In this document: piece by piece, positions 1-64,000 of the stretch
How positions within the stretch are numbered: the stretch's first letter is position 1
How the letters are laid out: each line of letters starts with the position of its first letter
DNA from: Algoriella xinjiangensis
Lineage (GTDB): Bacteria > Bacteroidota > Bacteroidia > Flavobacteriales > Weeksellaceae
Assembly: GCF_900115015.1 (NCBI RefSeq)
Contig: NZ_FOUZ01000003.1
Span: 186,001 to 250,000, forward strand
Length of the DNA: 64,000 nt
Reading direction: 5' to 3'
The notes under the pieces: generated by a model
Seen by the model: only the letters and a program-made list of their open reading frames with translations
Database searches by the model: none
Told to the model about the DNA's origin: nothing
Made by a program: the position numbers and the translations under genes

Positions 1-2
1 GT

Positions 3-3000
3 CGTGTAAAATTAAAAGAGCTTTTTGATCAACGCGATGTTATGGCTGGTACAAATTCGTACATCAGCACATTAGACATGACTTTTTATCCAGAAGAAAG
101 AGGACCGTATAACGTTAATCCAAATTCTAGCGATACAAAAAATTGGGGAGCAATGATGCGCCCAATATCAGTTTCTAACTTCAAAGATTCGAATGTAGAA
201 TACATCGAATTTTGGATGATGGATCCTTATGCAGACGGTAATGGAGGCGATGGAGAACTTTTGGTACATTTAGGAAACGTTTCTGAAGATGTATTGAAAG
301 ATGGCGAAATGATGTACGAAAACGGAATGCCACATTCGGCAAACGGAGCTGTTACAACAAAAACTAATTGGGGAAAACAACCACAACTAAATCCTATTTT
401 ATATGCGTTTGATACCGAAGGTGCAGCGCGTAAAGAACAAGATTTAGGTTTTAATGGTTTAAATGATGCAGAAGAAGCATCTTTATATGGTATTTCGACA
501 AACAATTTAATTACAGGAGAATTAGATCCTGCGAATGATAATTATGTTTTCTTTTTAGATGATCGTTTTAGAGGAGCATCTATCGGAAATACAGTGCAAG
601 ACCGTTACCGTTTCTTTAGAAATCCACAAGGAAATAATTCTACAGATAATCCACTTCACGCTTCATCTTTAACACCAGATGTAGAAGATATTAATGGTGA
701 TTATAATTTAGATCAAACAGAAAACTATAATCAGTATTCGTTAAAAATTACCAGACAAAGTTTAGAAGATCAAGACAATAAATTTATTGTTGCAAGAAAA
801 ACGGTTAAAGGAGAATTTCCTGACAAATCGCAACATGATGTCAAATGGTACCAAGTTCGTATTCCAGTTGATAATTTTGACTTGGATATTGATGGCGATG
901 GTGTAGAAGAATTAAACAACGATGCGTCTATTTCGCAAGCAGAAAGCGTATTAACAGCTGCACGTTTTATGCGTGTTGTGATGCGTGGTTTTGAGGAAGA
1001 AACAACACTTCGTTTTGGTACATTTGATTTGGTTCGATCTGAATGGAGAAGATATCCAAAAAATATTTATCCTTTAATTGTAAGTAACCAAGAAGGAGCC
1101 GAAGAAGATAAAAATATTGACGATTTAGAAATTGGTGAAGTAAGTATTGAACGTAACGGGACAGATAAACCTCGTTATATGATTCCGCCAGGTGTTTACC
1201 GCGAGCAAACACAAGGTGCATCGGGATATCAATCGCAAAACGAAGCTTCGATGACGTTGAAAGCGAAGTTTAAGCCAGGAAGTACATCAAAAGCAATTTT
1301 TAAGAATACTAATTTAGATTTAAGACGATACAAAAAATTAGAAATGTTTGTATCTGCTCAAAACTTATTAAACAAAACAAGTAACGAAATTGATAATGGT
1401 ACAAAATTATTTATTCGTTTAGGTAGTGATTATACCGATAACTACTACGAATATGAAATGCCAATAAAATATACGCCAGAAAGTGCAACAACAGAAAGTT
1501 CTATTTGGCCAGATGATAACTTTATTAATTTAACAACTGATTTATTTACAGATGCTAAAAAACAAAGAGATTCGGACGGTTTTAGTACATTACAGCGTTA
1601 TAATTTTCCGTTTGATACAGAAAATCCAAACAAAACAGTTTATGTAAAAGGACGACCAACGTTAGGAAATGTATCGTCTATCATGATTGGGGTGCGTAAT
1701 ACTTCGGGTTCTTCGGATAAAGAAGTTTTACTTTGGGTGAATGAATTGCGTTTAAGCGAAATTGATAACAAAGGTGGTTATGCAGCCGCAGCAAATATTC
1801 AATTTAATTTAGGAGATTTTGCAAATGTACAAGTTTCTGGTAGTACAAGTTCGGTTGGTTTTGGTGCTTTAGATCAAGGACCAGCGGGACGTAATCAAGA
1901 CGAAGCTTTGCAATATGCTTTAAATGCAGAAGTAAAATTAGATAAATTTTTACCGAAGAAATGGGGAATGGAAGTTCCATTCAATTTCACGATTCAAGAA
2001 AGTTTTGTCGATCCAAAATATAATCCATTAGACAATGATATTATTTTTGATGAAGCGCCAAACAAAGCAGAATTAGAAAAAGTTGTACGTACATATACGC
2101 AGTTCAAAAGTTTTGCATTTAACAATGTAAGAAAAGTTAGATCGACAACAAATAACAATCCGATTCGTTTTTACGATCCATCAAACTTCTCAGTTTCGAT
2201 GATGTATTCGGATAATTATTACCGCGATATTTATACGCAGTACAATGTTAATCAGCAATTACGCGCATCTGTAAATTATAATTTCGGCTTTAGAGGAAAA
2301 TCGTACGAGCCTTTCAAAAAATGGAGAAAAGTACAACCAGGCGAAGAATCTGGTAAATATTTACAATTTGTTCGCGAGTTTAATATTAATCCATTACCAA
2401 CACGTTTTTCTTTTAGAACAGAGGTTGCACGTACATATAGCGAAAGACAATATCGCGATATCAGTCAATATCTTGGCGGAAGTGGATCAACGCTTATTCG
2501 ACCAACGTACAGTAATAATTTCTTGTTTAACTGGCAATATAATTTAGGTTTTGATTTGACAAAATCGTTGCGATTAGATTTAACATCATCTACAATGACA
2601 TTGAATGATGGAACAACTTTTCAGCAAGCAGATCAAAATTTGATTTGGCAAAATCTATTTACAATAGGTCGTCCGGTGCAATATGATCAACAATTTCAAA
2701 TCAATTATAAGTTACCTTTAAAATTCTTCCCGTATTTAAATTGGATTAATTTGGAGGTTGGATTTACATCTAATTATAACTGGATGGCGTCTTCTACAGC
2801 ATTGCGAAACATAGAAACGGAAGTTTTAGATGTTAATGGAGTGCCTATTTATGACAATAATGGTGATCCTATTATGCGAGCTGCAGATTTAGGTCGCGGA
2901 ACGGGACAAAATTCTAATTCGATTAATTTAATTGGAGATTTAGATTTCACGAAATTTTATCCAGAATTTAAAGGATACAAACGTTTCGATTCAATCCTAA

Positions 3001-4526
3001 AAGGTCGTCGTTCTGAGATAGATTCGTTAAACAATGTTTATACTGAATTGTTTGCGAAGAAAAATCGTCGTAACAAGAAATCAGCTTATAAGTTTAAGAA
3101 TAAGTTTACAGCAAAAGATTATGGTTGGATGGTTTTATCGTCGTTAAAACGTGCAAACTTTAACTATAATCAACGTAATGGTGCAGTAGTGCCAGGATTA
3201 TTGTACGAGCCAGGTTTCTTTGGTGTTGATGGTAAAAACGGACCATCTTTAGGATTTGTATACGGAACTCAGTTTGATATAAAACGTCAGTTGGTAGAAA
3301 ACGGATTAGTTGTTGGTGACGAATTAATGACAGATGCATATCAGGTAACAAAAGGATCAGATTTTAATGCAACTGCGTTGATTGAACCAATTCCAGATTT
3401 ACGAATTGACTTGAATGCAAAACGAATGAAAGATCGTCGTTTGTATCACACAAGTTTTAATCAATATGAAATTGTTAATGAAAAATTTAGATTCAAAAAT
3501 CAATACATAGACGAATTAACAAATCTTAATATATCAACCGTAAGTTTTAAAACTGCATTTACAGATGGAGATGCAATTTTTAATCAATTTATAGAAAATA
3601 CAAAAATAATTTCTGGACGATTAGGTAGAGCCAATGGTACTACTTCTGTCGATCAGTTAGGATATTATACTGGATATAGCGATAAAAGTTCGGACGTACT
3701 TTTGCCAGCATTTGTTTCGGCAATAGAAGGTAAAGATGCAGGTTCTTCTAAATTAGGATACAACCGCACAATTCCAATTCCGAACTGGAGAATTACGTAT
3801 ACTGGATTAAAATCAATTCCGATTATCAACAAATACTTTGATAATGTAGAAATTTCGAGTGCTTATAATTCAACTTACACGGTTACGGGCGTACAATCTA
3901 ATCCAAACTATATGTTAGATGCTGGCGTAGTTGGTGGCGGATCGGTAACTGGAACAGATTTGAATGGGAATTTATACACACGAAATTTATATGGTGCAGT
4001 TACAATGATCGAATCTTTTTCGCCATTGTTAGGAGTAGATTTAACATTCCGTAACAGTATGCAAGTGCGTGCACAATATAACCGCGATCGTATGATTTCG
4101 TTAAGTACAACCAATTATACTTTTTCTGAAGATTATGGATCAGAGTTTATACTTGGTTTTGGTTATATTTTTAAGGATTTCAAAATGAAGATTCGTTACC
4201 AAGGAAATCAAAAAACGGTAAAAGGAGATTTAAATATTCGTGGAGATTTCTCGTTACGTGATAATCAAACAGTCATCAGAAAAATTATTTATAGTTATGA
4301 TGATCCAATTGATACAACATTACCAACAGGAATTAATGGAGATTCTCAAATTACTGGAGGTCAGAGAATAATAACATTTAAGTTAACAGCAGATTATAAT
4401 GTAAGCAAAAGTCTAAATTTGAGATTCTATTGGGATCAGATGATGAGCGAGTATAAAATTTCAACAGCTTTTCCAATTTCTCAAATTCGTGCCGGATTTA
4501 GTGCTACATTTACATTCGGAAATTAA
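3..4526 (+). CDS. sprA: SprA/Sov-type type IX secretion translocon protein, 3' part
   Basis: The frame is already open at the window edge (first whole codon at base 3), so only the C-terminal 1,507 or so residues are present; SprA proteins are usually about 2,400 residues. The sequence has the family's style: an aromatic and Asn/Asp-rich region beginning near the DMTFYPEERGPYN motif, then many amphipathic beta strands, and a C-terminus (SATFTFGN) that ends in an aromatic outer membrane strand. SprA forms the very large outer membrane channel of the type IX secretion system, which exports adhesins and enzymes and is needed for gliding in gliding species. gcvH follows 21 bases later, an arrangement I know from other flavobacteria. 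The ATG at base 42 is internal and is not the real start. Confidence 0.93.
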   Translation, partial: RVKLKELFDQRDVMAGTNSYISTLDMTFYPEERGPYNVNPNSSDTKNWGAMMRPISVSNFKDSNVEYIEFWMMDPYADGNGGDGELLVHLGNVSEDVLKDGEMMYENGMPHSANGAVTTKTNWGKQPQLNPILYAFDTEGAARKEQDLGFNGLNDAEEASLYGISTNNLITGELDPANDNYVFFLDDRFRGASIGNTVQDRYRFFRNPQGNNSTDNPLHASSLTPDVEDINGDYNLDQTENYNQYSLKITRQSLEDQDNKFIVARKTVKGEFPDKSQHDVKWYQVRIPVDNFDLDIDGDGVEELNNDASISQAESVLTAARFMRVVMRGFEEETTLRFGTFDLVRSEWRRYPKNIYPLIVSNQEGAEEDKNIDDLEIGEVSIERNGTDKPRYMIPPGVYREQTQGASGYQSQNEASMTLKAKFKPGSTSKAIFKNTNLDLRRYKKLEMFVSAQNLLNKTSNEIDNGTKLFIRLGSDYTDNYYEYEMPIKYTPESATTESSIWPDDNFINLTTDLFTDAKKQRDSDGFSTLQRYNFPFDTENPNKTVYVKGRPTLGNVSSIMIGVRNTSGSSDKEVLLWVNELRLSEIDNKGGYAAAANIQFNLGDFANVQVSGSTSSVGFGALDQGPAGRNQDEALQYALNAEVKLDKFLPKKWGMEVPFNFTIQESFVDPKYNPLDNDIIFDEAPNKAELEKVVRTYTQFKSFAFNNVRKVRSTTNNNPIRFYDPSNFSVSMMYSDNYYRDIYTQYNVNQQLRASVNYNFGFRGKSYEPFKKWRKVQPGEESGKYLQFVREFNINPLPTRFSFRTEVARTYSERQYRDISQYLGGSGSTLIRPTYSNNFLFNWQYNLGFDLTKSLRLDLTSSTMTLNDGTTFQQADQNLIWQNLFTIGRPVQYDQQFQINYKLPLKFFPYLNWINLEVGFTSNYNWMASSTALRNIETEVLDVNGVPIYDNNGDPIMRAADLGRGTGQNSNSINLIGDLDFTKFYPEFKGYKRFDSILKGRRSEIDSLNNVYTELFAKKNRRNKKSAYKFKNKFTAKDYGWMVLSSLKRANFNYNQRNGAVVPGLLYEPGFFGVDGKNGPSLGFVYGTQFDIKRQLVENGLVVGDELMTDAYQVTKGSDFNATALIEPIPDLRIDLNAKRMKDRRLYHTSFNQYEIVNEKFRFKNQYIDELTNLNISTVSFKTAFTDGDAIFNQFIENTKIISGRLGRANGTTSVDQLGYYTGYSDKSSDVLLPAFVSAIEGKDAGSSKLGYNRTIPIPNWRITYTGLKSIPIINKYFDNVEISSAYNSTYTVTGVQSNPNYMLDAGVVGGGSVTGTDLNGNLYTRNLYGAVTMIESFSPLLGVDLTFRNSMQVRAQYNRDRMISLSTTNYTFSEDYGSEFILGFGYIFKDFKMKIRYQGNQKTVKGDLNIRGDFSLRDNQTVIRKIIYSYDDPIDTTLPTGINGDSQITGGQRIITFKLTADYNVSKSLNLRFYWDQMMSEYKISTAFPISQIRAGFSATFTFGN

Positions 4527-4547
4527 AAACAATAAAACAAAACAATT

Positions 4548-4928
4548 ATGAGCATTCCAAACAATTTAAAGTACAGTAAAGATCACGAGTGGATTTCGTT
4601 AGAAGGTGACGTTGCTACAATTGGTATTACAGCATTTGCACAAGGAGAGTTAGGAGACATCGTTTACGTTGATGTAGAAACTGAAGGAGAAACTTTAGGA
4701 CAAGAAGAAGTTTTCGGAACAGTAGAAGCTGTAAAAACAGTTTCAGATTTATTTATGCCAATTGGTGGAGAAATCGTAGAATTTAACACAGATTTAGAAG
4801 GTGAACCAGAATTAATCAACACTGATCCTTACGGAAAAGGGTGGATTATTAAAGTAAAAGTAGAAGATGTAGCTCAAGTAGAAGCTTTATTAGATGCTGC
4901 GGCTTACGGTGAATTGATCGGTGCATAA
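4548..4928 (+). CDS. gcvH: glycine cleavage system H protein
   Basis: This 126-residue protein has the usual H-protein length and fold. It carries the lipoylation motif VEAVKTVSD, with the lipoyl-accepting lysine at K63, and the N-terminal YSKDHEW segment typical of the family. GcvH shuttles the aminomethyl group between the P, T and L proteins of the cytoplasmic glycine cleavage complex, and can also act as a lipoyl relay. P, T and L are not in this window. It starts 21 bases after sprA and overlaps the next gene by 8 bases, so the three may be cotranscribed. Glycine cleavage feeds the same one-carbon pool as glyA at 53 kb. Confidence 0.98.
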
Positions 4929-5307
4929 GACAAAAAAAATAATATTTTATGCGTATGTAGCGTTGGTGTTTTATCTGACGCTACTTCCGCAAGAAAACTT
5001 TACAAAACTTAGTACAATAGAGCAATTAGAAGTCTTTTTTGAGATTGATAATTTAGACAAAGCTGTACATTGTGGGATGTTTGGTTTAATGACAATTTTA
5101 TTGTTTTTAACCTACAAAATAGTCGATCTTCGTTTAATTGTAATTCCTTTTCTAATCAGTTTTCTGATTGAAATTTTACAAGGAATTTTAACCTTTTTAC
5201 ACCGAAGTTTTGACTTTGTAGATTTAATGGCAAACTTGTCTGGAATAACAATCGTATACGTTTTAGTAACATATTATTTACAACATAAAAAAACTCAGGA
5301 AAATTAA
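4921..5307 (+). CDS. VanZ-like family small membrane protein
   Basis: This is a 128-residue protein with about four hydrophobic segments (roughly residues 8-20, 50-65, 70-90 and 105-120) and the VanZ-like features: LLPQENF after the first helix, [12 protein letters not shown], and FLIEILQG followed by [14 protein letters not shown]. VanZ homologues are integral membrane proteins of mostly unknown function; one confers low-level teicoplanin resistance, but nothing here indicates that role. The only reasonable start is a GTG that overlaps the end of gcvH by 8 bases, which implies translational coupling. A perfect terminator palindrome overlaps the stop codon. Confidence 0.85.
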
Positions 5308-5323
5308 TTTTCCTGAGTTTTTT
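5287..5323. terminator. bidirectional intrinsic terminator after the VanZ-like gene
   Basis: A perfect palindrome with the stem core ACTCAGGAAAATT/AATTTTCCTGAGT is flanked by an A-run on the left and a T-run on the right, so it can work on both strands. It overlaps the stop codon of the plus-strand gene and lies about 95 bases beyond the stop of the convergent nadE. Confidence 0.85.
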
Positions 5324-5416
5324 CTTTTAATATTATCCTCATAATAATAAAGTAAGTTTCTAAAATAAGTTCAGAATGACTAATGTTTTATGAATTTTGT
5401 GAATCAAGAAGCTAAC

Positions 5417-6211
5417 TTAATTCATCAATTCATCTGGAATATCACAAACCGGAATCGGAACCATTTTGTGTTGATTAATTCGATTTAATCGCGAATAAAT
5501 ATCAAACACTTCTTTTTCTCTACCCGAAAATTCGTCCGTTGTGTGTCCAGTTTCTTTCATTTTCATCGCCCATTCCAATTCATCGTAATTTGCTCCTAAT
5601 TGATCTTCATCCGAGCGATCATCACCAAATAAACCATCGGTTGGTTTTGCTTTTTGTATATCGGTATTAATTCCCAAAAATTCGGCAATTTTATACACTT
5701 CCGATTTCATTAAATCTGCAATCGGACTAAGATCTACTCCGCCATCGCCATATTTTGTATAAAAACCAACCCCAAAATCTTCCACCTTATTTCCAGTTCC
5801 AGCAACTAAATAATTGTGTAATCCTGCAAAATAATAAAGTGTTGTCATACGCAAACGCGCGCGCGTATTGGCTAAAGCTAAATTTACTTTATCGCTAGCT
5901 TCCGTTTCGGGTAAAGCATTTTTTAGCGCATCAAAAGATGCTGTCAAATCAACTTCTAACGAATCTATTGGCGATGTAAAATTATTTTTTAACCATTCGA
6001 TGTGTTTTTTTGCACGATCGGCTTGATTTTTTTCTTGATGAATTGGCATTTCAAGATTTAACAACGGATAACCTGTCATAGCACAAAGTGTTGAGGTTAC
6101 AGCAGAATCTATTCCACCCGAAATTCCAATTACAAATCCTTTTTGATGTGAGGTTTCTAAATAATCTTTCAACCAAGAAACAATATATTGTACAACTTTT
6201 TCAGTTTGCAT
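5417..6211 (-). CDS. nadE: NAD(+) synthase, ammonia-dependent type
   Basis: NadE makes NAD from deamido-NAD, ATP and ammonia, the last step of NAD synthesis. The 264-residue length fits the short form without a glutaminase domain. Visible motifs are the P-loop pyrophosphatase signature SGGIDS (31-36), GTGNKVEDF (138-146) and KYGDGG (153-158), which bind ATP and deamido-NAD. It is divergent from gldB, with 132 bases between the two starts. On the minus strand a TATATTTG box (6228-6235) lies 17 bases upstream of the ATG, but I find no clear -33 element. The nadE-gldB-gldC order is, to my knowledge, also seen in Flavobacterium johnsoniae. Confidence 0.96.
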   Translation of the reverse strand: MQTEKVVQYIVSWLKDYLETSHQKGFVIGISGGIDSAVTSTLCAMTGYPLLNLEMPIHQEKNQADRAKKHIEWLKNNFTSPIDSLEVDLTASFDALKNALPETEASDKVNLALANTRARLRMTTLYYFAGLHNYLVAGTGNKVEDFGVGFYTKYGDGGVDLSPIADLMKSEVYKIAEFLGINTDIQKAKPTDGLFGDDRSDEDQLGANYDELEWAMKMKETGHTTDEFSGREKEVFDIYSRLNRINQHKMVPIPVCDIPDELMN

Positions 6212-6292
6212 AGTATTTATTTTATCTCAAATATAACGATTATCTTAAAAAGTACTTTTTATGAAACACAGTTTCAATCAAATTTTTTAAGG

Positions 6293-6324
6293 TTGCCAAT
6301 TGTGCAGATAATTTCTTATTTTTG
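6293..6324 (+). promoter_or_regulatory. promoter for gldB-gldC
   Basis: TTG at 6293-6295, a 21-base spacer and TATTTTTG at 6317-6324 match the Bacteroidota sigma-A type (TTG/TAnnTTTG). The box ends 19 bases before the gldB ATG, giving a very short leader. It also supports 6344 over the earlier in-frame start at 6188, which would lie upstream of this promoter and inside the nadE regulatory region. Confidence 0.7.
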
Positions 6325-6343
6325 TTTGCTAAATAACCAAACA

Positions 6344-7393
6344 ATGAAATTTGTATATCGCTTGGCTTTTGCGAGTTTAATTTTATTTACTGCGTGTAAA
6401 AAAGAGAAAACTTGGGATGTGGATGTTAAAGAACAAACGGTTCAATTAAAAATACAGGACATTAGTGCAGATTTTTTTAATGACACAATTCCATTAACAA
6501 CTTTACGCCAAAATTATCCTTTCTTTTTTGATGCCAAAACGCCCGATGCAACTTGGGAAAAACAACGCCGCGAAAAAACGGAGTTAAGTATTTATGGTCA
6601 ATCTAAAAAAGTATTTGGAGATTTCACGCAATTAAATAGTGCGTTAACACCAATGTTTCAGCGTTATCAACATTATTTTCCTGAATATAAATTACCAACT
6701 ATTTATACGTATTCTTCGGGTTTACAAAATTTAGATTATCCTGTGATGTACAGTCAACAAGCAGGTTTGATGTTTATTGCGATGGATGCTTATCTTGGTC
6801 CAAAAAGTAAATTATATGATAGTATTGGTGTAGAGCGATATATGCGTGTAAACATGGATATTAATCGTTTGCCAGCACAATCTGTAGATGCAATTGCAAA
6901 TAATATTGTAACATTTAGTCCAAGAAATCAGCAGTTTATTGATAAGATGATTTATGAAGGTAAAAAATTAATTTTGCAAGATGCTTTGTTAACTGATACG
7001 CCCGATGAATATAAAATGGGTTATACGCCTCAACAAATCCAGTGGTGTATAGCGAATGAAGGTCAGATTTGGAACTTTTTTGTCGAGCAAAATTATGTTT
7101 TTAGTTCGGATGCTTCGTTACAAAAACGATTTTTGAGTGTTGCACCTTTTTCAAAATTTAATAACGAAATTGAGCAGGAATCACCAGGTAGAATTGCGGC
7201 TTGGATTGGTTGGCAAATTATCAGAAATTATTTAAAAGAGAATCCAAAAGTAGAGCTTAAAGCGTTGTTGGAAGATATGGATGGAGCAAAAATATTTAAA
7301 GATTCTAAATATAAACCAGCTTTAGAGGGAGATAATACAACAAATTATACTACGAAATCCATTAATGGAGAAACGTATCATTTTATAAAATAA
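6344..7393 (+). CDS. gldB: gliding motility lipoprotein GldB
   Basis: From the ATG at 6344 this is a 349-residue lipoprotein with a short signal peptide and the lipobox LFTAC, so C18 would be lipidated. An in-frame ATG at 6188 would add 52 residues but would hide the signal peptide and precede the promoter, so I reject it. The body has the GldB family pattern, including YTYSSGLQNLDYPV and GRIAAWIGWQIIRNYL. GldB is an envelope lipoprotein required for gliding in F. johnsoniae; its biochemical role is not settled, and non-gliding flavobacteria also keep it, probably for type IX secretion. gldC follows 18 bases later. Confidence 0.93.
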   Translation: MKFVYRLAFASLILFTACKKEKTWDVDVKEQTVQLKIQDISADFFNDTIPLTTLRQNYPFFFDAKTPDATWEKQRREKTELSIYGQSKKVFGDFTQLNSALTPMFQRYQHYFPEYKLPTIYTYSSGLQNLDYPVMYSQQAGLMFIAMDAYLGPKSKLYDSIGVERYMRVNMDINRLPAQSVDAIANNIVTFSPRNQQFIDKMIYEGKKLILQDALLTDTPDEYKMGYTPQQIQWCIANEGQIWNFFVEQNYVFSSDASLQKRFLSVAPFSKFNNEIEQESPGRIAAWIGWQIIRNYLKENPKVELKALLEDMDGAKIFKDSKYKPALEGDNTTNYTTKSINGETYHFIK

Positions 7394-7411
7394 TAGTAAG
7401 AATAGAATTAT

Positions 7412-7738
7412 ATGAGAACAACAAATATTTCAGTTGACATCGAGTTAGATGAAAATAACGTACCAGAAAAAATGACTTGGAATGCACCAGATGGTGGAAT
7501 TAGTCACGAAGAAACAAAAGCAATGTTATTATCTGTTTGGGACGATAAATCTAAAGAAGCTTTACGCATTGATTTATGGACAAAAGAAATGACACAAGAT
7601 GATATGAAACGCTTTTTTCATCAAATCTTAATCTCTATGTCAAGTTCATATTTAAGAGCAACTGACGAAGAAGAAGTTGCAACAAGAATTGCTGCATTTG
7701 CAGAAGAATTTGCGGTTGCATCTAAAATAAAAGATTAA
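7412..7738 (+). CDS. gldC: gliding motility protein GldC
   Basis: This small, acidic, soluble protein (108 residues) lies directly behind gldB, as in other flavobacteria. The family pattern MTWNAPDGG and the C-terminal SSYLRATDEEEVATRIAAFAEEF are visible. It has no signal peptide, so it is probably cytoplasmic. In F. johnsoniae, GldC improves gliding but is not strictly required, and it may support GldB. A strong hairpin follows, so gldB and gldC form a two-gene unit. Confidence 0.93.
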   Translation: MRTTNISVDIELDENNVPEKMTWNAPDGGISHEETKAMLLSVWDDKSKEALRIDLWTKEMTQDDMKRFFHQILISMSSSYLRATDEEEVATRIAAFAEEFAVASKIKD

Positions 7739-7761
7739 ATAAATTATTATTTTAATATTTT

Positions 7762-7800
7762 AAGTCGAATTTCGTAACATTTGTTACAGAAATTCGACTT
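7762..7800. terminator. hairpin after gldC, probable terminator
   Basis: The arms AAGTCGAATTT (7762-7772) and AAATTCGACTT (7790-7800) pair perfectly. A second inner stem, GTAAC/GTTAC (7774-7778 and 7783-7787), closes a 4-base loop. T-rich sequence follows. The hairpin separates gldC from the next gene. Confidence 0.7.
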
Positions 7801-7814
7801 ATTTTATATCTTTA
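7780..7814 (+). promoter_or_regulatory. possible promoter for the efflux gene
   Basis: TTTG at 7780-7783, a 23-base spacer and TATCTTTA at 7807-7814 (7 of 8 bases of TAnnTTTG) lie 21 bases before the ATG. The -33 element falls inside the preceding terminator hairpin, so this assignment is tentative. Confidence 0.4.
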
Positions 7815-7835
7815 ATTTTTCTGACTAACAATTAT

Positions 7836-9158
7836 ATGAAACGTCTATTATTTGCGCTAACATTTTTAGGATCAATTTACTCTTTTGCCCAAGAAGATTG
7901 GACAATAGAGCAATGTATTATGTATGCAAATACAAATAACTTGACGGTTCAACAAAATAAAATCAACGAAGAACTTTTTAATAAAGACAAAGAGTTGATG
8001 TACAATGCTTGGTTACCGACGGTTTCTGGCTATGTGGACACCAATTTTACAATTGGAACGTATAATCCGGTTATTGAGAAAGGATATTATCAATTTGGAC
8101 ATTCGTTTGGTGCGCAATCTAGTATTAATATCTACAGCGGTGGTGTTGTGCAGTTAAATAAAGATAAAGCAGATATAGATTTAAAAGCAGCTAAAGTACA
8201 GACAGAAATTACTGTAAATGATATTTCGTTGCAGATTGCAAATTACTATTTAGCCGTTTTATTAAACAAAGAATTGAAACAAGTTGCAGTTGGTAATTTG
8301 GATATTTCGAAGCAATTGTTAGATCAAAATCGTAAAAAGTTTAAAGCAGGTACAATCGCACAATCTATCGTTGCGCAGGCCGAAGCCGAAGTTGCATCTA
8401 ACACAAGAGAAGTTGTAAATTCTCAGATAGAAATAGAACGTGCTTTATTTAATTTAGCGATGTTGTTGCAGTTAGATGACTACAGAAATTTTAGAGTTGT
8501 AGACGTTAAATTACCAGAGAATATTAACTCGCAATTGTATAATTTAGAAGATGTTTTAGAAACGGCTTACAATTCTCAACCAGCCGTTAAATATGCAGAA
8601 TTACAAATAGAATCTGCTGCAAAATCAACAGAAATTGCACGAACTTCATTGTTTCCAAAAATTACGGGAAGTTTTAATTTAGGAACAAATTACATGCAAT
8701 ATTTTAACAAAAGATTGCAACAAGATGCGTTGTTTACACAATTGGGACATAATGTAACGGGCGTTTTTGGTGTAAGTGTTGTTATTCCGATTTGGAATCA
8801 ATATTCGTATAAAATTAATATTCAAAAAGCGTTGATTAACCAAGATTTAGCGCAGAATAATTTCTTACAATCTAAACAAGAAATTCAAAAAAATGTACAA
8901 TCTGCTTATTTCGAAGTAAACAGTTCTTTTGCGTCTTACGATTCGTCTAAAGAAGCCGTTAAATATGCAAAAATTTCGTATGATTTTGCACAAAAATCAT
9001 ACAATGCTGGTGTCATTAATTTGTACGATTTTAATCGTTCTCGAAATGATATGATGGTTTCGGAATCGCAAATGTTACAAGCAAAATACAATTACATTTT
9101 TAAACAAAAAGTGTTAGATTTTTATGCTGGAGTTCCAATTACATTAGATTCTAATTAA
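7836..9158 (+). CDS. TolC-family outer membrane efflux protein
   Basis: This 440-residue exported protein has a signal peptide ending near SFAQE. The Gln/Asn- and Ala-rich helical repeats of the outer membrane efflux family follow, with two related halves. The family hallmarks are ANYYLAVLLNKEL and KKFKAGTIAQSIVAQAEAEVASN in the first half, and YDFAQKSYNAGVINLYDFNRSRNDMMVSESQML near the end. TolC-like trimers form the outer membrane exit duct of tripartite efflux or type I secretion pumps. No membrane fusion protein or inner membrane pump gene is adjacent, so the partner and substrate cannot be told from the sequence. Confidence 0.92.
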   Translation: MKRLLFALTFLGSIYSFAQEDWTIEQCIMYANTNNLTVQQNKINEELFNKDKELMYNAWLPTVSGYVDTNFTIGTYNPVIEKGYYQFGHSFGAQSSINIYSGGVVQLNKDKADIDLKAAKVQTEITVNDISLQIANYYLAVLLNKELKQVAVGNLDISKQLLDQNRKKFKAGTIAQSIVAQAEAEVASNTREVVNSQIEIERALFNLAMLLQLDDYRNFRVVDVKLPENINSQLYNLEDVLETAYNSQPAVKYAELQIESAAKSTEIARTSLFPKITGSFNLGTNYMQYFNKRLQQDALFTQLGHNVTGVFGVSVVIPIWNQYSYKINIQKALINQDLAQNNFLQSKQEIQKNVQSAYFEVNSSFASYDSSKEAVKYAKISYDFAQKSYNAGVINLYDFNRSRNDMMVSESQMLQAKYNYIFKQKVLDFYAGVPITLDSN

Positions 9159-9201
9159 TAAAATACTTCAAATTTTATACAGATTCTTGATTAAGAAGCG
9201 T

Positions 9202-9300
9202 GAAACTAAGATAAATTTGGTTTCATAAGTTTTCTGCATCAATCCAAATTCGTTTTAGAATCTTATCTTTAACAATAACCATATTTAGTTTCTACTTTTT
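9202..9300 (+). other. nested stem-loop in the efflux gene-tsaB gap
   Basis: In the 211-base gap, three successive 5' segments find partners in nested order: GAAACTAA (9202-9209) with TTAGTTTC (9285-9292), GATAA (9210-9214) with TTATC (9263-9267), and ATTTGG (9215-9220) with CCAAAT (9244-9249). A run of seven T (9296-9302) begins 4 bases after the outer stem. It may be an irregular terminator of the efflux gene or an uncharacterised structured RNA. The region is AT-rich, so chance pairing is possible. Confidence 0.35.
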
Positions 9301-9357
9301 TTAGAAAACTATTCGAAAATCATCTTTTCAAACAAAGTCAATCTAAATTTCGTGCTG

Positions 9358-9365
9358 TATCTTTG
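9358..9365 (+). promoter_or_regulatory. -7 box immediately before tsaB
   Basis: TATCTTTG matches TAnnTTTG exactly and ends only 4 bases before the ATG at 9370. Transcription would then begin at or near the start codon, giving a leaderless or nearly leaderless mRNA. I find no clear -33 TTG at the proper distance. Confidence 0.5.
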
Positions 9366-9369
9366 CAAC

Positions 9370-10041
9370 ATGGCAACAATCTTAAATATAGAAACTTCAA
9401 CAAAAAATTGTTCGGTTTCGATTGCCAAAGATGGCGTTCAACTATGTTTGGTTGAAGAAAATGAAGAAAGTTTTGCACACGGCGAAAAACTAAATCAGTT
9501 TATTGAGTGGTGTCTTGACGGTGCAGAAATTAAATTGAAAGATTTAGATGCAATTTGTGTATCCAAAGGTCCCGGTTCGTATACGGGTTTGCGTATAGGC
9601 GTTTCGTCTGCAAAAGGTTTTGCGTATGGATTAGATTTGCCTTTGTTGGCAATTAATTCGTTACAGATATTGGCAGAATCTCAAATTAATCAAGGATATG
9701 ATTTGATTATTCCGATGATTGATGCGCGCAGAATGGAGGTTTATACGGCGCAATACGATAATTTTGGAAAGCAATTAACCGACACCGAAGCAAAAGTAAT
9801 TGATGAAACTTCTTTTGAAGAATTACAAGGAAAAAAGATTGTTTTTGTAGGTGATGGAGCAGAAAAATGTGAAGAAACTTTGCGTCATTTAGATGCAACA
9901 TTTATACAAATTTTTCCTTCAGCAAAATATATGTGTCAACTTGCAGAAGATAAATTTAATCAGAATTTAGTAGAAGATGTGGCTTATTTTGAGCCGTATT
10001 ATTTGAAAGATTTTGTAGCAGGAAAAAAGAAATCCGAGTAA
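9370..10041 (+). CDS. tsaB: tRNA threonylcarbamoyladenosine biosynthesis protein TsaB
   Basis: This is a 223-residue ASKHA-fold protein. The N-terminal ILNIETSTKNCSVSI segment and the KGPGSYTGLRIG motif (66-77) are diagnostic of TsaB (YeaZ). TsaB is the inactive paralogue that pairs with TsaD, and with TsaE and TsaC makes the t6A modification at position 37 of ANN-decoding tRNAs. I chose the ATG at 9370; a GTG at 9352 is in frame, but it lies before the predicted -7 box. The next gene starts 16 bases after the stop and is likely cotranscribed. Confidence 0.96.
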   Translation: MATILNIETSTKNCSVSIAKDGVQLCLVEENEESFAHGEKLNQFIEWCLDGAEIKLKDLDAICVSKGPGSYTGLRIGVSSAKGFAYGLDLPLLAINSLQILAESQINQGYDLIIPMIDARRMEVYTAQYDNFGKQLTDTEAKVIDETSFEELQGKKIVFVGDGAEKCEETLRHLDATFIQIFPSAKYMCQLAEDKFNQNLVEDVAYFEPYYLKDFVAGKKKSE

Positions 10042-10057
10042 ATAAAAAAAATAGAAC

Positions 10058-10441
10058 ATGAAAAACATTGTATTAACAATTGCGTCTTTGTACGGAATGA
10101 TCGCGATTATTTTAGGAGCATTTGGTGCTCATGCATTTAAGAAATTTTTGCCAGACGAAAAATTAGCAAGTTTTGAAGTTGGTGTTCGTTACCAAATGTA
10201 TCACGCCATTGCGTTATTAGCAATCGGAATGTATTTTCAGTTTAATACTACTTTAGAGCGTTCTGCAACATGGTGTTTAATTGCAGGTACATTTGTATTT
10301 TCTGTAAGTATTTATTTACTGTCATTTGCAGATCATTGGGGCGCTAATCTCAAATTTTTAGGACCAATTACGCCACTTGGTGGTTTGTTAATGGTTGTTG
10401 GTTGGGGATTATTAGCTTGGATTTTTATGAAAGGAAGATAA
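10058..10441 (+). CDS. DUF423 family membrane protein
   Basis: This 127-residue protein has four predicted transmembrane helices. It carries the DUF423 signatures: ILGAFGAHAFKK near residues 18-29, VGVRYQMYHAIALLAIG in the middle, and LGPITPLGGLLMVVGWGLLAW at the C-terminus. The family is widespread (E. coli YgdD) and its function is unknown. It sits 16 bases after tsaB and before a strong terminator, so the two genes are probably one transcript. Confidence 0.93.
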   Translation: MKNIVLTIASLYGMIAIILGAFGAHAFKKFLPDEKLASFEVGVRYQMYHAIALLAIGMYFQFNTTLERSATWCLIAGTFVFSVSIYLLSFADHWGANLKFLGPITPLGGLLMVVGWGLLAWIFMKGR

Positions 10442-10463
10442 TTTTAAAAATTAATAGAATAAC

Positions 10464-10490
10464 AAAGGCTCTCATTTCTGAGAGCCTTTT
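10464..10490. terminator. intrinsic terminator between convergent genes
   Basis: The stem AAAGGCTCTCA/TGAGAGCCTTT has a 4-base loop and T-rich sequence downstream. On the other strand it is also T-rich, so it can serve both the DUF423 gene and the convergent gene at 10515. Confidence 0.88.
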
Positions 10491-10514
10491 ATTTTTATGG
10501 TTTTATTCGAAAAA

Positions 10515-11015
10515 TTATTCGAAATCGTCTTCGTTAAATTCAAATTCTTCAAATGTACAATCTACTTCAAATGGTAAATCTCCACCATCATTATTTGTAA
10601 AATCTTGTACTTCTCCTTTCCAATTTAAGGTTAAAATTCCTTTGTCGTTTACGCTAAATGTTAATTCGTTGTTTACCGTTTCGTAATCTTCTTCAGAAAC
10701 ATTTAATGATGTGTAGTAAACGTCAACAGGATCGCCATCTTCGTCTTCTTCTTCAGCAAAACCGTAAGGTATCGATACTTTTTTACCATTTAATTGTTCT
10801 ACAGATTCTACATCTAACGGAAAATCGTCGATAAAGAGAGAAAGTTGAGGAAATTCATTTTGTAATGAGTCTGCCTCCACATGTTCTAAGTCATCATTGG
10901 AATGGATTTCTACCAATAAACATTTTTTATTTCCTTGAAAAACGACTTTGCATAATGATTTTTCAATTTTGTAATTCAATGTTTCGTCCGAATGGAAGAA
11001 CTTAATTGTTTTCAT
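10515..11015 (-). CDS. acidic hypothetical protein
   Basis: I do not recognise this 166-residue protein. It is strongly acidic, especially in residues 85-105 (an EEEDEDGDP stretch) and at the C-terminus (EEFEFNEDDFE). It has no signal peptide or membrane segment, so it is probably cytoplasmic. Alternating hydrophobic and polar residues suggest a beta-rich fold. Codon use matches the neighbours. It stands alone between a terminator on one side and the YceI-like lipoprotein gene on the other. Confidence 0.75.
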   Translation of the reverse strand: MKTIKFFHSDETLNYKIEKSLCKVVFQGNKKCLLVEIHSNDDLEHVEADSLQNEFPQLSLFIDDFPLDVESVEQLNGKKVSIPYGFAEEEDEDGDPVDVYYTSLNVSEEDYETVNNELTFSVNDKGILTLNWKGEVQDFTNNDGGDLPFEVDCTFEEFEFNEDDFE

Positions 11016-11124
11016 TGTTTTGTTAATGTATGTTATTAATTATGAGTACGAATATAATTAAGTTCGTTTAATTTTCATAGAAAAAATGACGAAGAAATGT
11101 TTTTTTTTAACATATTGCCAAAAA

Positions 11125-11152
11125 AAGCCACACATTTGCATGTATGGCTTGT
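11125..11152 (-). terminator. intrinsic terminator for the YceI-like gene
   Basis: The arms AAGCCACACA (11125-11134) and TGTATGGCTT (11141-11150) pair with one wobble position. On the minus strand the hairpin is followed by a T-run. It lies 25 bases beyond the stop of the lipoprotein gene. Confidence 0.75.
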
Positions 11153-11174
11153 ATTTATAAGTTATAAAAACTTA

Positions 11175-11855
11175 TTATTTTGTAGCTTCAGCAGTAGCTG
11201 GTTTAGCTGTTAAATCAACTTGTAATAATACTTCGTCTTTTACGATAGATCCACCTCCACCAACGAAAGTAATTCCGAAATCTTTACGGTTGATACCGAA
11301 TTCTTCCGATTTAATTGTAACTCCATTTGCATCAACAGTTACGTTTGCTTTAAAAGTTACATTTTTAGGAGTTCCACGGAAGTCTAAATTTCCTGAAACT
11401 TCAGAATTGTAATCTCCACCTTCAACAGGTTTTACAGCTGTAATTTCGAAAGTTGCAGTCGGGAATTTTTCAACATCTAAAAAATCAGCAGATTTTAAGT
11501 GTCCATCTAATTTTCCTTTGCTTTCTGCATCAGCATCTAAATCTTTAGATTCAAAAGAAGTAAAATCTGCAACAAATTTACCAGCTTCTAAAACACCATT
11601 ATTTACTTTTACAGTTCCTTCTTTTAATTTTACAACACCGTAATGTCCTTCTTCAGGTTTGTTGATATCGTCAAAAGTTTTTCCACCTTTCCAGTTTACA
11701 ACAGACGTTGCAGTGTCTACATTATAATCTACAGCACCTTCTGTAGATGTTGCACCTTCTTGCGCTTCTGTCGTTTTTACAGTATCTGTATTTCCACCAC
11801 AAGATGTTAATGCAACAGCAGAAACAACAGCTAAACCTAAAAATAATTTTTTCAT
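11175..11855 (-). CDS. YceI-family lipoprotein
   Basis: This 226-residue protein has a signal peptide and lipobox (ALTSC, C19), followed by a Thr/Glu-rich linker to about residue 42 and then a YceI-like lipocalin domain. YceI features are the VNWKGGKTFDDI start, HLKSADFLDVEKFPTATFEITAV in the middle, and SGNLDFRGTPKNVTFKANV followed by FGINRKDFGITF near the end. YceI proteins bind isoprenoid-type lipids in a hydrophobic pocket, and many respond to stress. On the minus strand a TAATTTTG box (11875-11882) lies 19 bases upstream of the start. Confidence 0.93.
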   Translation of the reverse strand: MKKLFLGLAVVSAVALTSCGGNTDTVKTTEAQEGATSTEGAVDYNVDTATSVVNWKGGKTFDDINKPEEGHYGVVKLKEGTVKVNNGVLEAGKFVADFTSFESKDLDADAESKGKLDGHLKSADFLDVEKFPTATFEITAVKPVEGGDYNSEVSGNLDFRGTPKNVTFKANVTVDANGVTIKSEEFGINRKDFGITFVGGGGSIVKDEVLLQVDLTAKPATAEATK

Positions 11856-11995
11856 ATCGTTTTTTTATTTGAGACAAAATTATAACTTAAATTGATAGTT
11901 TATATTGACTTATATCAATTAATGAAATAAATATTAAAATCATTTTGAATAATTCTAAATATCTTTAACCAAAAATAATCAAAATTTATTCAATT

Positions 11996-12970
11996 GTGCT
12001 AAAGATTGACAATCTTAATTATAATTATCCAGGATTTACCGAAAATGTATTAAACAATATAAATTTCGCTGTACAAAAGGGAGAAGTAATTAGTGTAATA
12101 GGCGAGAGTGGAAGCGGAAAATCAACATTATTGAAGTTGATTTACGGTTTGTTAGATTTTAATGAAGGAGAAATAAAATATGGTGATAAAAAATTAAAAG
12201 GACCATTGTATAACCTGATTCCAGGGCATAAAATGATGAAATATGTGGCGCAAGATTATGATTTATTAGATTTTGTGACGGTTGGCGAAAATGTCGGAAA
12301 ATTCTTAAGTAATTTTGATTTAGCGCTAAAACAAAAAAATATTTATGAAGCATTGGATGTGGTCGAGTTAACCGATTTTAAACACATTTTTCCAAATAAA
12401 TTAAGTGGAGGTCAGCGTCAACGTGTTTCGTTAGCGCGTGCTTTGGCGCAACAACCAGCGATTTTATTGTTAGACGAACCTTTTTCTAATCTTGATCAAA
12501 CTTTAAAATTATCAATTCGAGAAAAAATTATGAATTGGTGTAAAGCGCATCAAATTACAGTAATTTTTACAACTCACGATTTGAGTGATGCATTTTATAC
12601 TTCGGATAAAATTCTTGTGCTTCAAAACGGAAATATGATTCAATTTGATAAAGTAGAAAATGTGCGAAATTTTCCTGCTTCCGAGTATGTAACGCGATTG
12701 TTTGGTTATGTAAATGTGTTGAGAAACGATGAATCTCCAAAATTATCAATCAACACAACGACTTCGGTTGTTATTTATCCCGAAGAAATTGAGATTTCTG
12801 ATAACGGAAATTTTAGAGGAAAAGTAATCGAAACTAAATTTCAGGGAAGAGATTATTTAGTCAGATTTTCTTATGAAAACATAGAATTACTTGCATATTC
12901 TACTCAAAAATTTATAAAAGACGACATTATTTCGTTTGAAGTAAAAAAATATAGAGCATTAAAAAGGTAG
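11996..12970 (+). CDS. ABC transporter ATP-binding protein
   Basis: This 324-residue protein has a complete ATPase domain: Walker A GESGSGKST (36-44), signature LSGGQ (136-140), Walker B ILLLDEP (156-162) and the switch histidine in TTHD. Beyond residue 230 there is a C-terminal domain like the regulatory (TOBE-like) part of PotA/FbpC-type importers. No permease or binding protein gene is adjacent, so the substrate is unknown. The start is a GTG, and TATCTTTA at 11960-11967 could be its -7 box. The terminator stem overlaps the stop codon. Confidence 0.88.
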   Translation: MLKIDNLNYNYPGFTENVLNNINFAVQKGEVISVIGESGSGKSTLLKLIYGLLDFNEGEIKYGDKKLKGPLYNLIPGHKMMKYVAQDYDLLDFVTVGENVGKFLSNFDLALKQKNIYEALDVVELTDFKHIFPNKLSGGQRQRVSLARALAQQPAILLLDEPFSNLDQTLKLSIREKIMNWCKAHQITVIFTTHDLSDAFYTSDKILVLQNGNMIQFDKVENVRNFPASEYVTRLFGYVNVLRNDESPKLSINTTTSVVIYPEEIEISDNGNFRGKVIETKFQGRDYLVRFSYENIELLAYSTQKFIKDDIISFEVKKYRALKR

Positions 12971-12988
12971 ATCAATGATCTACCTTTT
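12962..12988. terminator. bidirectional intrinsic terminator
   Basis: The stem AAAAGGTAGATCA/TGATCTACCTTTT is a perfect pairing with T-rich flanks on both strands. It overlaps the ABC gene stop and lies just before the stop of the convergent hydrolase gene. Confidence 0.88.
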
Positions 12989-12993
12989 GTATT

Positions 12994-13770
12994 TTATTTA
13001 TTCAACAAAAAATCTAAAATTTCTGCTGTAAAATCTTTTGGATTTTCTGCATGAATCCAATGTCCTGCATTTGCAATTTTTTTGATAATTGCTTTCGGAA
13101 AACGTTCTTTTATCATCATTTCATCTTCTGGCAAAATGTAATTAGAATTCGCGCCACCTAAAAATAATGTTGGACCATCAAACTCGCCTTGTAATAAATC
13201 TTGCCCAATCATTTCTTGGTAAAATTTATCTAAAACAGGCAAATTAAAGCGAAATGCATATTTACCATTTTCGGCATTGTAAACGTTTTTTAATAAAAAT
13301 TGACGAACACCAACTTCAGGAATATATTGACTTAAAATTGTTTCAACATCTTTGCGAGATTCAACTTCATCAAAATTAACCGATTTTAGTGCCTTAAAAA
13401 TTGCGTTATGATGTGGTTGATACGCTTTTGGCGCCATATCAGCTACAATCAAATGATCTAATCTATCTTGATGAATCATCGCGAAATCAATCACAATTCG
13501 TCCACCTAAAGAATGTCCTAAAAGATGCGCTTTTTGTATATTGTTTGCGTCTAAATAATTCACAATATCTTGCGTCATTGCTGCTAACGAAGAATCATCG
13601 CTATGAAAGCTTCGTCCATGATTTCGTAAATCGATAAGATGAGTCGTAAAATATTCGCCAAAATGTTTTCCTATGGTGTTCCAATTATCCAATTGACCGA
13701 ACAAACCATGAAAAACCAACAAATGTTTTTCGCCCGAACCTACAATTTTACTGTGTAAGATTTCTACCAT
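12994..13770 (-). CDS. alpha/beta hydrolase (YbfF-like)
   Basis: This 258-residue alpha/beta-fold hydrolase has the oxyanion-side motif HGLFG (21-25), the nucleophile elbow GHSLGG with S88, and a probable catalytic histidine H237 in AGHWIHAENP. Length and motifs fit the YbfF esterase group, for which short acyl esters are substrates in vitro; the physiological substrate is unknown. It starts 3 bases after the pdxJ stop, so it is cotranscribed with pdxJ and the channel gene. No signal peptide is present, so the product is cytoplasmic. Confidence 0.9.
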   Translation of the reverse strand: MVEILHSKIVGSGEKHLLVFHGLFGQLDNWNTIGKHFGEYFTTHLIDLRNHGRSFHSDDSSLAAMTQDIVNYLDANNIQKAHLLGHSLGGRIVIDFAMIHQDRLDHLIVADMAPKAYQPHHNAIFKALKSVNFDEVESRKDVETILSQYIPEVGVRQFLLKNVYNAENGKYAFRFNLPVLDKFYQEMIGQDLLQGEFDGPTLFLGGANSNYILPEDEMMIKERFPKAIIKKIANAGHWIHAENPKDFTAEILDFLLNK

Positions 13771-13773
13771 TTT

Positions 13774-14499
13774 CTAAAGATTTGCCAATTCTATTTTACG
13801 TAAATAAGTTTGAATTGTGTTTTCTAAACCTAAATATAAAGCTTCAGAAATTAAGGCATGTCCAATAGAAACTTCTGCAATTTCTGGAATTTCTCGAATA
13901 AAATATTCGATATTTTTTAAGCTTAAATCATGTCCCGCATTTACTCCTAATCCATTTGCTAAAGCCAATTTTGTAGTTTCTTTATACGGATTAATCGCTG
14001 CTAAATTTCCTAAACCATATTGTGTTGCAAATTCTTCTGTGTACAATTCAATTCTATCCGCGCCAGTTCTTGCAGCAGATTCTATTAAAGCTGGATTTGG
14101 ATCTAAGAAAATAGATGTTCTGATTCCTGCTTCTTTAAATGTTTTGATTACTTCTGTCAAATAATCAAAATGCTTTATTGTATCCCAACCTGCGTTAGAA
14201 GTTATAGCATCTTCGGCATCCGGAACCAAGGTTACTTGCTCTGGTTTCGATTTTAAAACCAATTCTATAAAACTATCAACAGGTTTACCTTCTATATTAA
14301 ATTCTGTTGTTACAACAGGTTTCAAATCGTAAACATCTTGGTAACGAATATGACGTTCGTCTGGACGTGGATGAATTGTAATTCCTTGTCCACCAAATTC
14401 TTGAATTTTAATCGCAGCTTCTACTAAATTTGGTGTATTTCCACCACGCGCATTACGTATAGTGGCAATTTTATTTATATTAACACTTAATTTGGTCAT
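13774..14499 (-). CDS. pdxJ: pyridoxine 5'-phosphate synthase
   Basis: PdxJ condenses 1-deoxyxylulose 5-phosphate with 3-amino-2-oxopropyl phosphate to make pyridoxine 5'-phosphate. The 241-residue length is normal. Family motifs are visible: NINKIATIRNARGG at the N-terminus, GQGITIHPRPDERHIR near residue 35, RIELYTEEFA, and NAGHDLSLKN near the C-terminus. It lies second in a minus-strand group, 10 bases after the MscS-type gene and 3 bases before the hydrolase gene. The pathway is the DXP-dependent route to vitamin B6, which supplies PLP for enzymes such as GlyA at 53 kb. Confidence 0.97.
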   Translation of the reverse strand: MTKLSVNINKIATIRNARGGNTPNLVEAAIKIQEFGGQGITIHPRPDERHIRYQDVYDLKPVVTTEFNIEGKPVDSFIELVLKSKPEQVTLVPDAEDAITSNAGWDTIKHFDYLTEVIKTFKEAGIRTSIFLDPNPALIESAARTGADRIELYTEEFATQYGLGNLAAINPYKETTKLALANGLGVNAGHDLSLKNIEYFIREIPEIAEVSIGHALISEALYLGLENTIQTYLRKIELANL

Positions 14500-14509
14500 T
14501 GTTTTTGTA

Positions 14510-15781
14510 TTATAATTTTTTGATATCTGATAATGAAATTGATTGCATAATTTCTAACTCAAATTTACGACAAGCAGTTAATAAATGATCAAAAATATCG
14601 GATTGAATTCGTTCAAATTCTAAATTACTCGAAGTTGTCGTAAAACAACCAATTTCCAAAGGCATGCCCAAAGGCGAAACTGGAAGTTGTTTTACAATAA
14701 TTGAATCATTTTGAGAAATTGTGTTTAAACTTTTTAAATAATTTTCAACATAAATTCTGAATACACCAATATTAGTCAGATTTCGACCATTAATATCAAT
14801 TTCAGAATTTGTTACATTTTGATTAAAAAGAGTGATTTCTTCTCGTTTTGAGAGAATATAGTGATTGATTAAAGTTATTTTTTCGAATTGATTTAACATT
14901 TCTTCATCGCAAAATTTAAACGAATTAACGTTAAACGAAATAGAACGTTTAATTTGTCGTGTTCCCGTTGCCATCATCGGCATGTGATTGGTTACTTGCG
15001 AGGAAACCAAATCGACAGTTGGCACAGTTGCGATAGATTTATCAAACTTTTCAATTTTTACTAAATTGATATTAATTTCTTTTACAGTTCCTTCAATATC
15101 ACCTTTCGAAATTGTAATCCAATCGCCAACTTTTACAATTTTTGAATAGGAAATCTGCAATCCCGAAACAAATCCGAAAATAGCGTCACGAAAAATTAAT
15201 AAAACGGCAGCCGTTAATGCTCCTAAAACAGTGATAATTGTATTTTGATCGACTGTAAAAAGAATCATTATTCCAGAAAGGATAGAAAAAAATGTAATGA
15301 TAAATTTTAACATCTGTCCAAATGTTCGCACACCAATTGTGGTATAACTATTTTCTTCGTTATACACATCGATTATAGTATTGATAAAGCGAAAAATCAA
15401 TTGGGTAAAAACGATAAGCGTAATAAGTTGTGTTATTTTTTGAACGGTATAAAAAACACTTCCATCATCTTTAAACAAAAGAATATTCATGCTCAATGCA
15501 AAACTTAGTGGTATAAGATGAATGGTTGATGTAAAAACTTTGTTTTTGTACAAGAAATTGAACCAATTATTTTGAGTTATTTTCGTCATTTTTTTAAGAA
15601 TCGGAAAAATAATAGCTCTCAAAACAAAATCAATCACAAAAAGAATTGCAATCCAAGCAACTATTTCCAAAAAATTAAAAAGATTTTCGGACAAATCAAT
15701 TTTAAATTGTTGATTGAAAAAAAATTTTACACCATCGGAAAATTCTTCATAAAAAGATTTATCTTGCACTTGCAGTTTCAT
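14510..15781 (-). CDS. mechanosensitive ion channel, MscS family (YbdG-like)
   Basis: This 423-residue protein has about five N-terminal transmembrane helices (residues 35-200) and then the MscS core. In the core, the pore helix segment ALTAAVLLIFRDAIFGFVSGLQ leads into the beta domain VGDWITISKGDIEGTVKEI. Length and C-terminal extension resemble E. coli YbdG, a low-abundance mechanosensitive channel that responds to osmotic change. It is the first gene of the group that includes pdxJ. TAACTTTG (minus strand, 15811-15818) lies 29 bases upstream of the start as a -7 box. Confidence 0.9.
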   Translation of the reverse strand: MKLQVQDKSFYEEFSDGVKFFFNQQFKIDLSENLFNFLEIVAWIAILFVIDFVLRAIIFPILKKMTKITQNNWFNFLYKNKVFTSTIHLIPLSFALSMNILLFKDDGSVFYTVQKITQLITLIVFTQLIFRFINTIIDVYNEENSYTTIGVRTFGQMLKFIITFFSILSGIMILFTVDQNTIITVLGALTAAVLLIFRDAIFGFVSGLQISYSKIVKVGDWITISKGDIEGTVKEININLVKIEKFDKSIATVPTVDLVSSQVTNHMPMMATGTRQIKRSISFNVNSFKFCDEEMLNQFEKITLINHYILSKREEITLFNQNVTNSEIDINGRNLTNIGVFRIYVENYLKSLNTISQNDSIIVKQLPVSPLGMPLEIGCFTTTSSNLEFERIQSDIFDHLLTACRKFELEIMQSISLSDIKKL

Positions 15782-15840
15782 AAATTTTAAGCAGAAAATT
15801 GTTTATTGTACAAAGTTACATTTTTAAAAATAGAAATAAT

Positions 15841-16326
15841 ATGGATAACGATTCGGTACTAAATATCATTAGCGGAATTTTACTTGTAGTCGGATTAATA
15901 GGTGCATTTTTACCCGTTTTACCCGGCGCACCATTGGCTTTGATTGGCTTATTGGTTTTTAAATTTAGTGGAGATTGTAGCTACGGTTGGGGAACAATAA
16001 TTATTGTAGGATTATTTGTATTAATTGGTGCTTTGTTAGATTATCTGCTCCCAATTTATATGACCAAAAAACTTGGCGGTACCAAATATGGTATTTGGGG
16101 ATCTATTGTCGGTTTAATTGTCGGTTTATTTTTTCCACCAATTGGGTTTATAGTTGGGCCATTTGTTGGTGCGTTTTTAGGCGAATTAGCATTTAGTGCG
16201 GCAGAACCAAAAGTTGCTTTAAAATCGGCCTTTGGATCTTTTGCAGGATTTATTTTGACAACAGGTTATGATATTATTTTGACTTTAATATTTATAGGAA
16301 TTTTTGTTTGGCAATTAATGAATTAA
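15841..16326 (+). CDS. DUF456 family membrane protein
   Basis: This 161-residue, very hydrophobic protein is rich in glycine and proline in its helices. The family features are GLIGAFLPVLPGAPLALIG near the N-terminus and GIWGSIVGLIVGLFF plus GFIVGPFVGAFLGEL in the middle. The DUF456 family has no known function. I chose the ATG at 15841; an earlier start at 15799 would put 14 extra residues across the divergent promoter region. It is divergent from the MscS-type gene. Confidence 0.88.
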   Translation: MDNDSVLNIISGILLVVGLIGAFLPVLPGAPLALIGLLVFKFSGDCSYGWGTIIIVGLFVLIGALLDYLLPIYMTKKLGGTKYGIWGSIVGLIVGLFFPPIGFIVGPFVGAFLGELAFSAAEPKVALKSAFGSFAGFILTTGYDIILTLIFIGIFVWQLMN

Positions 16327-16370
16327 TAGAGATTAAATGATTGAAATTAGGTCAATAAAAAAAAATGGCA

Positions 16371-16378
16371 TATATTTG
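16371..16378 (+). promoter_or_regulatory. -7 box for rimP-nusA-infB
   Basis: TATATTTG matches TAnnTTTG exactly. The nearest TTG (16341-16343) is 27 bases upstream, longer than ideal. Transcription would start near 16385, giving a leader of about 50 bases that contains the hairpin at 16405-16429. Confidence 0.5.
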
Positions 16379-16404
16379 CAAAGAATTTAAGGAAGTAAAA
16401 GGAG

Positions 16405-16429
16405 GAGGGCTGGTTATAGCTCTCTTTTT
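16405..16429 (+). promoter_or_regulatory. terminator-like hairpin in the rimP leader (candidate attenuator)
   Basis: The arms GAGGGCT (16405-16411) and AGCTCTC (16418-16424) form a 7-pair stem with one G-U pair and a 6-base loop. Five T follow at 16425-16429. This is a canonical intrinsic terminator, yet it lies between the -7 box and the rimP start, 8 bases before the ATG, so it could act as an attenuator of the operon. Confidence 0.6.
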
Positions 16430-16437
16430 CGTTGTAT

Positions 16438-16899
16438 ATGGATTCAGATAAAGTAAAACAGCTCATAGAAGAAGCAATCGCGGAAAATCCGGCATTGTTT
16501 CTTATCGATTGGAAAATCTCTCCAGAAAATAAAATATCTATTTTAATAGACGGAGACGAAGGTGTTCCTATTGAAGAAATTGTAAGAATTAGCCGCTACG
16601 TAGAAAATAATCTTGATCGTGAAGATGATGATTTTTCTTTAGAAGTTTCTTCTCCTGGTGTTGGTAGTAATTTGACAATGCCTCGTCAATTCGCAAAAAA
16701 TGTTGGTCGTACATTAGAAGCAACATTGAATGATAAAGTGATAGAAGGCGAAATTGTTGAAGCAGACGAAGAAGGTGTGATCCTTTTTTGGGAAGCACGC
16801 GAACCAAAACCAGTAGGAAAAGGTAAAATTACAGTAGAAAAAGAAGAAAAAATAAAGTACGCTGACATTAAGAAAGCGATAATAAAAGTCACCTTTTAA
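16438..16899 (+). CDS. rimP: ribosome maturation factor RimP
   Basis: RimP is needed for 30S subunit maturation. From the ATG at 16438 it has 153 residues. Motifs typical of the family are FLIDWKISPENKISILIDGDEGVPIEEIVRIS in the N-terminal domain and DFSLEVSSPGVGSNLTMPRQFAKNVGR at the domain junction. A TTG two codons upstream is also in frame but less likely. It starts the conserved rimP-nusA-infB translation operon, with nusA 14 bases downstream. The leader hairpin suggests control of the operon by attenuation. Confidence 0.95.
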   Translation: MDSDKVKQLIEEAIAENPALFLIDWKISPENKISILIDGDEGVPIEEIVRISRYVENNLDREDDDFSLEVSSPGVGSNLTMPRQFAKNVGRTLEATLNDKVIEGEIVEADEEGVILFWEAREPKPVGKGKITVEKEEKIKYADIKKAIIKVTF

Positions 16900-16913
16900 A
16901 AATTTAAAATGTA

Positions 16914-18149
16914 ATGGACAATCTTGCATTAATCGAGTCTTTTGGAGATTTTAAAGACGATAAGAATATCGACCGTATTACACTTATGGCTATCCTAGAA
17001 GAAGCCTTAAAAAGTGTATTGAAAAAGAAATATGGTTCTGATGATAACTTTGACATTATTGTAAATCCTGACAAAGGAGATTTAGAAATTTGGCATAACC
17101 GTATTGTTGTAGAAGACGGTTTTTCTGAAGACGATGCAACAGATATCGAATTAGCTGAAGCACGTAAAATTGAACCAGATTTTGAAGTAGGTGAAGAAGT
17201 TTCGGAAAAAATTCCGATCGAAGCATTAGGTCGTCGTGCCATTTTAACTTTACGCCAAACATTGGTTTCTAAAGTTATGGAGCATGATAACTCTAACTTA
17301 TACGAAAAATTTAAAGGATTAATAGGAGAAGTTATTTCAGGAGAAATTCACTATGTACGTCACAAACACGTGATAATCATGGATGATGATCAAAACGAAA
17401 TGATTTTACCAAAAGAAAATCAAATACCATCAGATTTTTTCAGAAAAGGAGAAACATTGCGTGCAATTGTTGATGATGTAAAATTAAGAGGCGCAAAACC
17501 TCAAATTATTTTATCAAGAACATCACCAAAATTCTTAGAGAAATTATTTGAACAAGAAATTCCAGAAATTTTAGACGGATTAATTACAATCAAAAATGTA
17601 GTTCGTATCCCTGGAGATAAAGCAAAAGTTGCAGTAGAATCTTACGACGATCGTATTGATCCTGTAGGAGCTTGTGTTGGTATGAAAGGTTCTCGTATTC
17701 ACTCAATCGTTCGCGAATTACGCAACGAGAATATCGATGTAATCAATTATACAAGCAACCAAAGTTTATATATACAACGTGCATTAAGCCCAGCTAAAAT
17801 CGCAAATATAGAGATTGACGAAGAGCGTAACAAAGCGTTAGTACATGTAAATGCAGACGAAGTTTCTAAAGCAATTGGTAAAGGAGGTTATAACGTACGT
17901 TTAGCTTCTAAACTTGTTGGAATGGAAATTGATATTTTTAGAGAAGGAGTACAAGATGAAGATGTAGAGTTAAGAGAATTCTCTGACGAAATCGATTCTT
18001 GGGTAATTGACGCATTTAGCGCCATAGGATTAGATACTGCAAAAAGTATTTTAGAACAAGACGTAGATGACTTAGTAAAACGAACTGACCTAGAAGAGGA
18101 AACAATTTTAGACGTAATTCGTGTGTTAAAAGAAGAGTTTGAAGATTAA
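16914..18149 (+). CDS. nusA: transcription termination/antitermination protein NusA
   Basis: This 411-residue protein has the NusA order: an N-terminal RNA polymerase-binding domain (about 1-120), an S1 domain (about 130-200), and KH domains (about 220-345, with PVGACVGMKGSRI and SKAIGKGGYNVRLA). It ends with a short C-terminal segment of roughly 60 residues. It lacks the pair of acidic repeats found in E. coli NusA, as is usual in this phylum. NusA modulates pausing, termination and antitermination, including rRNA synthesis. It is the second gene of the operon. Confidence 0.97.
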   Translation: MDNLALIESFGDFKDDKNIDRITLMAILEEALKSVLKKKYGSDDNFDIIVNPDKGDLEIWHNRIVVEDGFSEDDATDIELAEARKIEPDFEVGEEVSEKIPIEALGRRAILTLRQTLVSKVMEHDNSNLYEKFKGLIGEVISGEIHYVRHKHVIIMDDDQNEMILPKENQIPSDFFRKGETLRAIVDDVKLRGAKPQIILSRTSPKFLEKLFEQEIPEILDGLITIKNVVRIPGDKAKVAVESYDDRIDPVGACVGMKGSRIHSIVRELRNENIDVINYTSNQSLYIQRALSPAKIANIEIDEERNKALVHVNADEVSKAIGKGGYNVRLASKLVGMEIDIFREGVQDEDVELREFSDEIDSWVIDAFSAIGLDTAKSILEQDVDDLVKRTDLEEETILDVIRVLKEEFED

Positions 18150-18175
18150 TTCATTCTCAAGTCATAAACAATTTG

Positions 18176-18183
18176 TAAATTTG
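18176..18183 (+). promoter_or_regulatory. possible internal -7 box before infB
   Basis: TAAATTTG in the 68-base nusA-infB gap matches TAnnTTTG exactly and lies 34 bases before the infB ATG. No -33 element is found at the usual distance. It may give extra infB transcription apart from the operon promoter. Confidence 0.35.
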
Positions 18184-18217
18184 CAAAACATTATATAAAA
18201 TAAGAGATTAGTTTCAT

Positions 18218-21200
18218 ATGCCGGAAATAAGATTAAGTAAAGTATTAAAAGAATTAAATATATCAATAGATAGAGCTGTTGATTTTTTAGAAGCCAAAGG
18301 TCAAACTGTAGAAAAAAACCCAAACTCTAAAATCGATGTGCCAACTTATGATATTTTAGTTAATGAGTTCCGGTCTGATGCGAAACAAAAGCAAGCTTCC
18401 GGTGAAGTAGTCATTAACAAAATTTCTGATATCAAAGCAGCAGAAAAGAAAGAAGCAGACGCAAAAGCGGCAGCCGAAAAACCTGTTGTAATAGAGAAAC
18501 CTACACCTACAGAAAAAACTGTAGTTGCAGAAAAACCAGAAATTACACAAACGACTAAAGTTGAATTGGAAGGTCCTAAAACTGTTGGTAAAATAGATTT
18601 AGATGCTTTAAAACCAAAAGCAAAGCAAGAAAAAGCTGTAGCTAAGGAAGAAGTGAAAAAAGAAGAAATCAAGAAAGAGGAAACTCCAGCTCCAAAAGCT
18701 GAAGAAAAACCGAAAGAAGCACCAGTGGAAACAAAAGGTCCTAAAGTGATTAAGGTAATTGATCTTGATAAAATAAATAATACGGGTAAACCTAAAAAGC
18801 AAGATTCTCCAGCTCCTAAAAAAGAGCAAGCAGAACCTAAAAAGGCGGAAACACCAAAGGTGGAAGTTAAAAAAGAGGTGAAGAAAGAAGAACCTAAAAA
18901 GGTGGAAGAGGTTAAAAAACCTGAAATTAAATCGGAAGCGAAGCCTGAAGTGAAGAAAGAAGAAATTGAAGAAGTAGCGCCTGAATCTCAAAAAATTGAG
19001 ACCGTTTATACAAAATTAGATGGACCTAATTTTACAGGAACAAAAATTGACTTATCAAAATTTGATAAGAAAAAACCTGAAGATAAAAAAGGGAACCAAA
19101 AAGGTGGGAATAGTGCAGCTGACAAAAAGAAGCGCAAGCGTATTCAGAAAAACGTTAAACCAGAAGATGTAGCAAAAACTGGCGATAACGCAAACAATAA
19201 CAACCGTCAAGGTGGTAATACAAATCACCAAGGTGGTAACAACAACCGTCAAGGAGGAAACACAAATCACCAAGGAGGTAATAACAATAACCGTCAAGGT
19301 GGTGGAGCAGGTGCTGGTAATAACAGACCTGGAGGAAACAATAGACCTGGAGGAGCAAATAACAATCGCCCAGGAACAGGAAACAATCGTCCAATAACAA
19401 ACTACAGAGGTGGACAACGTGTACCTCCAGCAGAACTTTCTGACGAAGATGTTAAAAAACAAATTAAAGACACTTTAGACAAACTTACTAACAAAGGTAA
19501 GGGAGCAAAAGGTGCAAAACATAGAAGAGATAAACGTAAAGAACGTCGTGAATATGCTGAATTAGAGCAAGAAGCGATCGACAGAGACAAAACATTACAA
19601 GTAACAGAATTTGTAACAGTTAACGAATTAGCTTCGTTAATGGACGTTTCTGTAACAGAAATTATTTCTGCTTGTATGTCTTTAGGAATCATGGTTACCA
19701 TGAACCAACGTTTAGAAGCTGATACGATTCAATTAGTAGCAGATGATTTCGGATTTGAAGCGAAATTCTCTAATGCAGAAGAAGAAATTTCTACAGAAGA
19801 AGAAGAAATCGATGCAGAAGAAGATTTAGTAACTCGTGCACCAATCGTAACGGTTATGGGACACGTAGATCACGGTAAAACATCGTTATTAGATTATGTA
19901 CGTAAAGCAAACGTAATTGCTGGTGAATCTGGTGGTATTACACAACATATTGGTGCGTACAACGTAACTTTACCTAGTGGAAAACGTGTAGCGTTTTTAG
20001 ATACTCCTGGTCACGAGGCCTTTACAGCGATGCGTGCTCGTGGAGCTCAAGTAACAGATATTGCAATTATCGTTATTGCGGCGGATGATCAAATCATGCC
20101 ACAAACACGAGAAGCAATTTCTCACGCTCAAGCAGCCGGAGTACCAATGGTATTCGCAATCAATAAAATTGATAAACAAGGTGCTAATCCAGAAAAAGTA
20201 AAAGAGCAATTAGCTCAAATGAATATCTTGGTAGAAGATTGGGGTGGAACATACCAATCTCAAGAAATTTCAGCTAAATCTGGTTTAGGAGTTGAAGATT
20301 TATTAGAAAAAGTATTATTAGAAGCTGAAGTATTAGACCTTAAAGCTAATCCAAACCGTAAAGCATCTGGTACAGTTGTAGAAGCTGCATTAGATAAAGG
20401 ACGTGGATATGTATCTACAATTATTGTACAAACAGGAACTTTAAGCATTGGAGATTATGTATTAGCAGGATCTCACCACGGTAAAGTACGTGCAATGTTA
20501 GACGAACGTGGTAAAAATGTACTAAAAGCAGGTCCATCTACACCAGTTACAGTTTTAGGTTTAGACGGTGCACCAGCAGCAGGTGATAAGTTTAAAGTAT
20601 ACGAAGACGAACGTGAAGCGAAACAAATTGCATCTCGTAGAGATCAATTACAACGCGAGCAAACTATTCGTACACAGAAACACATTACGCTTGATGAGAT
20701 TGGACGTCGTATTGCTTTAGGTGACTTTAAAGAGTTAAATATTATCTTGAAAGGAGATGTGGATGGTTCTGTTGAAGCATTAACAGATTCATTACAAAAA
20801 CTTTCTACAGAAGAAATCATCGTTAATATCTTACATAAAGGTGTTGGACAAATTACAGAATCTGACGTATTATTAGCTTCTGCTTCTGATGCAATTATTA
20901 TCGGATTTAACGTTCGTCCAGGTGTTTCTGCTCGTGAAATCGCAGATAAAGAAGAAGTAGAAATCAGAACTTACTCGATTATCTACGCTGCTATCGACGA
21001 AATCAAAGAAGCGATGGAAGGTATGTTATCTCCAGAGTTAAAAGAGCAAGTTACAGGTAATATCGAAGTTCGTGAAACATTTAAAGTAACGAAAGTTGGA
21101 ACAATTGCTGGATGTATGGTTATTGATGGTAAAGTTTACAGAAACTCTAGTATCCGTATCATTCGTGATGGTGTAGTTATTCACGAAGGTGAATTAGCTT

Positions 21201-21343
21201 CATTGAAACGTTTCAAAGATGACGTAAAAGAAGTTGCTAAAGGTTATGAATGTGGTTTAAACATCAAAAACTTTAATGACATCAAAGAATATGACATCAT
21301 CGAAGCTTACGAAACAGTAGAAGTTAAAAAGAAATTAAAGTAA
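18218..21343 (+). CDS. infB: translation initiation factor IF-2
   Basis: This is a long form of IF-2 (1,041 residues). An N-terminal IF2_N domain is followed by a highly charged Lys/Glu/Pro region (about 60-310), an Asn/Gly/Arg-rich repeat (about 320-395), and a second IF2_N-like domain (about 460-510). The GTPase core has G1 GHVDHGKT (548-555), G3 DTPGH (595-599) and NKID (649-652), and the C-terminal domains follow. IF-2 delivers initiator fMet-tRNA to the 30S subunit and promotes subunit joining. The linker is low in complexity but stays in frame, so it is real. A strong terminator follows, making infB the end of the operon. Confidence 0.97.
19202..19303 (+). repeat. in-frame tandem repeat in infB
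   Basis: The unit starting AACCGTCAAGG recurs at 19202, 19244 and 19289, so the spacing is 42 and then 45 bases. It encodes [12 protein letters not shown] and NN-type blocks. The extra 3 bases add one Asn. The repeat lies in the disordered linker of IF-2. Confidence 0.9.
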
Positions 21344-21362
21344 ATCTAATTTCATATCATAT

Positions 21363-21391
21363 AAAAGGGACTCAATTGAGTCCCTTTTTTT
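21363..21391 (+). terminator. terminator of the rimP-nusA-infB operon
   Basis: The stem AAAAGGGACTCA/TGAGTCCCTTTT is perfect, has almost no loop, and is followed by a T-run. It lies 20 bases after the infB stop. Confidence 0.93.
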
Positions 21392-21514
21392 GTGAATAAT
21401 AATTTGTATAGTTTTATATTGTATGAAAAGTATTCTAATAAATTAATTAAATACAGAATACAATTCTAATTTAACATTATTTTAAAGTTTTGTTTTAGTT
21501 TATTCAATTAAGAC

Positions 21515-21546
21515 TTGGTTTATAATCTATAAAGTCTATAAATTTG
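21515..21546 (+). promoter_or_regulatory. promoter for the TonB receptor gene
   Basis: TTG at 21515-21517, a 21-base spacer and TAAATTTG at 21539-21546 match the Bacteroidota consensus. The box ends 20 bases before the ATG. Confidence 0.75.
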
Positions 21547-21566
21547 CTAGACTTTAAGATAATGAT

Positions 21567-24359
21567 ATGATAAAAAATAAATACACTCTCAATAAACTAT
21601 TTTTATTAGCCAGTTTGTTTGGCGGTTCGGTATTATTTGCACAACAAGTAAAAGTGCATGGTATTGTAGAAGACGCCAATGGTCCAATAGCCAATGCAAC
21701 GGTTAATGTAAAAGGAACAGCAATTAATACAACAACGGATGCAAACGGATTTTACGAAGTTTTAGTAAATCCAGGAAATTATAATATTGTCGTAACAAAA
21801 GTCGGAGAGCCAACAAATGAGCAAACGGTTACAATTATAGATGAACAAGAAGTTGATTTAGATTTCTTTTTGAATCAAACAGATCTTAGCGAAGTGGTTT
21901 TGATTGGTTCGCGAAGTATTGGGCGTACGCAGTTAGATTCTTCAACACCGGTCGATGTAATTGATATCAAAGAAGTGACAAAAGATGTTGGTCAGGTTTC
22001 ATTAAACCAGATTTTAAACTACGTTGCACCTTCTTTCAGCTCAAATACGCAAGTTATTTCAGATGGTACAGATCATATCGATCCAGCATCGTTAAGAGGT
22101 CTTGGTCCAGATCAAGTTTTGGTTTTGATTAATGGAAAACGTCGTCATACAACGTCTTTAATCAATATTAATGGTTCTTTTGGTAAAGGTTCTGTGGGTA
22201 CAGATTTAAATGCGATTCCAACTTCGGCAATCAAACGTATCGAGATTTTGCGCGATGGTGCAGCGGCGCAATATGGTTCGGATGCGATTGCAGGTGTTAT
22301 CAACATTGTGTTAGATGATTCGACTGATAAAGTAAGAGCAAATATTACGTATGGCGGAAATCTTTCGCGTAATGCAGAAGATAATTTTGATGGCGAAACT
22401 TTTCAAGCAAATGTAAATTATGGAGTAAAAGTTGGCGACAAAGGTGGTTTTGTAAACTTATCTGGATCGTACGATAAACGTCAACCTTTTAATCGTCAAA
22501 AAGAATTTACAGGAACAATTTTTTCTGATTATAATCGACCAGATTTATACCCAAATCCAACTGGAGTAGATATTACAGATGCCGAATTACAACGTCGTGG
22601 CGAAACTCGTGGCGATTATGTTTCGCGTATCGGACAATCTAAAAACGAAGGTGGAGCAATCTTTTTAAATTCACTTTTTCCAGTTTCAGATAAAACAGAA
22701 ATTTATGCTTTTGGAGGTTTAAATTATCGTTTGGGAGAGTCGGCGGCTTTTCGTCGTCAACCAGCGCAATTAAATCAAAATGTTGCAACTATTTTTCCAA
22801 ATGGTTATATGCCTTTAATCGAAACGAATAATTACGATCGTTCTTTAGCCGCGGGTATCCGAAGCGAAATTGGCGATTGGAAAGTTGATTTTTCAAATAC
22901 TTACGGTAACAATACAATTGATTTTGGCGTTAAAAATACAGTCAATGCCTCTATGTTAGATTCTTCTCCAACTTCTTTCGAAGCTGGTGGATATCGATTC
23001 ACTCAAAATACAACCAACCTAGATTTTTCTCGTTATTTTGATAATGCATTAGCAGGGATTAATGTTGCTTTTGGAGCAGAATTTCGTTACGAAAACTATA
23101 AAATTGTAGCAGGCGAAGAATCGTCTTATACAAATTATGGTAAAGTTCGTCAGATAGGTGTTGGTACAAATGGACAGCCAATTTATGTTCCGGATTTTAA
23201 TGGAAATATCAACACATTATTTGCTGCAAATGGTTCTGCTTTTGCAGGCGGAGCACAAGCTTTTCCTGGATTTTTACCCGCTAATGAAGTAGATGCAAGC
23301 AGACATTCTGTTGCAGCTTATTTGGATACAGAATTTAATTTTACCAAAAATTGGTTAGTTGCAGCAGCAGTTCGTTACGAAGATTATTCAGATTTTGGCT
23401 CAACGTTGAATGGTAAATTATCAACACGATATAAATTAGGAAACTATGTGTTAAGAGCCGCTGCAAGTACAGGATTTAGAGCGCCATCTTTACATCAAAT
23501 GTATTTTAGTGCTACATCAAGTTTATTTTTAGATGGCTCAATTTCTAATTCAGGAACATTTACAAATGATAGCCGTGCAGCAAAATTATTAGGAATACCA
23601 GAATTGAACGAAGAAAAATCAAAAAGTGTTTCGGCTGGTTTTACTGCAAATTGGGGAAAATTTAAGTTAAGTGTAGATGGTTATTTCATCCGAATTGATG
23701 ATCGCATCATTTATACAGGAACTTTTACAGGTAGCAATGCAACAAATGCGACAACGCAAGACAAAGAAATTTACGAATTGTTGCAACAAGCAAACGCAAC
23801 TTCTGCACGTTTTTTTGCAAACGCAATTGATACCGAAACCAAAGGTATAGATGTCGTTTTAACGTATCAAGAAAAGTTTGGTTTAGGGAAATTGAGAGCA
23901 GATTTATCAGCAACTTTCAATAAAACAAATGTTGTTGGCGATGTACATGCGTCAGATTTACTAAAAGGAAAAGAAGCAACTTATTTTGATCGTTCTAGTC
24001 GTATTTACCTAGAATCGGCGGTTCCGCGTACAAAAGTTAATTTATCGTTGAATTATAGTTTAGATAAATGGAACGTGTATTTACGAAACGTGTATTTTGG
24101 AGAAGTTGATGGTGCAACAAATAATTTGGCAGATGCGCAGACTTTTGGTGGAAAAGTAATCACAGATTTAAGTTTTGGTTATGCCGTTAACAAAAATATC
24201 TCAGTAACTATTGGTGCAAATAATTTGTTAGATATTTATCCTGATAAAACAAATGTTGGTAGTTTACGTGGTGCAGGATATTTCTTGTATTCAAGAACTG
24301 GGCAACAATTTGGTACAGGCGGACGATTTGCATTTGCACGTTTAGCTTTAAGTTTATAA
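21567..24359 (+). CDS. TonB-dependent receptor with carboxypeptidase-like N-domain
   Basis: This 930-residue outer membrane receptor has a signal peptide (to about residue 25), a carboxypeptidase-regulatory-like domain (about 28-105) and a plug domain (about 115-250). In the plug, SLRGLGPDQVLVLINGKRRHTTS and ILRDGAAAQYGSDAIAGVINI are typical. A beta barrel follows, ending in FAFARLALSL. Receptors of this type take up substrates such as metal chelates or small organic molecules with TonB energy; nothing here fixes the substrate. There is no SusD partner next to it, and a separate promoter drives it, so it works alone. Confidence 0.9.
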   Translation: MIKNKYTLNKLFLLASLFGGSVLFAQQVKVHGIVEDANGPIANATVNVKGTAINTTTDANGFYEVLVNPGNYNIVVTKVGEPTNEQTVTIIDEQEVDLDFFLNQTDLSEVVLIGSRSIGRTQLDSSTPVDVIDIKEVTKDVGQVSLNQILNYVAPSFSSNTQVISDGTDHIDPASLRGLGPDQVLVLINGKRRHTTSLININGSFGKGSVGTDLNAIPTSAIKRIEILRDGAAAQYGSDAIAGVINIVLDDSTDKVRANITYGGNLSRNAEDNFDGETFQANVNYGVKVGDKGGFVNLSGSYDKRQPFNRQKEFTGTIFSDYNRPDLYPNPTGVDITDAELQRRGETRGDYVSRIGQSKNEGGAIFLNSLFPVSDKTEIYAFGGLNYRLGESAAFRRQPAQLNQNVATIFPNGYMPLIETNNYDRSLAAGIRSEIGDWKVDFSNTYGNNTIDFGVKNTVNASMLDSSPTSFEAGGYRFTQNTTNLDFSRYFDNALAGINVAFGAEFRYENYKIVAGEESSYTNYGKVRQIGVGTNGQPIYVPDFNGNINTLFAANGSAFAGGAQAFPGFLPANEVDASRHSVAAYLDTEFNFTKNWLVAAAVRYEDYSDFGSTLNGKLSTRYKLGNYVLRAAASTGFRAPSLHQMYFSATSSLFLDGSISNSGTFTNDSRAAKLLGIPELNEEKSKSVSAGFTANWGKFKLSVDGYFIRIDDRIIYTGTFTGSNATNATTQDKEIYELLQQANATSARFFANAIDTETKGIDVVLTYQEKFGLGKLRADLSATFNKTNVVGDVHASDLLKGKEATYFDRSSRIYLESAVPRTKVNLSLNYSLDKWNVYLRNVYFGEVDGATNNLADAQTFGGKVITDLSFGYAVNKNISVTIGANNLLDIYPDKTNVGSLRGAGYFLYSRTGQQFGTGGRFAFARLALSL

Positions 24360-24380
24360 AATCTATTGTTTTTAATTTTT

Positions 24381-24412
24381 ACCAAACCCTTATCAATTGA
24401 TAAAGGTTTGGT
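24381..24412. terminator. hairpin between the TonB receptor and ggt
   Basis: The arms ACCAAACCCTTATCA and TGATAAAGGTTTGGT pair with a single C/A mismatch. The left flank is TTTTTA, and AATTTTG follows on the right. It probably ends the receptor transcript. TAATTTTG at 24412-24419 directly after it matches the -7 consensus and may belong to the ggt promoter. Confidence 0.7.
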
Positions 24413-24438
24413 AATTTTGTTTTAAATCAAAAATATTC

Positions 24439-26106
24439 ATGAAAAAATATTCATTATTTATACTCACATTTTTTACGGTTTTAAGTGGTTTTGCACAAGA
24501 ATCGTTTAAAAATGGAATGGTGGTTACGGCTCATCCCGAAGCTTCAAAAGTCGGAATTGATATTCTAAAAAAAGGTGGAAATGCAATTGATGCTTCAATC
24601 GCTGTACAGTTTGCTTTGGCGGTTGTTTATCCAAATGCGGGTAATATTGGCGGCGGCGGATTTTTAGTTTACCGCGATGCAAAAGGAAATACAGATGCAT
24701 TAGATTTTAGAGAAAAAGCACCGCTTAATGCAAAAGAAGATATGTATTGGGACAAAGATGGTAATGCAATTACAGATCTTAGTTTGTACGGACAATTGGC
24801 TGCAGGTGTACCAGGAACAGTGGATGGAATGGTAAAAGCACACGAAAAATATGGTAAATTAAGTTGGAAAGAGTTGGTGGCGCCTGCAATTAATTTAGCA
24901 CAAAAAGGGTTTAAAATTACCAAACAACAAGCCAGCGAATTAACAAATAAACACAACGATTTTGTACGATTAAATGCTAAAACAAATGCATTAACGTCAA
25001 AAGTTAATTGGGTTGAAGGTGATTTATTGATTCAAGCAGATTTAGCAAAAACACTAAAATTAATTCAGCAAAAAGGTCGTAAAGGATTTTACGAAGGAAA
25101 AACGGCTGATTTAATTGTAAAAGAAATGAATCGTGGAAACGGAATTATTTCGAAGAAAGATTTAGCAGATTATCATTCGGTTTGGCGAACGCCAGTTTCG
25201 GGATTGTACAAAGGCTATAAAATTATTTCGATGCCGCCGCCTTCAAGTGGAGGAATTGCGCTGATTTCTTTGTTTCAGTCAGTAGAAGATTATCCGTTAA
25301 ACAAATGGGGTTTTCAATCAGAAAAAAGTATTCAAACAATTGTAGAAGCAGAACGTCGTGTGTATGCAGATCGCGCAGAACATTTGGGCGATCCAGATTT
25401 TGTGAAAGTTCCGCAAGCACAATTATTGAATAAAACTTATAATGTAAACCGAATGAAAGATTTTTCGTTTGATAAAGCAACACCAAGTTCGTCAATCAAA
25501 GCAGGAGAAATTATAGGAAAAGAATCGATGGAAACAACACATTATGTGATTGTGGACAAAGACGGAAATGCAGCTTCGGTTACAACAACGTTAAACGGTT
25601 CGTACGGTTCTTTGGTTGTTGTAAATGATGCAGGTTTTTTATTGAATAATGAAATGGATGATTTTTCTGTAAAACCAGGAACGCCAAATATGTACGGTTT
25701 AGTTGGTGGAAAAGCCAATGCAATTGAGCCTTCTAAACGAATGTTAAGCTCTATGACACCTTCAATTTTAGAGAAAGATGGTAAATTGTTTATGGTTGTC
25801 GGTACGCCAGGAGGTTCTACAATTATAACATCGGTTTTTCAAACTATTTTGAATGTGATTGATTTTAATATGACGATGCAAGAAGCGGTTGCAGCACCTC
25901 GTTTTCATCATCAATGGTTGCCAGATCAAGTGGATTATGAACCAAAAGCAATCTCGACAAATGTGCGCGAAGCTTTGCAGCAAAAAGGCTATAATTTGAA
26001 AGAACGTAAGCCTTATGGACGAGTAGATGGAATTTTAGTAAATCCAGATAAAACCTATCAAGGTGGTGCAGATCCGCGAGGAGATGATACAATTGTAGGA
26101 TATTAA
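24439..26106 (+). CDS. ggt: gamma-glutamyltransferase
   Basis: This secreted, self-processing enzyme (555 residues) has a signal peptide ending near SGFAQE. The catalytic nucleophile that starts the small subunit is the first Thr of TTHYVIVD (T366). Other family motifs are GNAIDASIAVQFAL, GNIGGGGFLVYRD, PPPSSGGIALISLFQ, and MTPSILEKDGKLFMVVGTPGGSTIITSV. It hydrolyses or transfers the gamma-glutamyl group of glutathione and related peptides in the periplasm, so that the cell can use the amino acids. It stands alone between two hairpins. Confidence 0.96.
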   Translation: MKKYSLFILTFFTVLSGFAQESFKNGMVVTAHPEASKVGIDILKKGGNAIDASIAVQFALAVVYPNAGNIGGGGFLVYRDAKGNTDALDFREKAPLNAKEDMYWDKDGNAITDLSLYGQLAAGVPGTVDGMVKAHEKYGKLSWKELVAPAINLAQKGFKITKQQASELTNKHNDFVRLNAKTNALTSKVNWVEGDLLIQADLAKTLKLIQQKGRKGFYEGKTADLIVKEMNRGNGIISKKDLADYHSVWRTPVSGLYKGYKIISMPPPSSGGIALISLFQSVEDYPLNKWGFQSEKSIQTIVEAERRVYADRAEHLGDPDFVKVPQAQLLNKTYNVNRMKDFSFDKATPSSSIKAGEIIGKESMETTHYVIVDKDGNAASVTTTLNGSYGSLVVVNDAGFLLNNEMDDFSVKPGTPNMYGLVGGKANAIEPSKRMLSSMTPSILEKDGKLFMVVGTPGGSTIITSVFQTILNVIDFNMTMQEAVAAPRFHHQWLPDQVDYEPKAISTNVREALQQKGYNLKERKPYGRVDGILVNPDKTYQGGADPRGDDTIVGY

Positions 26107-26111
26107 ATAAC

Positions 26112-26141
26112 AAAAAAGGCAATCAATTGATTGCCTTTTTT
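26112..26141. terminator. bidirectional intrinsic terminator
   Basis: The stem AAAAGGCAATCA/TGATTGCCTTTT is perfect and has A- and T-runs on the flanks. It serves ggt on the plus strand and the acetyltransferase gene on the minus strand, whose stop it touches. Confidence 0.93.
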
Positions 26142-26422
26142 TATGATAATACGTCTCTTATTTCTGGATCTTTTTCGAATTGTGCTTTTGCAAAAGGACA
26201 CAATGGTATAACTTTTACATTATCTTTTCTTGCCCAATCAACCAATTGGATTAATAAATTTTTTCCGACTCCTTGTCCACCATAAGCTTCATCAACTTCT
26301 GTATGGTCAATAATTATTTTGTCTGCTCCAGCCCAAACATAAGCCATTTCTCCAGCTCTTTTATCGCCATCAACTGCAACAAAAGCACCGTTTTTTTTGT
26401 CATCAATTTGTTTAATTTCCAT
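26141..26422 (-). CDS. small GNAT-like N-acetyltransferase (YjdJ type)
   Basis: This 93-residue protein is the size of the short GNAT group that includes E. coli YjdJ. The acetyl-CoA-binding motif appears as YGGQGVGK (47-54), followed by a helix and VIPLCPFAKAQFEKDPE, which is characteristic of the group. The natural substrate is unknown. It lies 27 bases after the pirin gene and is probably cotranscribed with it. Confidence 0.9.
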   Translation of the reverse strand: MEIKQIDDKKNGAFVAVDGDKRAGEMAYVWAGADKIIIDHTEVDEAYGGQGVGKNLLIQLVDWARKDNVKVIPLCPFAKAQFEKDPEIRDVLS

Positions 26423-26449
26423 CTTGTTTTTTTATTTATAGTTGAATGA

Positions 26450-27322
26450 TTAGTTTTCTAATGTACCAAATTTCCCGTTATTGAAATCATCAAAAGCGGC
26501 GCGAATTTCGTCTTGTGTATTCATCACAAAAGGTCCATAAGAAGCAATTGGTTCGTTAAGAGGTTCTCCACTCAAAATTAATACCACACTATTTCCTGTT
26601 GCTTCAATCTCAAAATTTTCTCCTTCGTTTGCAAAAAGTAATAAATGATCTGTAGGTACAATTTCTTCGTTATTTACCTTTATTTCACCTTCAATCACTA
26701 ATAAAGCCGTGTTGTAATGAGCAGGAAAATTAAAGCTAGCTTTTCCACCACTAGTCAATTTTGCATTCAACATATTAACAGGCGAAAATGTAGAAGCTGC
26801 ACCTTTTGTTTGATTATATTCTCCAGCAATAACTTCTATCGTTCCGTTTTCTACTTCAACAGTCGGTATATTTTTATGCTCGATTGCTTGATATTTTGGC
26901 GCACTCATTTTATCCTTTGCAGGTAAATTTATCCAAAGCTGAACCATTTGAAAGATTCCTCCTTTTTTATAAAATTCTTCTGCATGATACTCTTTGTGTA
27001 AAACTCCCGAAGCGGCAGTCATCCATTGCACATCACCTTGGTGAATTGTTCCGCCACCACCAGCGCTATCATGATGTGAAACACTGCCTTGGTACGCAAT
27101 AGTTACGGTTTCGAAACCACGATGCGGATGCACGCCAACACCTTTTGGAATGTCAGTTGCAGGAAAATTAAATTTTGAATTATAATCTAACATAATAAAT
27201 GGATCCATTCTTTTCATGTCTAAATGAAATCCACTTGGAATGAAGTTGTGAACTCTAAAGCCATCACCTACAAAGTGTGGTTCTTTTGGCGCAACGACTA
27301 TTTCTATTTTTTTTGTGTTCAT
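26450..27322 (-). CDS. pirin family protein
   Basis: This 290-residue bicupin protein has the pirin N-terminal metal-site motifs HPHRGFETVTIAYQG and the following H-rich segment HHDSAGGGGTIHQGDVQWMTAASGVLHKEY. The C-terminal cupin includes LNEPIASYGPFVMN. Metal-binding His residues of the family are present. Bacterial pirins include quercetin dioxygenase-like enzymes and redox sensors; the role here is not known. It heads a two-gene minus-strand unit with the GNAT gene. A CAAATTTA (minus TAAATTTG) at 27343-27350 is a likely -7 box, placed before the repeat array. Confidence 0.93.
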   Translation of the reverse strand: MNTKKIEIVVAPKEPHFVGDGFRVHNFIPSGFHLDMKRMDPFIMLDYNSKFNFPATDIPKGVGVHPHRGFETVTIAYQGSVSHHDSAGGGGTIHQGDVQWMTAASGVLHKEYHAEEFYKKGGIFQMVQLWINLPAKDKMSAPKYQAIEHKNIPTVEVENGTIEVIAGEYNQTKGAASTFSPVNMLNAKLTSGGKASFNFPAHYNTALLVIEGEIKVNNEEIVPTDHLLLFANEGENFEIEATGNSVVLILSGEPLNEPIASYGPFVMNTQDEIRAAFDDFNNGKFGTLEN

Positions 27323-27398
27323 AATGGTATGATTTATTTACACAAATTTACAAGGAGCTAAAACCAATAATCTTGATGTAAGGTAATTAGTTTTATGC

Positions 27399-27903
27399 GT
27401 CATTCTGAATTCATTTCAGAATCACATGTTGTTTTATGATGATGAGATGTTGAAACGAGTTCAACATGACGAGGTTTTATATTAAATTCAGTAGTCATCC
27501 TGAATTCATTTCAGAATCACATGTTGCTTTATGATGATGAGATGTTGAAACGAGTTCAACATGACGAGATTTTATATTAAATCCAATAGTCATCCTGAAT
27601 TTATTTCAGAATCACATGTTATTTTATGATGATGAGATGTTGAAGCGAGTTCAACATGACAAGATTTTATATTAAATTCAGTAGTCATTCTGAACTTATT
27701 TCAGAATCACATGTTGCTTTATGATGATGAGATGTTGAAACGAGTTCAACATGACAATATTTTATATTAAATTCAGTAGTCATCCTGAATTTATTTCAGG
27801 ATCACATGTTGCTTTATGATGATGAGATGTTGAAACAAGTTCAACATGACAAGATTTTATATTAAATCAAGTAGTCATCCTGAATTCATTTCAGGATCAC
27901 ATC
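27399..27903. repeat. left array of the 95-bp palindromic repeat (5 full units and a partial)
   Basis: Units start at 27399, 27494, 27589, 27684, 27779 and 27874, a spacing of exactly 95 bases each time; the last is cut off after 30 bases. A unit holds palindrome 1 (YCTGAA/TTCAGR with a 5-base loop), a linker with ATGATGATGAG, palindrome 2 (ATGTTGAA/TTCAACAT with a 5-base loop), then about 23 bases of AT-rich spacer. The two ends are inverted (GTCAT and ATGAC), so a unit is a 72-base element plus spacer. There is no gene in the 591-base gap between pirin and the GIY-YIG gene apart from this array. Confidence 0.97.
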
Positions 27904-27913
27904 AAGAAGTCAG

Positions 27914-28198
27914 TCATTCAAAAATATTTATATCTTTTAAAGTTGGATTAAATTGCTTAATCAAATTAATTTTCCATTCACGTTTCCAATTTTTCAATTG
28001 TTTTTCTCTTGCTATGGCTTCATGAATAGAAGAAAATTCTTCGAAATAGATTAATGAATGTACATTATATTTTTTAGTAAAAATACTTCCGTTATTTTCT
28101 TTATGCTCGATAATCCTTTTCGAAAGATTATTTGTAACACCAATATAAAATACGGTCCTATACTTATTTGTTAAGATGTAGACATAGTATAAATTCAT
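27914..28198 (-). CDS. GIY-YIG nuclease family protein inside the repeat array
   Basis: This 94-residue single-domain protein has the GIY-YIG pattern: YVYILTN (5-11) and FYIGVTNNL (17-25), a conserved Arg (R28) in the KRIIEHK segment, and the conserved Glu (E65) in AIAREKQLKNWKREWK. All key residues are present, so it may be an active nuclease. It has no extra DNA-binding domain and no signal peptide. Its stop codon lies 11 bases past the left array and its start about 120 bases from the right array, so the same repeat family frames it on both sides. The function of such small GIY-YIG proteins is not well defined. Confidence 0.9.
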   Translation of the reverse strand: MNLYYVYILTNKYRTVFYIGVTNNLSKRIIEHKENNGSIFTKKYNVHSLIYFEEFSSIHEAIAREKQLKNWKREWKINLIKQFNPTLKDINIFE

Positions 28199-28258
28199 AT
28201 TGATAGCTTTTATAATGAAGAGCTTGTTTTAGGAAATATATTGGTTTTTTATGATGAG

Positions 28259-28279
28259 AAGCTGAACTAAATTCAGCTT
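28259..28279. repeat. degenerate hairpin of the repeat family
   Basis: AAGCTGAA and TTCAGCTT pair around a 5-base loop, followed by GACAAGATTT as in the array units. It is a diverged copy of palindrome 2 that matches the version used at 54.5-55.1 kb rather than the neighbouring 95-bp units. The 28199-28319 stretch holds nothing else that I recognise. Confidence 0.75.
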
Positions 28280-28319
28280 GACAAGATTTGAGTAAAATTC
28301 AGTTTGATAAATATCGTAC

Positions 28320-28539
28320 GTCATTCTGAACTTGTTTCAGAATCACATGTTGTTTTATGATGATGAGATGTTAAAACGAGTTCAACATGACGAGGTTTTG
28401 TATTAAATCCAGTAGTCATCCTGAATTCATTTCAGGATCACATGTTGTTTTGTTATGATGAGATGTTGAAACGAGTTCAACATGACAAGATTTTATATTA
28501 AATTCAGTAGTCATCCTGAATTCATTTCAGAATCACATT
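28320..28539. repeat. right array of the 95-bp palindromic repeat (2 full units and a partial)
   Basis: Units begin at 28320, 28415 and 28510, again exactly 95 bases apart; the third stops after 30 bases. Phase and sequence match the left array, but the distance from the last left unit is 446 bases, not a multiple of 95. The array ends 20 bases before the SDR gene stop. Confidence 0.97.
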
Positions 28540-28558
28540 AAGTTTGCGAAAAACATTT

Positions 28559-29344
28559 TTAAGTTACCTTTTGTTTACGCATCATTTTAGAGAATAATCG
28601 AGGAAAAAAACGTTTGATATAAACACCATAAATTTCTTTTCCGCCAATATAAACTTCTTCTTTTTTAGACGAAATTGCGTTATACATTTTCTCAGCGAAA
28701 ACATCTACATGCATTCCTTTTACTTGCGCATCGTCCATTGTTCCTTGGTTTTTACCATTACCAACTAATGCATTTATAGAAACATTGGTATTGATAAAAC
28801 CTGGACAAACGATGGTTACAGAAATATTTTTGTCCCAAACTTCAGATCTTAACGAATCGAAATAACCATGCAAAGCATGTTTTGCAGCTGAATAAGAAGA
28901 ACGGAATTTTGTACCGAATTTTCCGACAAGACTTGTTACGGTTACAATTTGACCGCCATTATTTGCAATCATTTTAGGAAGAATTGATTTTGAGAGAACC
29001 ACAGTTCCCCAAAAATCAATTCTCATAATACGTTGTTCGGTTTCTAGATTAGTTTCTAAAGCTAAACTGCGTTGAGAAATTCCACCATTATTGATGAGAA
29101 TATCTATTTTACCAAATAGTTCCCAAGCTTCATTTGCTTTGTTGTTTAAAGAGTCTAAATCTTCTAAATCCAAAGGTAAAATTTTAATATTCTCTGAAAA
29201 AACACATTGTTCTTTCACTTTTTGTAAAGCGATTTCATTTCGAGAAGAAATGATGACATTGTATTTTTCCTTAGAAAATTTGTAAGCCAAAGCTTCTCCA
29301 ATTCCCGAAGAAGCTCCCGTAATCCAAACAACTTTATTTTGCAT
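28559..29344 (-). CDS. short-chain dehydrogenase/reductase
   Basis: This 261-residue classical SDR has the cofactor motif GASSGIG (10-16), the NNGG variant of the NNAG motif (85-88), and a catalytic Ser (S138) with Y151 and K155 in YSAAK. Arg 35 after the second strand suggests NADP(H) use. The C-terminal part (KRFFPRLFSKMMRKQKV) is basic and hydrophobic, so it may associate with the membrane. The substrate is unknown. Its start lies 13 bases from the hutU stop, so it may be read through from hutU. Confidence 0.92.
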   Translation of the reverse strand: MQNKVVWITGASSGIGEALAYKFSKEKYNVIISSRNEIALQKVKEQCVFSENIKILPLDLEDLDSLNNKANEAWELFGKIDILINNGGISQRSLALETNLETEQRIMRIDFWGTVVLSKSILPKMIANNGGQIVTVTSLVGKFGTKFRSSYSAAKHALHGYFDSLRSEVWDKNISVTIVCPGFINTNVSINALVGNGKNQGTMDDAQVKGMHVDVFAEKMYNAISSKKEEVYIGGKEIYGVYIKRFFPRLFSKMMRKQKVT

Positions 29345-29357
29345 TTTTATTGATAAT

Positions 29358-31337
29358 TTACAACAAATTTTCGTCTACAATATTCGGCAAAGTAACTTTC
29401 AACAAAGGTTCTGCTTCCATCGCACGTTTTATGGCAAAAATAGCTTCATCATTTCTTGCCCAAGAACGGCGCGCAATTCCATTATTTACATCCCAATGTA
29501 ACATAGATTTCAGACGGTTTTCGGCATCTTGTGTTCCGTCTAATAACATTCCGAAACCACCGTTGATTACTTCTCCCCAACCAACGCCGCCGCCGTTGTG
29601 AATAGAAACCCAAGTTGCGCCACGAAAACTATCGCCAATTACATTATGAATTGCCATATCTGCTGTGAATTTTGAACCATCATAAATGTTAGAGGTCTCA
29701 CGGAAAGGAGAATCCGTTCCCGAGACATCATGATGATCACGGCCTAAAACTACCGCTCCAATTGTACCATTCGCAATTGCATCGTTAAATGCTTTGGCAA
29801 TTTTGATACGACCTTCGGCATCTGCATATAAAATTCGGGCTTGAGAACCCACCACCAATTTATTTTCTTGCGCACCTTTAATCCAAGTGATATTATCTTG
29901 CATTTGTTGCTGAATTTCTCTTGGCGAAGATTTCATGATTTCTTCTAAAACTTGACACGCAATTTCGTCGGTTTTTTGTAAATCTTCTGGCTTTCCTGAA
30001 GCACAAACCCAACGGAATGGTCCAAATCCAAAATCGAAACACATCGGTCCCATAATATCTTGAACATAAGAAGGATATTTAAAATCGATACCATTTTCAG
30101 CCATCACATCTGCACCTGCGCGAGAAGCTTCTAATAAAAAGGCATTTCCGTAATCGAAGAAATACGTTCCTTTTGCTGTATGTTTATTGACCGCTGCCGC
30201 ATGACGACGTAAGGTTTCTTGTACTTTTTCTTTGAATAAATCAGGATTTTCGCCCATCATTTGATTGGATTCTTCCACCGTTAATCCAACTGGATAATAA
30301 CCACCAGCCCAAGGATTGTGCAAAGAAGTTTGATCTGATCCTAAATCGATATAAACATCTTCTTGATCAAATTTTTCCCAAACATCCACGATATTTCCGT
30401 CGTAAGCGATAGAAACTACTTCTTTATCAGCTTTTGCTTTTTTAACGCGTGTTACTAATTCATCTAAATCTGTAATCACTTGGTCTACCCAACCTTGCTC
30501 ATGACGCTTGTAAGTCGCTGCAGGATTGACTTCTGCCGTTACCGAGATAACGCCAGCAATATTTCCTGCTTTGGGTTGAGCGCCACTCATACCGCCAAGA
30601 CCTGCTGTTACAAATAATTTTCCAGCCGTGCCATCTTCGCTAATTTTTCGACAACCATTTAAAACTGTAATTGTTGTTCCGTGTACAATTCCTTGTGGCC
30701 CAATGTACATATAACTTCCGGCAGTCATTTGTCCATATTGAGAAACACCTAATGCATTAAATTTTTCCCAATCATCTGGTTTCGAGTAATTAGGAATCAT
30801 CATTCCATTAGTTACCACAACTCTTGGTGCATTTTTGTGCGAAGGAAATAAACCCATCGGATGACCAGAATACATCACCAAAGTTTGTTCATCTGTCATT
30901 TCAGACAAATATTTCATCGTCAAAAGATATTGTGCCCAGTTTTGGAAAACAGCACCATTTCCACCATAGGTAATTAATTCTTCGGGATGTTGTGCCACAG
31001 CAGGATCCAAGTTATTTTGAATCATTAACTGAATTGCTTTTGCTTGATCGCACGCACCTGGATAATCTGTAATTGGATGCGCATACATCTCATAATCTGG
31101 ACGTAAACGATACATGTAAATACGACCGTATTTTTGTAATTCGTCTTTAAATTCAGGAATTAATTCGGCATGAAACTGTGGTTCAAAATAACGCAAGGCG
31201 TTTTTAATTGCCAGTTTTTTCTCTTCTTCAGATAATATTTCTTTACGTTTTGGGGCGTGACTGAATTGAGTATTTAAAGGTTTTATGGATGGTAATTTTG
31301 AAGGAATTCCTTGTTTTATTTGGTCTTGAAATGTCAT
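29358..31337 (-). CDS. hutU: urocanate hydratase
   Basis: HutU converts urocanate to 4-imidazolone-5-propionate, the second step of histidine breakdown, using tightly bound NAD. At 659 residues it is about 100 longer than the Bacillus enzyme; most of the extra lies before residue 110, where the core begins with QNNLDPAVAQHPEELITYGGNGAVFQNW. Other core motifs are MYSGHPMGLFPSH, GGMSGAQPKAGNIAG, CFDFGFGPFRWVCASG and GRDHHDVSGTDSPFRETSNI. This long form is, as far as I know, the normal one in Bacteroidota. hutH is 562 bases upstream in the same direction; hutI and hutG are not in this window. Confidence 0.96.
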   Translation of the reverse strand: MTFQDQIKQGIPSKLPSIKPLNTQFSHAPKRKEILSEEEKKLAIKNALRYFEPQFHAELIPEFKDELQKYGRIYMYRLRPDYEMYAHPITDYPGACDQAKAIQLMIQNNLDPAVAQHPEELITYGGNGAVFQNWAQYLLTMKYLSEMTDEQTLVMYSGHPMGLFPSHKNAPRVVVTNGMMIPNYSKPDDWEKFNALGVSQYGQMTAGSYMYIGPQGIVHGTTITVLNGCRKISEDGTAGKLFVTAGLGGMSGAQPKAGNIAGVISVTAEVNPAATYKRHEQGWVDQVITDLDELVTRVKKAKADKEVVSIAYDGNIVDVWEKFDQEDVYIDLGSDQTSLHNPWAGGYYPVGLTVEESNQMMGENPDLFKEKVQETLRRHAAAVNKHTAKGTYFFDYGNAFLLEASRAGADVMAENGIDFKYPSYVQDIMGPMCFDFGFGPFRWVCASGKPEDLQKTDEIACQVLEEIMKSSPREIQQQMQDNITWIKGAQENKLVVGSQARILYADAEGRIKIAKAFNDAIANGTIGAVVLGRDHHDVSGTDSPFRETSNIYDGSKFTADMAIHNVIGDSFRGATWVSIHNGGGVGWGEVINGGFGMLLDGTQDAENRLKSMLHWDVNNGIARRSWARNDEAIFAIKRAMEAEPLLKVTLPNIVDENLL

Positions 31338-31357
31338 TTTTTGTGTGTTTTATTTTT

Positions 31358-31397
31358 TTATTATGATGAGATGTTGAAACAAGTTCTACATGACAAA
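31358..31397. repeat. decayed half unit of the repeat family
   Basis: GATGAGATGTTGAAAC, a short loop, GTTCTACATGAC and AAAGTTTT correspond to the second half of the 95-bp unit, with one mismatch in the arm. It lies between the hutU start and the DUF2809 gene stop. Confidence 0.75.
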
Positions 31398-31401
31398 GTT
31401 T

Positions 31402-31788
31402 TTAAGTTATTGTAACATCGTTTTTTCTCAAATCTTTATCGATGAAAAATAAAAGGATAAAACCAATAAAGTAGCACAATAAATCAATCCAAGAAAACGA
31501 AGTTCCGATAATGATTCGTGCAGCTTTATTGTGACCTAAACCTATTAATTCGACAAAATTAAAATACTGTAAAATTTCTACGAAAAAAGAAAATAGTAAG
31601 GTAAAAATGGCGATGTAAATTGGTTGAATTCTAAGAAAAGCTTTGATAAAATAATAGATAAAAATAACCACCAAAATATCGCCAACAAATGGTCTGATAA
31701 TTTGATCGTGAATGTAGAGCGCTATCAAAACTTCTATTATAAAGATGATGATTGCAATGCAAAATGATTTTTTATCGAATTTGAACAT
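31402..31788 (-). CDS. DUF2809 family membrane protein
   Basis: This 128-residue protein has about four transmembrane helices and the DUF2809 features: FVGDILVVIFIYYFIKAFLR, LLFSFFVEILQYFNFVELIGLG, and GTSFSWIDLLCYFIGF. The function of the family is unknown; it resembles VanZ-type proteins in size and topology. It lies between hutH and hutU but is not an obvious part of histidine breakdown, and repeat family fragments stand on both sides. Confidence 0.85.
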   Translation of the reverse strand: MFKFDKKSFCIAIIIFIIEVLIALYIHDQIIRPFVGDILVVIFIYYFIKAFLRIQPIYIAIFTLLFSFFVEILQYFNFVELIGLGHNKAARIIIGTSFSWIDLLCYFIGFILLFFIDKDLRKNDVTIT

Positions 31789-31799
31789 ATATTTTGTTT

Positions 31800-31890
31800 G
31801 TCATTTTGAGCTACTCGAAGAATCTTACTTATTTCAGAATCGCATCATGCTAAATTCTAAAATGTGAAGCTGAATTTCGTTCAGCTTCAC
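31800..31890. repeat. diverged repeat unit with a perfect 11-pair hairpin
   Basis: It begins GTCATTTTGAGC, contains TTTCAGAATCGCATC as in palindrome 1, and ends with the hairpin GTGAAGCTGAA (31864-31874), a 5-base loop and TTCAGCTTCAC (31880-31890). The hairpin lies 9 bases beyond the hutH stop and may end the hutH transcript. Confidence 0.75.
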
Positions 31891-31899
31891 AAATTTATT

Positions 31900-33408
31900 T
31901 TATGATCTCATGATTAATTTTATAAAATCGTCTGTTTGTAGCAAATCAATAATATTGTTGATGTCATCTCCAATTAATCGATCTTCTTCTAATTTTGGAC
32001 AAACAGAACGTACTGCTGCAAAAACTTCTTCTAAATATGGACTTGATTTTTTAGGTCTTCTAAACTCTAAACCTTGGCAAGCGTACATTAATTCTATTGC
32101 TAAAATTCGTTCTACATTTTCTAAAACTTGATTGAATTTTCGTCCTGAAATACTTCCCATCGAAACATGATCTTCTTGTCCTAGTGATGTTGGAATAGAA
32201 TCGGCCGAAGCAGGAAAACACAATGTTTTGTTTTCTGTACAAAGTGCCGCAGTTGTGTATTGAGGAATCATGAAACCAGAATTTAAACCAGAACTTTCTG
32301 TTAATAATTTAGGTAAACCATATTTTCCTTCTAATAATAAATATGAACGACGATCTGAAATATTTCCTAATTCGGAAGCTGCTACAGTTGCGTAATCTAG
32401 TGCCATTGCTAATGGTTGTCCGTGGAAATTACCACCCGAAATTGCTTCTTCATCCGAAATTACAATAGGGTTGTCTGTAACAGAATTTAATTCGGTTTCA
32501 GCTAATTCTTTTAAGTGAAAATAGGCATTGCGAGAAGCTCCGTGTACTTGCGGCATACAACGTAAAGAATATGGATCTTGTACGCGTCCGCAATCTTGAT
32601 GCGAATAAGCAATTTCTGATTCTTTTAATAATTTTCTGATTCTTTCTGCAACCAATAAAGTTCCTTTAAATGGACGAATTTGGTGTAATTCTTCTCTAAA
32701 CGGACTTGGCGAACCTTCGTAAGCTTCTAATGATAAAGCACCAGAAACGTCTGCTAAGTTTAATAAATATTCAAATTTTTCTAACCCATTTAACGCATGA
32801 GATAAAATAAATTGTGTTCCATTTATTAATCCCAAACCTTCTTTGGCAGATAAATGCAAAGGCTCTAAATTATGTTTTGCTAAAGCTTCTTTTGTCGTGA
32901 TAATTTTATCACCTTCCCACACTTTTCCTTCGCCCAATAATGGCAAAAATAAGTGAGATAATGGTGCTAAATCTCCAGATGCACCAACCGATCCTTTTTC
33001 GGGAACAACTGGTATAATATCTTTTTCTACCATTAACAAAATACGTTCTACAACCTCTAATGTTACACCAGAATAGCCTTTTGATAATGCATGCGCTTTG
33101 GCAATTAACATAGTTTTAGAATATTCTTTTTTGATAGGGTTTCCTACACCAACGGCATGGCTTATAAGTAAATTGTGCTGTAATTGGCGTGTTTCTTCTT
33201 CGGATATTTTAGTGTCGCATAATGGACCAAATCCAGTATTGATACCATAAACTGTTTGTCCAGAAGCAACTATTTTAGCAACATTTTGTTGCGATTTTAA
33301 GATTTGTTTTTTGCTTTCTTCATTCAATTCAATTTCGATGTTTCCTTGCTTAATTCCTTTGTAGTCCTCAAAAGAAAGGAAATCGATTCCGTAAGTCTTT
33401 TTGATCAT
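31900..33408 (-). CDS. hutH: histidine ammonia-lyase
   Basis: HutH removes ammonia from histidine to give urocanate. The 502-residue length is standard. The Ala-Ser-Gly triad that cyclises to the MIO electrophile is A143-S144-G145 in GSVGASGDLAPLSH. Other family motifs are VYGINTGFGPL (53-63), GLINGTQFILS, and DNPIVISDEEAISGGNFHGQP. On the minus strand TATCTTTG (33430-33437) sits 21 bases upstream of the start as a -7 box. It is followed by the DUF2809 gene and hutU in the same direction. Confidence 0.97.
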   Translation of the reverse strand: MIKKTYGIDFLSFEDYKGIKQGNIEIELNEESKKQILKSQQNVAKIVASGQTVYGINTGFGPLCDTKISEEETRQLQHNLLISHAVGVGNPIKKEYSKTMLIAKAHALSKGYSGVTLEVVERILLMVEKDIIPVVPEKGSVGASGDLAPLSHLFLPLLGEGKVWEGDKIITTKEALAKHNLEPLHLSAKEGLGLINGTQFILSHALNGLEKFEYLLNLADVSGALSLEAYEGSPSPFREELHQIRPFKGTLLVAERIRKLLKESEIAYSHQDCGRVQDPYSLRCMPQVHGASRNAYFHLKELAETELNSVTDNPIVISDEEAISGGNFHGQPLAMALDYATVAASELGNISDRRSYLLLEGKYGLPKLLTESSGLNSGFMIPQYTTAALCTENKTLCFPASADSIPTSLGQEDHVSMGSISGRKFNQVLENVERILAIELMYACQGLEFRRPKKSSPYLEEVFAAVRSVCPKLEEDRLIGDDINNIIDLLQTDDFIKLIMRS

Positions 33409-33546
33409 TTTTTTGATTTTGTGTCAATTCAAAGATAAACTTTTCCTTGATTAGATAAAAGATAGAAATCATTTCTAAAGTAATATTTGATGTTTGATAA
33501 GGTTTTATAAGACTAACTTTTATAAATTTGCATAAATTTTTATGTA

Positions 33547-34224
33547 ATGTGTGATAAACATCTTCATGACGAAATGGAAGACGACCATTTCTCAGCTAAT
33601 TTAGAAACGCCTTTAAAAGCTGATGCATTTGAGTTGTCTGCAGAAGAAAAAGTGAAAATGATTGAGGGAGATTTTCGTAAAATCATGGAAACTTTAGGTT
33701 TGGATTTAACAGACGATAGTTTGAAAGGAACCCCAAAACGTGTTGCAAAAATGTTTGTAAACGAAATTTTTGGCGGTTTACTTCCTGAAAGAAAACCAGG
33801 AATGTCGACTTTTGAAAATAAATATAAGTACAATCAAATGTTGGTTGAAAAGGATATCGTGGTTTATTCGACTTGCGAACATCATTTTTTACCAATTGTT
33901 GGACGTGCGCATGTGGCTTACATTTCGAAAGGAAAAGTAATCGGTTTGTCTAAAATGAATCGTATTGTTGAGTATTATTCGAAAAGACCACAAGTACAAG
34001 AGCGTTTAACAATGCAAATTGTAAAAGCAATGCAAGATGCATTAGGAACAGATGATGTGGCTTGTATTATAGATGCAAAACATTTGTGTGTAAATTCGCG
34101 TGGTATCAAAGATATCGAATCGAGCACGGTGACTGCCGAATATGGTGGTGCATTTAAAGAAAGTGAACAATTAAGAAAAGAGTTGATTGCCTATATTGGA
34201 ATGAAAACTGCTTTCAACGTCTAA
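33547..34224 (+). CDS. folE: GTP cyclohydrolase I
   Basis: FolE opens GTP to 7,8-dihydroneopterin triphosphate, the first step of folate synthesis. It has 225 residues, with a poorly conserved N-terminus of about 35 residues. The zinc and active-site motifs are C110-E-H112-H113 in STCEHHFLPIVGRAHVAYI and the later CVNSRGIKDIESSTVTAEYGG. A TAAATTTG at 33523-33530 lies 16 bases upstream of the ATG. cysS follows 20 bases later, so the two are likely cotranscribed. Confidence 0.97.
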   Translation: MCDKHLHDEMEDDHFSANLETPLKADAFELSAEEKVKMIEGDFRKIMETLGLDLTDDSLKGTPKRVAKMFVNEIFGGLLPERKPGMSTFENKYKYNQMLVEKDIVVYSTCEHHFLPIVGRAHVAYISKGKVIGLSKMNRIVEYYSKRPQVQERLTMQIVKAMQDALGTDDVACIIDAKHLCVNSRGIKDIESSTVTAEYGGAFKESEQLRKELIAYIGMKTAFNV

Positions 34225-34244
34225 AAAATATAAACCCAAAATAG

Positions 34245-35717
34245 ATGGTAAAAGAACATCAATTAAAAGTACATAATTCCTTATCAGGACAAAAGGAAAC
34301 ATTCGAACCAATTAATTTAGATAATATTGGGATGTATGTTTGTGGACCTACGGTTTATAGTAATGTGCATTTAGGAAATGTGCGTACGTTTATGTCTTTC
34401 GATATGATCTATCGTTACCTGAAATTTTTAGGATATAAAGTACGTTACGTTCGTAATATTACAGATGCTGGGCATTTAACTGATGACGGAAATGTAGAAA
34501 ATGATCGTTTTGTAAAACAATCTAAATTAGAGAAATTAGAACCAATGGAAATTGTACAGAAATATACTGTTGATTTTCATAAAGTTTTAGAAAAATTTAA
34601 TTTATTACCGCCAACAATAGAGCCTACAGCAACGGGACATATTTTAGAGCAAATTGCTTTAGCAGAAAAATTAATTGATTTAGGATTTGCTTATGAAGTA
34701 AATGGATCAGTTTATTTTGATGTAGAAGCCTACAATAAGAAGGGATTAGATTATGGTGAATTAAGTAACCGTAATATTGATGAATTAATCAGTAATTCGC
34801 GCGATTTAGATGGGCAAGGAGAGAAGAAAAATCCAGTAGATTTTGCACTGTGGAAAAACGCTTCGCCTGCACACATTATGCGTTGGAATTCTCCTTGGGG
34901 AGATGGTTTTCCAGGTTGGCACCTAGAATGTACAGTAATGAGTACAAAATATCTTGGTGATTATTTTGATATTCATGGAGGAGGAATGGATTTAAAATTC
35001 CCTCACCACGAATGCGAAATAGCACAGGCAAAAGGATCTAATGGTCACGAACCTGTAAAATATTGGCTACACGCTAATATGTTGACAATGAATGGTCAGC
35101 GTATGAGTAAATCGACAGGAAACTACATTTTACCAATGCAATTGGTAGATGGAGAAAACGATTTTTTTGAGAAAGCTTTTCATCCAAGTGTTGTTCGTTT
35201 TTGTTTCTTACAAGCACATTATCGCAGTGTTTTAGATATTTCGAATGATGCAATGTTAGCTAGCGAAAAAGGATTTACACGTTTAGTAGAAGCGATAAAA
35301 ACCTTAGAAATTCTTCAACCAAAAAATACATCTACAGTTCATATTGCAGATTTAGAGCAAAAGCTTTACACTGCAATGGACGATGATTTTAATACGCCAA
35401 TTTTAATTGCACATTTATTTGATGCAGTTAAAATGATTAATTCTATAAAAGATAATTCAGAAGATATTTCTGCTGAAGATCTTACACGATTAAAAACAAT
35501 AATGCATGGTTTTGTGTTTGACGTTTTAGGATTGCAGACAGAAAATACAAACGTAAATTCTGATAAATTAGATGGTGTTGTTAAGATGCTAATCGAAATG
35601 CGTAATCAAGCGCGTGTAGATAAAAACTGGGCTTTATCAGATCAAATTCGCGATCAATTAAGCGCTTTAGGAATCCAATTAAAAGACGGATCCGAAGGAA
35701 CAAGTTATACTTTTTAA
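34245..35717 (+). CDS. cysS: cysteinyl-tRNA synthetase
   Basis: CysS charges tRNA(Cys). The 490-residue length is normal for this class I enzyme. The zinc ligand and HIGH region appear as C33[12 protein letters not shown] (42-45), and the KMSKS motif appears as RMSKS (286-290) followed by [24 protein letters not shown], which holds further zinc ligands, is also visible. It follows folE closely and is ended by a clear terminator. Confidence 0.98.
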
Positions 35718-35740
35718 AGTAATTTTATTCTCATATAAAT

Positions 35741-35769
35741 AAAAAACCGCTTTTTAAGCGGTTTTTTTT
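35741..35769. terminator. intrinsic terminator after cysS
   Basis: The stem AAAAAACCGCTT/AAGCGGTTTTTT has a 3-base loop and a long T-run. It lies 24 bases after the cysS stop. Confidence 0.93.
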
Positions 35770-35812
35770 ATTTCTAAATATTCAAAATTGGAATTGATTT
35801 TTTAACAAAACA

Positions 35813-35844
35813 TTTGTAAAGTTTAAGAATATTTCACATATTTG
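35813..35844 (+). promoter_or_regulatory. possible promoter for the SusC/SusD pair
   Basis: TTTG at 35813-35816, a 20-base spacer and CATATTTG at 35837-35844 (7 of 8 bases of TAnnTTTG) lie 28 bases before the ATG. Confidence 0.5.
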
Positions 35845-35872
35845 TAATAATTAGCACTAAAAATTAACATAA

Positions 35873-38800
35873 ATGAGGAAAAGATTTACATCTTTAAGTG
35901 TCCTGTCATTATTTATGATGGGAGGATTGACTTATGCTCAGGTCTCAGGAGTCTTACGAGATTCTAATAATTTTCCAGTTGAAGAAGCGGAAGTTGTTGT
36001 AAAGAGTACTGGAGTAAAAGTTTACACAGACGGAGAAGGTAATTTTAATGTAGATGCCAAAGTTGGCGATATACTTAAGATTATTGATTCTAATGGAAAA
36101 GAGAATATAGTAAAAGTTACTTCAACTAATTTAGGGGTAGTACGTTTTTCTAAATCTGATGCAGATAATATTGAATTACAAACTGTAAACCTTATTGGAG
36201 GAATTAAACTTGATCCTGCTCAAAAAGTAGGTTCTTATACAATTGTTTCAAGAGATAATTTTGAGAGTACACCAGTTTCATCTGTAGATGAGGTTTTAAA
36301 TGGTCGTGTTGCAGGACTTAATTATTCTACAGCCAGCGGAGATCCAGGGTCATCTAATATGATTGTGATTCGTGGAGTTGGGTCTATTTTAGGAACTCCA
36401 AATCCATTATACGTTGTAGATGGTATTGTGGTTGGTAAAGGAGCAGATAATGCAAGTTTGATGGAGTCATGGAATCCTTTGTCTTCTATTGATCCAAATA
36501 TGATTGAAAATGTTACCGTTCTTAAAGACGCTTCTGCAACAGCATTATATGGTGCACGTGGAGCAAATGGTGTAATTATGATTACAACAAAGAAAGGTAA
36601 ATTTGGTCAAAAGCCACGTTTTAATTATTCTTCGGATATGGCCATACAAGATATCGCTTTTGATAAAATTAATATGATGAATGCCAATCAATATCACCAA
36701 TATGGAGGGCAGATATATTTTAATTCTCAACAAGCTTTAGGAACAACATTTAATTCTTTAGAAGATGCAACAGCTAAGTTTATAACAGATAAAGATGCTG
36801 GTTGGGATGGTAAAGAAACGGATTGGAGAAAAGCAGTACAACGTAATCAATCTTTTGTAAATACGTATAATTTTTCTGTAGCAGGTGGTACAAATGGTAT
36901 TTCGTACAGAGCAGGTTTAACTTATTACAAGAATAAACCACTAATTCAAACAACAGATTTTGATAGAAAGAGTGCAATTCTTGCATTTGATCAAAAGATA
37001 ACAGAAAATTTAAAATATGGATTTTCTATAAATTATACAGGTGTTAAAAGAAAAACAATTCCTGATGCAAATGCTTCGGCAAATCCATGGTTATCGTCAT
37101 TATTTATACCTTCAAGTAAGCCAATTTATAATGCGGATGGTACATATAATCAAACTAATTTAGGAGAAGTAACAGAAGGTTTTAATCCTATCGGAAATCT
37201 AAATAATAACTATTTAAAAGGAAAAGTAGACACTTATTTAGGATCTTTTACTGCTGAATATAAATTTCTTCGATATCTTACTTTTAATACTGTATTTGGA
37301 GGGCAAAGACAAATAATGGATGAAGTAGTTTGGTGGAATCCAAAGTATGGAGATGGTATTGCTCAAAATGGATTAATGCAGACAGGTGATACTAGAATTT
37401 GGGACTGGAACTGGACAAACACGTTGTCATTCAGAAAGAAATTTAATGATATACATGATTTTGATTTTGCAATTGGAACGGATTATCAAGATCACGAATA
37501 TAAATTAGGACAAAGACAAGGACGAGATTTCTCAGAACCTATTCCAGATTTTCAATATTCAGATCCAGATAAATTTGTAGATGTAACAACAGGAGCGGGA
37601 ACGTTTTATAAATGGAGACAAGATTCTTATTTTTCTAAATTAAGTTATGTCTACAATAACAAATTTACTTTTGCAGGACAGTTTAGATATGATAGAGTTT
37701 CAGTTTTACCTAAAAAGAACAGAGGAGGTTTATTCTGGTCATTAGGGGGTACTTGGAATGTAGGTAAAGAAGAATTTTTAAAAGGATCATCAGTTGTTAA
37801 TAACTTAATTTTAAAGGCAAGTTATGGTCGTTTAGGTAACGTGCCATTTGCCGATATGTGGGGTAGACAATATGATTATTATTCATTAGTTTCATCATCT
37901 ACAACAACACCATATCCATATGGAGATAATTTCTTTTCACAAATTTCATCATCAGGAAACGCTAATTTAGATTGGGAGATTTCAAAACAATTAGATGTTG
38001 GATTTGAGATGAGTTTGTATAAAAATGCCTTAGACATCTCTTTCTCTTATTATGACAAACAAACAGAAGGAGCTTTGTTTAATGCAGTAACAAAATCAGA
38101 ATCTGGGAATCCTACAAGCTATATCGCAAATGTTTCAGATATATCAAACAAGGGTTTTGAAGTTACTTTAACAAGTTCTCCATTTAGAAAAGAGTTTAAA
38201 TGGGATATTAACGGAAACTTTTCTCGAAATATTAATAAAATTGAGAAATTAAACATCGAAGAAGACATCTATCTTATCTCTGACATGACTGCCTTATCTG
38301 CTGGTAAATTATTAGGAGAATACTATACATGGTTATGGGCTGGACCTAATAATGATCCAAATGTAGGTGAGTTAGGAGTAGGTTCTTGGTATACTGACGG
38401 TACAAAAACTGCAACTACAACAGACAAAAGTAAAGCAGAAAAAGCATGGTTAGGAAAATCAGCATTTCCTAAATATCTAGTAGGTTTATCAAATACCTTT
38501 TCTTACAAAGGAGTTTCATTAAGTGTATTGTTTACAGGACAATTTGATTTTTATGTACATAATGGTTATCACTCATTCTTTTATAATGACGGAAATTTCC
38601 CAGGTCGAAACCAAATTGCAGATGCAATGGATTATTGGACACCCGAAAATACAGATGCAGCAAATCCAAAACCACAGTTAAATAATCCGAACAATAGCCG
38701 CTTAGAGTCTGATAGATGGATGCGTAAAGGAGATCATATCCGATTAAAAGAAGTAAAATTAGCTTATTCGTTTGGTGATAAATTTAAACAACAAACAGGT

Positions 38801-38980
38801 GTTAAAAATTTAGTGTTCTATGTAAAAGGATTTAATATGTGGACATACGCATTTGATAAAGATCTAAACTTTGATCCAGAATCAATCGAAAACGCGTGGT
38901 CTTTTGAAGGAAAAGGGGTATTTAATTATACAACACCTATCATTAAGAGTTTATCAATTGGTATGTCGTTAGATTTTTAA
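35873..38980 (+). CDS. SusC/RagA-family TonB-linked outer membrane protein
   Basis: This 1,035-residue receptor has a signal peptide (to about 22), a carboxypeptidase-like domain (about 23-85), and a plug with the SusC signature VDEVLNGRVAGL, the RGVGSILGTPNPLYVVDGI segment and the DASATALYGARGANGVIMITTKKG motif near residue 220. The barrel follows and ends with an aromatic strand (SLSIGMSLDF). SusC channels work with a SusD lipoprotein lid to import oligosaccharides or peptides. The SusD gene is 11 bases downstream. No polysaccharide enzymes or sensors are nearby, so the substrate is unknown. Confidence 0.96.
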   Translation: MRKRFTSLSVLSLFMMGGLTYAQVSGVLRDSNNFPVEEAEVVVKSTGVKVYTDGEGNFNVDAKVGDILKIIDSNGKENIVKVTSTNLGVVRFSKSDADNIELQTVNLIGGIKLDPAQKVGSYTIVSRDNFESTPVSSVDEVLNGRVAGLNYSTASGDPGSSNMIVIRGVGSILGTPNPLYVVDGIVVGKGADNASLMESWNPLSSIDPNMIENVTVLKDASATALYGARGANGVIMITTKKGKFGQKPRFNYSSDMAIQDIAFDKINMMNANQYHQYGGQIYFNSQQALGTTFNSLEDATAKFITDKDAGWDGKETDWRKAVQRNQSFVNTYNFSVAGGTNGISYRAGLTYYKNKPLIQTTDFDRKSAILAFDQKITENLKYGFSINYTGVKRKTIPDANASANPWLSSLFIPSSKPIYNADGTYNQTNLGEVTEGFNPIGNLNNNYLKGKVDTYLGSFTAEYKFLRYLTFNTVFGGQRQIMDEVVWWNPKYGDGIAQNGLMQTGDTRIWDWNWTNTLSFRKKFNDIHDFDFAIGTDYQDHEYKLGQRQGRDFSEPIPDFQYSDPDKFVDVTTGAGTFYKWRQDSYFSKLSYVYNNKFTFAGQFRYDRVSVLPKKNRGGLFWSLGGTWNVGKEEFLKGSSVVNNLILKASYGRLGNVPFADMWGRQYDYYSLVSSSTTTPYPYGDNFFSQISSSGNANLDWEISKQLDVGFEMSLYKNALDISFSYYDKQTEGALFNAVTKSESGNPTSYIANVSDISNKGFEVTLTSSPFRKEFKWDINGNFSRNINKIEKLNIEEDIYLISDMTALSAGKLLGEYYTWLWAGPNNDPNVGELGVGSWYTDGTKTATTTDKSKAEKAWLGKSAFPKYLVGLSNTFSYKGVSLSVLFTGQFDFYVHNGYHSFFYNDGNFPGRNQIADAMDYWTPENTDAANPKPQLNNPNNSRLESDRWMRKGDHIRLKEVKLAYSFGDKFKQQTGVKNLVFYVKGFNMWTYAFDKDLNFDPESIENAWSFEGKGVFNYTTPIIKSLSIGMSLDF

Positions 38981-38991
38981 AATTTATTTAA

Positions 38992-40425
38992 ATGAAAAAA
39001 ACAATATTTACTATAGTCGGTATTTTAGCACTAAACTTATTTAATTCGTGTAGTGATGATATCTTAGATTTGAAACCTCCCTACGAGGAAACGTTAGATG
39101 ATGCAATAAAAACAGAAAATGATGTAAATAAATTTCTTTTAGGAAGTTATTTAAAAACATCATCTAGTTCATTATATGGCGCAAACTTTTTTTACTTTGG
39201 AGATTTACTAGGAGATACATTCTTCAGGAGTAACAAACACAACGGTGGATTTACAAGTCTTGTTATTATGAATTATGATCCTAATAACACAGGAGAAATT
39301 AGTTTTTATAGATCAGCCTATGATGCTATTCAAAATACAGGATTTGTTATTAATAATGAGTTAGAAGACACTCAATTAAATAAACAATACAAAGGAGAAG
39401 CACGTTTTTTAAGAGCAATAAATTATTTTAATTTATTAAATTATTATGCATCATCTCCAAAATCTGGGCAATTTCAAGAATTAGGAGTTCCAATTGCAGG
39501 TTATCCATATAATGCGGATAATAAAATAGCACGATCTTCTGTAGCAGATGTTTATAAATTAATTATTGAGGATTTAAATTATGCAATAGAAAATACAAAT
39601 GCAGTACCAAGTTCTAAAATTTATGCAAGTAAAACTGCTGCTAAATTATTGTTGTCAAGAGTTTATTTAACAAGACAAAATCAAGGTGATGCGCAATTAG
39701 CATTTAATTTATCTAATGAAATAGTTAATAATTCTCCTGCATCATTTGCTCCAATTACAAATGATAAATACGAAAATTATTTTGCATCTAATAATGATGA
39801 ATTAGCAGAAAATCAACCAGAAACAGTTTGGGAATTAGACCTAAATAGTCAAAATAATCCAGGTGTAAATTTATCACTAAGTGTTTTTTATAGTAGAACT
39901 GGATCTAAAAAAGGATTATTAGCAAAAGAAAGTTTTTATAAAACTTTTGAGAGTACAGATGCAAGAAGAGTATTGTTAACAAATCAATCTGTACCAACAG
40001 AAGATAATCCAAAAGGATATTGGATGAAAAAATTTGAAAGAGCTTCTAGTGGAGGTAATTATACTAGAAATAATAAAATTCTAAGATTTTCTGAAGCATA
40101 TTTAAATAGAATAGAAGCTTTGTATCAATTAGGCAATAATACTGAAGCATTATTAAAACTAAATGAATTTGCTTTATCTAGAAAAGGAAATACTTATACA
40201 GGTGCAAATTTGCTGTCTGATATTTTAACTGAACGAAACAAAGAGTTTTTTGGAGAAGGTCAACGATTTTTGGATTTAAAACGTTATAATTTACCAATAG
40301 CTAAAGGAACCAATTGTCCAGGAAACTGTGACGTTCCTGCTGGTAGTAAGTACTTTGTTTTTCCATACTCAAATAGTCAACTTATAATTAATGAATTGGC
40401 AGTTCAACATCCTCTTTGGAAATAA
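38992..40425 (+). CDS. RagB/SusD-family nutrient-binding outer membrane lipoprotein
   Basis: This 477-residue lipoprotein has the lipobox LFNSC (C20). The SusD pattern is an N-terminal YEETLDDAIKTENDVNKFLLGSY and a helical TPR-like region that includes RFLRAINYFNLLNYYA and KTAAKLLLSRVYLT. The C-terminal LTERNKEFFGEGQRFLDLKRYN is typical of the family. It pairs with the SusC-like gene just before it and forms the substrate-binding lid. A terminator about 27 bases after the stop ends this two-gene unit. Confidence 0.96.
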   Translation: MKKTIFTIVGILALNLFNSCSDDILDLKPPYEETLDDAIKTENDVNKFLLGSYLKTSSSSLYGANFFYFGDLLGDTFFRSNKHNGGFTSLVIMNYDPNNTGEISFYRSAYDAIQNTGFVINNELEDTQLNKQYKGEARFLRAINYFNLLNYYASSPKSGQFQELGVPIAGYPYNADNKIARSSVADVYKLIIEDLNYAIENTNAVPSSKIYASKTAAKLLLSRVYLTRQNQGDAQLAFNLSNEIVNNSPASFAPITNDKYENYFASNNDELAENQPETVWELDLNSQNNPGVNLSLSVFYSRTGSKKGLLAKESFYKTFESTDARRVLLTNQSVPTEDNPKGYWMKKFERASSGGNYTRNNKILRFSEAYLNRIEALYQLGNNTEALLKLNEFALSRKGNTYTGANLLSDILTERNKEFFGEGQRFLDLKRYNLPIAKGTNCPGNCDVPAGSKYFVFPYSNSQLIINELAVQHPLWK

Positions 40426-40450
40426 CTAAAATTATTTTTGTTAAAACATT

Positions 40451-40479
40451 TAACCCACTTAGAAATAAGTGGGTTTTTT
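40451..40479 (+). terminator. terminator of the SusC/SusD unit
   Basis: The stem AACCCACTT/AAGTGGGTT encloses a short loop and is followed by six T. It lies 26 bases after the SusD stop. Confidence 0.9.
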
Positions 40480-40498
40480 ATATCTATCAATTTTAGTT

Positions 40499-40506
40499 TA
40501 CTTTTG
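40499..40506 (+). promoter_or_regulatory. -7 box before the porin gene
   Basis: TACTTTTG matches TAnnTTTG exactly and ends 19 bases before the ATG at 40526. A -33 TTG is not evident. Confidence 0.45.
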
Positions 40507-40525
40507 TAACGATTTATTCAAGAGG

Positions 40526-42499
40526 ATGAAAAAAACAATCATTGGTCTATTTTTATTAGGAACTGTTATAGCGCAAGCACAACAAGATTCAGTTCAAAGA
40601 ATATTGAAACCACTTAAAGGATCTTCAGCTAACGATTCTATCATAAATTTTAAAACAAAAATTACAGATTATAAATTTTGGAACAACGGTCAAAAGCCAG
40701 AAATTATTGATACAACTTTAAATATCAAAAATTACTACAACCAAAATTTTATAAGACGCGACGCTTTTGGAAAACTATTTTTTCCGAACGTAGGAGGTGC
40801 TGTTACTGATTTAGAATATCAAGATCAACCATTTTCGACAAGTTTGTTGCCAACGGGTAAAAAATACAATTATTACCGTGCTTCGGATATCAAATATTAC
40901 GATGTAAAAACGCCTTATACCGAATTTGTTTACGAAAACGGAGTAAAAGAAGGAAGTTTTTTATCATCAACATTTTCGCATAACATCAACAAACAATTTA
41001 ATTACACATTTCATTATCGTGGATTAATTTCAGAAGGTCATTATCGTAATGAAAAAGCGCAAAATAACACATTTGTTTTTTCATCAAACTATAAAACAAA
41101 AAGTGAGCGTTTCAAATTGTGGTGGCATTATGCGGCACAAAGGCTAAATAATAATGAGAACGGAGGAATAAAAGATATCAACGATTTTATTTTGCAAGAT
41201 GATCGTAGAATGACCAATGTGCGCAACATTCCAGTAAATTCGCAAACGGCAAAATCAATGTTTGATGCGCGTCGTATCGAGATGAATGCGTCGTATGGTA
41301 TTTTGAAAAGAATGAATGCAAAAGATTCTACTTTTTACAATCCAATCGTTATTAAAAACACAATTTCGTACGAAAAACAAAAGTTTAGATACGAAGATTC
41401 TTCGCCAGTTGGAGAATTATACGATACCGAAATTTTAACAAGATTAGCAAAAAGTAATCAAAAAGCGTCGACCGATTTTTATAACGTAACAACTGCAGGT
41501 TTCCAATGGACAGATCGTGTGCAAATAGAAGCTGGTGTTAAGTTTCAGAACTTACGCGTTTTTTCGGATGAAGCTTTAAATTATCAAATTTTTGATTCAA
41601 ATTATCAAAACTTAGTTTCAAGAAATGTTATTAATCCAAAACAAATCGAAGAAAATCTGTTTGGAGTTGTTGGAAAAGTAAATTTTGATTGGAATGAAAA
41701 ATTAAAACTTTACGGTAATGTAGAGTATTTACAAGGCGATAATTACAAAAGTGTCTACAATGTAGACGCCGTTTTGGATATTACACCTATAAACGGTTAT
41801 ACGTTGTCTGCGGGAGCTTTGATACAATCTAAAATTCCATCGTTGAATCAGATTTATAACCAAAGTTTTTTCGAAGATTTTAATTATGCACATCAATTTG
41901 AAACAGAAAATACACAGAAATTATTTGCAAAACTTAATTTAGAAAAAGTAAATACATCGGTAGAAGGTTCGCTTTATAATATTGATAATCATGTTTATTT
42001 AGATCAAGATTTGATATATAAACAATTAAGTGATAACGTAAATTATTTTAAGATAAAAGGAATTAATCATTTACAATTCGGAAAGATTAATTTGGTGTCT
42101 ACAGCGCAGTATCAAAAAGTAACTAAGAATGAAACATATATGCCTTTGCCAGATTTCTTGATTCGCGAAACATTGTATTGGCAAGGAGAATTATTCAATA
42201 AAAAAGCACAATTACAAGCTGGTATTAACGCGACTTATTTCACAAAATATAACGGTTTGCGCTATATTCCGGTAATTAACGAATTTGCTTTGCAAGATCC
42301 TGCAACTATGCAAGAAATTGGAGGTTATCCAATTCTAGATATATTCATCAATTTCAAAGTTCAGAATATGCGTTTCTACATTCGTGGCGAACATATTAAT
42401 GCTTCGTTTACAAAACAACCCGATTATTTTGCGGCGCCAAATGTTCCGTACAGAGATTTTAAATTTCAGTTAGGTCTAAAATGGAATATTTTTAGCTAA
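40526..42499 (+). CDS. putative porin (Porin_10-type outer membrane protein)
   Basis: From the ATG at 40526 the protein has 657 residues with a signal peptide ending at AQAQQ. An earlier in-frame start at 40469 would lie in the preceding terminator and lacks a proper signal peptide. It is rich in alternating aromatic beta strands and ends in the strand KFQLGLKWNIFS. NYYNQNFIRRDAFGKLFFPNVGGAVTDL in the N-terminal region is typical of the Bacteroidota putative porin family. It should be a monomeric outer membrane barrel; substrate specificity is unknown. It has its own promoter and terminator. Confidence 0.82.
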   Translation: MKKTIIGLFLLGTVIAQAQQDSVQRILKPLKGSSANDSIINFKTKITDYKFWNNGQKPEIIDTTLNIKNYYNQNFIRRDAFGKLFFPNVGGAVTDLEYQDQPFSTSLLPTGKKYNYYRASDIKYYDVKTPYTEFVYENGVKEGSFLSSTFSHNINKQFNYTFHYRGLISEGHYRNEKAQNNTFVFSSNYKTKSERFKLWWHYAAQRLNNNENGGIKDINDFILQDDRRMTNVRNIPVNSQTAKSMFDARRIEMNASYGILKRMNAKDSTFYNPIVIKNTISYEKQKFRYEDSSPVGELYDTEILTRLAKSNQKASTDFYNVTTAGFQWTDRVQIEAGVKFQNLRVFSDEALNYQIFDSNYQNLVSRNVINPKQIEENLFGVVGKVNFDWNEKLKLYGNVEYLQGDNYKSVYNVDAVLDITPINGYTLSAGALIQSKIPSLNQIYNQSFFEDFNYAHQFETENTQKLFAKLNLEKVNTSVEGSLYNIDNHVYLDQDLIYKQLSDNVNYFKIKGINHLQFGKINLVSTAQYQKVTKNETYMPLPDFLIRETLYWQGELFNKKAQLQAGINATYFTKYNGLRYIPVINEFALQDPATMQEIGGYPILDIFINFKVQNMRFYIRGEHINASFTKQPDYFAAPNVPYRDFKFQLGLKWNIFS

Positions 42500-42530
42500 T
42501 TATAATTTTAATATGACATTCTGAGTTGTC

Positions 42531-42551
42531 AAGCTGAATTTATTTCAGCTT
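42531..42551. repeat. single hairpin of the repeat family
   Basis: AAGCTGAA (42531-42538) and TTCAGCTT (42544-42551) flank a 5-base loop and follow GACATTCTGAG. This is an isolated, decayed member of the palindromic family in the gap after the porin gene. Confidence 0.65.
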
Positions 42552-42572
42552 CCCACAAGTGAATAAAATATA

Positions 42573-42605
42573 TAAAACGACTTCTTGATGAGGTCGTTTT
42601 TTTAT
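42573..42605 (+). terminator. terminator, first copy of a 33-bp duplicate
   Basis: The hairpin AACGACTTC/GAGGTCGTT with a 5-base loop and T-run is a good intrinsic terminator for the porin gene. The full 33 bases recur without a single change at 43524-43556. Confidence 0.88.
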
Positions 42606-42685
42606 CGTGTAAAGGTTTAATAAATTATATCAGATTATTAAACAATAAAGTTTTTGTATCTTAAAAATAAATTTAAAAAGGTCTT

Positions 42686-43297
42686 ATGAAAAGAAATACA
42701 ATTTTATTTATAACCTTTCTGATATTGATAATTGGTTGTTCCGAAAAATCAAATAAATCTGAAGAAATTAAAGCTTTTAAAGATTTCTTACCAGTTTTAT
42801 TGGATTCTTTACATTTAGATATATATCAGGAGCTTGATGATCCTATTTACAATAAAAGATTAAAAGATAGTGTGCTTAATCTTACAAAAACTACATTGAT
42901 ATTTGATACAATTATGCCTATTAGTAAAAATTCATATATCAGTATTGTTAAAGAAAATGGATACAAAACTAAATGGGAAAGACAAGATTCTTCTATTGCT
43001 GTTTTTCCTAAAGAGTTTGAAAATTTTGATAAAAAAAATAAAATATATTTTACATCTAATCATAAATCATTGTTGAAAGAGTTATTAACCTATGATGAAG
43101 AGAAAGAATTTATACCAAAAGACATTTATTTCGTCGTAGAATTTAAACGAATTGTTTTTAATGAAAATTTAGATAAAGGTTTTTTACGTGTTGGTGCTTT
43201 GTGTGGAAAATTATGTGGACAAGGATATGATGTATGGTTAAAAAAAGTAAATAATAAATGGGTTGTTTATAAAATTAAAAGAACTTGGATAGCTTAA
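42686..43297 (+). CDS. hypothetical lipoprotein
   Basis: I do not recognise this 203-residue protein. It has a signal peptide with lipobox LIIGC (C18), so it should be a membrane-anchored lipoprotein. It is Lys/Asp-rich, with a C-terminal segment CGKLCGQGYDVWLKKVNNKWVV that looks like a small beta sheet of the kind seen in secreted immunity or NTF2-like proteins, but I cannot assign a family. Its coding is unusually AT-rich even for this genome. It lies between the two identical 33-bp terminators. Confidence 0.75.
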   Translation: MKRNTILFITFLILIIGCSEKSNKSEEIKAFKDFLPVLLDSLHLDIYQELDDPIYNKRLKDSVLNLTKTTLIFDTIMPISKNSYISIVKENGYKTKWERQDSSIAVFPKEFENFDKKNKIYFTSNHKSLLKELLTYDEEKEFIPKDIYFVVEFKRIVFNENLDKGFLRVGALCGKLCGQGYDVWLKKVNNKWVVYKIKRTWIA

Positions 43298-43523
43298 ATT
43301 GAAATAAATAGGTTTTTATATTTTTTTTAGCTTAAAAATGTCCTAAATTAGAATTTAAAATATACTCACTATCTATTGTATACTTTAATATCACACATCA
43401 ACAATTACTCAATTATACAGAAACAATCAAAGAAAAGATTATGAAAACAAAATTAAAAAATGATGATGTTAGGTTGCATCTTTTTAATTTATACTATTCA
43501 GGTATTTATGATTATTATATCGG
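43298..43523 (+). other. AT-rich gap with a possible gene remnant
   Basis: No convincing gene is present. A short open frame (43441-43539, 32 codons beginning MKTKLKNDDVRLH) runs into the second terminator copy, where it meets a TGA in the stem. It may be the 5' piece of a gene cut off when the 33-bp repeat was joined here, or chance. The gap between the lipoprotein and esterase genes is 316 bases in total, and the rest holds only the terminator and a promoter. Confidence 0.3.
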
Positions 43524-43556
43524 TAAAACGACTTCTTGATGAGGTCGTTTTTTTAT
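43524..43556 (+). terminator. terminator, second copy of the 33-bp duplicate
   Basis: This is identical in all 33 bases to 42573-42605, including the loop and the T-run. The flanking sequence is unrelated beyond the repeat. Confidence 0.88.
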
Positions 43557-43566
43557 GATAAAAATC

Positions 43567-43599
43567 TTTGTGTAGAATAATTCTAAATAGTTATTTTTA
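43567..43599 (+). promoter_or_regulatory. possible promoter for the esterase gene
   Basis: TTTG at 43567-43570, a 21-base spacer and TATTTTTA at 43592-43599 (7 of 8 bases) end 14 bases before the ATG. Confidence 0.5.
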
Positions 43600-43613
43600 T
43601 CAAAACATATAGA

Positions 43614-44651
43614 ATGAAGAAAATACTTTATTTGTGTTTCATTTTTTTGACACAAATTCTTTTTGCACAAGAAAAATTAACTATCGCCGATATTAATATT
43701 ATCAATTCGAAAAAATTAAATACTAATCGCGAAATTTGGGTTAATCTTCCCGAATCGTATTCAAACCCAAACTTACAAAAAGTTAATTATCCTGTTATTT
43801 ATGTTTTAGATGCTGAAGCAAACTTTACGTTTTTAACAGGAGTTGTGAATAAGTTTGAAACTGGACATTATCAAGAAATTCCTGAATTTATTATTGTTGG
43901 AATTACCAATAAAAATGGTGATCGTTCAAAAGATTTTACCCATGTAAATGATGTTAATTTTTTAAATTTTATTCAATCAGAATTATTTCCTTTTGTAGAA
44001 AATAATTACCGTGTTAATGATTTTAAAATGTTAATTGGGCATTCGTTAGGTGGTTATTTTGCATTAAAAACGATGTACAATTATCCGGAAACATTTAATG
44101 CGTATGTTGCACATGATCCAAGTATATGGTTTAATGATTTTGAATTAAAAAAGTTGTATCAAAACGTAAAATTAGTTGATTTTAAAAATCATTTTTTGAT
44201 GATTACTCAAGTTGGTGAAAAACAGAATAATGGAGATTTAAAAGGACATTATGAAGGAATTAGAGCAGTTAATGAATTGATTAAAACGTCAAATAATCAA
44301 TCGATAAACTATAATTATAAGCAATATGCAGATGAAGAACATGGATCTATTCCAATGATTGGTTCTATAGATTTTTTACGTTGGATATTTGATGGTTATC
44401 GCATCAATATAAAAGCTGTTCCAAGTCAATCTAATTTAATTGAATCATCATTTGAAAAGTTTTCTAAACGATTAAATTATACTTTCCAACCTTCGGAAAC
44501 ATACATTAATTTAGTAGCGAATTATTTGATGAAACAGAATAAAAATGAGCTTGCAAAATATTATTTTGAGTTAAATGTAACGCGTTTTCCTGAAAGTTTA
44601 CAAGCAAAAGAACAGCTCAAAAAGTTTATTACGTCAAATAAAATTGATTAA
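43614..44651 (+). CDS. exported alpha/beta hydrolase, esterase D/IroE-like
   Basis: This 345-residue protein has a signal peptide ending at LFAQE. The esterase-type alpha/beta domain contains YPVIYVLDAEANF (59-71), IIVGITN (93-99) and the nucleophile elbow GHSLGG (142-147, S144); HGS near residue 243 is the likely catalytic His. The last 60 residues look like a short TPR-type helical tail (ANYLMKQNKNELAKYYFELN). Relatives include siderophore and feruloyl esterases; the substrate here is unknown. It is 18 bases ahead of the DUF2891 gene, so the two form one unit. Confidence 0.88.
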   Translation: MKKILYLCFIFLTQILFAQEKLTIADINIINSKKLNTNREIWVNLPESYSNPNLQKVNYPVIYVLDAEANFTFLTGVVNKFETGHYQEIPEFIIVGITNKNGDRSKDFTHVNDVNFLNFIQSELFPFVENNYRVNDFKMLIGHSLGGYFALKTMYNYPETFNAYVAHDPSIWFNDFELKKLYQNVKLVDFKNHFLMITQVGEKQNNGDLKGHYEGIRAVNELIKTSNNQSINYNYKQYADEEHGSIPMIGSIDFLRWIFDGYRINIKAVPSQSNLIESSFEKFSKRLNYTFQPSETYINLVANYLMKQNKNELAKYYFELNVTRFPESLQAKEQLKKFITSNKID

Positions 44652-44669
44652 TTTGGTCAAAACATTAAA

Positions 44670-45731
44670 ATGAAACGATTTCTATTATTTTCGACCTTAA
44701 TTTCGGCAACTACTTTTGCCCAAGAATTACATGTAGAACAAGCCAAAAAGATTTTTGATTTACCAACGCATTGCATTTCGGTAGAATATCCAAATAAGTT
44801 GGGAAATGTTTTGGGAAGTGCAAAAGATTTGAAAACACCTAAACAAATACGTCCTATTTTTTATGGATGTTTTGACTGGCATTCGTCTGTTCATGGATTT
44901 TGGTCGATTGTGAAATTGATGAAGGATTTTCCTGAATTAGATTCAAAAAATGAAGTCAGAAATCAATTAAATGAGTTGATTACACCAGATAATATTGCGG
45001 TAGAGATGGCTTTTTTTAATGATAAAAACAATAAATCTTTCGAGCGAACTTATGGTTGGGCTTGGTTGTTACAATTGCAAATGGAATTGAATAATTGGCA
45101 AGATAAAGATGCGCAAGTTTGGGCAAAAAATTTGCAACCTTTTAGTGATTTAATTGTAACACGGTACACAGAATATTTACCAAAATTGGTTTATCCAATC
45201 AGAACTGGAACGCATGATAACACTGCTTTTGGATTGAGTTTATCGTTAGATTATGCACGTTCTGTAAACAATGATGCTTTTGTAAAAGTAATTTCGCAGA
45301 ATGCAAATCGTTTGTATGAGAAAGATGTAAAATGCAATTTGGCTTTTGAGCCTAGTGGTTCAGATTTTCTTTCGCCTTGTTTAGAAGAAGCTTTGGTGAT
45401 GTCTAAAATTAAAGAAAAAGTAGTTTATAAAAAATGGTTGAAAGGATTTTTACCTCAATTATTTAAAAATAATTTCGACTTAAAACCAGGTATTGTATCG
45501 GATAGAACTGATGGATATTTGGTACATTTAGATGGTTTAAACTTTAGTCGTGCAGCCGCAATGTATCAAATTCAACATGTTTTACCAGAATTGAAACATT
45601 TGGACGAAATGGCAAATCATCACCTCAATTATTCGTTAAATAATATTACGAATGACGATTATATGGGAAGTCATTGGTTGGGGACTTTTGCGCTTTATGC
45701 ATTGAAAACAAAGCAAGAAACTAAAAATTAG
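44670..45731 (+). CDS. exported DUF2891 family protein
   Basis: This 353-residue protein has a signal peptide ending near TTFAQE. The DUF2891 pattern is visible: FDLPTHCISVEYPNK, PIFYGCFDWHSSVHGFWSIVKL, YGWAWLLQLQMEL and GTHDNTAFGLSLSLDYAR. The conserved His, Trp and Asp residues suggest an alpha-helical barrel enzyme, but no activity is known to me. It is probably periplasmic and cotranscribed with the esterase. Confidence 0.9.
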   Translation: MKRFLLFSTLISATTFAQELHVEQAKKIFDLPTHCISVEYPNKLGNVLGSAKDLKTPKQIRPIFYGCFDWHSSVHGFWSIVKLMKDFPELDSKNEVRNQLNELITPDNIAVEMAFFNDKNNKSFERTYGWAWLLQLQMELNNWQDKDAQVWAKNLQPFSDLIVTRYTEYLPKLVYPIRTGTHDNTAFGLSLSLDYARSVNNDAFVKVISQNANRLYEKDVKCNLAFEPSGSDFLSPCLEEALVMSKIKEKVVYKKWLKGFLPQLFKNNFDLKPGIVSDRTDGYLVHLDGLNFSRAAAMYQIQHVLPELKHLDEMANHHLNYSLNNITNDDYMGSHWLGTFALYALKTKQETKN

Positions 45732-45811
45732 CTAATAATAGGGATTTTATAAAAGTAGAAAGGCATATAAATTTGTATTAGACAAAAACCTAATTATAAA
45801 AAACAATTTAT

Positions 45812-46108
45812 ATGAAAAAATATTTTTATATCGTTATCGCAGTTCTGGGACTTGCCGCTTTTGGTTACAGCCAATATTCGAACAAGCAATTAGAAGATCA
45901 ATTATCTAAAACAGGAAAATGCGTGCAAGGTGTTGTTACGGAAACTAGCGGAACATTAAAAAGACCAAGTGCTACAATTCAGTATCCGGTAGGAGAAGAA
46001 GTTTACGAAGTTACTTTACGATCAAGATTAGACGTGGACGAAGTTGTGTTGATAAAATACGATACAATAAATCCAGAAGATGTGTTAATCGTTGATGATT
46101 GTAATTAA
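45812..46108 (+). CDS. small exported or membrane-anchored hypothetical protein
   Basis: This 98-residue protein has an N-terminal hydrophobic segment (residues 4-20) that is either a signal peptide or an anchor. It is followed by a small beta-rich domain with KCVQGVVTETSGTLKRPSATIQYPVGEEVYEV and a final Cys. The shape recalls DUF3592-type domains, but the match is uncertain. A strong terminator follows. Function unknown. Confidence 0.75.
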   Translation: MKKYFYIVIAVLGLAAFGYSQYSNKQLEDQLSKTGKCVQGVVTETSGTLKRPSATIQYPVGEEVYEVTLRSRLDVDEVVLIKYDTINPEDVLIVDDCN

Positions 46109-46132
46109 TATAGTCTCAAGTTTGTATTAAAG

Positions 46133-46163
46133 AAAAATCCATCAATTAATTGATGGATTTTTT
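46133..46163. terminator. bidirectional intrinsic terminator
   Basis: The stem AAAAATCCATCAATT/AATTGATGGATTTTT is a perfect palindrome with A- and T-runs. It serves the small gene before it and dusB from the other side. Confidence 0.93.
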
Positions 46164-46167
46164 GATT

Positions 46168-47163
46168 TTATATATTTTCCAATGTCGGAATAAAATCTTG
46201 TTCTATTTCGTCAAAAGTTTGCATCAAATCGACCAAATTATCTTGTGTTACTAATTTTGTACGATAAGGTTTAAAATTCGGAATTCCCTTAAAATAATTG
46301 GTATAATGCATACGTGTTTCTAAAACACCTGTGCGTTCACCTTTCCAATCAATTGCCCAAGATAAATGGTTTTTAGCAGCTTCCATACGTTCATTCATAG
46401 TAGGTTCAGCCAATAATTCGCCCGTTTCTCGGTAATGTTTGATGTGATTAAAAATCCATGGATAACCAATCGCCGCACGACCAATCATAATTCCATCTAC
46501 ACCATATTTTTCTTTGTATTCTACTGCTTTTTGAGGCGAATCGATATCTCCATTTCCAAAAATTGGAATCTCAATATTCGGGTTTGCTTTTACACGCGCA
46601 ATATGCGTCCAGTCCGAATGTCCTTTGTACATCTGCGCACGCGTACGTCCGTGTATAGCCAATGCCTTGATACCTGTATCTTGCAAACGTTGCGCAACTT
46701 CATCAATATTGATAGAATCGTGATCCCAACCTAAACGAGTTTTTACAGTAACAGGTAAATGTGTACTTTCGACCACAGATTTTGTTAGTTTTACCATCAA
46801 ATCGATGTCTTTTAAAACTCCTGCTCCTGCGCCTTTACAAACCACTTTTTTTACTGGGCATCCAAAATTAATATCGACCAAATCTGGCTGAACAGTTTCT
46901 ACAATTTTTGCAGAAATTGCCATTGCTTCTTCATCTCCACCAAAAATCTGAATACCAATTGGACGCTCGTAATCAAAAATATCTAATTTTTGACGACTTT
47001 TTATAGCGTCTCTAATCAAACCTTCTGAAGAGATAAACTCTGTATACATAAGGTCTGCACCGTGCATTTTACATAAACGGCGAAATGGTGGGTCGCTTAC
47101 ATCCTCCATAGGTGCAAGCAATAAAGGGAAGTCTGGTAACTCTATGTTTCCTATCTTTACCAC
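46168..47163 (-). CDS. dusB: tRNA-dihydrouridine synthase, DusB type
   Basis: This 331-residue flavoenzyme reduces uridines in the tRNA D-loop. Motifs visible are the N-terminal LLLAPMEDVSDPPFRRLC (14-31), the catalytic cysteine C102 in DINFGCPVKKV, and later AIHGRTRAQMYKGHSDW, FGNGDIDSP and GVDGIMIGRAAIGYPWIF. The C-terminal helical domain fits DusB. It is divergent from the AtpZ-like gene, with 32 bases between the starts. On the minus strand TAATTTTG at 47178-47185 is the likely -7 box, giving a leader of only about 9 bases. Confidence 0.94.
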   Translation of the reverse strand: MVKIGNIELPDFPLLLAPMEDVSDPPFRRLCKMHGADLMYTEFISSEGLIRDAIKSRQKLDIFDYERPIGIQIFGGDEEAMAISAKIVETVQPDLVDINFGCPVKKVVCKGAGAGVLKDIDLMVKLTKSVVESTHLPVTVKTRLGWDHDSINIDEVAQRLQDTGIKALAIHGRTRAQMYKGHSDWTHIARVKANPNIEIPIFGNGDIDSPQKAVEYKEKYGVDGIMIGRAAIGYPWIFNHIKHYRETGELLAEPTMNERMEAAKNHLSWAIDWKGERTGVLETRMHYTNYFKGIPNFKPYRTKLVTQDNLVDLMQTFDEIEQDFIPTLENI

Positions 47164-47195
47164 GAGAAAATTTTTTGCAAAATTACATAAAACTT

Positions 47196-47411
47196 ATGAA
47201 AGACGAACGAAAGACCGAAGGTGTAAATCAATATTTAAAATTTTCGGGGATGGGAATGCAGATGGCGATAACGATTGCGTTATTTACTTGGCTGGGAACT
47301 TTTTTGGATAAAAAGTACGAAACAGACAAGCCTTTGTGGACCGCTGGCTTATCTTTGTTGGGTGTTTTTGTAGGTTTATATTTAATGTTTAAACAGTTAC
47401 CAAAAAAATAA
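47196..47411 (+). CDS. AtpZ/AtpI-like protein
   Basis: This 71-residue protein from the ATG at 47196 has two transmembrane helices, with the sequence FSGMGMQMAITIALFTWLGTFLDKKY and then LLGVFVGLYLMFKQL. This is the AtpZ/AtpI-type accessory protein encoded ahead of ATP synthase genes, thought to help assembly of the membrane sector or Mg transport. An in-frame ATG at 47112 lies inside the dusB gene and is rejected. The next gene starts 3 bases after the stop. Confidence 0.85.
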   Translation: MKDERKTEGVNQYLKFSGMGMQMAITIALFTWLGTFLDKKYETDKPLWTAGLSLLGVFVGLYLMFKQLPKK

Positions 47412-47414
47412 TAA

Positions 47415-47795
47415 ATGATTAAAAAATTTCTTTTACTTGCTTTTGTATTTGTAGCGTTGGTTGCTATTTTTTGTGGCATTCATTATGCAATTGTTGTGCA
47501 ATTTAACTTGAGCGAAAATCCGCTAATTATTCCAAAAATTTATTTAATAATTGGATTAATTACATTATTTATCATTCAAATGGGCTGTTTTGTGAAAGTA
47601 AAATTCCCAGAATATGTTGGCTTTGCCTTTATGGGAGGGATGATAGCGAAGATGGCGGTAGTTTTGGCTTTGGTTGTTGTTAATCAAGAAATTAAATCAA
47701 ATGTATCGCAATTAATTATAAGTTATTTCGTAATTTTGCTTGCCGAAGTTTTAATATTTATCCGCTTAATTAATTTAAAGTTAAAAAAAGTTTAA
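47415..47795 (+). CDS. small membrane protein in the ATP synthase locus
   Basis: This 126-residue protein has four predicted transmembrane helices and no recognisable catalytic motif. In position and topology it resembles AtpI, but sequence similarity is not clear to me. It starts 3 bases after the AtpZ-like gene and ends 78 bases before atpB. Proteins of this kind are usual between the AtpZ gene and atpB in flavobacteria, which suggests a role in assembly of the synthase. Confidence 0.75.
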   Translation: MIKKFLLLAFVFVALVAIFCGIHYAIVVQFNLSENPLIIPKIYLIIGLITLFIIQMGCFVKVKFPEYVGFAFMGGMIAKMAVVLALVVVNQEIKSNVSQLIISYFVILLAEVLIFIRLINLKLKKV

Positions 47796-47813
47796 TGATT
47801 TTTAGCATTTGAC

Positions 47814-47844
47814 TTTGGTAAGTGGTTAATTTACTATAATTTTG
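47814..47844 (+). promoter_or_regulatory. promoter for atpB and following genes
   Basis: TTTG at 47814-47817, a 19-base spacer and TAATTTTG at 47837-47844 match the consensus exactly. The box ends 29 bases before the atpB ATG, so the synthase genes can be expressed apart from the two small genes. Confidence 0.8.
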
Positions 47845-47873
47845 CACGCAATTTAGAAACAAAGGAATTAAAC

Positions 47874-49010
47874 ATGAGATTTTCAGCGTTATTAGCGTTT
47901 TTATTACTTTTCAATTTCGGATTCGCTGCTACAGCGTCTACGCATGAAGGTTTACCAAAAACGTTTGAGGAGTTAATTAAAAGTGAACAAGTAAAGAGCC
48001 AAGAAGAAGCTGCAAAAGTGAAATCTGGCGAAGCTACATTTAATCCAGTACCAGTTATTATGCACCACATTGCTGATGCACATGATTGGCATTTATGGGG
48101 AGAAGGTGAAAAAAGTGTTACAATTCCATTACCAGTTATTTTTTGGGATAACAATGGATTGAATGTTTTTATGTCTTCTAAATTTCACCACAACGAAGCA
48201 GTTGTAGAAAGCAATGGAAATTACTACATCAACTTCCACGAAAAAATCTACAAAACTGATGCACAAGGAACTATCGAAGCTCACGTTGATGAGAAAGGAG
48301 CAGTACACTTGCAAAACGAAAAACCATTAGATTTTTCTATCACAAAAAACGTAGCATCAATGTTATTGTCTTTTGTAATCTTAATCTTAGTTTTTACGGC
48401 AGTTGCGTCAAACTACAAAAAAGGAAATATGGTGCCAAAAGGTATCGCAGGATTCATCGAGCCTTTAATTATTTTTATTCGTGATGAAGTAGCGATTCCA
48501 AATATTGGTGAGAAAAAATATGCGAAATTTATGCCTTATTTATTAACGTTATTTTTCTTTATCTGGATCAACAATTTATTAGGATTGTTACCAGGTGCAG
48601 CAAACGTAACAGGAAATATTGCAGTAACTTTTGTATTAGCATTAATCGCATTAATCGTTGTTAACTTTTCTGGTAACAAAGGTTATTGGGGTCACATGTT
48701 ATGGATGCCAGGTGTACCGGTTCCTGTAAAATTAATCTTAGCTCCAATAGAGTTAGTTGGTATTATTACAAAACCATTTGCCTTAATGATTCGTTTATTT
48801 GCGAACATCACAGCAGGACACATCATTATTATGTCTTTAATCTCGTTAATCTTTATCTTTCAATCAGCATTTATGTCTGCAGGATCTATTCCTTTAGCAT
48901 TATTTATCTACTGTTTAGAGTTATTAGTAGCGGCATTACAAGCATTTGTATTTACAATGTTAGTTTCTTTATTTATCGGAACAGCAGTTGCAGAACACGA
49001 ACATCATTAA
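47874..49010 (+). CDS. atpB: ATP synthase F0 subunit a
   Basis: Subunit a forms the proton half channels. At 378 residues it is longer than the E. coli protein (271); the N-terminal 150 residues are a signal-like segment plus a soluble extension with several His, which is typical in Bacteroidota. The channel part starts near residue 155. The essential arginine is R307 in ALMIRLFANITAGH. It is the first gene of atpB-E-F-H-A-G. Confidence 0.97.
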   Translation: MRFSALLAFLLLFNFGFAATASTHEGLPKTFEELIKSEQVKSQEEAAKVKSGEATFNPVPVIMHHIADAHDWHLWGEGEKSVTIPLPVIFWDNNGLNVFMSSKFHHNEAVVESNGNYYINFHEKIYKTDAQGTIEAHVDEKGAVHLQNEKPLDFSITKNVASMLLSFVILILVFTAVASNYKKGNMVPKGIAGFIEPLIIFIRDEVAIPNIGEKKYAKFMPYLLTLFFFIWINNLLGLLPGAANVTGNIAVTFVLALIALIVVNFSGNKGYWGHMLWMPGVPVPVKLILAPIELVGIITKPFALMIRLFANITAGHIIIMSLISLIFIFQSAFMSAGSIPLALFIYCLELLVAALQAFVFTMLVSLFIGTAVAEHEHH

Positions 49011-49042
49011 GAATAGAAAACAATAAAATAATTTTTTAATAA

Positions 49043-49267
<225 letters not shown>

Positions 49268-49280
49268 TATTTGAATTTAA

Positions 49281-49315
49281 ATTAGCTTCAATAACGGTTG
49301 GTTGTTGAAGCTAAT
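49281..49315 (+). promoter_or_regulatory. intercistronic hairpin between atpE and atpF
   Basis: ATTAGCTTCAA (49281-49291) and TTGAAGCTAAT (49305-49315) form an 11-pair stem with a 13-base loop. No T-run of terminator length follows. It could protect the 3' end of the atpB-atpE part or act as a partial terminator, so that more c than b subunit is made. Confidence 0.65.
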
Positions 49316-49363
49316 TCATTAAAAAATTAATAAGTAAAAAATAAAATTTAATACATACACACA

Positions 49364-49858
49364 ATGGATTTAATTACACCTTCAGTTGGTCTTATTTTTT
49401 GGACTGCGGTCGTATTTATCATCTTATTAGTATTGTTAAGATCATTAGCGTGGAAGCCTATCTTATCTGCAGTTAAAGAGAGAGAACAATCTATCGAGGA
49501 TGCATTAAACGCAGCTAAAAAAGCGAAAGAAGAGATGGCTTTATTAAACGCTCAAAACGAGAAAATCATGAAAGAAGCTCGTGCTGAACGTGATGCAATC
49601 TTGAAAGAGGCGCGTGAAATGAAAGAAAATATCATCAACGAGGCGAAAAATTCTGCTACTGTAGAAGGAAACAAATTAATTGAAAACGCTAAAACGGCTA
49701 TCCAAAACGAGAAATCTGCTGCAATGGCTGATATCAAAAATCAAGTTGGACAGTTATCAATTGAAATTGCTGAGAAAATCTTAACGAAAGAATTAAGTGA
49801 CAAATCTGCGCAAGTAGCTTTGGTAAATGACGTTATTGATCAAGTAAAATTCAATTAA
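49364..49858 (+). CDS. atpF: ATP synthase F0 subunit b
   Basis: This 164-residue peripheral stalk subunit has an N-terminal transmembrane helix (about 8-27, VGLIFWTAVVFIILLVLL) and a long Lys/Glu/Ala helix forming the dimeric coiled coil. The next gene follows after 2 bases. Confidence 0.97.
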   Translation: MDLITPSVGLIFWTAVVFIILLVLLRSLAWKPILSAVKEREQSIEDALNAAKKAKEEMALLNAQNEKIMKEARAERDAILKEAREMKENIINEAKNSATVEGNKLIENAKTAIQNEKSAAMADIKNQVGQLSIEIAEKILTKELSDKSAQVALVNDVIDQVKFN

Positions 49859-49860
49859 TC

Positions 49861-50421
49861 ATGGCAGGATTCAGAGCAGCAAATAGATACGCGAAAGGTT
49901 TGATGGCATTTGCAATTGACGCAAATGAAACAAATGTAGTGTATGCTGAAATGAATGATGTATGCAAAATCATAAAAGAGAGTGACGACTTAAAAGTCTT
50001 CTTAAAATCTCCGGTGATTGATGCAAAGAAAAAAGATGCTGTGTTAGCTGAGATTTTTAAATCTTTATCTAAAACAACTCGTACATTCATTTCATTAGTA
50101 GTAAGACAAGGTAGAGAAAATATCTTATCTAAAATAGCTGATCAGTTTATCGCAATTTACGATCAAGCAAATAATATTGTAACCGCAGAAATTACTTCGG
50201 CAGTACAATTAGATCAAAATACAATCGACTTGATTGTTTCTAAAGCAAAACAAACTTTAGTAGCAGGAAGTCAAGTAAAAGTAGAAAACAAAGTAGATGC
50301 ATCTTTAATTGGAGGTTTCGTTTTAAAAATCGGAAACAATCAAGTAGATTCATCAATCAAAACAAAGTTAGCTACGCTTAAAAAAGATTTTTCGAAAAAC
50401 GAATACATTCCTAAATTTTAA
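49861..50421 (+). CDS. atpH: ATP synthase F1 subunit delta
   Basis: This 186-residue subunit joins the stalk to the top of the F1 head. The N-terminal helical domain starts with [13 protein letters not shown]. The family C-terminal motif [26 protein letters not shown] is clear. It is placed between atpF and atpA in the normal order. Confidence 0.97.
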
Positions 50422-50432
50422 ATATTTCAGAA

Positions 50433-52007
50433 ATGCCAGAAATAAATCCAGCTGAAGTTTCAGCTATATTAAAACAACAACTTTCAAGCTTTGATTCAGC
50501 TATTGAATTAGCTGAAGTTGGAACCGTTCTAACTGTTGGGGATGGTATTGCTCGTGTTTACGGGTTAGACAATGCTCAATACGGAGAATTAGTAGAATTC
50601 TCAAACGGATTAGAAGGAATGGTTCAAAACCTTGAAGAAGATAACGTAGGTATTGTACTTTTCGGACCTTCACAAGGTATTAAAGAAGGTGATACAGTAA
50701 AACGTACTAACAAAATTGCTTCTATCAATGTTGGTGAAGGAATGTTAGGACGTGTAGTTGATATGTTAGGAAATCCTATCGATGGTAAAGGACCAATCGA
50801 AGGACAATTATATGAAATGCCTATCGAGCGTAAAGCTCCAGGAGTTATTTACCGTCAACCAGTAAACGAGCCATTACAAACAGGTATCGTTTCTATTGAT
50901 GCGATGATTCCTATCGGACGTGGACAACGTGAGTTAATCATTGGTGACCGTCAAACAGGTAAAACTTCTGTTGCTTTAGATGCAATCTTAAATCAAAAAG
51001 AATTTTACGATAGAGGTGAACCAGTTTTCTGTATTTATGTAGCCGTAGGACAAAAAGGATCTACAGTTGCAGGTATTATGAAAACATTACAAGATCACGG
51101 TGCAGATAAGTATACAGTAATTGTAGCTGCAAATGCATCAGATCCTGCTCCAATGCAAGTATATGCTCCAATGGCAGGTGCTGCAATTGGTGAGTTTTTC
51201 CGTGACTCTGGTCGTCCAGCGTTAATTGTTTATGATGATTTATCTAAACAAGCGGTTGCTTACCGTGAGGTATCTTTATTATTACGTCGCCCACCGGGAC
51301 GTGAAGCATACCCTGGAGATGTATTTTACTTACACTCTCGTTTATTAGAGCGTGCTGCAAAAGTTATCAAAGATGATAAAATTGCATCTCAAATGAATGA
51401 TTTACCAGAATCTATGAAAGCTATCGTAAAAGGTGGTGGTTCTTTAACTGCTTTACCAATTATCGAAACTCAAGCTGGAGACGTTTCTGCATATATCCCA
51501 ACAAACGTAATTTCGATTACAGATGGTCAAATTTTCTTAGAGTCAGATTTATTCAACTCAGGAGTTCGTCCAGCGATTAACGTAGGTATTTCTGTATCTC
51601 GTGTTGGTGGTTCTGCACAAACAAAACCAATGAAAAAAGTATCTGGTACATTAAAATTAGACCAAGCACAATATCGTGAATTAGAAGCTTTCGCTAAATT
51701 TGGATCAGATTTAGATGCAGCTACAATGAACGTTATTGGAAAAGGAGAACGTAACGTAGAGTTATTAAAACAAGGTGTACACGCTCCTGTAGCTGTAGAA
51801 GAGCAAGTTGCTTTTATCTACGCAGGTACTAACGGATTATTGAGAAATGTTCCTGTTAACCAAGTAAGAGAGTGGCAAGTTGATTTCTTAGAATTATTGA
51901 GAAATAAACATGCAGACACTTTAACAGCTATCCGTTTAGGTAAATGGACTGACGAAATTATGGATGTATTGAAGACTGTTATTTCAGAAACAACTTCTAA
52001 ATACTAA
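50433..52007 (+). CDS. atpA: ATP synthase F1 subunit alpha
   Basis: This 524-residue non-catalytic nucleotide-binding subunit has the P-loop GDRQTGKT (171-178) and the signature [17 protein letters not shown] near residue 385. The length and all core motifs are normal. It is 11 bases after atpH. Confidence 0.99.
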
Positions 52008-52022
52008 TAAAATATAAATGAA

Positions 52023-52053
52023 GCTTGAAAGTGAAAACTTTCAAGCCTCTTTT
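52023..52053 (+). promoter_or_regulatory. hairpin with GAAA loop between atpA and atpG
   Basis: GCTTGAAAGT (52023-52032), the tetraloop GAAA, and ACTTTCAAGC (52037-52046) pair perfectly; a weak T-run follows. The arrangement looks like an intrinsic terminator inside the operon, so part of the transcripts may end before atpG. Confidence 0.65.
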
Positions 52054-52076
52054 AATCCTTCATCTCAAATAGAATT

Positions 52077-52946
52077 ATGCCAAATTTAAAAGATATACGT
52101 AACCGAATTACATCAGTTGGTTCAACGATGCAGATTACAAGTGCTATGAAATTAGTATCTGCTGCAAAATTGAAACGTGCAACAGATTCTATCATTCAAT
52201 TACGTCCTTATGCAGATAAATTACGTGAACTTTTACAAAATGTAAGTTCTACTTTAGAAGCTGAAGTGGGAGGAGCTTTAACAGAACAACGCGAGGTTAA
52301 TAAAGTACTATTAGTAGTTATTAACTCGAACAGAGGTTTATGTGGAGGATACAACTCGAGCATTATTAAAAAAGTAAACGCTTTATTAGCAACAGAACTT
52401 GTAGGTAAAGAAGTAGAAATTTTAGCGATTGGTAAAAAAGCGTACGAAACATTCAAAAAATCTCAAACGATTTATAAAAATGAATCAACGATTTGGGATA
52501 ATTTAAATTTTGCAGATGTTGCTGAAATTGCAGAAGATTTAGTTGCTAAATTTGAAGCAGGTGAGTTTGACCAAATCAGAATCGTATACAATCAATTTCA
52601 AAATGCAGCAGTACAAATCGTTCAAAACGAACAATTTTTACCAGTTGTTATCGAGAAATCTGAAGAATCAACTAATCAAGCTGAGTTAGATTATATCTTC
52701 AATCCTACGAAGGAAGAAATCTTAACAGATTTAATCCCTCAAACTTTAAAAACGCAATTATTTAAAGCGGTATTAGATGCAAATGCTTCTGAACACGGTG
52801 CGCGTATGACTGCTATGCACAAAGCAACAGACAACGCAAGCGAGTTACAAAAAGCCTTGAAAATCCAATACAACAAAGCGCGTCAAGCTGCTATTACTAA
52901 TGAAATCTTAGAGATTGTTGGTGGTGCAGAGGCATTAAATGCGTAA
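52077..52946 (+). CDS. atpG: ATP synthase F1 subunit gamma
   Basis: This 289-residue central shaft protein begins with the long helix RNRITSVGSTMQITSAMKLVSAAKL. The C-terminal helix EHGARMTAMHKATDNASEL is the family signature. It is the last synthase gene here, since atpD and atpC do not follow; two hairpins and the convergent glyA gene come next. Confidence 0.98.
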   Translation: MPNLKDIRNRITSVGSTMQITSAMKLVSAAKLKRATDSIIQLRPYADKLRELLQNVSSTLEAEVGGALTEQREVNKVLLVVINSNRGLCGGYNSSIIKKVNALLATELVGKEVEILAIGKKAYETFKKSQTIYKNESTIWDNLNFADVAEIAEDLVAKFEAGEFDQIRIVYNQFQNAAVQIVQNEQFLPVVIEKSEESTNQAELDYIFNPTKEEILTDLIPQTLKTQLFKAVLDANASEHGARMTAMHKATDNASELQKALKIQYNKARQAAITNEILEIVGGAEALNA

Positions 52947-52977
52947 GATTAAAAACTAATATCTTAGTATAAAATAT

Positions 52978-53009
52978 AAAAGCAACTTCTTTTGGAGTTG
53001 CTTTTTTTG
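52978..53009 (+). terminator. terminator of the ATP synthase operon
   Basis: AAAAGCAACT and AGTTGCTTTT pair around a short loop and are followed by a T-run. It lies 32 bases after the atpG stop. Confidence 0.9.
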
Positions 53010-53036
53010 TTGAAATAATTTGAATGTATTTCAACA

Positions 53037-53068
53037 AAAAAATCCTAAGCCGAAAGACTTAGGATTTT
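53037..53068. terminator. terminator of glyA
   Basis: AAAATCCTAAG and CTTAGGATTTT pair around a loop of about 8 bases. A-rich sequence on the left gives a T-run on the minus strand, so it fits glyA termination. Confidence 0.85.
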
Positions 53069-53098
53069 GTTATAATTTAGATCTAATTGCTTAGATAA

Positions 53099-54373
53099 TT
53101 ATTTCATTTGAAACAATGGTCTATCAGCCATAAAATCGTTTACACGATCTGCAACTAATTCGATTATTTCCTCGTTTCCGATGTTTGTTAAAACTTCATC
53201 AATAAAATCTGCAACCGTTTGCATATCTGTTTCCACTAAACCACGTGTTGTAATAGCAGCCGTACCTAAACGAATACCAGAAGTAACGAATGGAGATTTA
53301 TCATCAAAAGGAACCATGTTTTTGTTACATGTAATTTCTGCTAAAACCAATGCATTTTCTGCTTGTTTACCAGAAATTCCTTTGTTACGTAAATCAATCA
53401 ACATACAGTGATTGTCTGTTCCGCCAGATACAATATTGTATTCTTTTGCAACCAATGCAGCAGCTAATGCTTTTGCATTTTTAACAACTTGTACAATATA
53501 ATCCATATAACCATCAGACAAAGCTTCTTCAAAAGCAACCGCTTTAGATGCGATTACATGCTCTAAAGGTCCACCTTGTGTTCCTGGGAATACAGCTCCG
53601 TTTAATAATTGAGACATCATTTTTACTTCACCTTTTGGAGTTTTTAATCCCCAAGGATTTTCAAAATCTTGTCCCATCATAATTACACCACCGCGAGGTC
53701 CACGTAAAGTTTTGTGTGTAGTTGTAGTTACAATATGACAATGAGGCATTGGATCGTTTAAAATTCCACGAGCAATTAAACCTGCAGGATGAGAAATATC
53801 CGCCAATAATAAAGCACCAACTTCGTCAGCTACTGCTCTAAATTTAGAATAATCAATATCGCGAGAATAAGCAGAAGCACCACAAATAATCATTTGAGGT
53901 TTTTCTTTACGAGCCGTTTCTGCCATTGCATCATAATCAATAAGACCAGTTTCTTGGTCTACACCATAAAAAGATGTTTTGTATGTTAAACCAGAAAAGT
54001 TAACAGGAGAACCGTGTGTTAAATGTCCACCGTGCGACAAGTCAAAACCTAAGATTTTATCACCAGGTTTTAAACAAGCTAAGTAAACAGCAGCATTTGC
54101 TTGCGAACCAGAGTGTGGTTGTACGTTAGCATACTCAGCTCCAAACAAAGCTTTCAATCTTTCAATAGCAATTGTTTCTACTTCATCCACTACTTCACAT
54201 CCACCGTAATAACGTTTACCTGGATAACCTTCAGCATATTTATTCGTTAAAACAGAACCCATTGCTTTCATTACATTGTCCGAAACAAAGTTTTCAGAAG
54301 CAATTAATTCAATTCCGTTCAATTGTCTTTCTTTTTCTTCTTCAATTAAATCGAAGATTACATCATGTGCCAT
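53099..54373 (-). CDS. glyA: serine hydroxymethyltransferase
   Basis: GlyA interconverts serine and glycine with tetrahydrofolate, the main source of one-carbon units. The 424-residue length is normal. The PLP lysine is K221 in [14 protein letters not shown], and [15 protein letters not shown] and GGHLTHG are also present. On the minus strand TATATTTG (54399-54406) lies 25 bases upstream of the start. It connects with gcvH at 4.5 kb in the one-carbon pathway and with PdxJ for its cofactor. Confidence 0.98.
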
Positions 54374-54530
54374 GTCTATTGTTTGTAATTTAATTTACCA
54401 AATATAAGATTTTCAGATTAGATTAAAAATCTAAACTTTCACTAAAATGTTCACTTTTTGAACGTTCGCTTCGTTCGGGCTTTTCATTGTAATCTTTTGA
54501 ACTAATTTTAGCACTTTATTTTATCCTTCC

Positions 54531-55075
54531 GTCATTCTGAACTCGTTTCAGAATCACATCTTGTTTATAAAGTTTGATGAGAAGCTAACTAAATTCAGCT
54601 TGACAATAAGTTTTAAATATTAGTTGTCATTCCGAGTTTGTCGAGGAATCTATATTTTTAAACTCTACTAAAAACCGTCATTCTAAACTCGTTTCAGAAT
54701 CACATCTTGTTTATAAAGTTTTGTTGACAAGCTGTACTAAATTCAGCTTTACAATAAGAATTAGTTGTTATTCCGAGTTTGTCGAGGAATCTATATTTTT
54801 AAACTTTACTAAAACCGTCATTCTGAACTCGTTTCAGAATCACATATTATTTATAAAATTTTGATGAGAAGCTGAATTAAATTCAGCTTTAGAATAAGTA
54901 TTAGTTGTCATTCCGAGTTTATCGAGGAATCTTTTTTAAATTTTACTAAAATCATCATTCTAAACTAGTTTCAGAATCACATCTTGTTTATAAATTTTTG
55001 ATGACAAGCTAAACTAAATTTAGCTTTACATTAAATATTAGTTGTCATTCCAAGATTATCGAGGAATCTATTTCT
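54531..55075. repeat. second palindromic repeat array, four units of 137-146 bp
   Basis: Units begin at 54531, 54677, 54817 and 54954. Each unit has three palindromes: TTCTGAA/TTCAGAA as in the 95-bp family, AAGCTGAA/TTCAGCTT, and ATTCC...GGAAT within GTCATTCCGAGTTTGTCGAGG. Units are less alike than in the 27-28 kb arrays, so this is an older array. It fills most of the 742-base gap between the divergent glyA and anmK genes; the rest (54374-54530 and 55076-55115) holds only the two promoter regions. Confidence 0.95.
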
Positions 55076-55115
55076 TAAACTAAAGAAATCTCAAATTATC
55101 AATTAAATTTACAAC

Positions 55116-56177
55116 ATGAAAAATTCTACTTTTTGCATCGGATTAATGTCAGGAACATCTTTGGACGGATTAGATATTTGTTACGTTCATTTTGATGACG
55201 CACAATCATTCGAGATTTTAGAAGCTGAAACAATCGATTATCAACCAGCTTTAAAAAATAAATTGCAAAATGCGTACGAATTTTCTGCAATGGATTTATG
55301 CGAATTTGATATCAATTTTGGTTATTATCTTGGCGAGCAAGTCAACTTATTTATGAAGAAGTATAAAATTAACCAAGTTGATTTTGTTGCTTCTCATGGG
55401 CAAACAATTTTCCATCAGCCACAAAACAATTTTACATTGCAAATTGGTAATGGCGCTGCGATTGCGGCAAAATGTAATCAAAAAGTAATTTGCGATTTCC
55501 GAACGCAAGATGTTGTTTTGGGCGGTCAAGGCGCGCCTTTGGTTCCGATTGGTGACGAATTGTTGTTTAATCAATATGACGCATGTTTAAATTTAGGAGG
55601 TTTTTCAAATATTTCGATGAATAGAAATGGAAAACGAATTGCATTTGATATTTGTCCGATTAATATTGTGCTGAATCATTACGCAAAACAACTTGGTTTT
55701 GATTATGATAAAAATGGAGAATTGGCGACTAAAGGTTCGGTTAATTTAGATTTAGTCAATCAACTAAATGAACTTCAATATTATAAAGATTATTTTCCAA
55801 AATCGTTAGGTTTTGAATGGGTAGAGAATCAGTTCTTAACAATTGTTGATAACTACAAAATTTCTATCGAAGATAAACTACGAAGCTGTATTGCTCATTT
55901 TGTATTTCAAATCAATACGATTGTTCAAAAATACGATATCAACAACATGTTAATAACTGGTGGTGGAGTTCGAAATATATTCTTTATGAATTGTTTGCAA
56001 GAGAATTCGTCTGTTGAAATCATAATTCCGACAGATAATTTAATCGATTTTAAAGAAGCTTTAATTTTTGCTTTTTTAGGTTTTCGTCGTGCAAATAATC
56101 AAATTAATTGTTTGGCTTCGGTAACTGGCGCTATTTCTGATCATAGTTCTGGAATTATTTACGAACCATTTTCTTAA
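55116..56177 (+). CDS. anmK: anhydro-N-acetylmuramic acid kinase
   Basis: AnmK phosphorylates and opens 1,6-anhydro-MurNAc in cell-wall recycling. The 353 residues are normal for the Bacteroidota form. The family motif GLMSGTSLDGLD (9-20) is at the N-terminus; ASHGQTIFHQP, GDEL and LNLGGFSNIS are also visible, as is the C-terminal ITGGGVRNIFFM. It follows the repeat array directly, and nhaA starts 111 bases later. Confidence 0.96.
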   Translation: MKNSTFCIGLMSGTSLDGLDICYVHFDDAQSFEILEAETIDYQPALKNKLQNAYEFSAMDLCEFDINFGYYLGEQVNLFMKKYKINQVDFVASHGQTIFHQPQNNFTLQIGNGAAIAAKCNQKVICDFRTQDVVLGGQGAPLVPIGDELLFNQYDACLNLGGFSNISMNRNGKRIAFDICPINIVLNHYAKQLGFDYDKNGELATKGSVNLDLVNQLNELQYYKDYFPKSLGFEWVENQFLTIVDNYKISIEDKLRSCIAHFVFQINTIVQKYDINNMLITGGGVRNIFFMNCLQENSSVEIIIPTDNLIDFKEALIFAFLGFRRANNQINCLASVTGAISDHSSGIIYEPFS

Positions 56178-56288
56178 AAATAACTTTATATAAATCATTA
56201 CTTCTATAAATTTTGACCGATTGTTTTGTAATAATTAGGCGTTGATAAACGAGTTTATTATTTTTACCAAAACAATAAAATCAAATCA

Positions 56289-57449
56289 ATGATTTCTTCA
56301 AAACTTTTTAGCAGTTTCTTTCAAAGTCAAACTTCGGGTGGAATTGTATTAATTTTCTGTACAATATTTTCTTTAATTCTTGCCAATTCGCCAATTGCAC
56401 AGTCGTACGACGCAATTTGGTTAACAGATATGTTTGGACATTCGTTCGCGCATTGGATAAATGATGGATTGATGGCAATTTTCTTTTTCTTAATTGGATT
56501 AGAGTTGAAACGAGAAATATTTGTTGGAGAATTATCAAGCGCTAAAAAAGCAATTTTACCAGTTTTTGCAGCATTGGGCGGAATGGCCGTTCCTGCATTA
56601 ATATTTTTTCTGACCAACAAAGGAACAGATACAATAAGTGGTTTTGGAATACCAATGGCAACAGATATTGCTTTTGCAGTTGCAATTATCACAATGTTAG
56701 GAAAACGAGTACCAATGTCTTTAAAAGTTTTTTTAACAGCTTTAGCCGTAATCGACGATTTAGGTGCAATTATAGTAATTGCTATTTTTTATCCAAATCC
56801 AGAATTACCATTTGATTTTACACAATTCGGAACTTCTATAGCAATTTTAGCAGGACTTTTTGTTTTAAATAAATTAAAAGTAAAAAGCATGATTCTTTAT
56901 ATTGTTGGAGGAATCGCAGTTTGGTGGTTTATGCTACATTCGGGTATACACGCAACAATTGCAGGAGTTTTAGTTGCATTTGCAATTCCTTTTGATAAAA
57001 TTGATGCAAAATCAATGTCTGCAAAAATGGAACATGCGCTTCATTTACCAGTTGCTTTTGTTATTTTACCATTATTTGCTTTGGCAAACACAGCAATAAC
57101 GATAGAAGGTGGAGGATTAGCACATTTTAGTATTCCTTTGGCTTCGGGAATTTTCTTAGGATTAGTTTTAGGAAAACCAATCGGAATTACATTATTTACA
57201 TTTATAGCCGTTAAATTAGGCTTATGCGATTTGCCAACTGCCGTCAACTTCAAACGTGTTTTTGGAGTCGGAATTTTAGGAGGAATTGGTTTTACAATGT
57301 CAATCTTTGTATCAATGTTAGCTTTTAGCGACCAAAGTTATATTAACGAAGCAAAATTAATGATTTTAGTAGCTTCTGTAACTGCTGCAATTGCAGGATT
57401 TATCGTCCTAAAAATACTATTAACAACAAAACAAGATTATTCTGATTAA
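56289..57449 (+). CDS. nhaA: Na+/H+ antiporter NhaA
   Basis: This 386-residue antiporter has about twelve transmembrane helices. The ion-binding aspartates of helix V are D156 and D157 in AVIDDLGAI, and D126 in ATDIAFA corresponds to the helix IV Asp. The N-terminal SFAHWINDGLMAIFFFLIGLELKREI is a family signature. NhaA exports sodium in exchange for protons and sets cytoplasmic pH. Confidence 0.97.
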   Translation: MISSKLFSSFFQSQTSGGIVLIFCTIFSLILANSPIAQSYDAIWLTDMFGHSFAHWINDGLMAIFFFLIGLELKREIFVGELSSAKKAILPVFAALGGMAVPALIFFLTNKGTDTISGFGIPMATDIAFAVAIITMLGKRVPMSLKVFLTALAVIDDLGAIIVIAIFYPNPELPFDFTQFGTSIAILAGLFVLNKLKVKSMILYIVGGIAVWWFMLHSGIHATIAGVLVAFAIPFDKIDAKSMSAKMEHALHLPVAFVILPLFALANTAITIEGGGLAHFSIPLASGIFLGLVLGKPIGITLFTFIAVKLGLCDLPTAVNFKRVFGVGILGGIGFTMSIFVSMLAFSDQSYINEAKLMILVASVTAAIAGFIVLKILLTTKQDYSD

Positions 57450-57476
57450 TCATTTTAGTCATTGAATAGATCATAT

Positions 57477-57512
57477 AAAATCGGATTTTTCTTCGGAAAA
57501 ATTCGATTTTTT
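57477..57512 (+). terminator. terminator after nhaA with a TTCG loop
   Basis: AAAATCGGATTTTTC, the loop TTCG, and GAAAAATTCGATTTT pair with one mismatch. A T-run follows. The UUCG tetraloop is a very stable loop type. Confidence 0.9.
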
Positions 57513-57552
57513 TATTTAGATGGTTTGTATATTCGTATAAATTTTAAGAGAA

Positions 57553-58773
57553 ATGAGAACGTATCAAGAAACAATTGATTGGTTGTTTACAAATTTACCA
57601 ATGTTTCAACGTGTTGGCGCATCTGCCATGAAAGCCGATTTAACAAATATTACAGCGTTGTGTACTTATTTAGGAAATCCGCAAGAAAAGTTTAAAACGG
57701 TACATATTGCGGGGACAAATGGTAAAGGAAGTACGTCTCATATGTTGGCTTCTATTTTTCAGGAAGCGGGTTACAAAACAGGTTTAACGACTTCGCCACA
57801 TCTCAAAGATTTTAGAGAACGTATTCGTGTAAACGGTGCAATGGCGGACGAAGAATTTGTAGTTGATTTTGTAAACAAGCACGAACAAAAAATTATCGAT
57901 CAAAAAGCTTCTTTCTTTGAAATTGCAATTGCAATGGCTTTCGAATATTTTGCCCAACAAAAAGTGGATATTGCAATTATAGAAACAGGTTTAGGTGGAA
58001 GATTAGATTCTACGAATGTTATTTTGCCCGAACTTTCTGTCATTATAAATATTGGTTTAGATCATACACAGTTTTTAGGAGATACATTAGATAAAATAGC
58101 ATTTGAAAAAGCTGGAATTATAAAACCAAGTACAGCAGTTGTAATTGGAGAAACAACGGCAGAAACAAAACCAGTTTTTACAGAAATTGCAAAAGATCGA
58201 AATGCAGAAATTATTTTTGCAGAAGAAAAACACTTTCAAGATTTACCTTCGGATCTAAAAGGTACATATCAAATAAAGAATAAACGAACAGTTTTAACAG
58301 CAATTGAACAATTGCAAAAGCAGGGCTGGGAAATTTCTTCTGAAAATATTACAAACGGATTATCGAATGTTGTGAAGAATACAAATTTGCGCGGACGTTG
58401 GGATATTTTAAATCAACATCCATTAATAGTTGCTGATACAGCGCATAATCCGCATGGTTTGGTAGAAGTTGCAAAGCAAATAAATGAGCAAGCGTATAAT
58501 CATTTGCATTTGGTGTTAGGATTTGTAAATGATAAAGATGTTTTATCTATTATTAATTTCTTTCCGAAGAAAGCAACCTATTATTTTTGTCAACCAGATG
58601 TTCCACGTAAATATACAATTGATGAATTGTATAAAATTATTCCTGATGATATAGAGGACAAGCACTTTTTTGATACGGTAGAAAAAGCTTTGAATGCCGC
58701 AAAAGCAAATGCTTTACCAAATGATATGATTTATATCGGCGGAAGTACTTTTGTAGTAGCAGAGGTGATATAA
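57553..58773 (+). CDS. folC: folylpolyglutamate synthase/dihydrofolate synthase
   Basis: FolC adds glutamate to dihydropteroate and to folates. The 406-residue Mur ligase-type protein has the P-loop GTNGKGST (54-61), the following SPHLKDFRERIRVNG, IIETGLGGRLDSTNVI, and the C-terminal ligase motif DTAHNPHG near residue 296. It has its own terminator. Together with folE at 33.5 kb it supports folate synthesis, though the two genes are not linked. Confidence 0.97.
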   Translation: MRTYQETIDWLFTNLPMFQRVGASAMKADLTNITALCTYLGNPQEKFKTVHIAGTNGKGSTSHMLASIFQEAGYKTGLTTSPHLKDFRERIRVNGAMADEEFVVDFVNKHEQKIIDQKASFFEIAIAMAFEYFAQQKVDIAIIETGLGGRLDSTNVILPELSVIINIGLDHTQFLGDTLDKIAFEKAGIIKPSTAVVIGETTAETKPVFTEIAKDRNAEIIFAEEKHFQDLPSDLKGTYQIKNKRTVLTAIEQLQKQGWEISSENITNGLSNVVKNTNLRGRWDILNQHPLIVADTAHNPHGLVEVAKQINEQAYNHLHLVLGFVNDKDVLSIINFFPKKATYYFCQPDVPRKYTIDELYKIIPDDIEDKHFFDTVEKALNAAKANALPNDMIYIGGSTFVVAEVI

Positions 58774-58790
58774 CAAGATAAAATAGTATA

Positions 58791-58826
58791 AAAAAACGAG
58801 TGAATGTATATTTACTCGTTTTTTTA
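58791..58826 (+). terminator. terminator after folC
   Basis: AAAAAACGAGTGAAT pairs with ATTTACTCGTTTTTT around a short loop, with one G-T position. A T-run follows. Confidence 0.9.
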
Positions 58827-58964
58827 TTCAATAAAGTCAAGCTTTTAATCATTACTGTATTTTTTCATTAACTAATATTGTTAAAGCCGTAAAAAATTAG
58901 TTTACAGTTTCTTATAAGTAATATTATTTTATTATTTTTATAAAGGTTTAGTTAAATGTAAAAG

Positions 58965-60455
58965 ATGAAAAAAGTTTTACTTGGTGTTGCTATGGCAATG
59001 TTCTGCGTGTCTGTGAGCGCGCAAGTAGGTATAGGTACTGATGTACCAAAAGCAACTTTAGATGTTACTGCTGTTAATAAAACAGGAACAACAACTACTG
59101 CAGAAGGAGTTTTAATTCCGCGTGTAGATCGTCAAAAAGCACAATCCATGCTTAATGTAGAAATCTCTACATTAATTTATGTCAATAGTATTACAACAGG
59201 TACTCAAGTAGGAACTGCTGTTAATATTGATACAATAGGATTCTACTATTATAATGGAACAGCTTGGGTAAAATTACCAGATACAGCGCAGATTTTATCT
59301 TCTTCGTATTGGAATGCGCAAGCCTCAAATGCTACTCCTAGAGCAGAAAATAAGGAAGGAGATAATGTAAATGGATCTACTTCTAAAGCCGGAATTGATT
59401 TAGTAAAAGTTGATATCTATCAAGAAGGTAAAGTAGGGATTGGTTATAACAATGAATTTGGAATTGATTTTGAAACAAATAAAACACAAAAGCAATTAGA
59501 AGTTGGAGGAGATTTTAGAACCGTTTATACAAAAGATGCCGGTACACCAACAAGTCGCTATTACGGAATAGAAACCAATAGTAAGTATGGAGATACAGGA
59601 TATGAAACAACAGGAAATCTTTTTTACAGTTCTATGACAAAAAATGTTGCAGATCTTATAGATTTTACAAAATCGGGCGAAGGAAACCTAATTGTGCAAG
59701 ATGATAGTGGGATTGGCTTAATTTCGAGAGAAGGTGGTGGTAATACTCTTGTAGCAAGTTCTTTTGATTTGAAAAAATTTGGAATACAAGCTTACGCTGT
59801 AGAAGATTTTACAGGTGTTGGCTTTAATAAAATGACTGCATTTATTTTTGATACATCAGGTTTTTTAGCAGCTAATTTTAATAAACCAAATGTACAATTT
59901 GGACTTAATTTTACTAGTGATAAGTTTTATATAGGAGATAGAGATACTTCTGATTATACATTCCCAATGACACGACCACTTATTAATACTGCTAATCCAA
60001 TTGACGGAACTTCAGCTAATACAAAAGATAACCAAATTTTAATGTTTAAGAAAGATCAGAATGGATTAGTTTGGGAAGATCTACCTTCATCTACACCAAA
60101 ATTCTTTTACATGCCATCTGTTGTTTTACCAACCGTACCAACTGATGCACGTGTTGTAGATGCCTCAAACACATCATATACTTATGATAGCGGAACTAAA
60201 GTATATACGGTAGATTTATATGCTTTATATAGCAGACAATTTACTGCACCAATCAAATCATCATCAGCAGCAACATTAACAGAGTTTGTAAAAGTAGCCA
60301 CTGCTTATGACTATTTTGTGACTTATATAGATGAAACTGTTTTTGAAAAAGCAACAATAGGATTAACTGCTGATGGAAAATTAACATACAAAATCATTGA
60401 TAATTCGATTATTAAGAATGGTTCGTTTATGAATATTGTATTAAAGGTTAAGTAA
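58965..60455 (+). CDS. exported hypothetical protein of the VGIGT type
   Basis: This 496-residue protein has a signal peptide that probably ends at VSVSA, followed by QVGIGTDVPKATLDV, a motif common at the start of exported flavobacterial proteins. It goes on with GVLIPRVDRQKAQSML and IGFYYYNGTAWVKL, features that resemble phage tail-fibre-like or surface adhesin proteins. I know of no function. A TATTTTTA box at 58933-58940 may be its promoter. The large surface protein gene starts 42 bases after its stop, so both are likely in one transcript and act at the cell surface. Confidence 0.8.
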   Translation: MKKVLLGVAMAMFCVSVSAQVGIGTDVPKATLDVTAVNKTGTTTTAEGVLIPRVDRQKAQSMLNVEISTLIYVNSITTGTQVGTAVNIDTIGFYYYNGTAWVKLPDTAQILSSSYWNAQASNATPRAENKEGDNVNGSTSKAGIDLVKVDIYQEGKVGIGYNNEFGIDFETNKTQKQLEVGGDFRTVYTKDAGTPTSRYYGIETNSKYGDTGYETTGNLFYSSMTKNVADLIDFTKSGEGNLIVQDDSGIGLISREGGGNTLVASSFDLKKFGIQAYAVEDFTGVGFNKMTAFIFDTSGFLAANFNKPNVQFGLNFTSDKFYIGDRDTSDYTFPMTRPLINTANPIDGTSANTKDNQILMFKKDQNGLVWEDLPSSTPKFFYMPSVVLPTVPTDARVVDASNTSYTYDSGTKVYTVDLYALYSRQFTAPIKSSSAATLTEFVKVATAYDYFVTYIDETVFEKATIGLTADGKLTYKIIDNSIIKNGSFMNIVLKVK

Positions 60456-60497
60456 TTAACACATGTTAGTCATTTATAAATCTTTAAAACAACAATT

Positions 60498-63400
60498 ATG
60501 AAATTAAATAAAATAATATACTTGTTTCTGTTGCCCATCTTGATGATGAGTATCAAAACAAAAGCTCAAATAATATTTAAAGAAGATTTTGGGCGACATG
60601 ATGGTCGTAAAACATCACCATATATTCCGCAAGGAGGTGTAGATTCTTCGTTACCAAAATTTTCTCATGGTTCAGCATTTTATAAATTTGGAGAATATTT
60701 TGCCAATGCTAGTGGAGAAAACTTAAACTCAAGTAATATTAATGATGGTTATTATGCCATATTAAGTCCTCATAAAAGCTTAAATCCTAAAATTGGTTCT
60801 TGGTGGAATACAAATGTGTATGATAATACCACGAAAAGTAGTATTGGTGCTGCTCTAATTTTAAATGCAGGAGCAACTAAAAATCAGTATTACAGAAGAG
60901 GAGTTGTATTAGAGCATGGAAAAACGTATAAACTATCTGCTTATATCCTAAATATTGCAAGTGGAACTGGGGCGCATAAATTTAAGATGCAAGCTCAAAA
61001 TATTATCACAGAAAGTAATGTAGGTGAATCGCCAGTTATAACAGCTACAGGAACAGGTGTTTGGGTGCAATATTCGTGGACTTTTAAAGTACCAACAAAT
61101 ACTACATGTAATTCTAATATTGCAGTTTCGTTTAGAAATCAGGCAGAAGTAACACAAGGTAATGATGTGTATATTGACGATATTCAATTAGAAGAAACTG
61201 TAGATGCTAGCGCTGTAGAATTAACTTGTGAAGGAACTGTAAATCTTGATAATATTATAAAACCAGAAAATGATACGTATAAATGGACTACTGGAAGTTA
61301 TTTTATAGGTCAAAACGATAAAGTTTCTGTAAACAATGCAATGGTAACGGTTGTGTTATCTGGTGCAACTAAAAATGCATCAATATCTACATTGGGTGTT
61401 TGGCCAACAGGAATTACATTAGATCCAGCTACAGGAGAAGTAAAAATTGCAACGGGAGCTGTAATGCCAACAGCTCCGTTAAAATATCAAGTATGTAATT
61501 TGATTGGTGCATGTAGCGAAGCAACTGTTACTTTTATAAAGTTAGAAGAAAATATTTCTTTAACAGGAGAAGTTTCGGAACAATGTAATTATGATGGAAA
61601 AATCAATACCTATACATTAACTATCAAAAATAATTCTAATATTCCATTTGTAGCTTCTGCTGCAGAAACATTAGAAATTTTATTTACAATTAATCATTCA
61701 ACAGGGTTAAATTATTTAGATGACCCTGATCCAGTTTTAACAACTGCGGTACATCAAAATATATGGAATTATACAAGAGGAGGCCTTAGGGTTGCAAATC
61801 CATTGTCACATTCGTTTAAATTAGTAAATGGAACACAAATACCTGCAAATGGTAGTGTACAATTAACTTTTAAAAAGGATTGGAATTTATTTTTACTTAC
61901 AGAAGAATTCAGAAGATCGTTAGATATAAAATTATCTGTAAAAGATTCTGGCGGTGCTAATATAGATAAAGATACTTCTGATAATTCTTTATTTATATCT
62001 GTATTCAAATCTTCTTTAGCTGATAATGTTCCTAATTTGGATGTGAAAGTAAGTCAATTTCAAATAATAACAGTAGGAGAAGCTGCTGGTCTAGGTGCAA
62101 ATACAGATGGATATACATTTTATAAGATAGAAGGCGGTGTTGAGGTAGAAATACCATCAAATTATTTAATTCCAACACAAGATAAAGGAATTAATTTTCA
62201 ATTTACTTATAAAAGTGAGTGTAAATTGTTTAAGGCAACAGTTTCTGTTCCAGTAGGAATTAGCAACACAGGATCTATTACAACTTCGCAAGGCGTAGCA
62301 CAAAATACAACAAATGCATGTTATGGCAGCGATTTTGTAGTTTATGGATTAACAGCTGCTTCAACTACACCTGTAACACCTATTACTTATTCTTGGGAAG
62401 TAAGTAAAGACAATGGTGCAACATGGTTATCGGTTTCAAGTGTTGACGAAAATTATATGATAAATGGAGAAATATCTTTAACATTAAAAAATTTATTAGA
62501 AACGACAAAAGTTAGACGTGTAGTAAAAGTTACTTCAGACAATATCACTGCAGTTTCTAATGATGTAACGGTTAATGTTATTCATAATCAATTAACATTA
62601 TCTAATACTAACTTCAGTATTCAAAGTGGAAGCACAATTACTTTACCAACTGCTATAACAACAGAACCAAGTGTAGTGGTTTATAAAGATCATCTTGGTA
62701 ATGTTATTTCAGGTAATACAATTACTTATAATGCAGTTGGTTTGTATACAATAACAGTAACTGCAACAAGAAATTCGACACCTAATTGTGTTACAACAGA
62801 AACTATTCTTATTAATGTTTATGATTTAAGTAGCTGTAACGAAACAAGGGAAAAAGTTATGGTAACGCAAGAAGGTTGGGGTTCGGTTCCTGTTTTGTTT
62901 ATTTCAGGAATAGTATCATATCGTCCAAATGCGATAGATAACGATCTTTCAACACATTCTACTATAACTATTCCAATTGGTTTATTAGGATTAGGAACAA
63001 CTTGGCAAAATCTTCGTTTTGATCATACGATTTCTAAAGGAACGCCAGTTACGGTAAAAGTAGGTCAAGAATATAGTGCAGTTCAAGTTGGTGGAGGTGT
63101 AACAATTCAAGCTTTAGATGCTGCAGGAAAAACAATCGGACCTTTATTAGCAGCGGGTGACGGAGCTTTACTTGATTTATTGGTTGGAGATAATGTTTTT
63201 GAATATTCATTTATTCCTAAAAATAGTAGTGGCGCAGCTGTAGATTATTCAGGTGTTCGTATTGTTGTAGGTAGTACTGTTGCGGTAGCTAATAGTGCGA
63301 AGGTATTTGGTGCTTTTTATGAAAAAAAGAAAACAATTGACGTTAACAATCCGACGTGTAATACAATAGGAAATGTTGTTTCTGGCGCAAGTAAACCAAG

Positions 63401-64000
63401 TGATTATGTAGGTAATGTAACGCTAAATCCTTTGGTAGACGATGTACTTTGGGGAGTAGAAGATATAGGTTTAGGTGTAGCTAGTTCGCTAGCATCGATT
63501 GTTCATCCATATTTAGCAGTTGATAAAGATTTAGAGTCTTTCGCAATTTTTAATAAATCGGTTGCTGCATTAAATAGACAAAAATTAACAGTAAAATTTA
63601 ATCAAGTAGCGCGTCCAGGCGATCAAGTTCGTATTATTATGGGCGGTTTCGAAGTTCCTGTATTAGATTTAAGTTTATTAACGGATATTAAAGTGCAACG
63701 TTATTTAGGTAATTTAAAAGTTGGACCACAAATCAACGGAAGTCAATTCAAAGTTCTAGATCTTAATTTATTAGCTTTATTAGGAAGCACAGGAAATAGA
63801 AAAGCTTTAATTGTTGATGCAATCAATGAGCCTTTTGATCGTGTAGAATTAACTTATCTAAGTACAGTGCAAGTAGGTTTACTTGGCGATTATACTTATA
63901 TATATGATATCTCAATAAAACCAAAATTAATTTTTGATGGCGGTAATGGTATTATCGATTCAACAAATTCTGGTTCAGGTTCTGGATCTAGTTCTGCTAC
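60498..64000 (+). CDS. large exported surface protein, adhesin-like, cut off at the window edge
   Basis: The reading frame from the ATG at 60498 is open without a stop to base 64000, giving at least 1,167 residues; the C-terminus is missing. A signal peptide (MKLNKIIYLFLLPILMM, then KTKAQ) is followed by a carbohydrate-binding-like domain (about 30-235), then repeated Ig-like or cadherin-like blocks with Cys pairs (TCEGTVNLDN, VCNLIGACSEATV). Two related blocks of 130-160 residues lie near 800-940 and 980-1140. It ends in a Gly/Ser linker. The layout fits a type IX secreted adhesin, whose sorting domain would lie beyond the window. Secretion would use the SprA system at the left edge. Confidence 0.88.
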   Translation, partial: MKLNKIIYLFLLPILMMSIKTKAQIIFKEDFGRHDGRKTSPYIPQGGVDSSLPKFSHGSAFYKFGEYFANASGENLNSSNINDGYYAILSPHKSLNPKIGSWWNTNVYDNTTKSSIGAALILNAGATKNQYYRRGVVLEHGKTYKLSAYILNIASGTGAHKFKMQAQNIITESNVGESPVITATGTGVWVQYSWTFKVPTNTTCNSNIAVSFRNQAEVTQGNDVYIDDIQLEETVDASAVELTCEGTVNLDNIIKPENDTYKWTTGSYFIGQNDKVSVNNAMVTVVLSGATKNASISTLGVWPTGITLDPATGEVKIATGAVMPTAPLKYQVCNLIGACSEATVTFIKLEENISLTGEVSEQCNYDGKINTYTLTIKNNSNIPFVASAAETLEILFTINHSTGLNYLDDPDPVLTTAVHQNIWNYTRGGLRVANPLSHSFKLVNGTQIPANGSVQLTFKKDWNLFLLTEEFRRSLDIKLSVKDSGGANIDKDTSDNSLFISVFKSSLADNVPNLDVKVSQFQIITVGEAAGLGANTDGYTFYKIEGGVEVEIPSNYLIPTQDKGINFQFTYKSECKLFKATVSVPVGISNTGSITTSQGVAQNTTNACYGSDFVVYGLTAASTTPVTPITYSWEVSKDNGATWLSVSSVDENYMINGEISLTLKNLLETTKVRRVVKVTSDNITAVSNDVTVNVIHNQLTLSNTNFSIQSGSTITLPTAITTEPSVVVYKDHLGNVISGNTITYNAVGLYTITVTATRNSTPNCVTTETILINVYDLSSCNETREKVMVTQEGWGSVPVLFISGIVSYRPNAIDNDLSTHSTITIPIGLLGLGTTWQNLRFDHTISKGTPVTVKVGQEYSAVQVGGGVTIQALDAAGKTIGPLLAAGDGALLDLLVGDNVFEYSFIPKNSSGAAVDYSGVRIVVGSTVAVANSAKVFGAFYEKKKTIDVNNPTCNTIGNVVSGASKPSDYVGNVTLNPLVDDVLWGVEDIGLGVASSLASIVHPYLAVDKDLESFAIFNKSVAALNRQKLTVKFNQVARPGDQVRIIMGGFEVPVLDLSLLTDIKVQRYLGNLKVGPQINGSQFKVLDLNLLALLGSTGNRKALIVDAINEPFDRVELTYLSTVQVGLLGDYTYIYDISIKPKLIFDGGNGIIDSTNSGSGSGSSSA

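Follow-up and report, generated by a model that had tools for sequence, protein, structure and literature searches.

In the 64,000-nucleotide stretch of Algoriella xinjiangensis DNA analysed here (the window), a short GIY-YIG gene lies between two arrays of palindromic repeats (Table 1). Both arrays have a period of 95 according to Tandem Repeats Finder, with 5.3 copies at 27399-27902 on the left (93% matches) and 2.3 copies at 28320-28538 on the right (89% matches), and the spacing is 95 throughout and ungapped, as a first-pass annotation of this DNA had claimed for the distance from start to start. That annotation also had both arrays close with the same 30-base partial unit; 2 of the 30 bases differ and the two ends are near-identical only. 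The palindromic element that it described is real, and what it overlooked is that the 72-bp unit consists of two REP hairpins in inverted orientation. Each 95-bp unit is made up of one such inverted pair of CGTC-type REP hairpins and a linker, and pairwise identity among the seven full 72-bp elements is 89-97%. One strand of the array unit reads GTCATYCTGAA...TTTCAGRATC and the other GTCATGTTGAA...TTTCAACATC.

Table 1. Repeat features of the window and the GIY-YIG gene (positions are those of the window)
Feature	Positions	Strand	Basis or remark
Inverted REP pair (72 bp), left array unit 1	27399..27470	.	repeat finding and REP comparison
Inverted REP pair, left array unit 2	27494..27565	.	repeat finding and REP comparison
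Inverted REP pair, left array unit 3	27589..27660	.	repeat finding and REP comparison
Inverted REP pair, left array unit 4	27684..27755	.	repeat finding and REP comparison
Inverted REP pair, left array unit 5	27779..27850	.	repeat finding and REP comparison
REP type a, gene's 3' side, 11 bases past the stop codon	27874..27902	+	one end of the proposed unit
Proposed unit with the gene (409 bp), in the order REP a, gene, inverted REP b; tails inward	27874..28282	.	
Predicted GIY-YIG nuclease gene; product of 94 aa with one domain and two C-terminal helices (REKQLKNWKREWK segment)	27914..28198	-	PF01541
REP type b, GTCAAGCTGAATTTAGTTCAGCTTC, gene's 5' side, 55 bases before the start codon	28254..28282	-	other end of the proposed unit
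Inverted REP pair, right array unit 1; second REP with one stem mismatch	28320..28391	.	
Inverted REP pair, right array unit 2	28415..28486	.	repeat finding and REP comparison
Single REP a closing the right array	28510..28538	+	
Second array: copies of REPs a and b in alternation with another palindrome, GTCATTCCGAG..CGAGGAATC	54529..55081	.	

Most REPs of the window fold into a GTC tag, an 8-bp stem, a 5-base loop and a tail. This stem and loop are seen in REP b (z -5.20), in the inverted partner and in one copy of REP a, and another REP a copy has a mismatch that brings the stem down to 5 bp. The tail is unpaired and reads CACAT or CTCAT in the window, and CCA in some relatives. In REP a and its array partner the stem starts with A, T with complementary partners, REP b starts with AA, and most copies read AGTC. 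When up to 2 mismatches are allowed, a 29-base REP pattern occurs 48 times in the genome of 3.27 Mb and its reversed control 0 times, so the occurrence of the REPs is not due to chance. The GIY-YIG gene is absent at the second array of the window (54529-55081), whose other palindrome is GTCATTCCGAGTTTGTCGAGGAATC and which lies just upstream of an ORF starting near 55116.

REP b at 28254-28282 also escaped the first-pass annotation; with it, the gene has REPs on either side that are inverted to each other. Elsewhere in the genome, REPs a and b form gene-less pairs of 66-102 bp at several sites, and single copies occur too. A typical pair has REP a, ACAT, about 15-20 bases, TGATGA or ATGA, and REP b, and the unit with the gene shares this order and has similar ends, namely REP a followed by ACAT and, on the other side, TTATGATGA followed by REP b; TTATGATGA, the inner flank of REP b by the gene, resembles the inner flank of the gene-less pairs. 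Two of these pairs (L018 and L025) differ at their inner ends, and at L016 REP a is paired with another palindrome. In Formosa (L051), inspection by eye places the gene between a GTCATGCTGAA REP and its inverted partner, with gene-less pairs on both sides.

The 94-residue product matches the Pfam family PF01541 (GIY-YIG) with E=1.3e-16 and 61.1 bits, against a cut-off of 22.6. An alignment of 79 sequences has 10 invariant columns, Y18, G20, R28, E53, E65 and N84 among them, in agreement with the earlier description of a complete gene with its key residues. The catalytic residues are presumably among these conserved Y, G, R, E and N positions. An AlphaFold2 model (mean pLDDT 93) has 1zg2 (UPF0213) as its best PDB fold match (E=1.5e-4, 28% identity in the fold alignment), with Slx1 structures following at E ~0.02, and a profile search also matches 1zg2 (E=2.6e-8). 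Sequence and fold together predict a single-domain, UPF0213/Slx1-like nuclease. The titles of the Slx1 PDB entries name branched and 5'-flap DNA, and by analogy with this action of Slx1 on branched DNA, hairpins or cruciforms would be fitting substrates for the GIY-YIG protein. A search of NCBIfam gave nothing over its cut-offs. A role in defence was considered and set aside, as PADLOC gave partial domain matches only, the best with E=3e-4 over residues 4-36. Mobilisation by a Y1 (RAYT) transposase is likewise unlikely in this genome because it has 0 matches to PF01797 at E≤0.001; such a match is present in 6 of 14 genus genomes.

Repeats beside homologous genes

A scan of a species-level genome collection returned 306 matches, the best 80 of which constitute the homologous loci analysed here. 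Going by record titles, the source of the phylum labels, they come from Bacteroidota, Pseudomonadota, Campylobacterota, Bacillota, Patescibacteria-type bins and others. Since metagenome bins are frequent among them, no weight is placed on isolated cross-phylum cases. Near-copies with common 60-mers are found among them (L046/L047, L048/L049 and L056/L061). Strict REPs adjoin 56 of the 80 homologues at a distance of up to 300 bp, compared with 18 of 328 control genes, which were taken from these loci with a simple longest-ORF rule (p=8e-34); the odds of adjoining a strict REP are ~40-fold above those of the other genes there. Within 400 bp, strict REPs are again found at 56 of the 80 homologues, on both sides in 41, and a lenient finder gives 73 of 80 homologues versus 42 of the 328 control genes. 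The density of strict REPs is 3.21 per kb near the gene versus 0.449 per kb in distant intergenic DNA, and the shuffled loci held 1 strict match in all. The finding extends to a motif-free measure, in which an exact repeat of at least 14 nt was common to both 250-bp flanks at 71 of 105 loci (of 106, one was not scored) versus 5 of 412 control genes, or at 70 of 103 without the duplicates L157 (= L052) and L158 (= L058). In a later set of 29 loci from phylum genomes, having no gene 60-mer in common with the first 80, a strict REP is present at 27, on both sides in 20. Nearly all of the 24 loci of the first set without a strict REP show other GTCA-tagged palindromes, as judged by eye without a count. 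The first-pass annotation had likened the locus to a REP with a dedicated enzyme, and had named homologues mostly without nearby repeats as evidence that would count against this; the homologues mostly do adjoin repeats, and the likeness is supported.

The 80 loci hold 161 strict REPs no more than 400 bp from the gene; 140 of these have C or T in front of GTC, the GTC itself having been required by the finder. In 133 elements near the gene, the four stem pairs that the search left free are paired in 130, 129, 133 and 132, where independent sides would give 75, 42, 86 and 78%; the copies are related, so this covariation is supportive of selection on the hairpin and not a formal test. REPs within 150 bp of the gene have median distances of 36 bases upstream and 31.5 bases downstream. 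The two flanking REPs are inverted to each other in 47 of the 63 loci that have both (p=1e-4), made up of 33 of 45 in the first 80 loci and 14 of 18 in the later 29. In the first set the nearest upstream REP has plus orientation in 48 loci and minus orientation in 5 (none within 150 bp in 27), and the nearest downstream REP is minus in 40 and plus in 16 (none within 150 bp in 24). The corresponding counts in the later set are 12 plus, 11 minus and 6 none upstream, and 10 minus, 11 plus and 8 none downstream. The tails-inward orientation that is evident in the first 80 loci is therefore not repeated in the later 29 and was rejected as a universal feature, and the inverted arrangement as such is the only orientation feature that holds in both sets. 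By eye, a leader with GTAAGG...CTTAC-like complementary segments lies within 150 bp upstream of the gene at L192, L203, L205, L207, L210 and L211, mostly where the nearest REPs point the other way; it could be a conserved leader structure.

Inspection by eye of the flanks of 12 Empedobacter homologues shows that the palindromes differ between most paralogues of one genome, and that most of them, not all, are GTCA-tagged. In 12 of the 80 proteins, K or R replaces the second W of LKNWKREWK, and homologues of this signature can have GTCATTTCGAC-type REPs. Strict REPs occur at 0 of these 12 loci and the GTCAT-NNN-GA[CG] type at 9, the figures for the remaining 68 loci being 56 and 5, respectively. 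Coevolution of signature and REP class is strong as a count, but on the tree the link comes down to three changes and does not reach significance, so that it is a lead and was rejected as a conclusion.

Of 10 pairs of genes tried, one lacked dS; in all 9 for which both values are defined dN is the lower, at ratios of about 0.03 to 0.33 that are rough since some dS values are saturated. An in-frame stop is present in 2 of the 80 copies (L062 6001-6279 and L076 6001-6261), both adjoined by a REP, and these two copies are probably decaying. As a separate observation by eye, the gene seems to lie beside bioD-like or trp-operon-like genes in different genera (L048, L049 and L071; L051, L053 and L054), which may reflect shared old insertions or preferred sites.

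Distribution across genomes and change of position

At the level of the phylum, 395 genomes were compared; the gene (E<=1e-24) is present in 76 of them, and REPs of the consensus class, in one copy or more, in 97. At least three REP copies are found in 44 of the 76 genomes with the gene versus 30 of the 319 without it; with 32 genomes having the gene only and 289 neither, the odds ratio is 13 (p=1e-18). At a threshold of at least 10 copies, 36 genomes have both, 40 the gene only, 12 the REP only and 307 neither (odds ratio 23), and the mean number of REP copies is 17.9 with the gene versus 2.35 without it. The reversed control pattern has a single match in 2 of these 395 genomes, and in 2 of the 246 genomes of the window's family. 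Support from within families is moderate, the association being present inside family f24 (p=0.013) and not in f2 (p=0.68), and the co-occurrence thus has a phylogenetic component. In the window's family, at least three REPs are present in 5 of 6 genomes with a close homologue (E<=1e-28) versus 18 of 240 without one; the sixth (G066) has 0 pattern matches and a REP 105 bp upstream of the gene, whose loop falls outside the pattern.

The link between gene and repeat across genomes is accordingly strong but not strict, and REPs persist without the gene. Repeats without the gene, which the first-pass annotation had held to be evidence against its proposal, are in part what is found: 30 of the 74 phylum genomes with at least three REPs have no homologue at E≤1e-24, and 18 of 23 such genomes in the window's family have no close homologue (E<=1e-28). 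A one-to-one dependence of the repeat on the gene was rejected on these grounds; the phylum figure weakens any claim of strict dependence and fits non-autonomous repeats that outlive their partner. One 2.3-Mb genome (G567; f28, g104) has 439 matches to the REP pattern and no homologue at E<=1e-24.

Comparison of related genomes indicates that the gene changes position. A homologue (E≤1e-6) is present in 8 of 14 genus genomes, gene-family copies number up to 6 per genome, and in Empedobacter close homologues lie at two places where relatives do not have the gene. The gap after lon has the gene and two REPs, both on the gene's 5' side, in G004 and G008, neither gene nor REP in G011, and another ORF in G013. 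The empty gap of G011 implies that gene and REPs came or went together. At the window's own locus, pirin was used to define the syntenic site because the neighbouring short-chain dehydrogenase gene (28559-29344, between the array and urocanase) is found in 0 of 13 other genus genomes (E<=1e-60). In the 12 genomes compared, arrays and gene are present in the pirin-urocanase gap only in the window genome; according to the finder, one intact REP remains in the gap in G005 and G006 and one degenerate REP in G007, with none in the rest, where remnants are visible by eye in G002, G008 and G009. In three genomes the finder also gave matches farther upstream, inside urocanase or close to it, which do not start with GTCA. 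No target-site duplication was recognised. The short-chain dehydrogenase gene may have arrived with the repeat cluster.

A candidate enzyme for CGTC-type REPs

Collectively these results make it probable that the GIY-YIG gene and the CGTC-type REPs form one system resembling REPIN-RAYT with an unrelated enzyme, in which the gene is a strong candidate for the enzyme partner of the repeats. Observations that run counter to this include the tails-inward orientation not being repeated in the later loci, both REPs at lon lying on the gene's 5' side, fewer than three REP copies in 32 of the 76 genomes with the gene, the genomes that have REPs and no homologue, the lack of association in f2, the signature link that is not significant on the tree, and the absence of a recognised target-site duplication. 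The chances are about even that the protein is more specifically an enzyme dedicated to mobilising CGTC-type REPs in several bacterial phyla. Taken together, and with the same even balance, this would amount to a new class of miniature mobile DNA, relying on a structure-specific GIY-YIG nuclease and host repair and employing no transposase, recombinase or reverse transcriptase.

Any action of the nuclease on the repeat, including the cutting or spreading of REPs, is inferred. The proposed gene-carrying unit comprises REP a, the gene and an inverted REP b, and the 66-102 bp pairs are its gene-less versions with like ends. The hairpin that a REP extrudes, in single-stranded DNA or as a cruciform, would be recognised by the protein, perhaps in part through its C-terminal helices, and nicked beside the GTC tag. 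The REP unit could then be copied by host repair or replication to a new or REP-containing site, and the same host processes could expand the arrays. GIY-YIG chemistry is water-mediated and has no covalent intermediate; joining would therefore fall to host repair, as in homing.

A different origin for the same arrangement, unlikely yet deserving consideration, is selfish homing, whereby a GIY-YIG homing endonuclease has its target, hairpin or spacer, in REP pairs that were already present. Its gene would enter between the two REPs through cutting and repair, and the REPs, dispersed by another agent, would serve as landing sites. GIY-YIG homing enzymes of the free-standing kind are known, the gene does sit in the spacer of a REP pair, REPs occur without it, and the gene-free pirin-urocanase gap of relatives retains one intact REP in two of them and a degenerate one in a third. 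The latter finding is also compatible with the alternative raised in the first-pass annotation, that the gene inserted into, or was captured by, an existing array. Landing sites that predate the gene are, however, at odds with the lon gap of G011, from which gene and REP are both absent, and pure landing sites alone do not predict the higher number of REP copies in genomes with the gene (17.9 vs 2.35).

We give very little weight to two explanations in which the REPs are not mobilised by the nuclease. If REPs merely gather in permissive intergenic regions where small dispensable genes survive, the nuclease being unrelated to them, the few control genes adjoined by REPs (18/328) and the partly phylogenetic co-occurrence, not significant in f2, would be accounted for, but not the ~40-fold odds over other genes of the same loci, the ends common to the gene-carrying unit and the gene-less pairs, the different palindromes beside paralogues, or a dN below dS. 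Equally improbable is a housekeeping role, in which an Slx1-like nuclease resolves REP hairpins or cruciforms and so protects the host, the neighbouring REPs being regulatory elements or terminators. The fold matches, to UPF0213 (1zg2) and then to Slx1 with its branched and 5'-flap DNA, would suit this role, as would the closeness of REPs to the gene ends (medians of 36 and 31.5 bases), whereas the patchy presence of the gene (8/14 genus genomes at E≤1e-6, 76/395 phylum genomes at E≤1e-24), its changing position, its up to 6 copies per genome and the stops in 2 of 80 copies are more like a mobile element.

If the one-system reading is true, bacterial repeat families would be driven by GIY-YIG nucleases as well as by HUH enzymes, and many relatives of the gene (306 stretches in one scan) would gain a likely function; proof of mobilisation would bring the system closer to a new class. 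With a short single-domain protein and a 29-base hairpin, the question is directly testable by simple biochemistry.

A close parallel in organisation is the REPIN-RAYT system, in which REPs with a GTAG tag are associated with a Y1/HUH transposase, the transposase gene is flanked by inverted REPs, and gene-less pairs are scattered in the genome. The present arrangement likewise has a partner gene flanked by inverted REPs together with scattered gene-less pairs, but the tag is GTCA rather than GTAG, and the enzyme is a GIY-YIG protein in a genome with no Y1 transposase match. In being a nuclease gene that changes place it resembles the GIY-YIG homing endonucleases, from which it differs in that no intron is seen, the protein has no further domain and the flanking repeats also occur without the gene. 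The protein itself is like UPF0213/YhbQ/YazA and Slx1 in having a single GIY-YIG domain and a fold and profile match to 1zg2, and unlike 1zg2 in its conserved REKQLKNWKREWK segment and the 28% identity between the two. YhbQ and YazA belong to the Slx1 family, according to a passage of PMC7017083.

Among the matches listed in a literature search of titles and abstract starts, covering chiefly open-access journal papers, none links GIY-YIG genes to REPs or names an enzyme that spreads CGTC REPs, and a term search of the main text of RepRanger 2025 (PMC12306157), a survey of REPs, gave no mention of GIY. The repeats themselves correspond to the CGTC-tagged REP superfamily defined by Di Nocera et al. 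2013 (PMC3733652), as it is described in passages of that paper. They share with it a (C/T)GTC tag, an 8-bp stem, a 5-base loop, an unpaired tail, inverted dimers and Bacteroidetes hosts, and the stem and loop in the window fit the superfamily's description of a stem of 8-9 bp and a loop of 4-5 bases. That description also has a stem starting with A, T with complementary partners, which REP a and its array partner show and REP b does not, and a tail that is mostly CCA, where the window has CACAT or CTCAT and some relatives CCA. By the same account CGTC REPs occur in five phyla, Rickettsiae and Wolbachia being among their hosts, and no enzyme that spreads them is known; it states that they 'apparently lack a dedicated transposase' and are 'not associated to transposase genes' (PMC3733652). 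Unlike the CGTC REPs as reported there, those described here are repeatedly adjoined by a GIY-YIG gene, and what would be new is a REP-plus-enzyme system with an unrelated class of enzyme.
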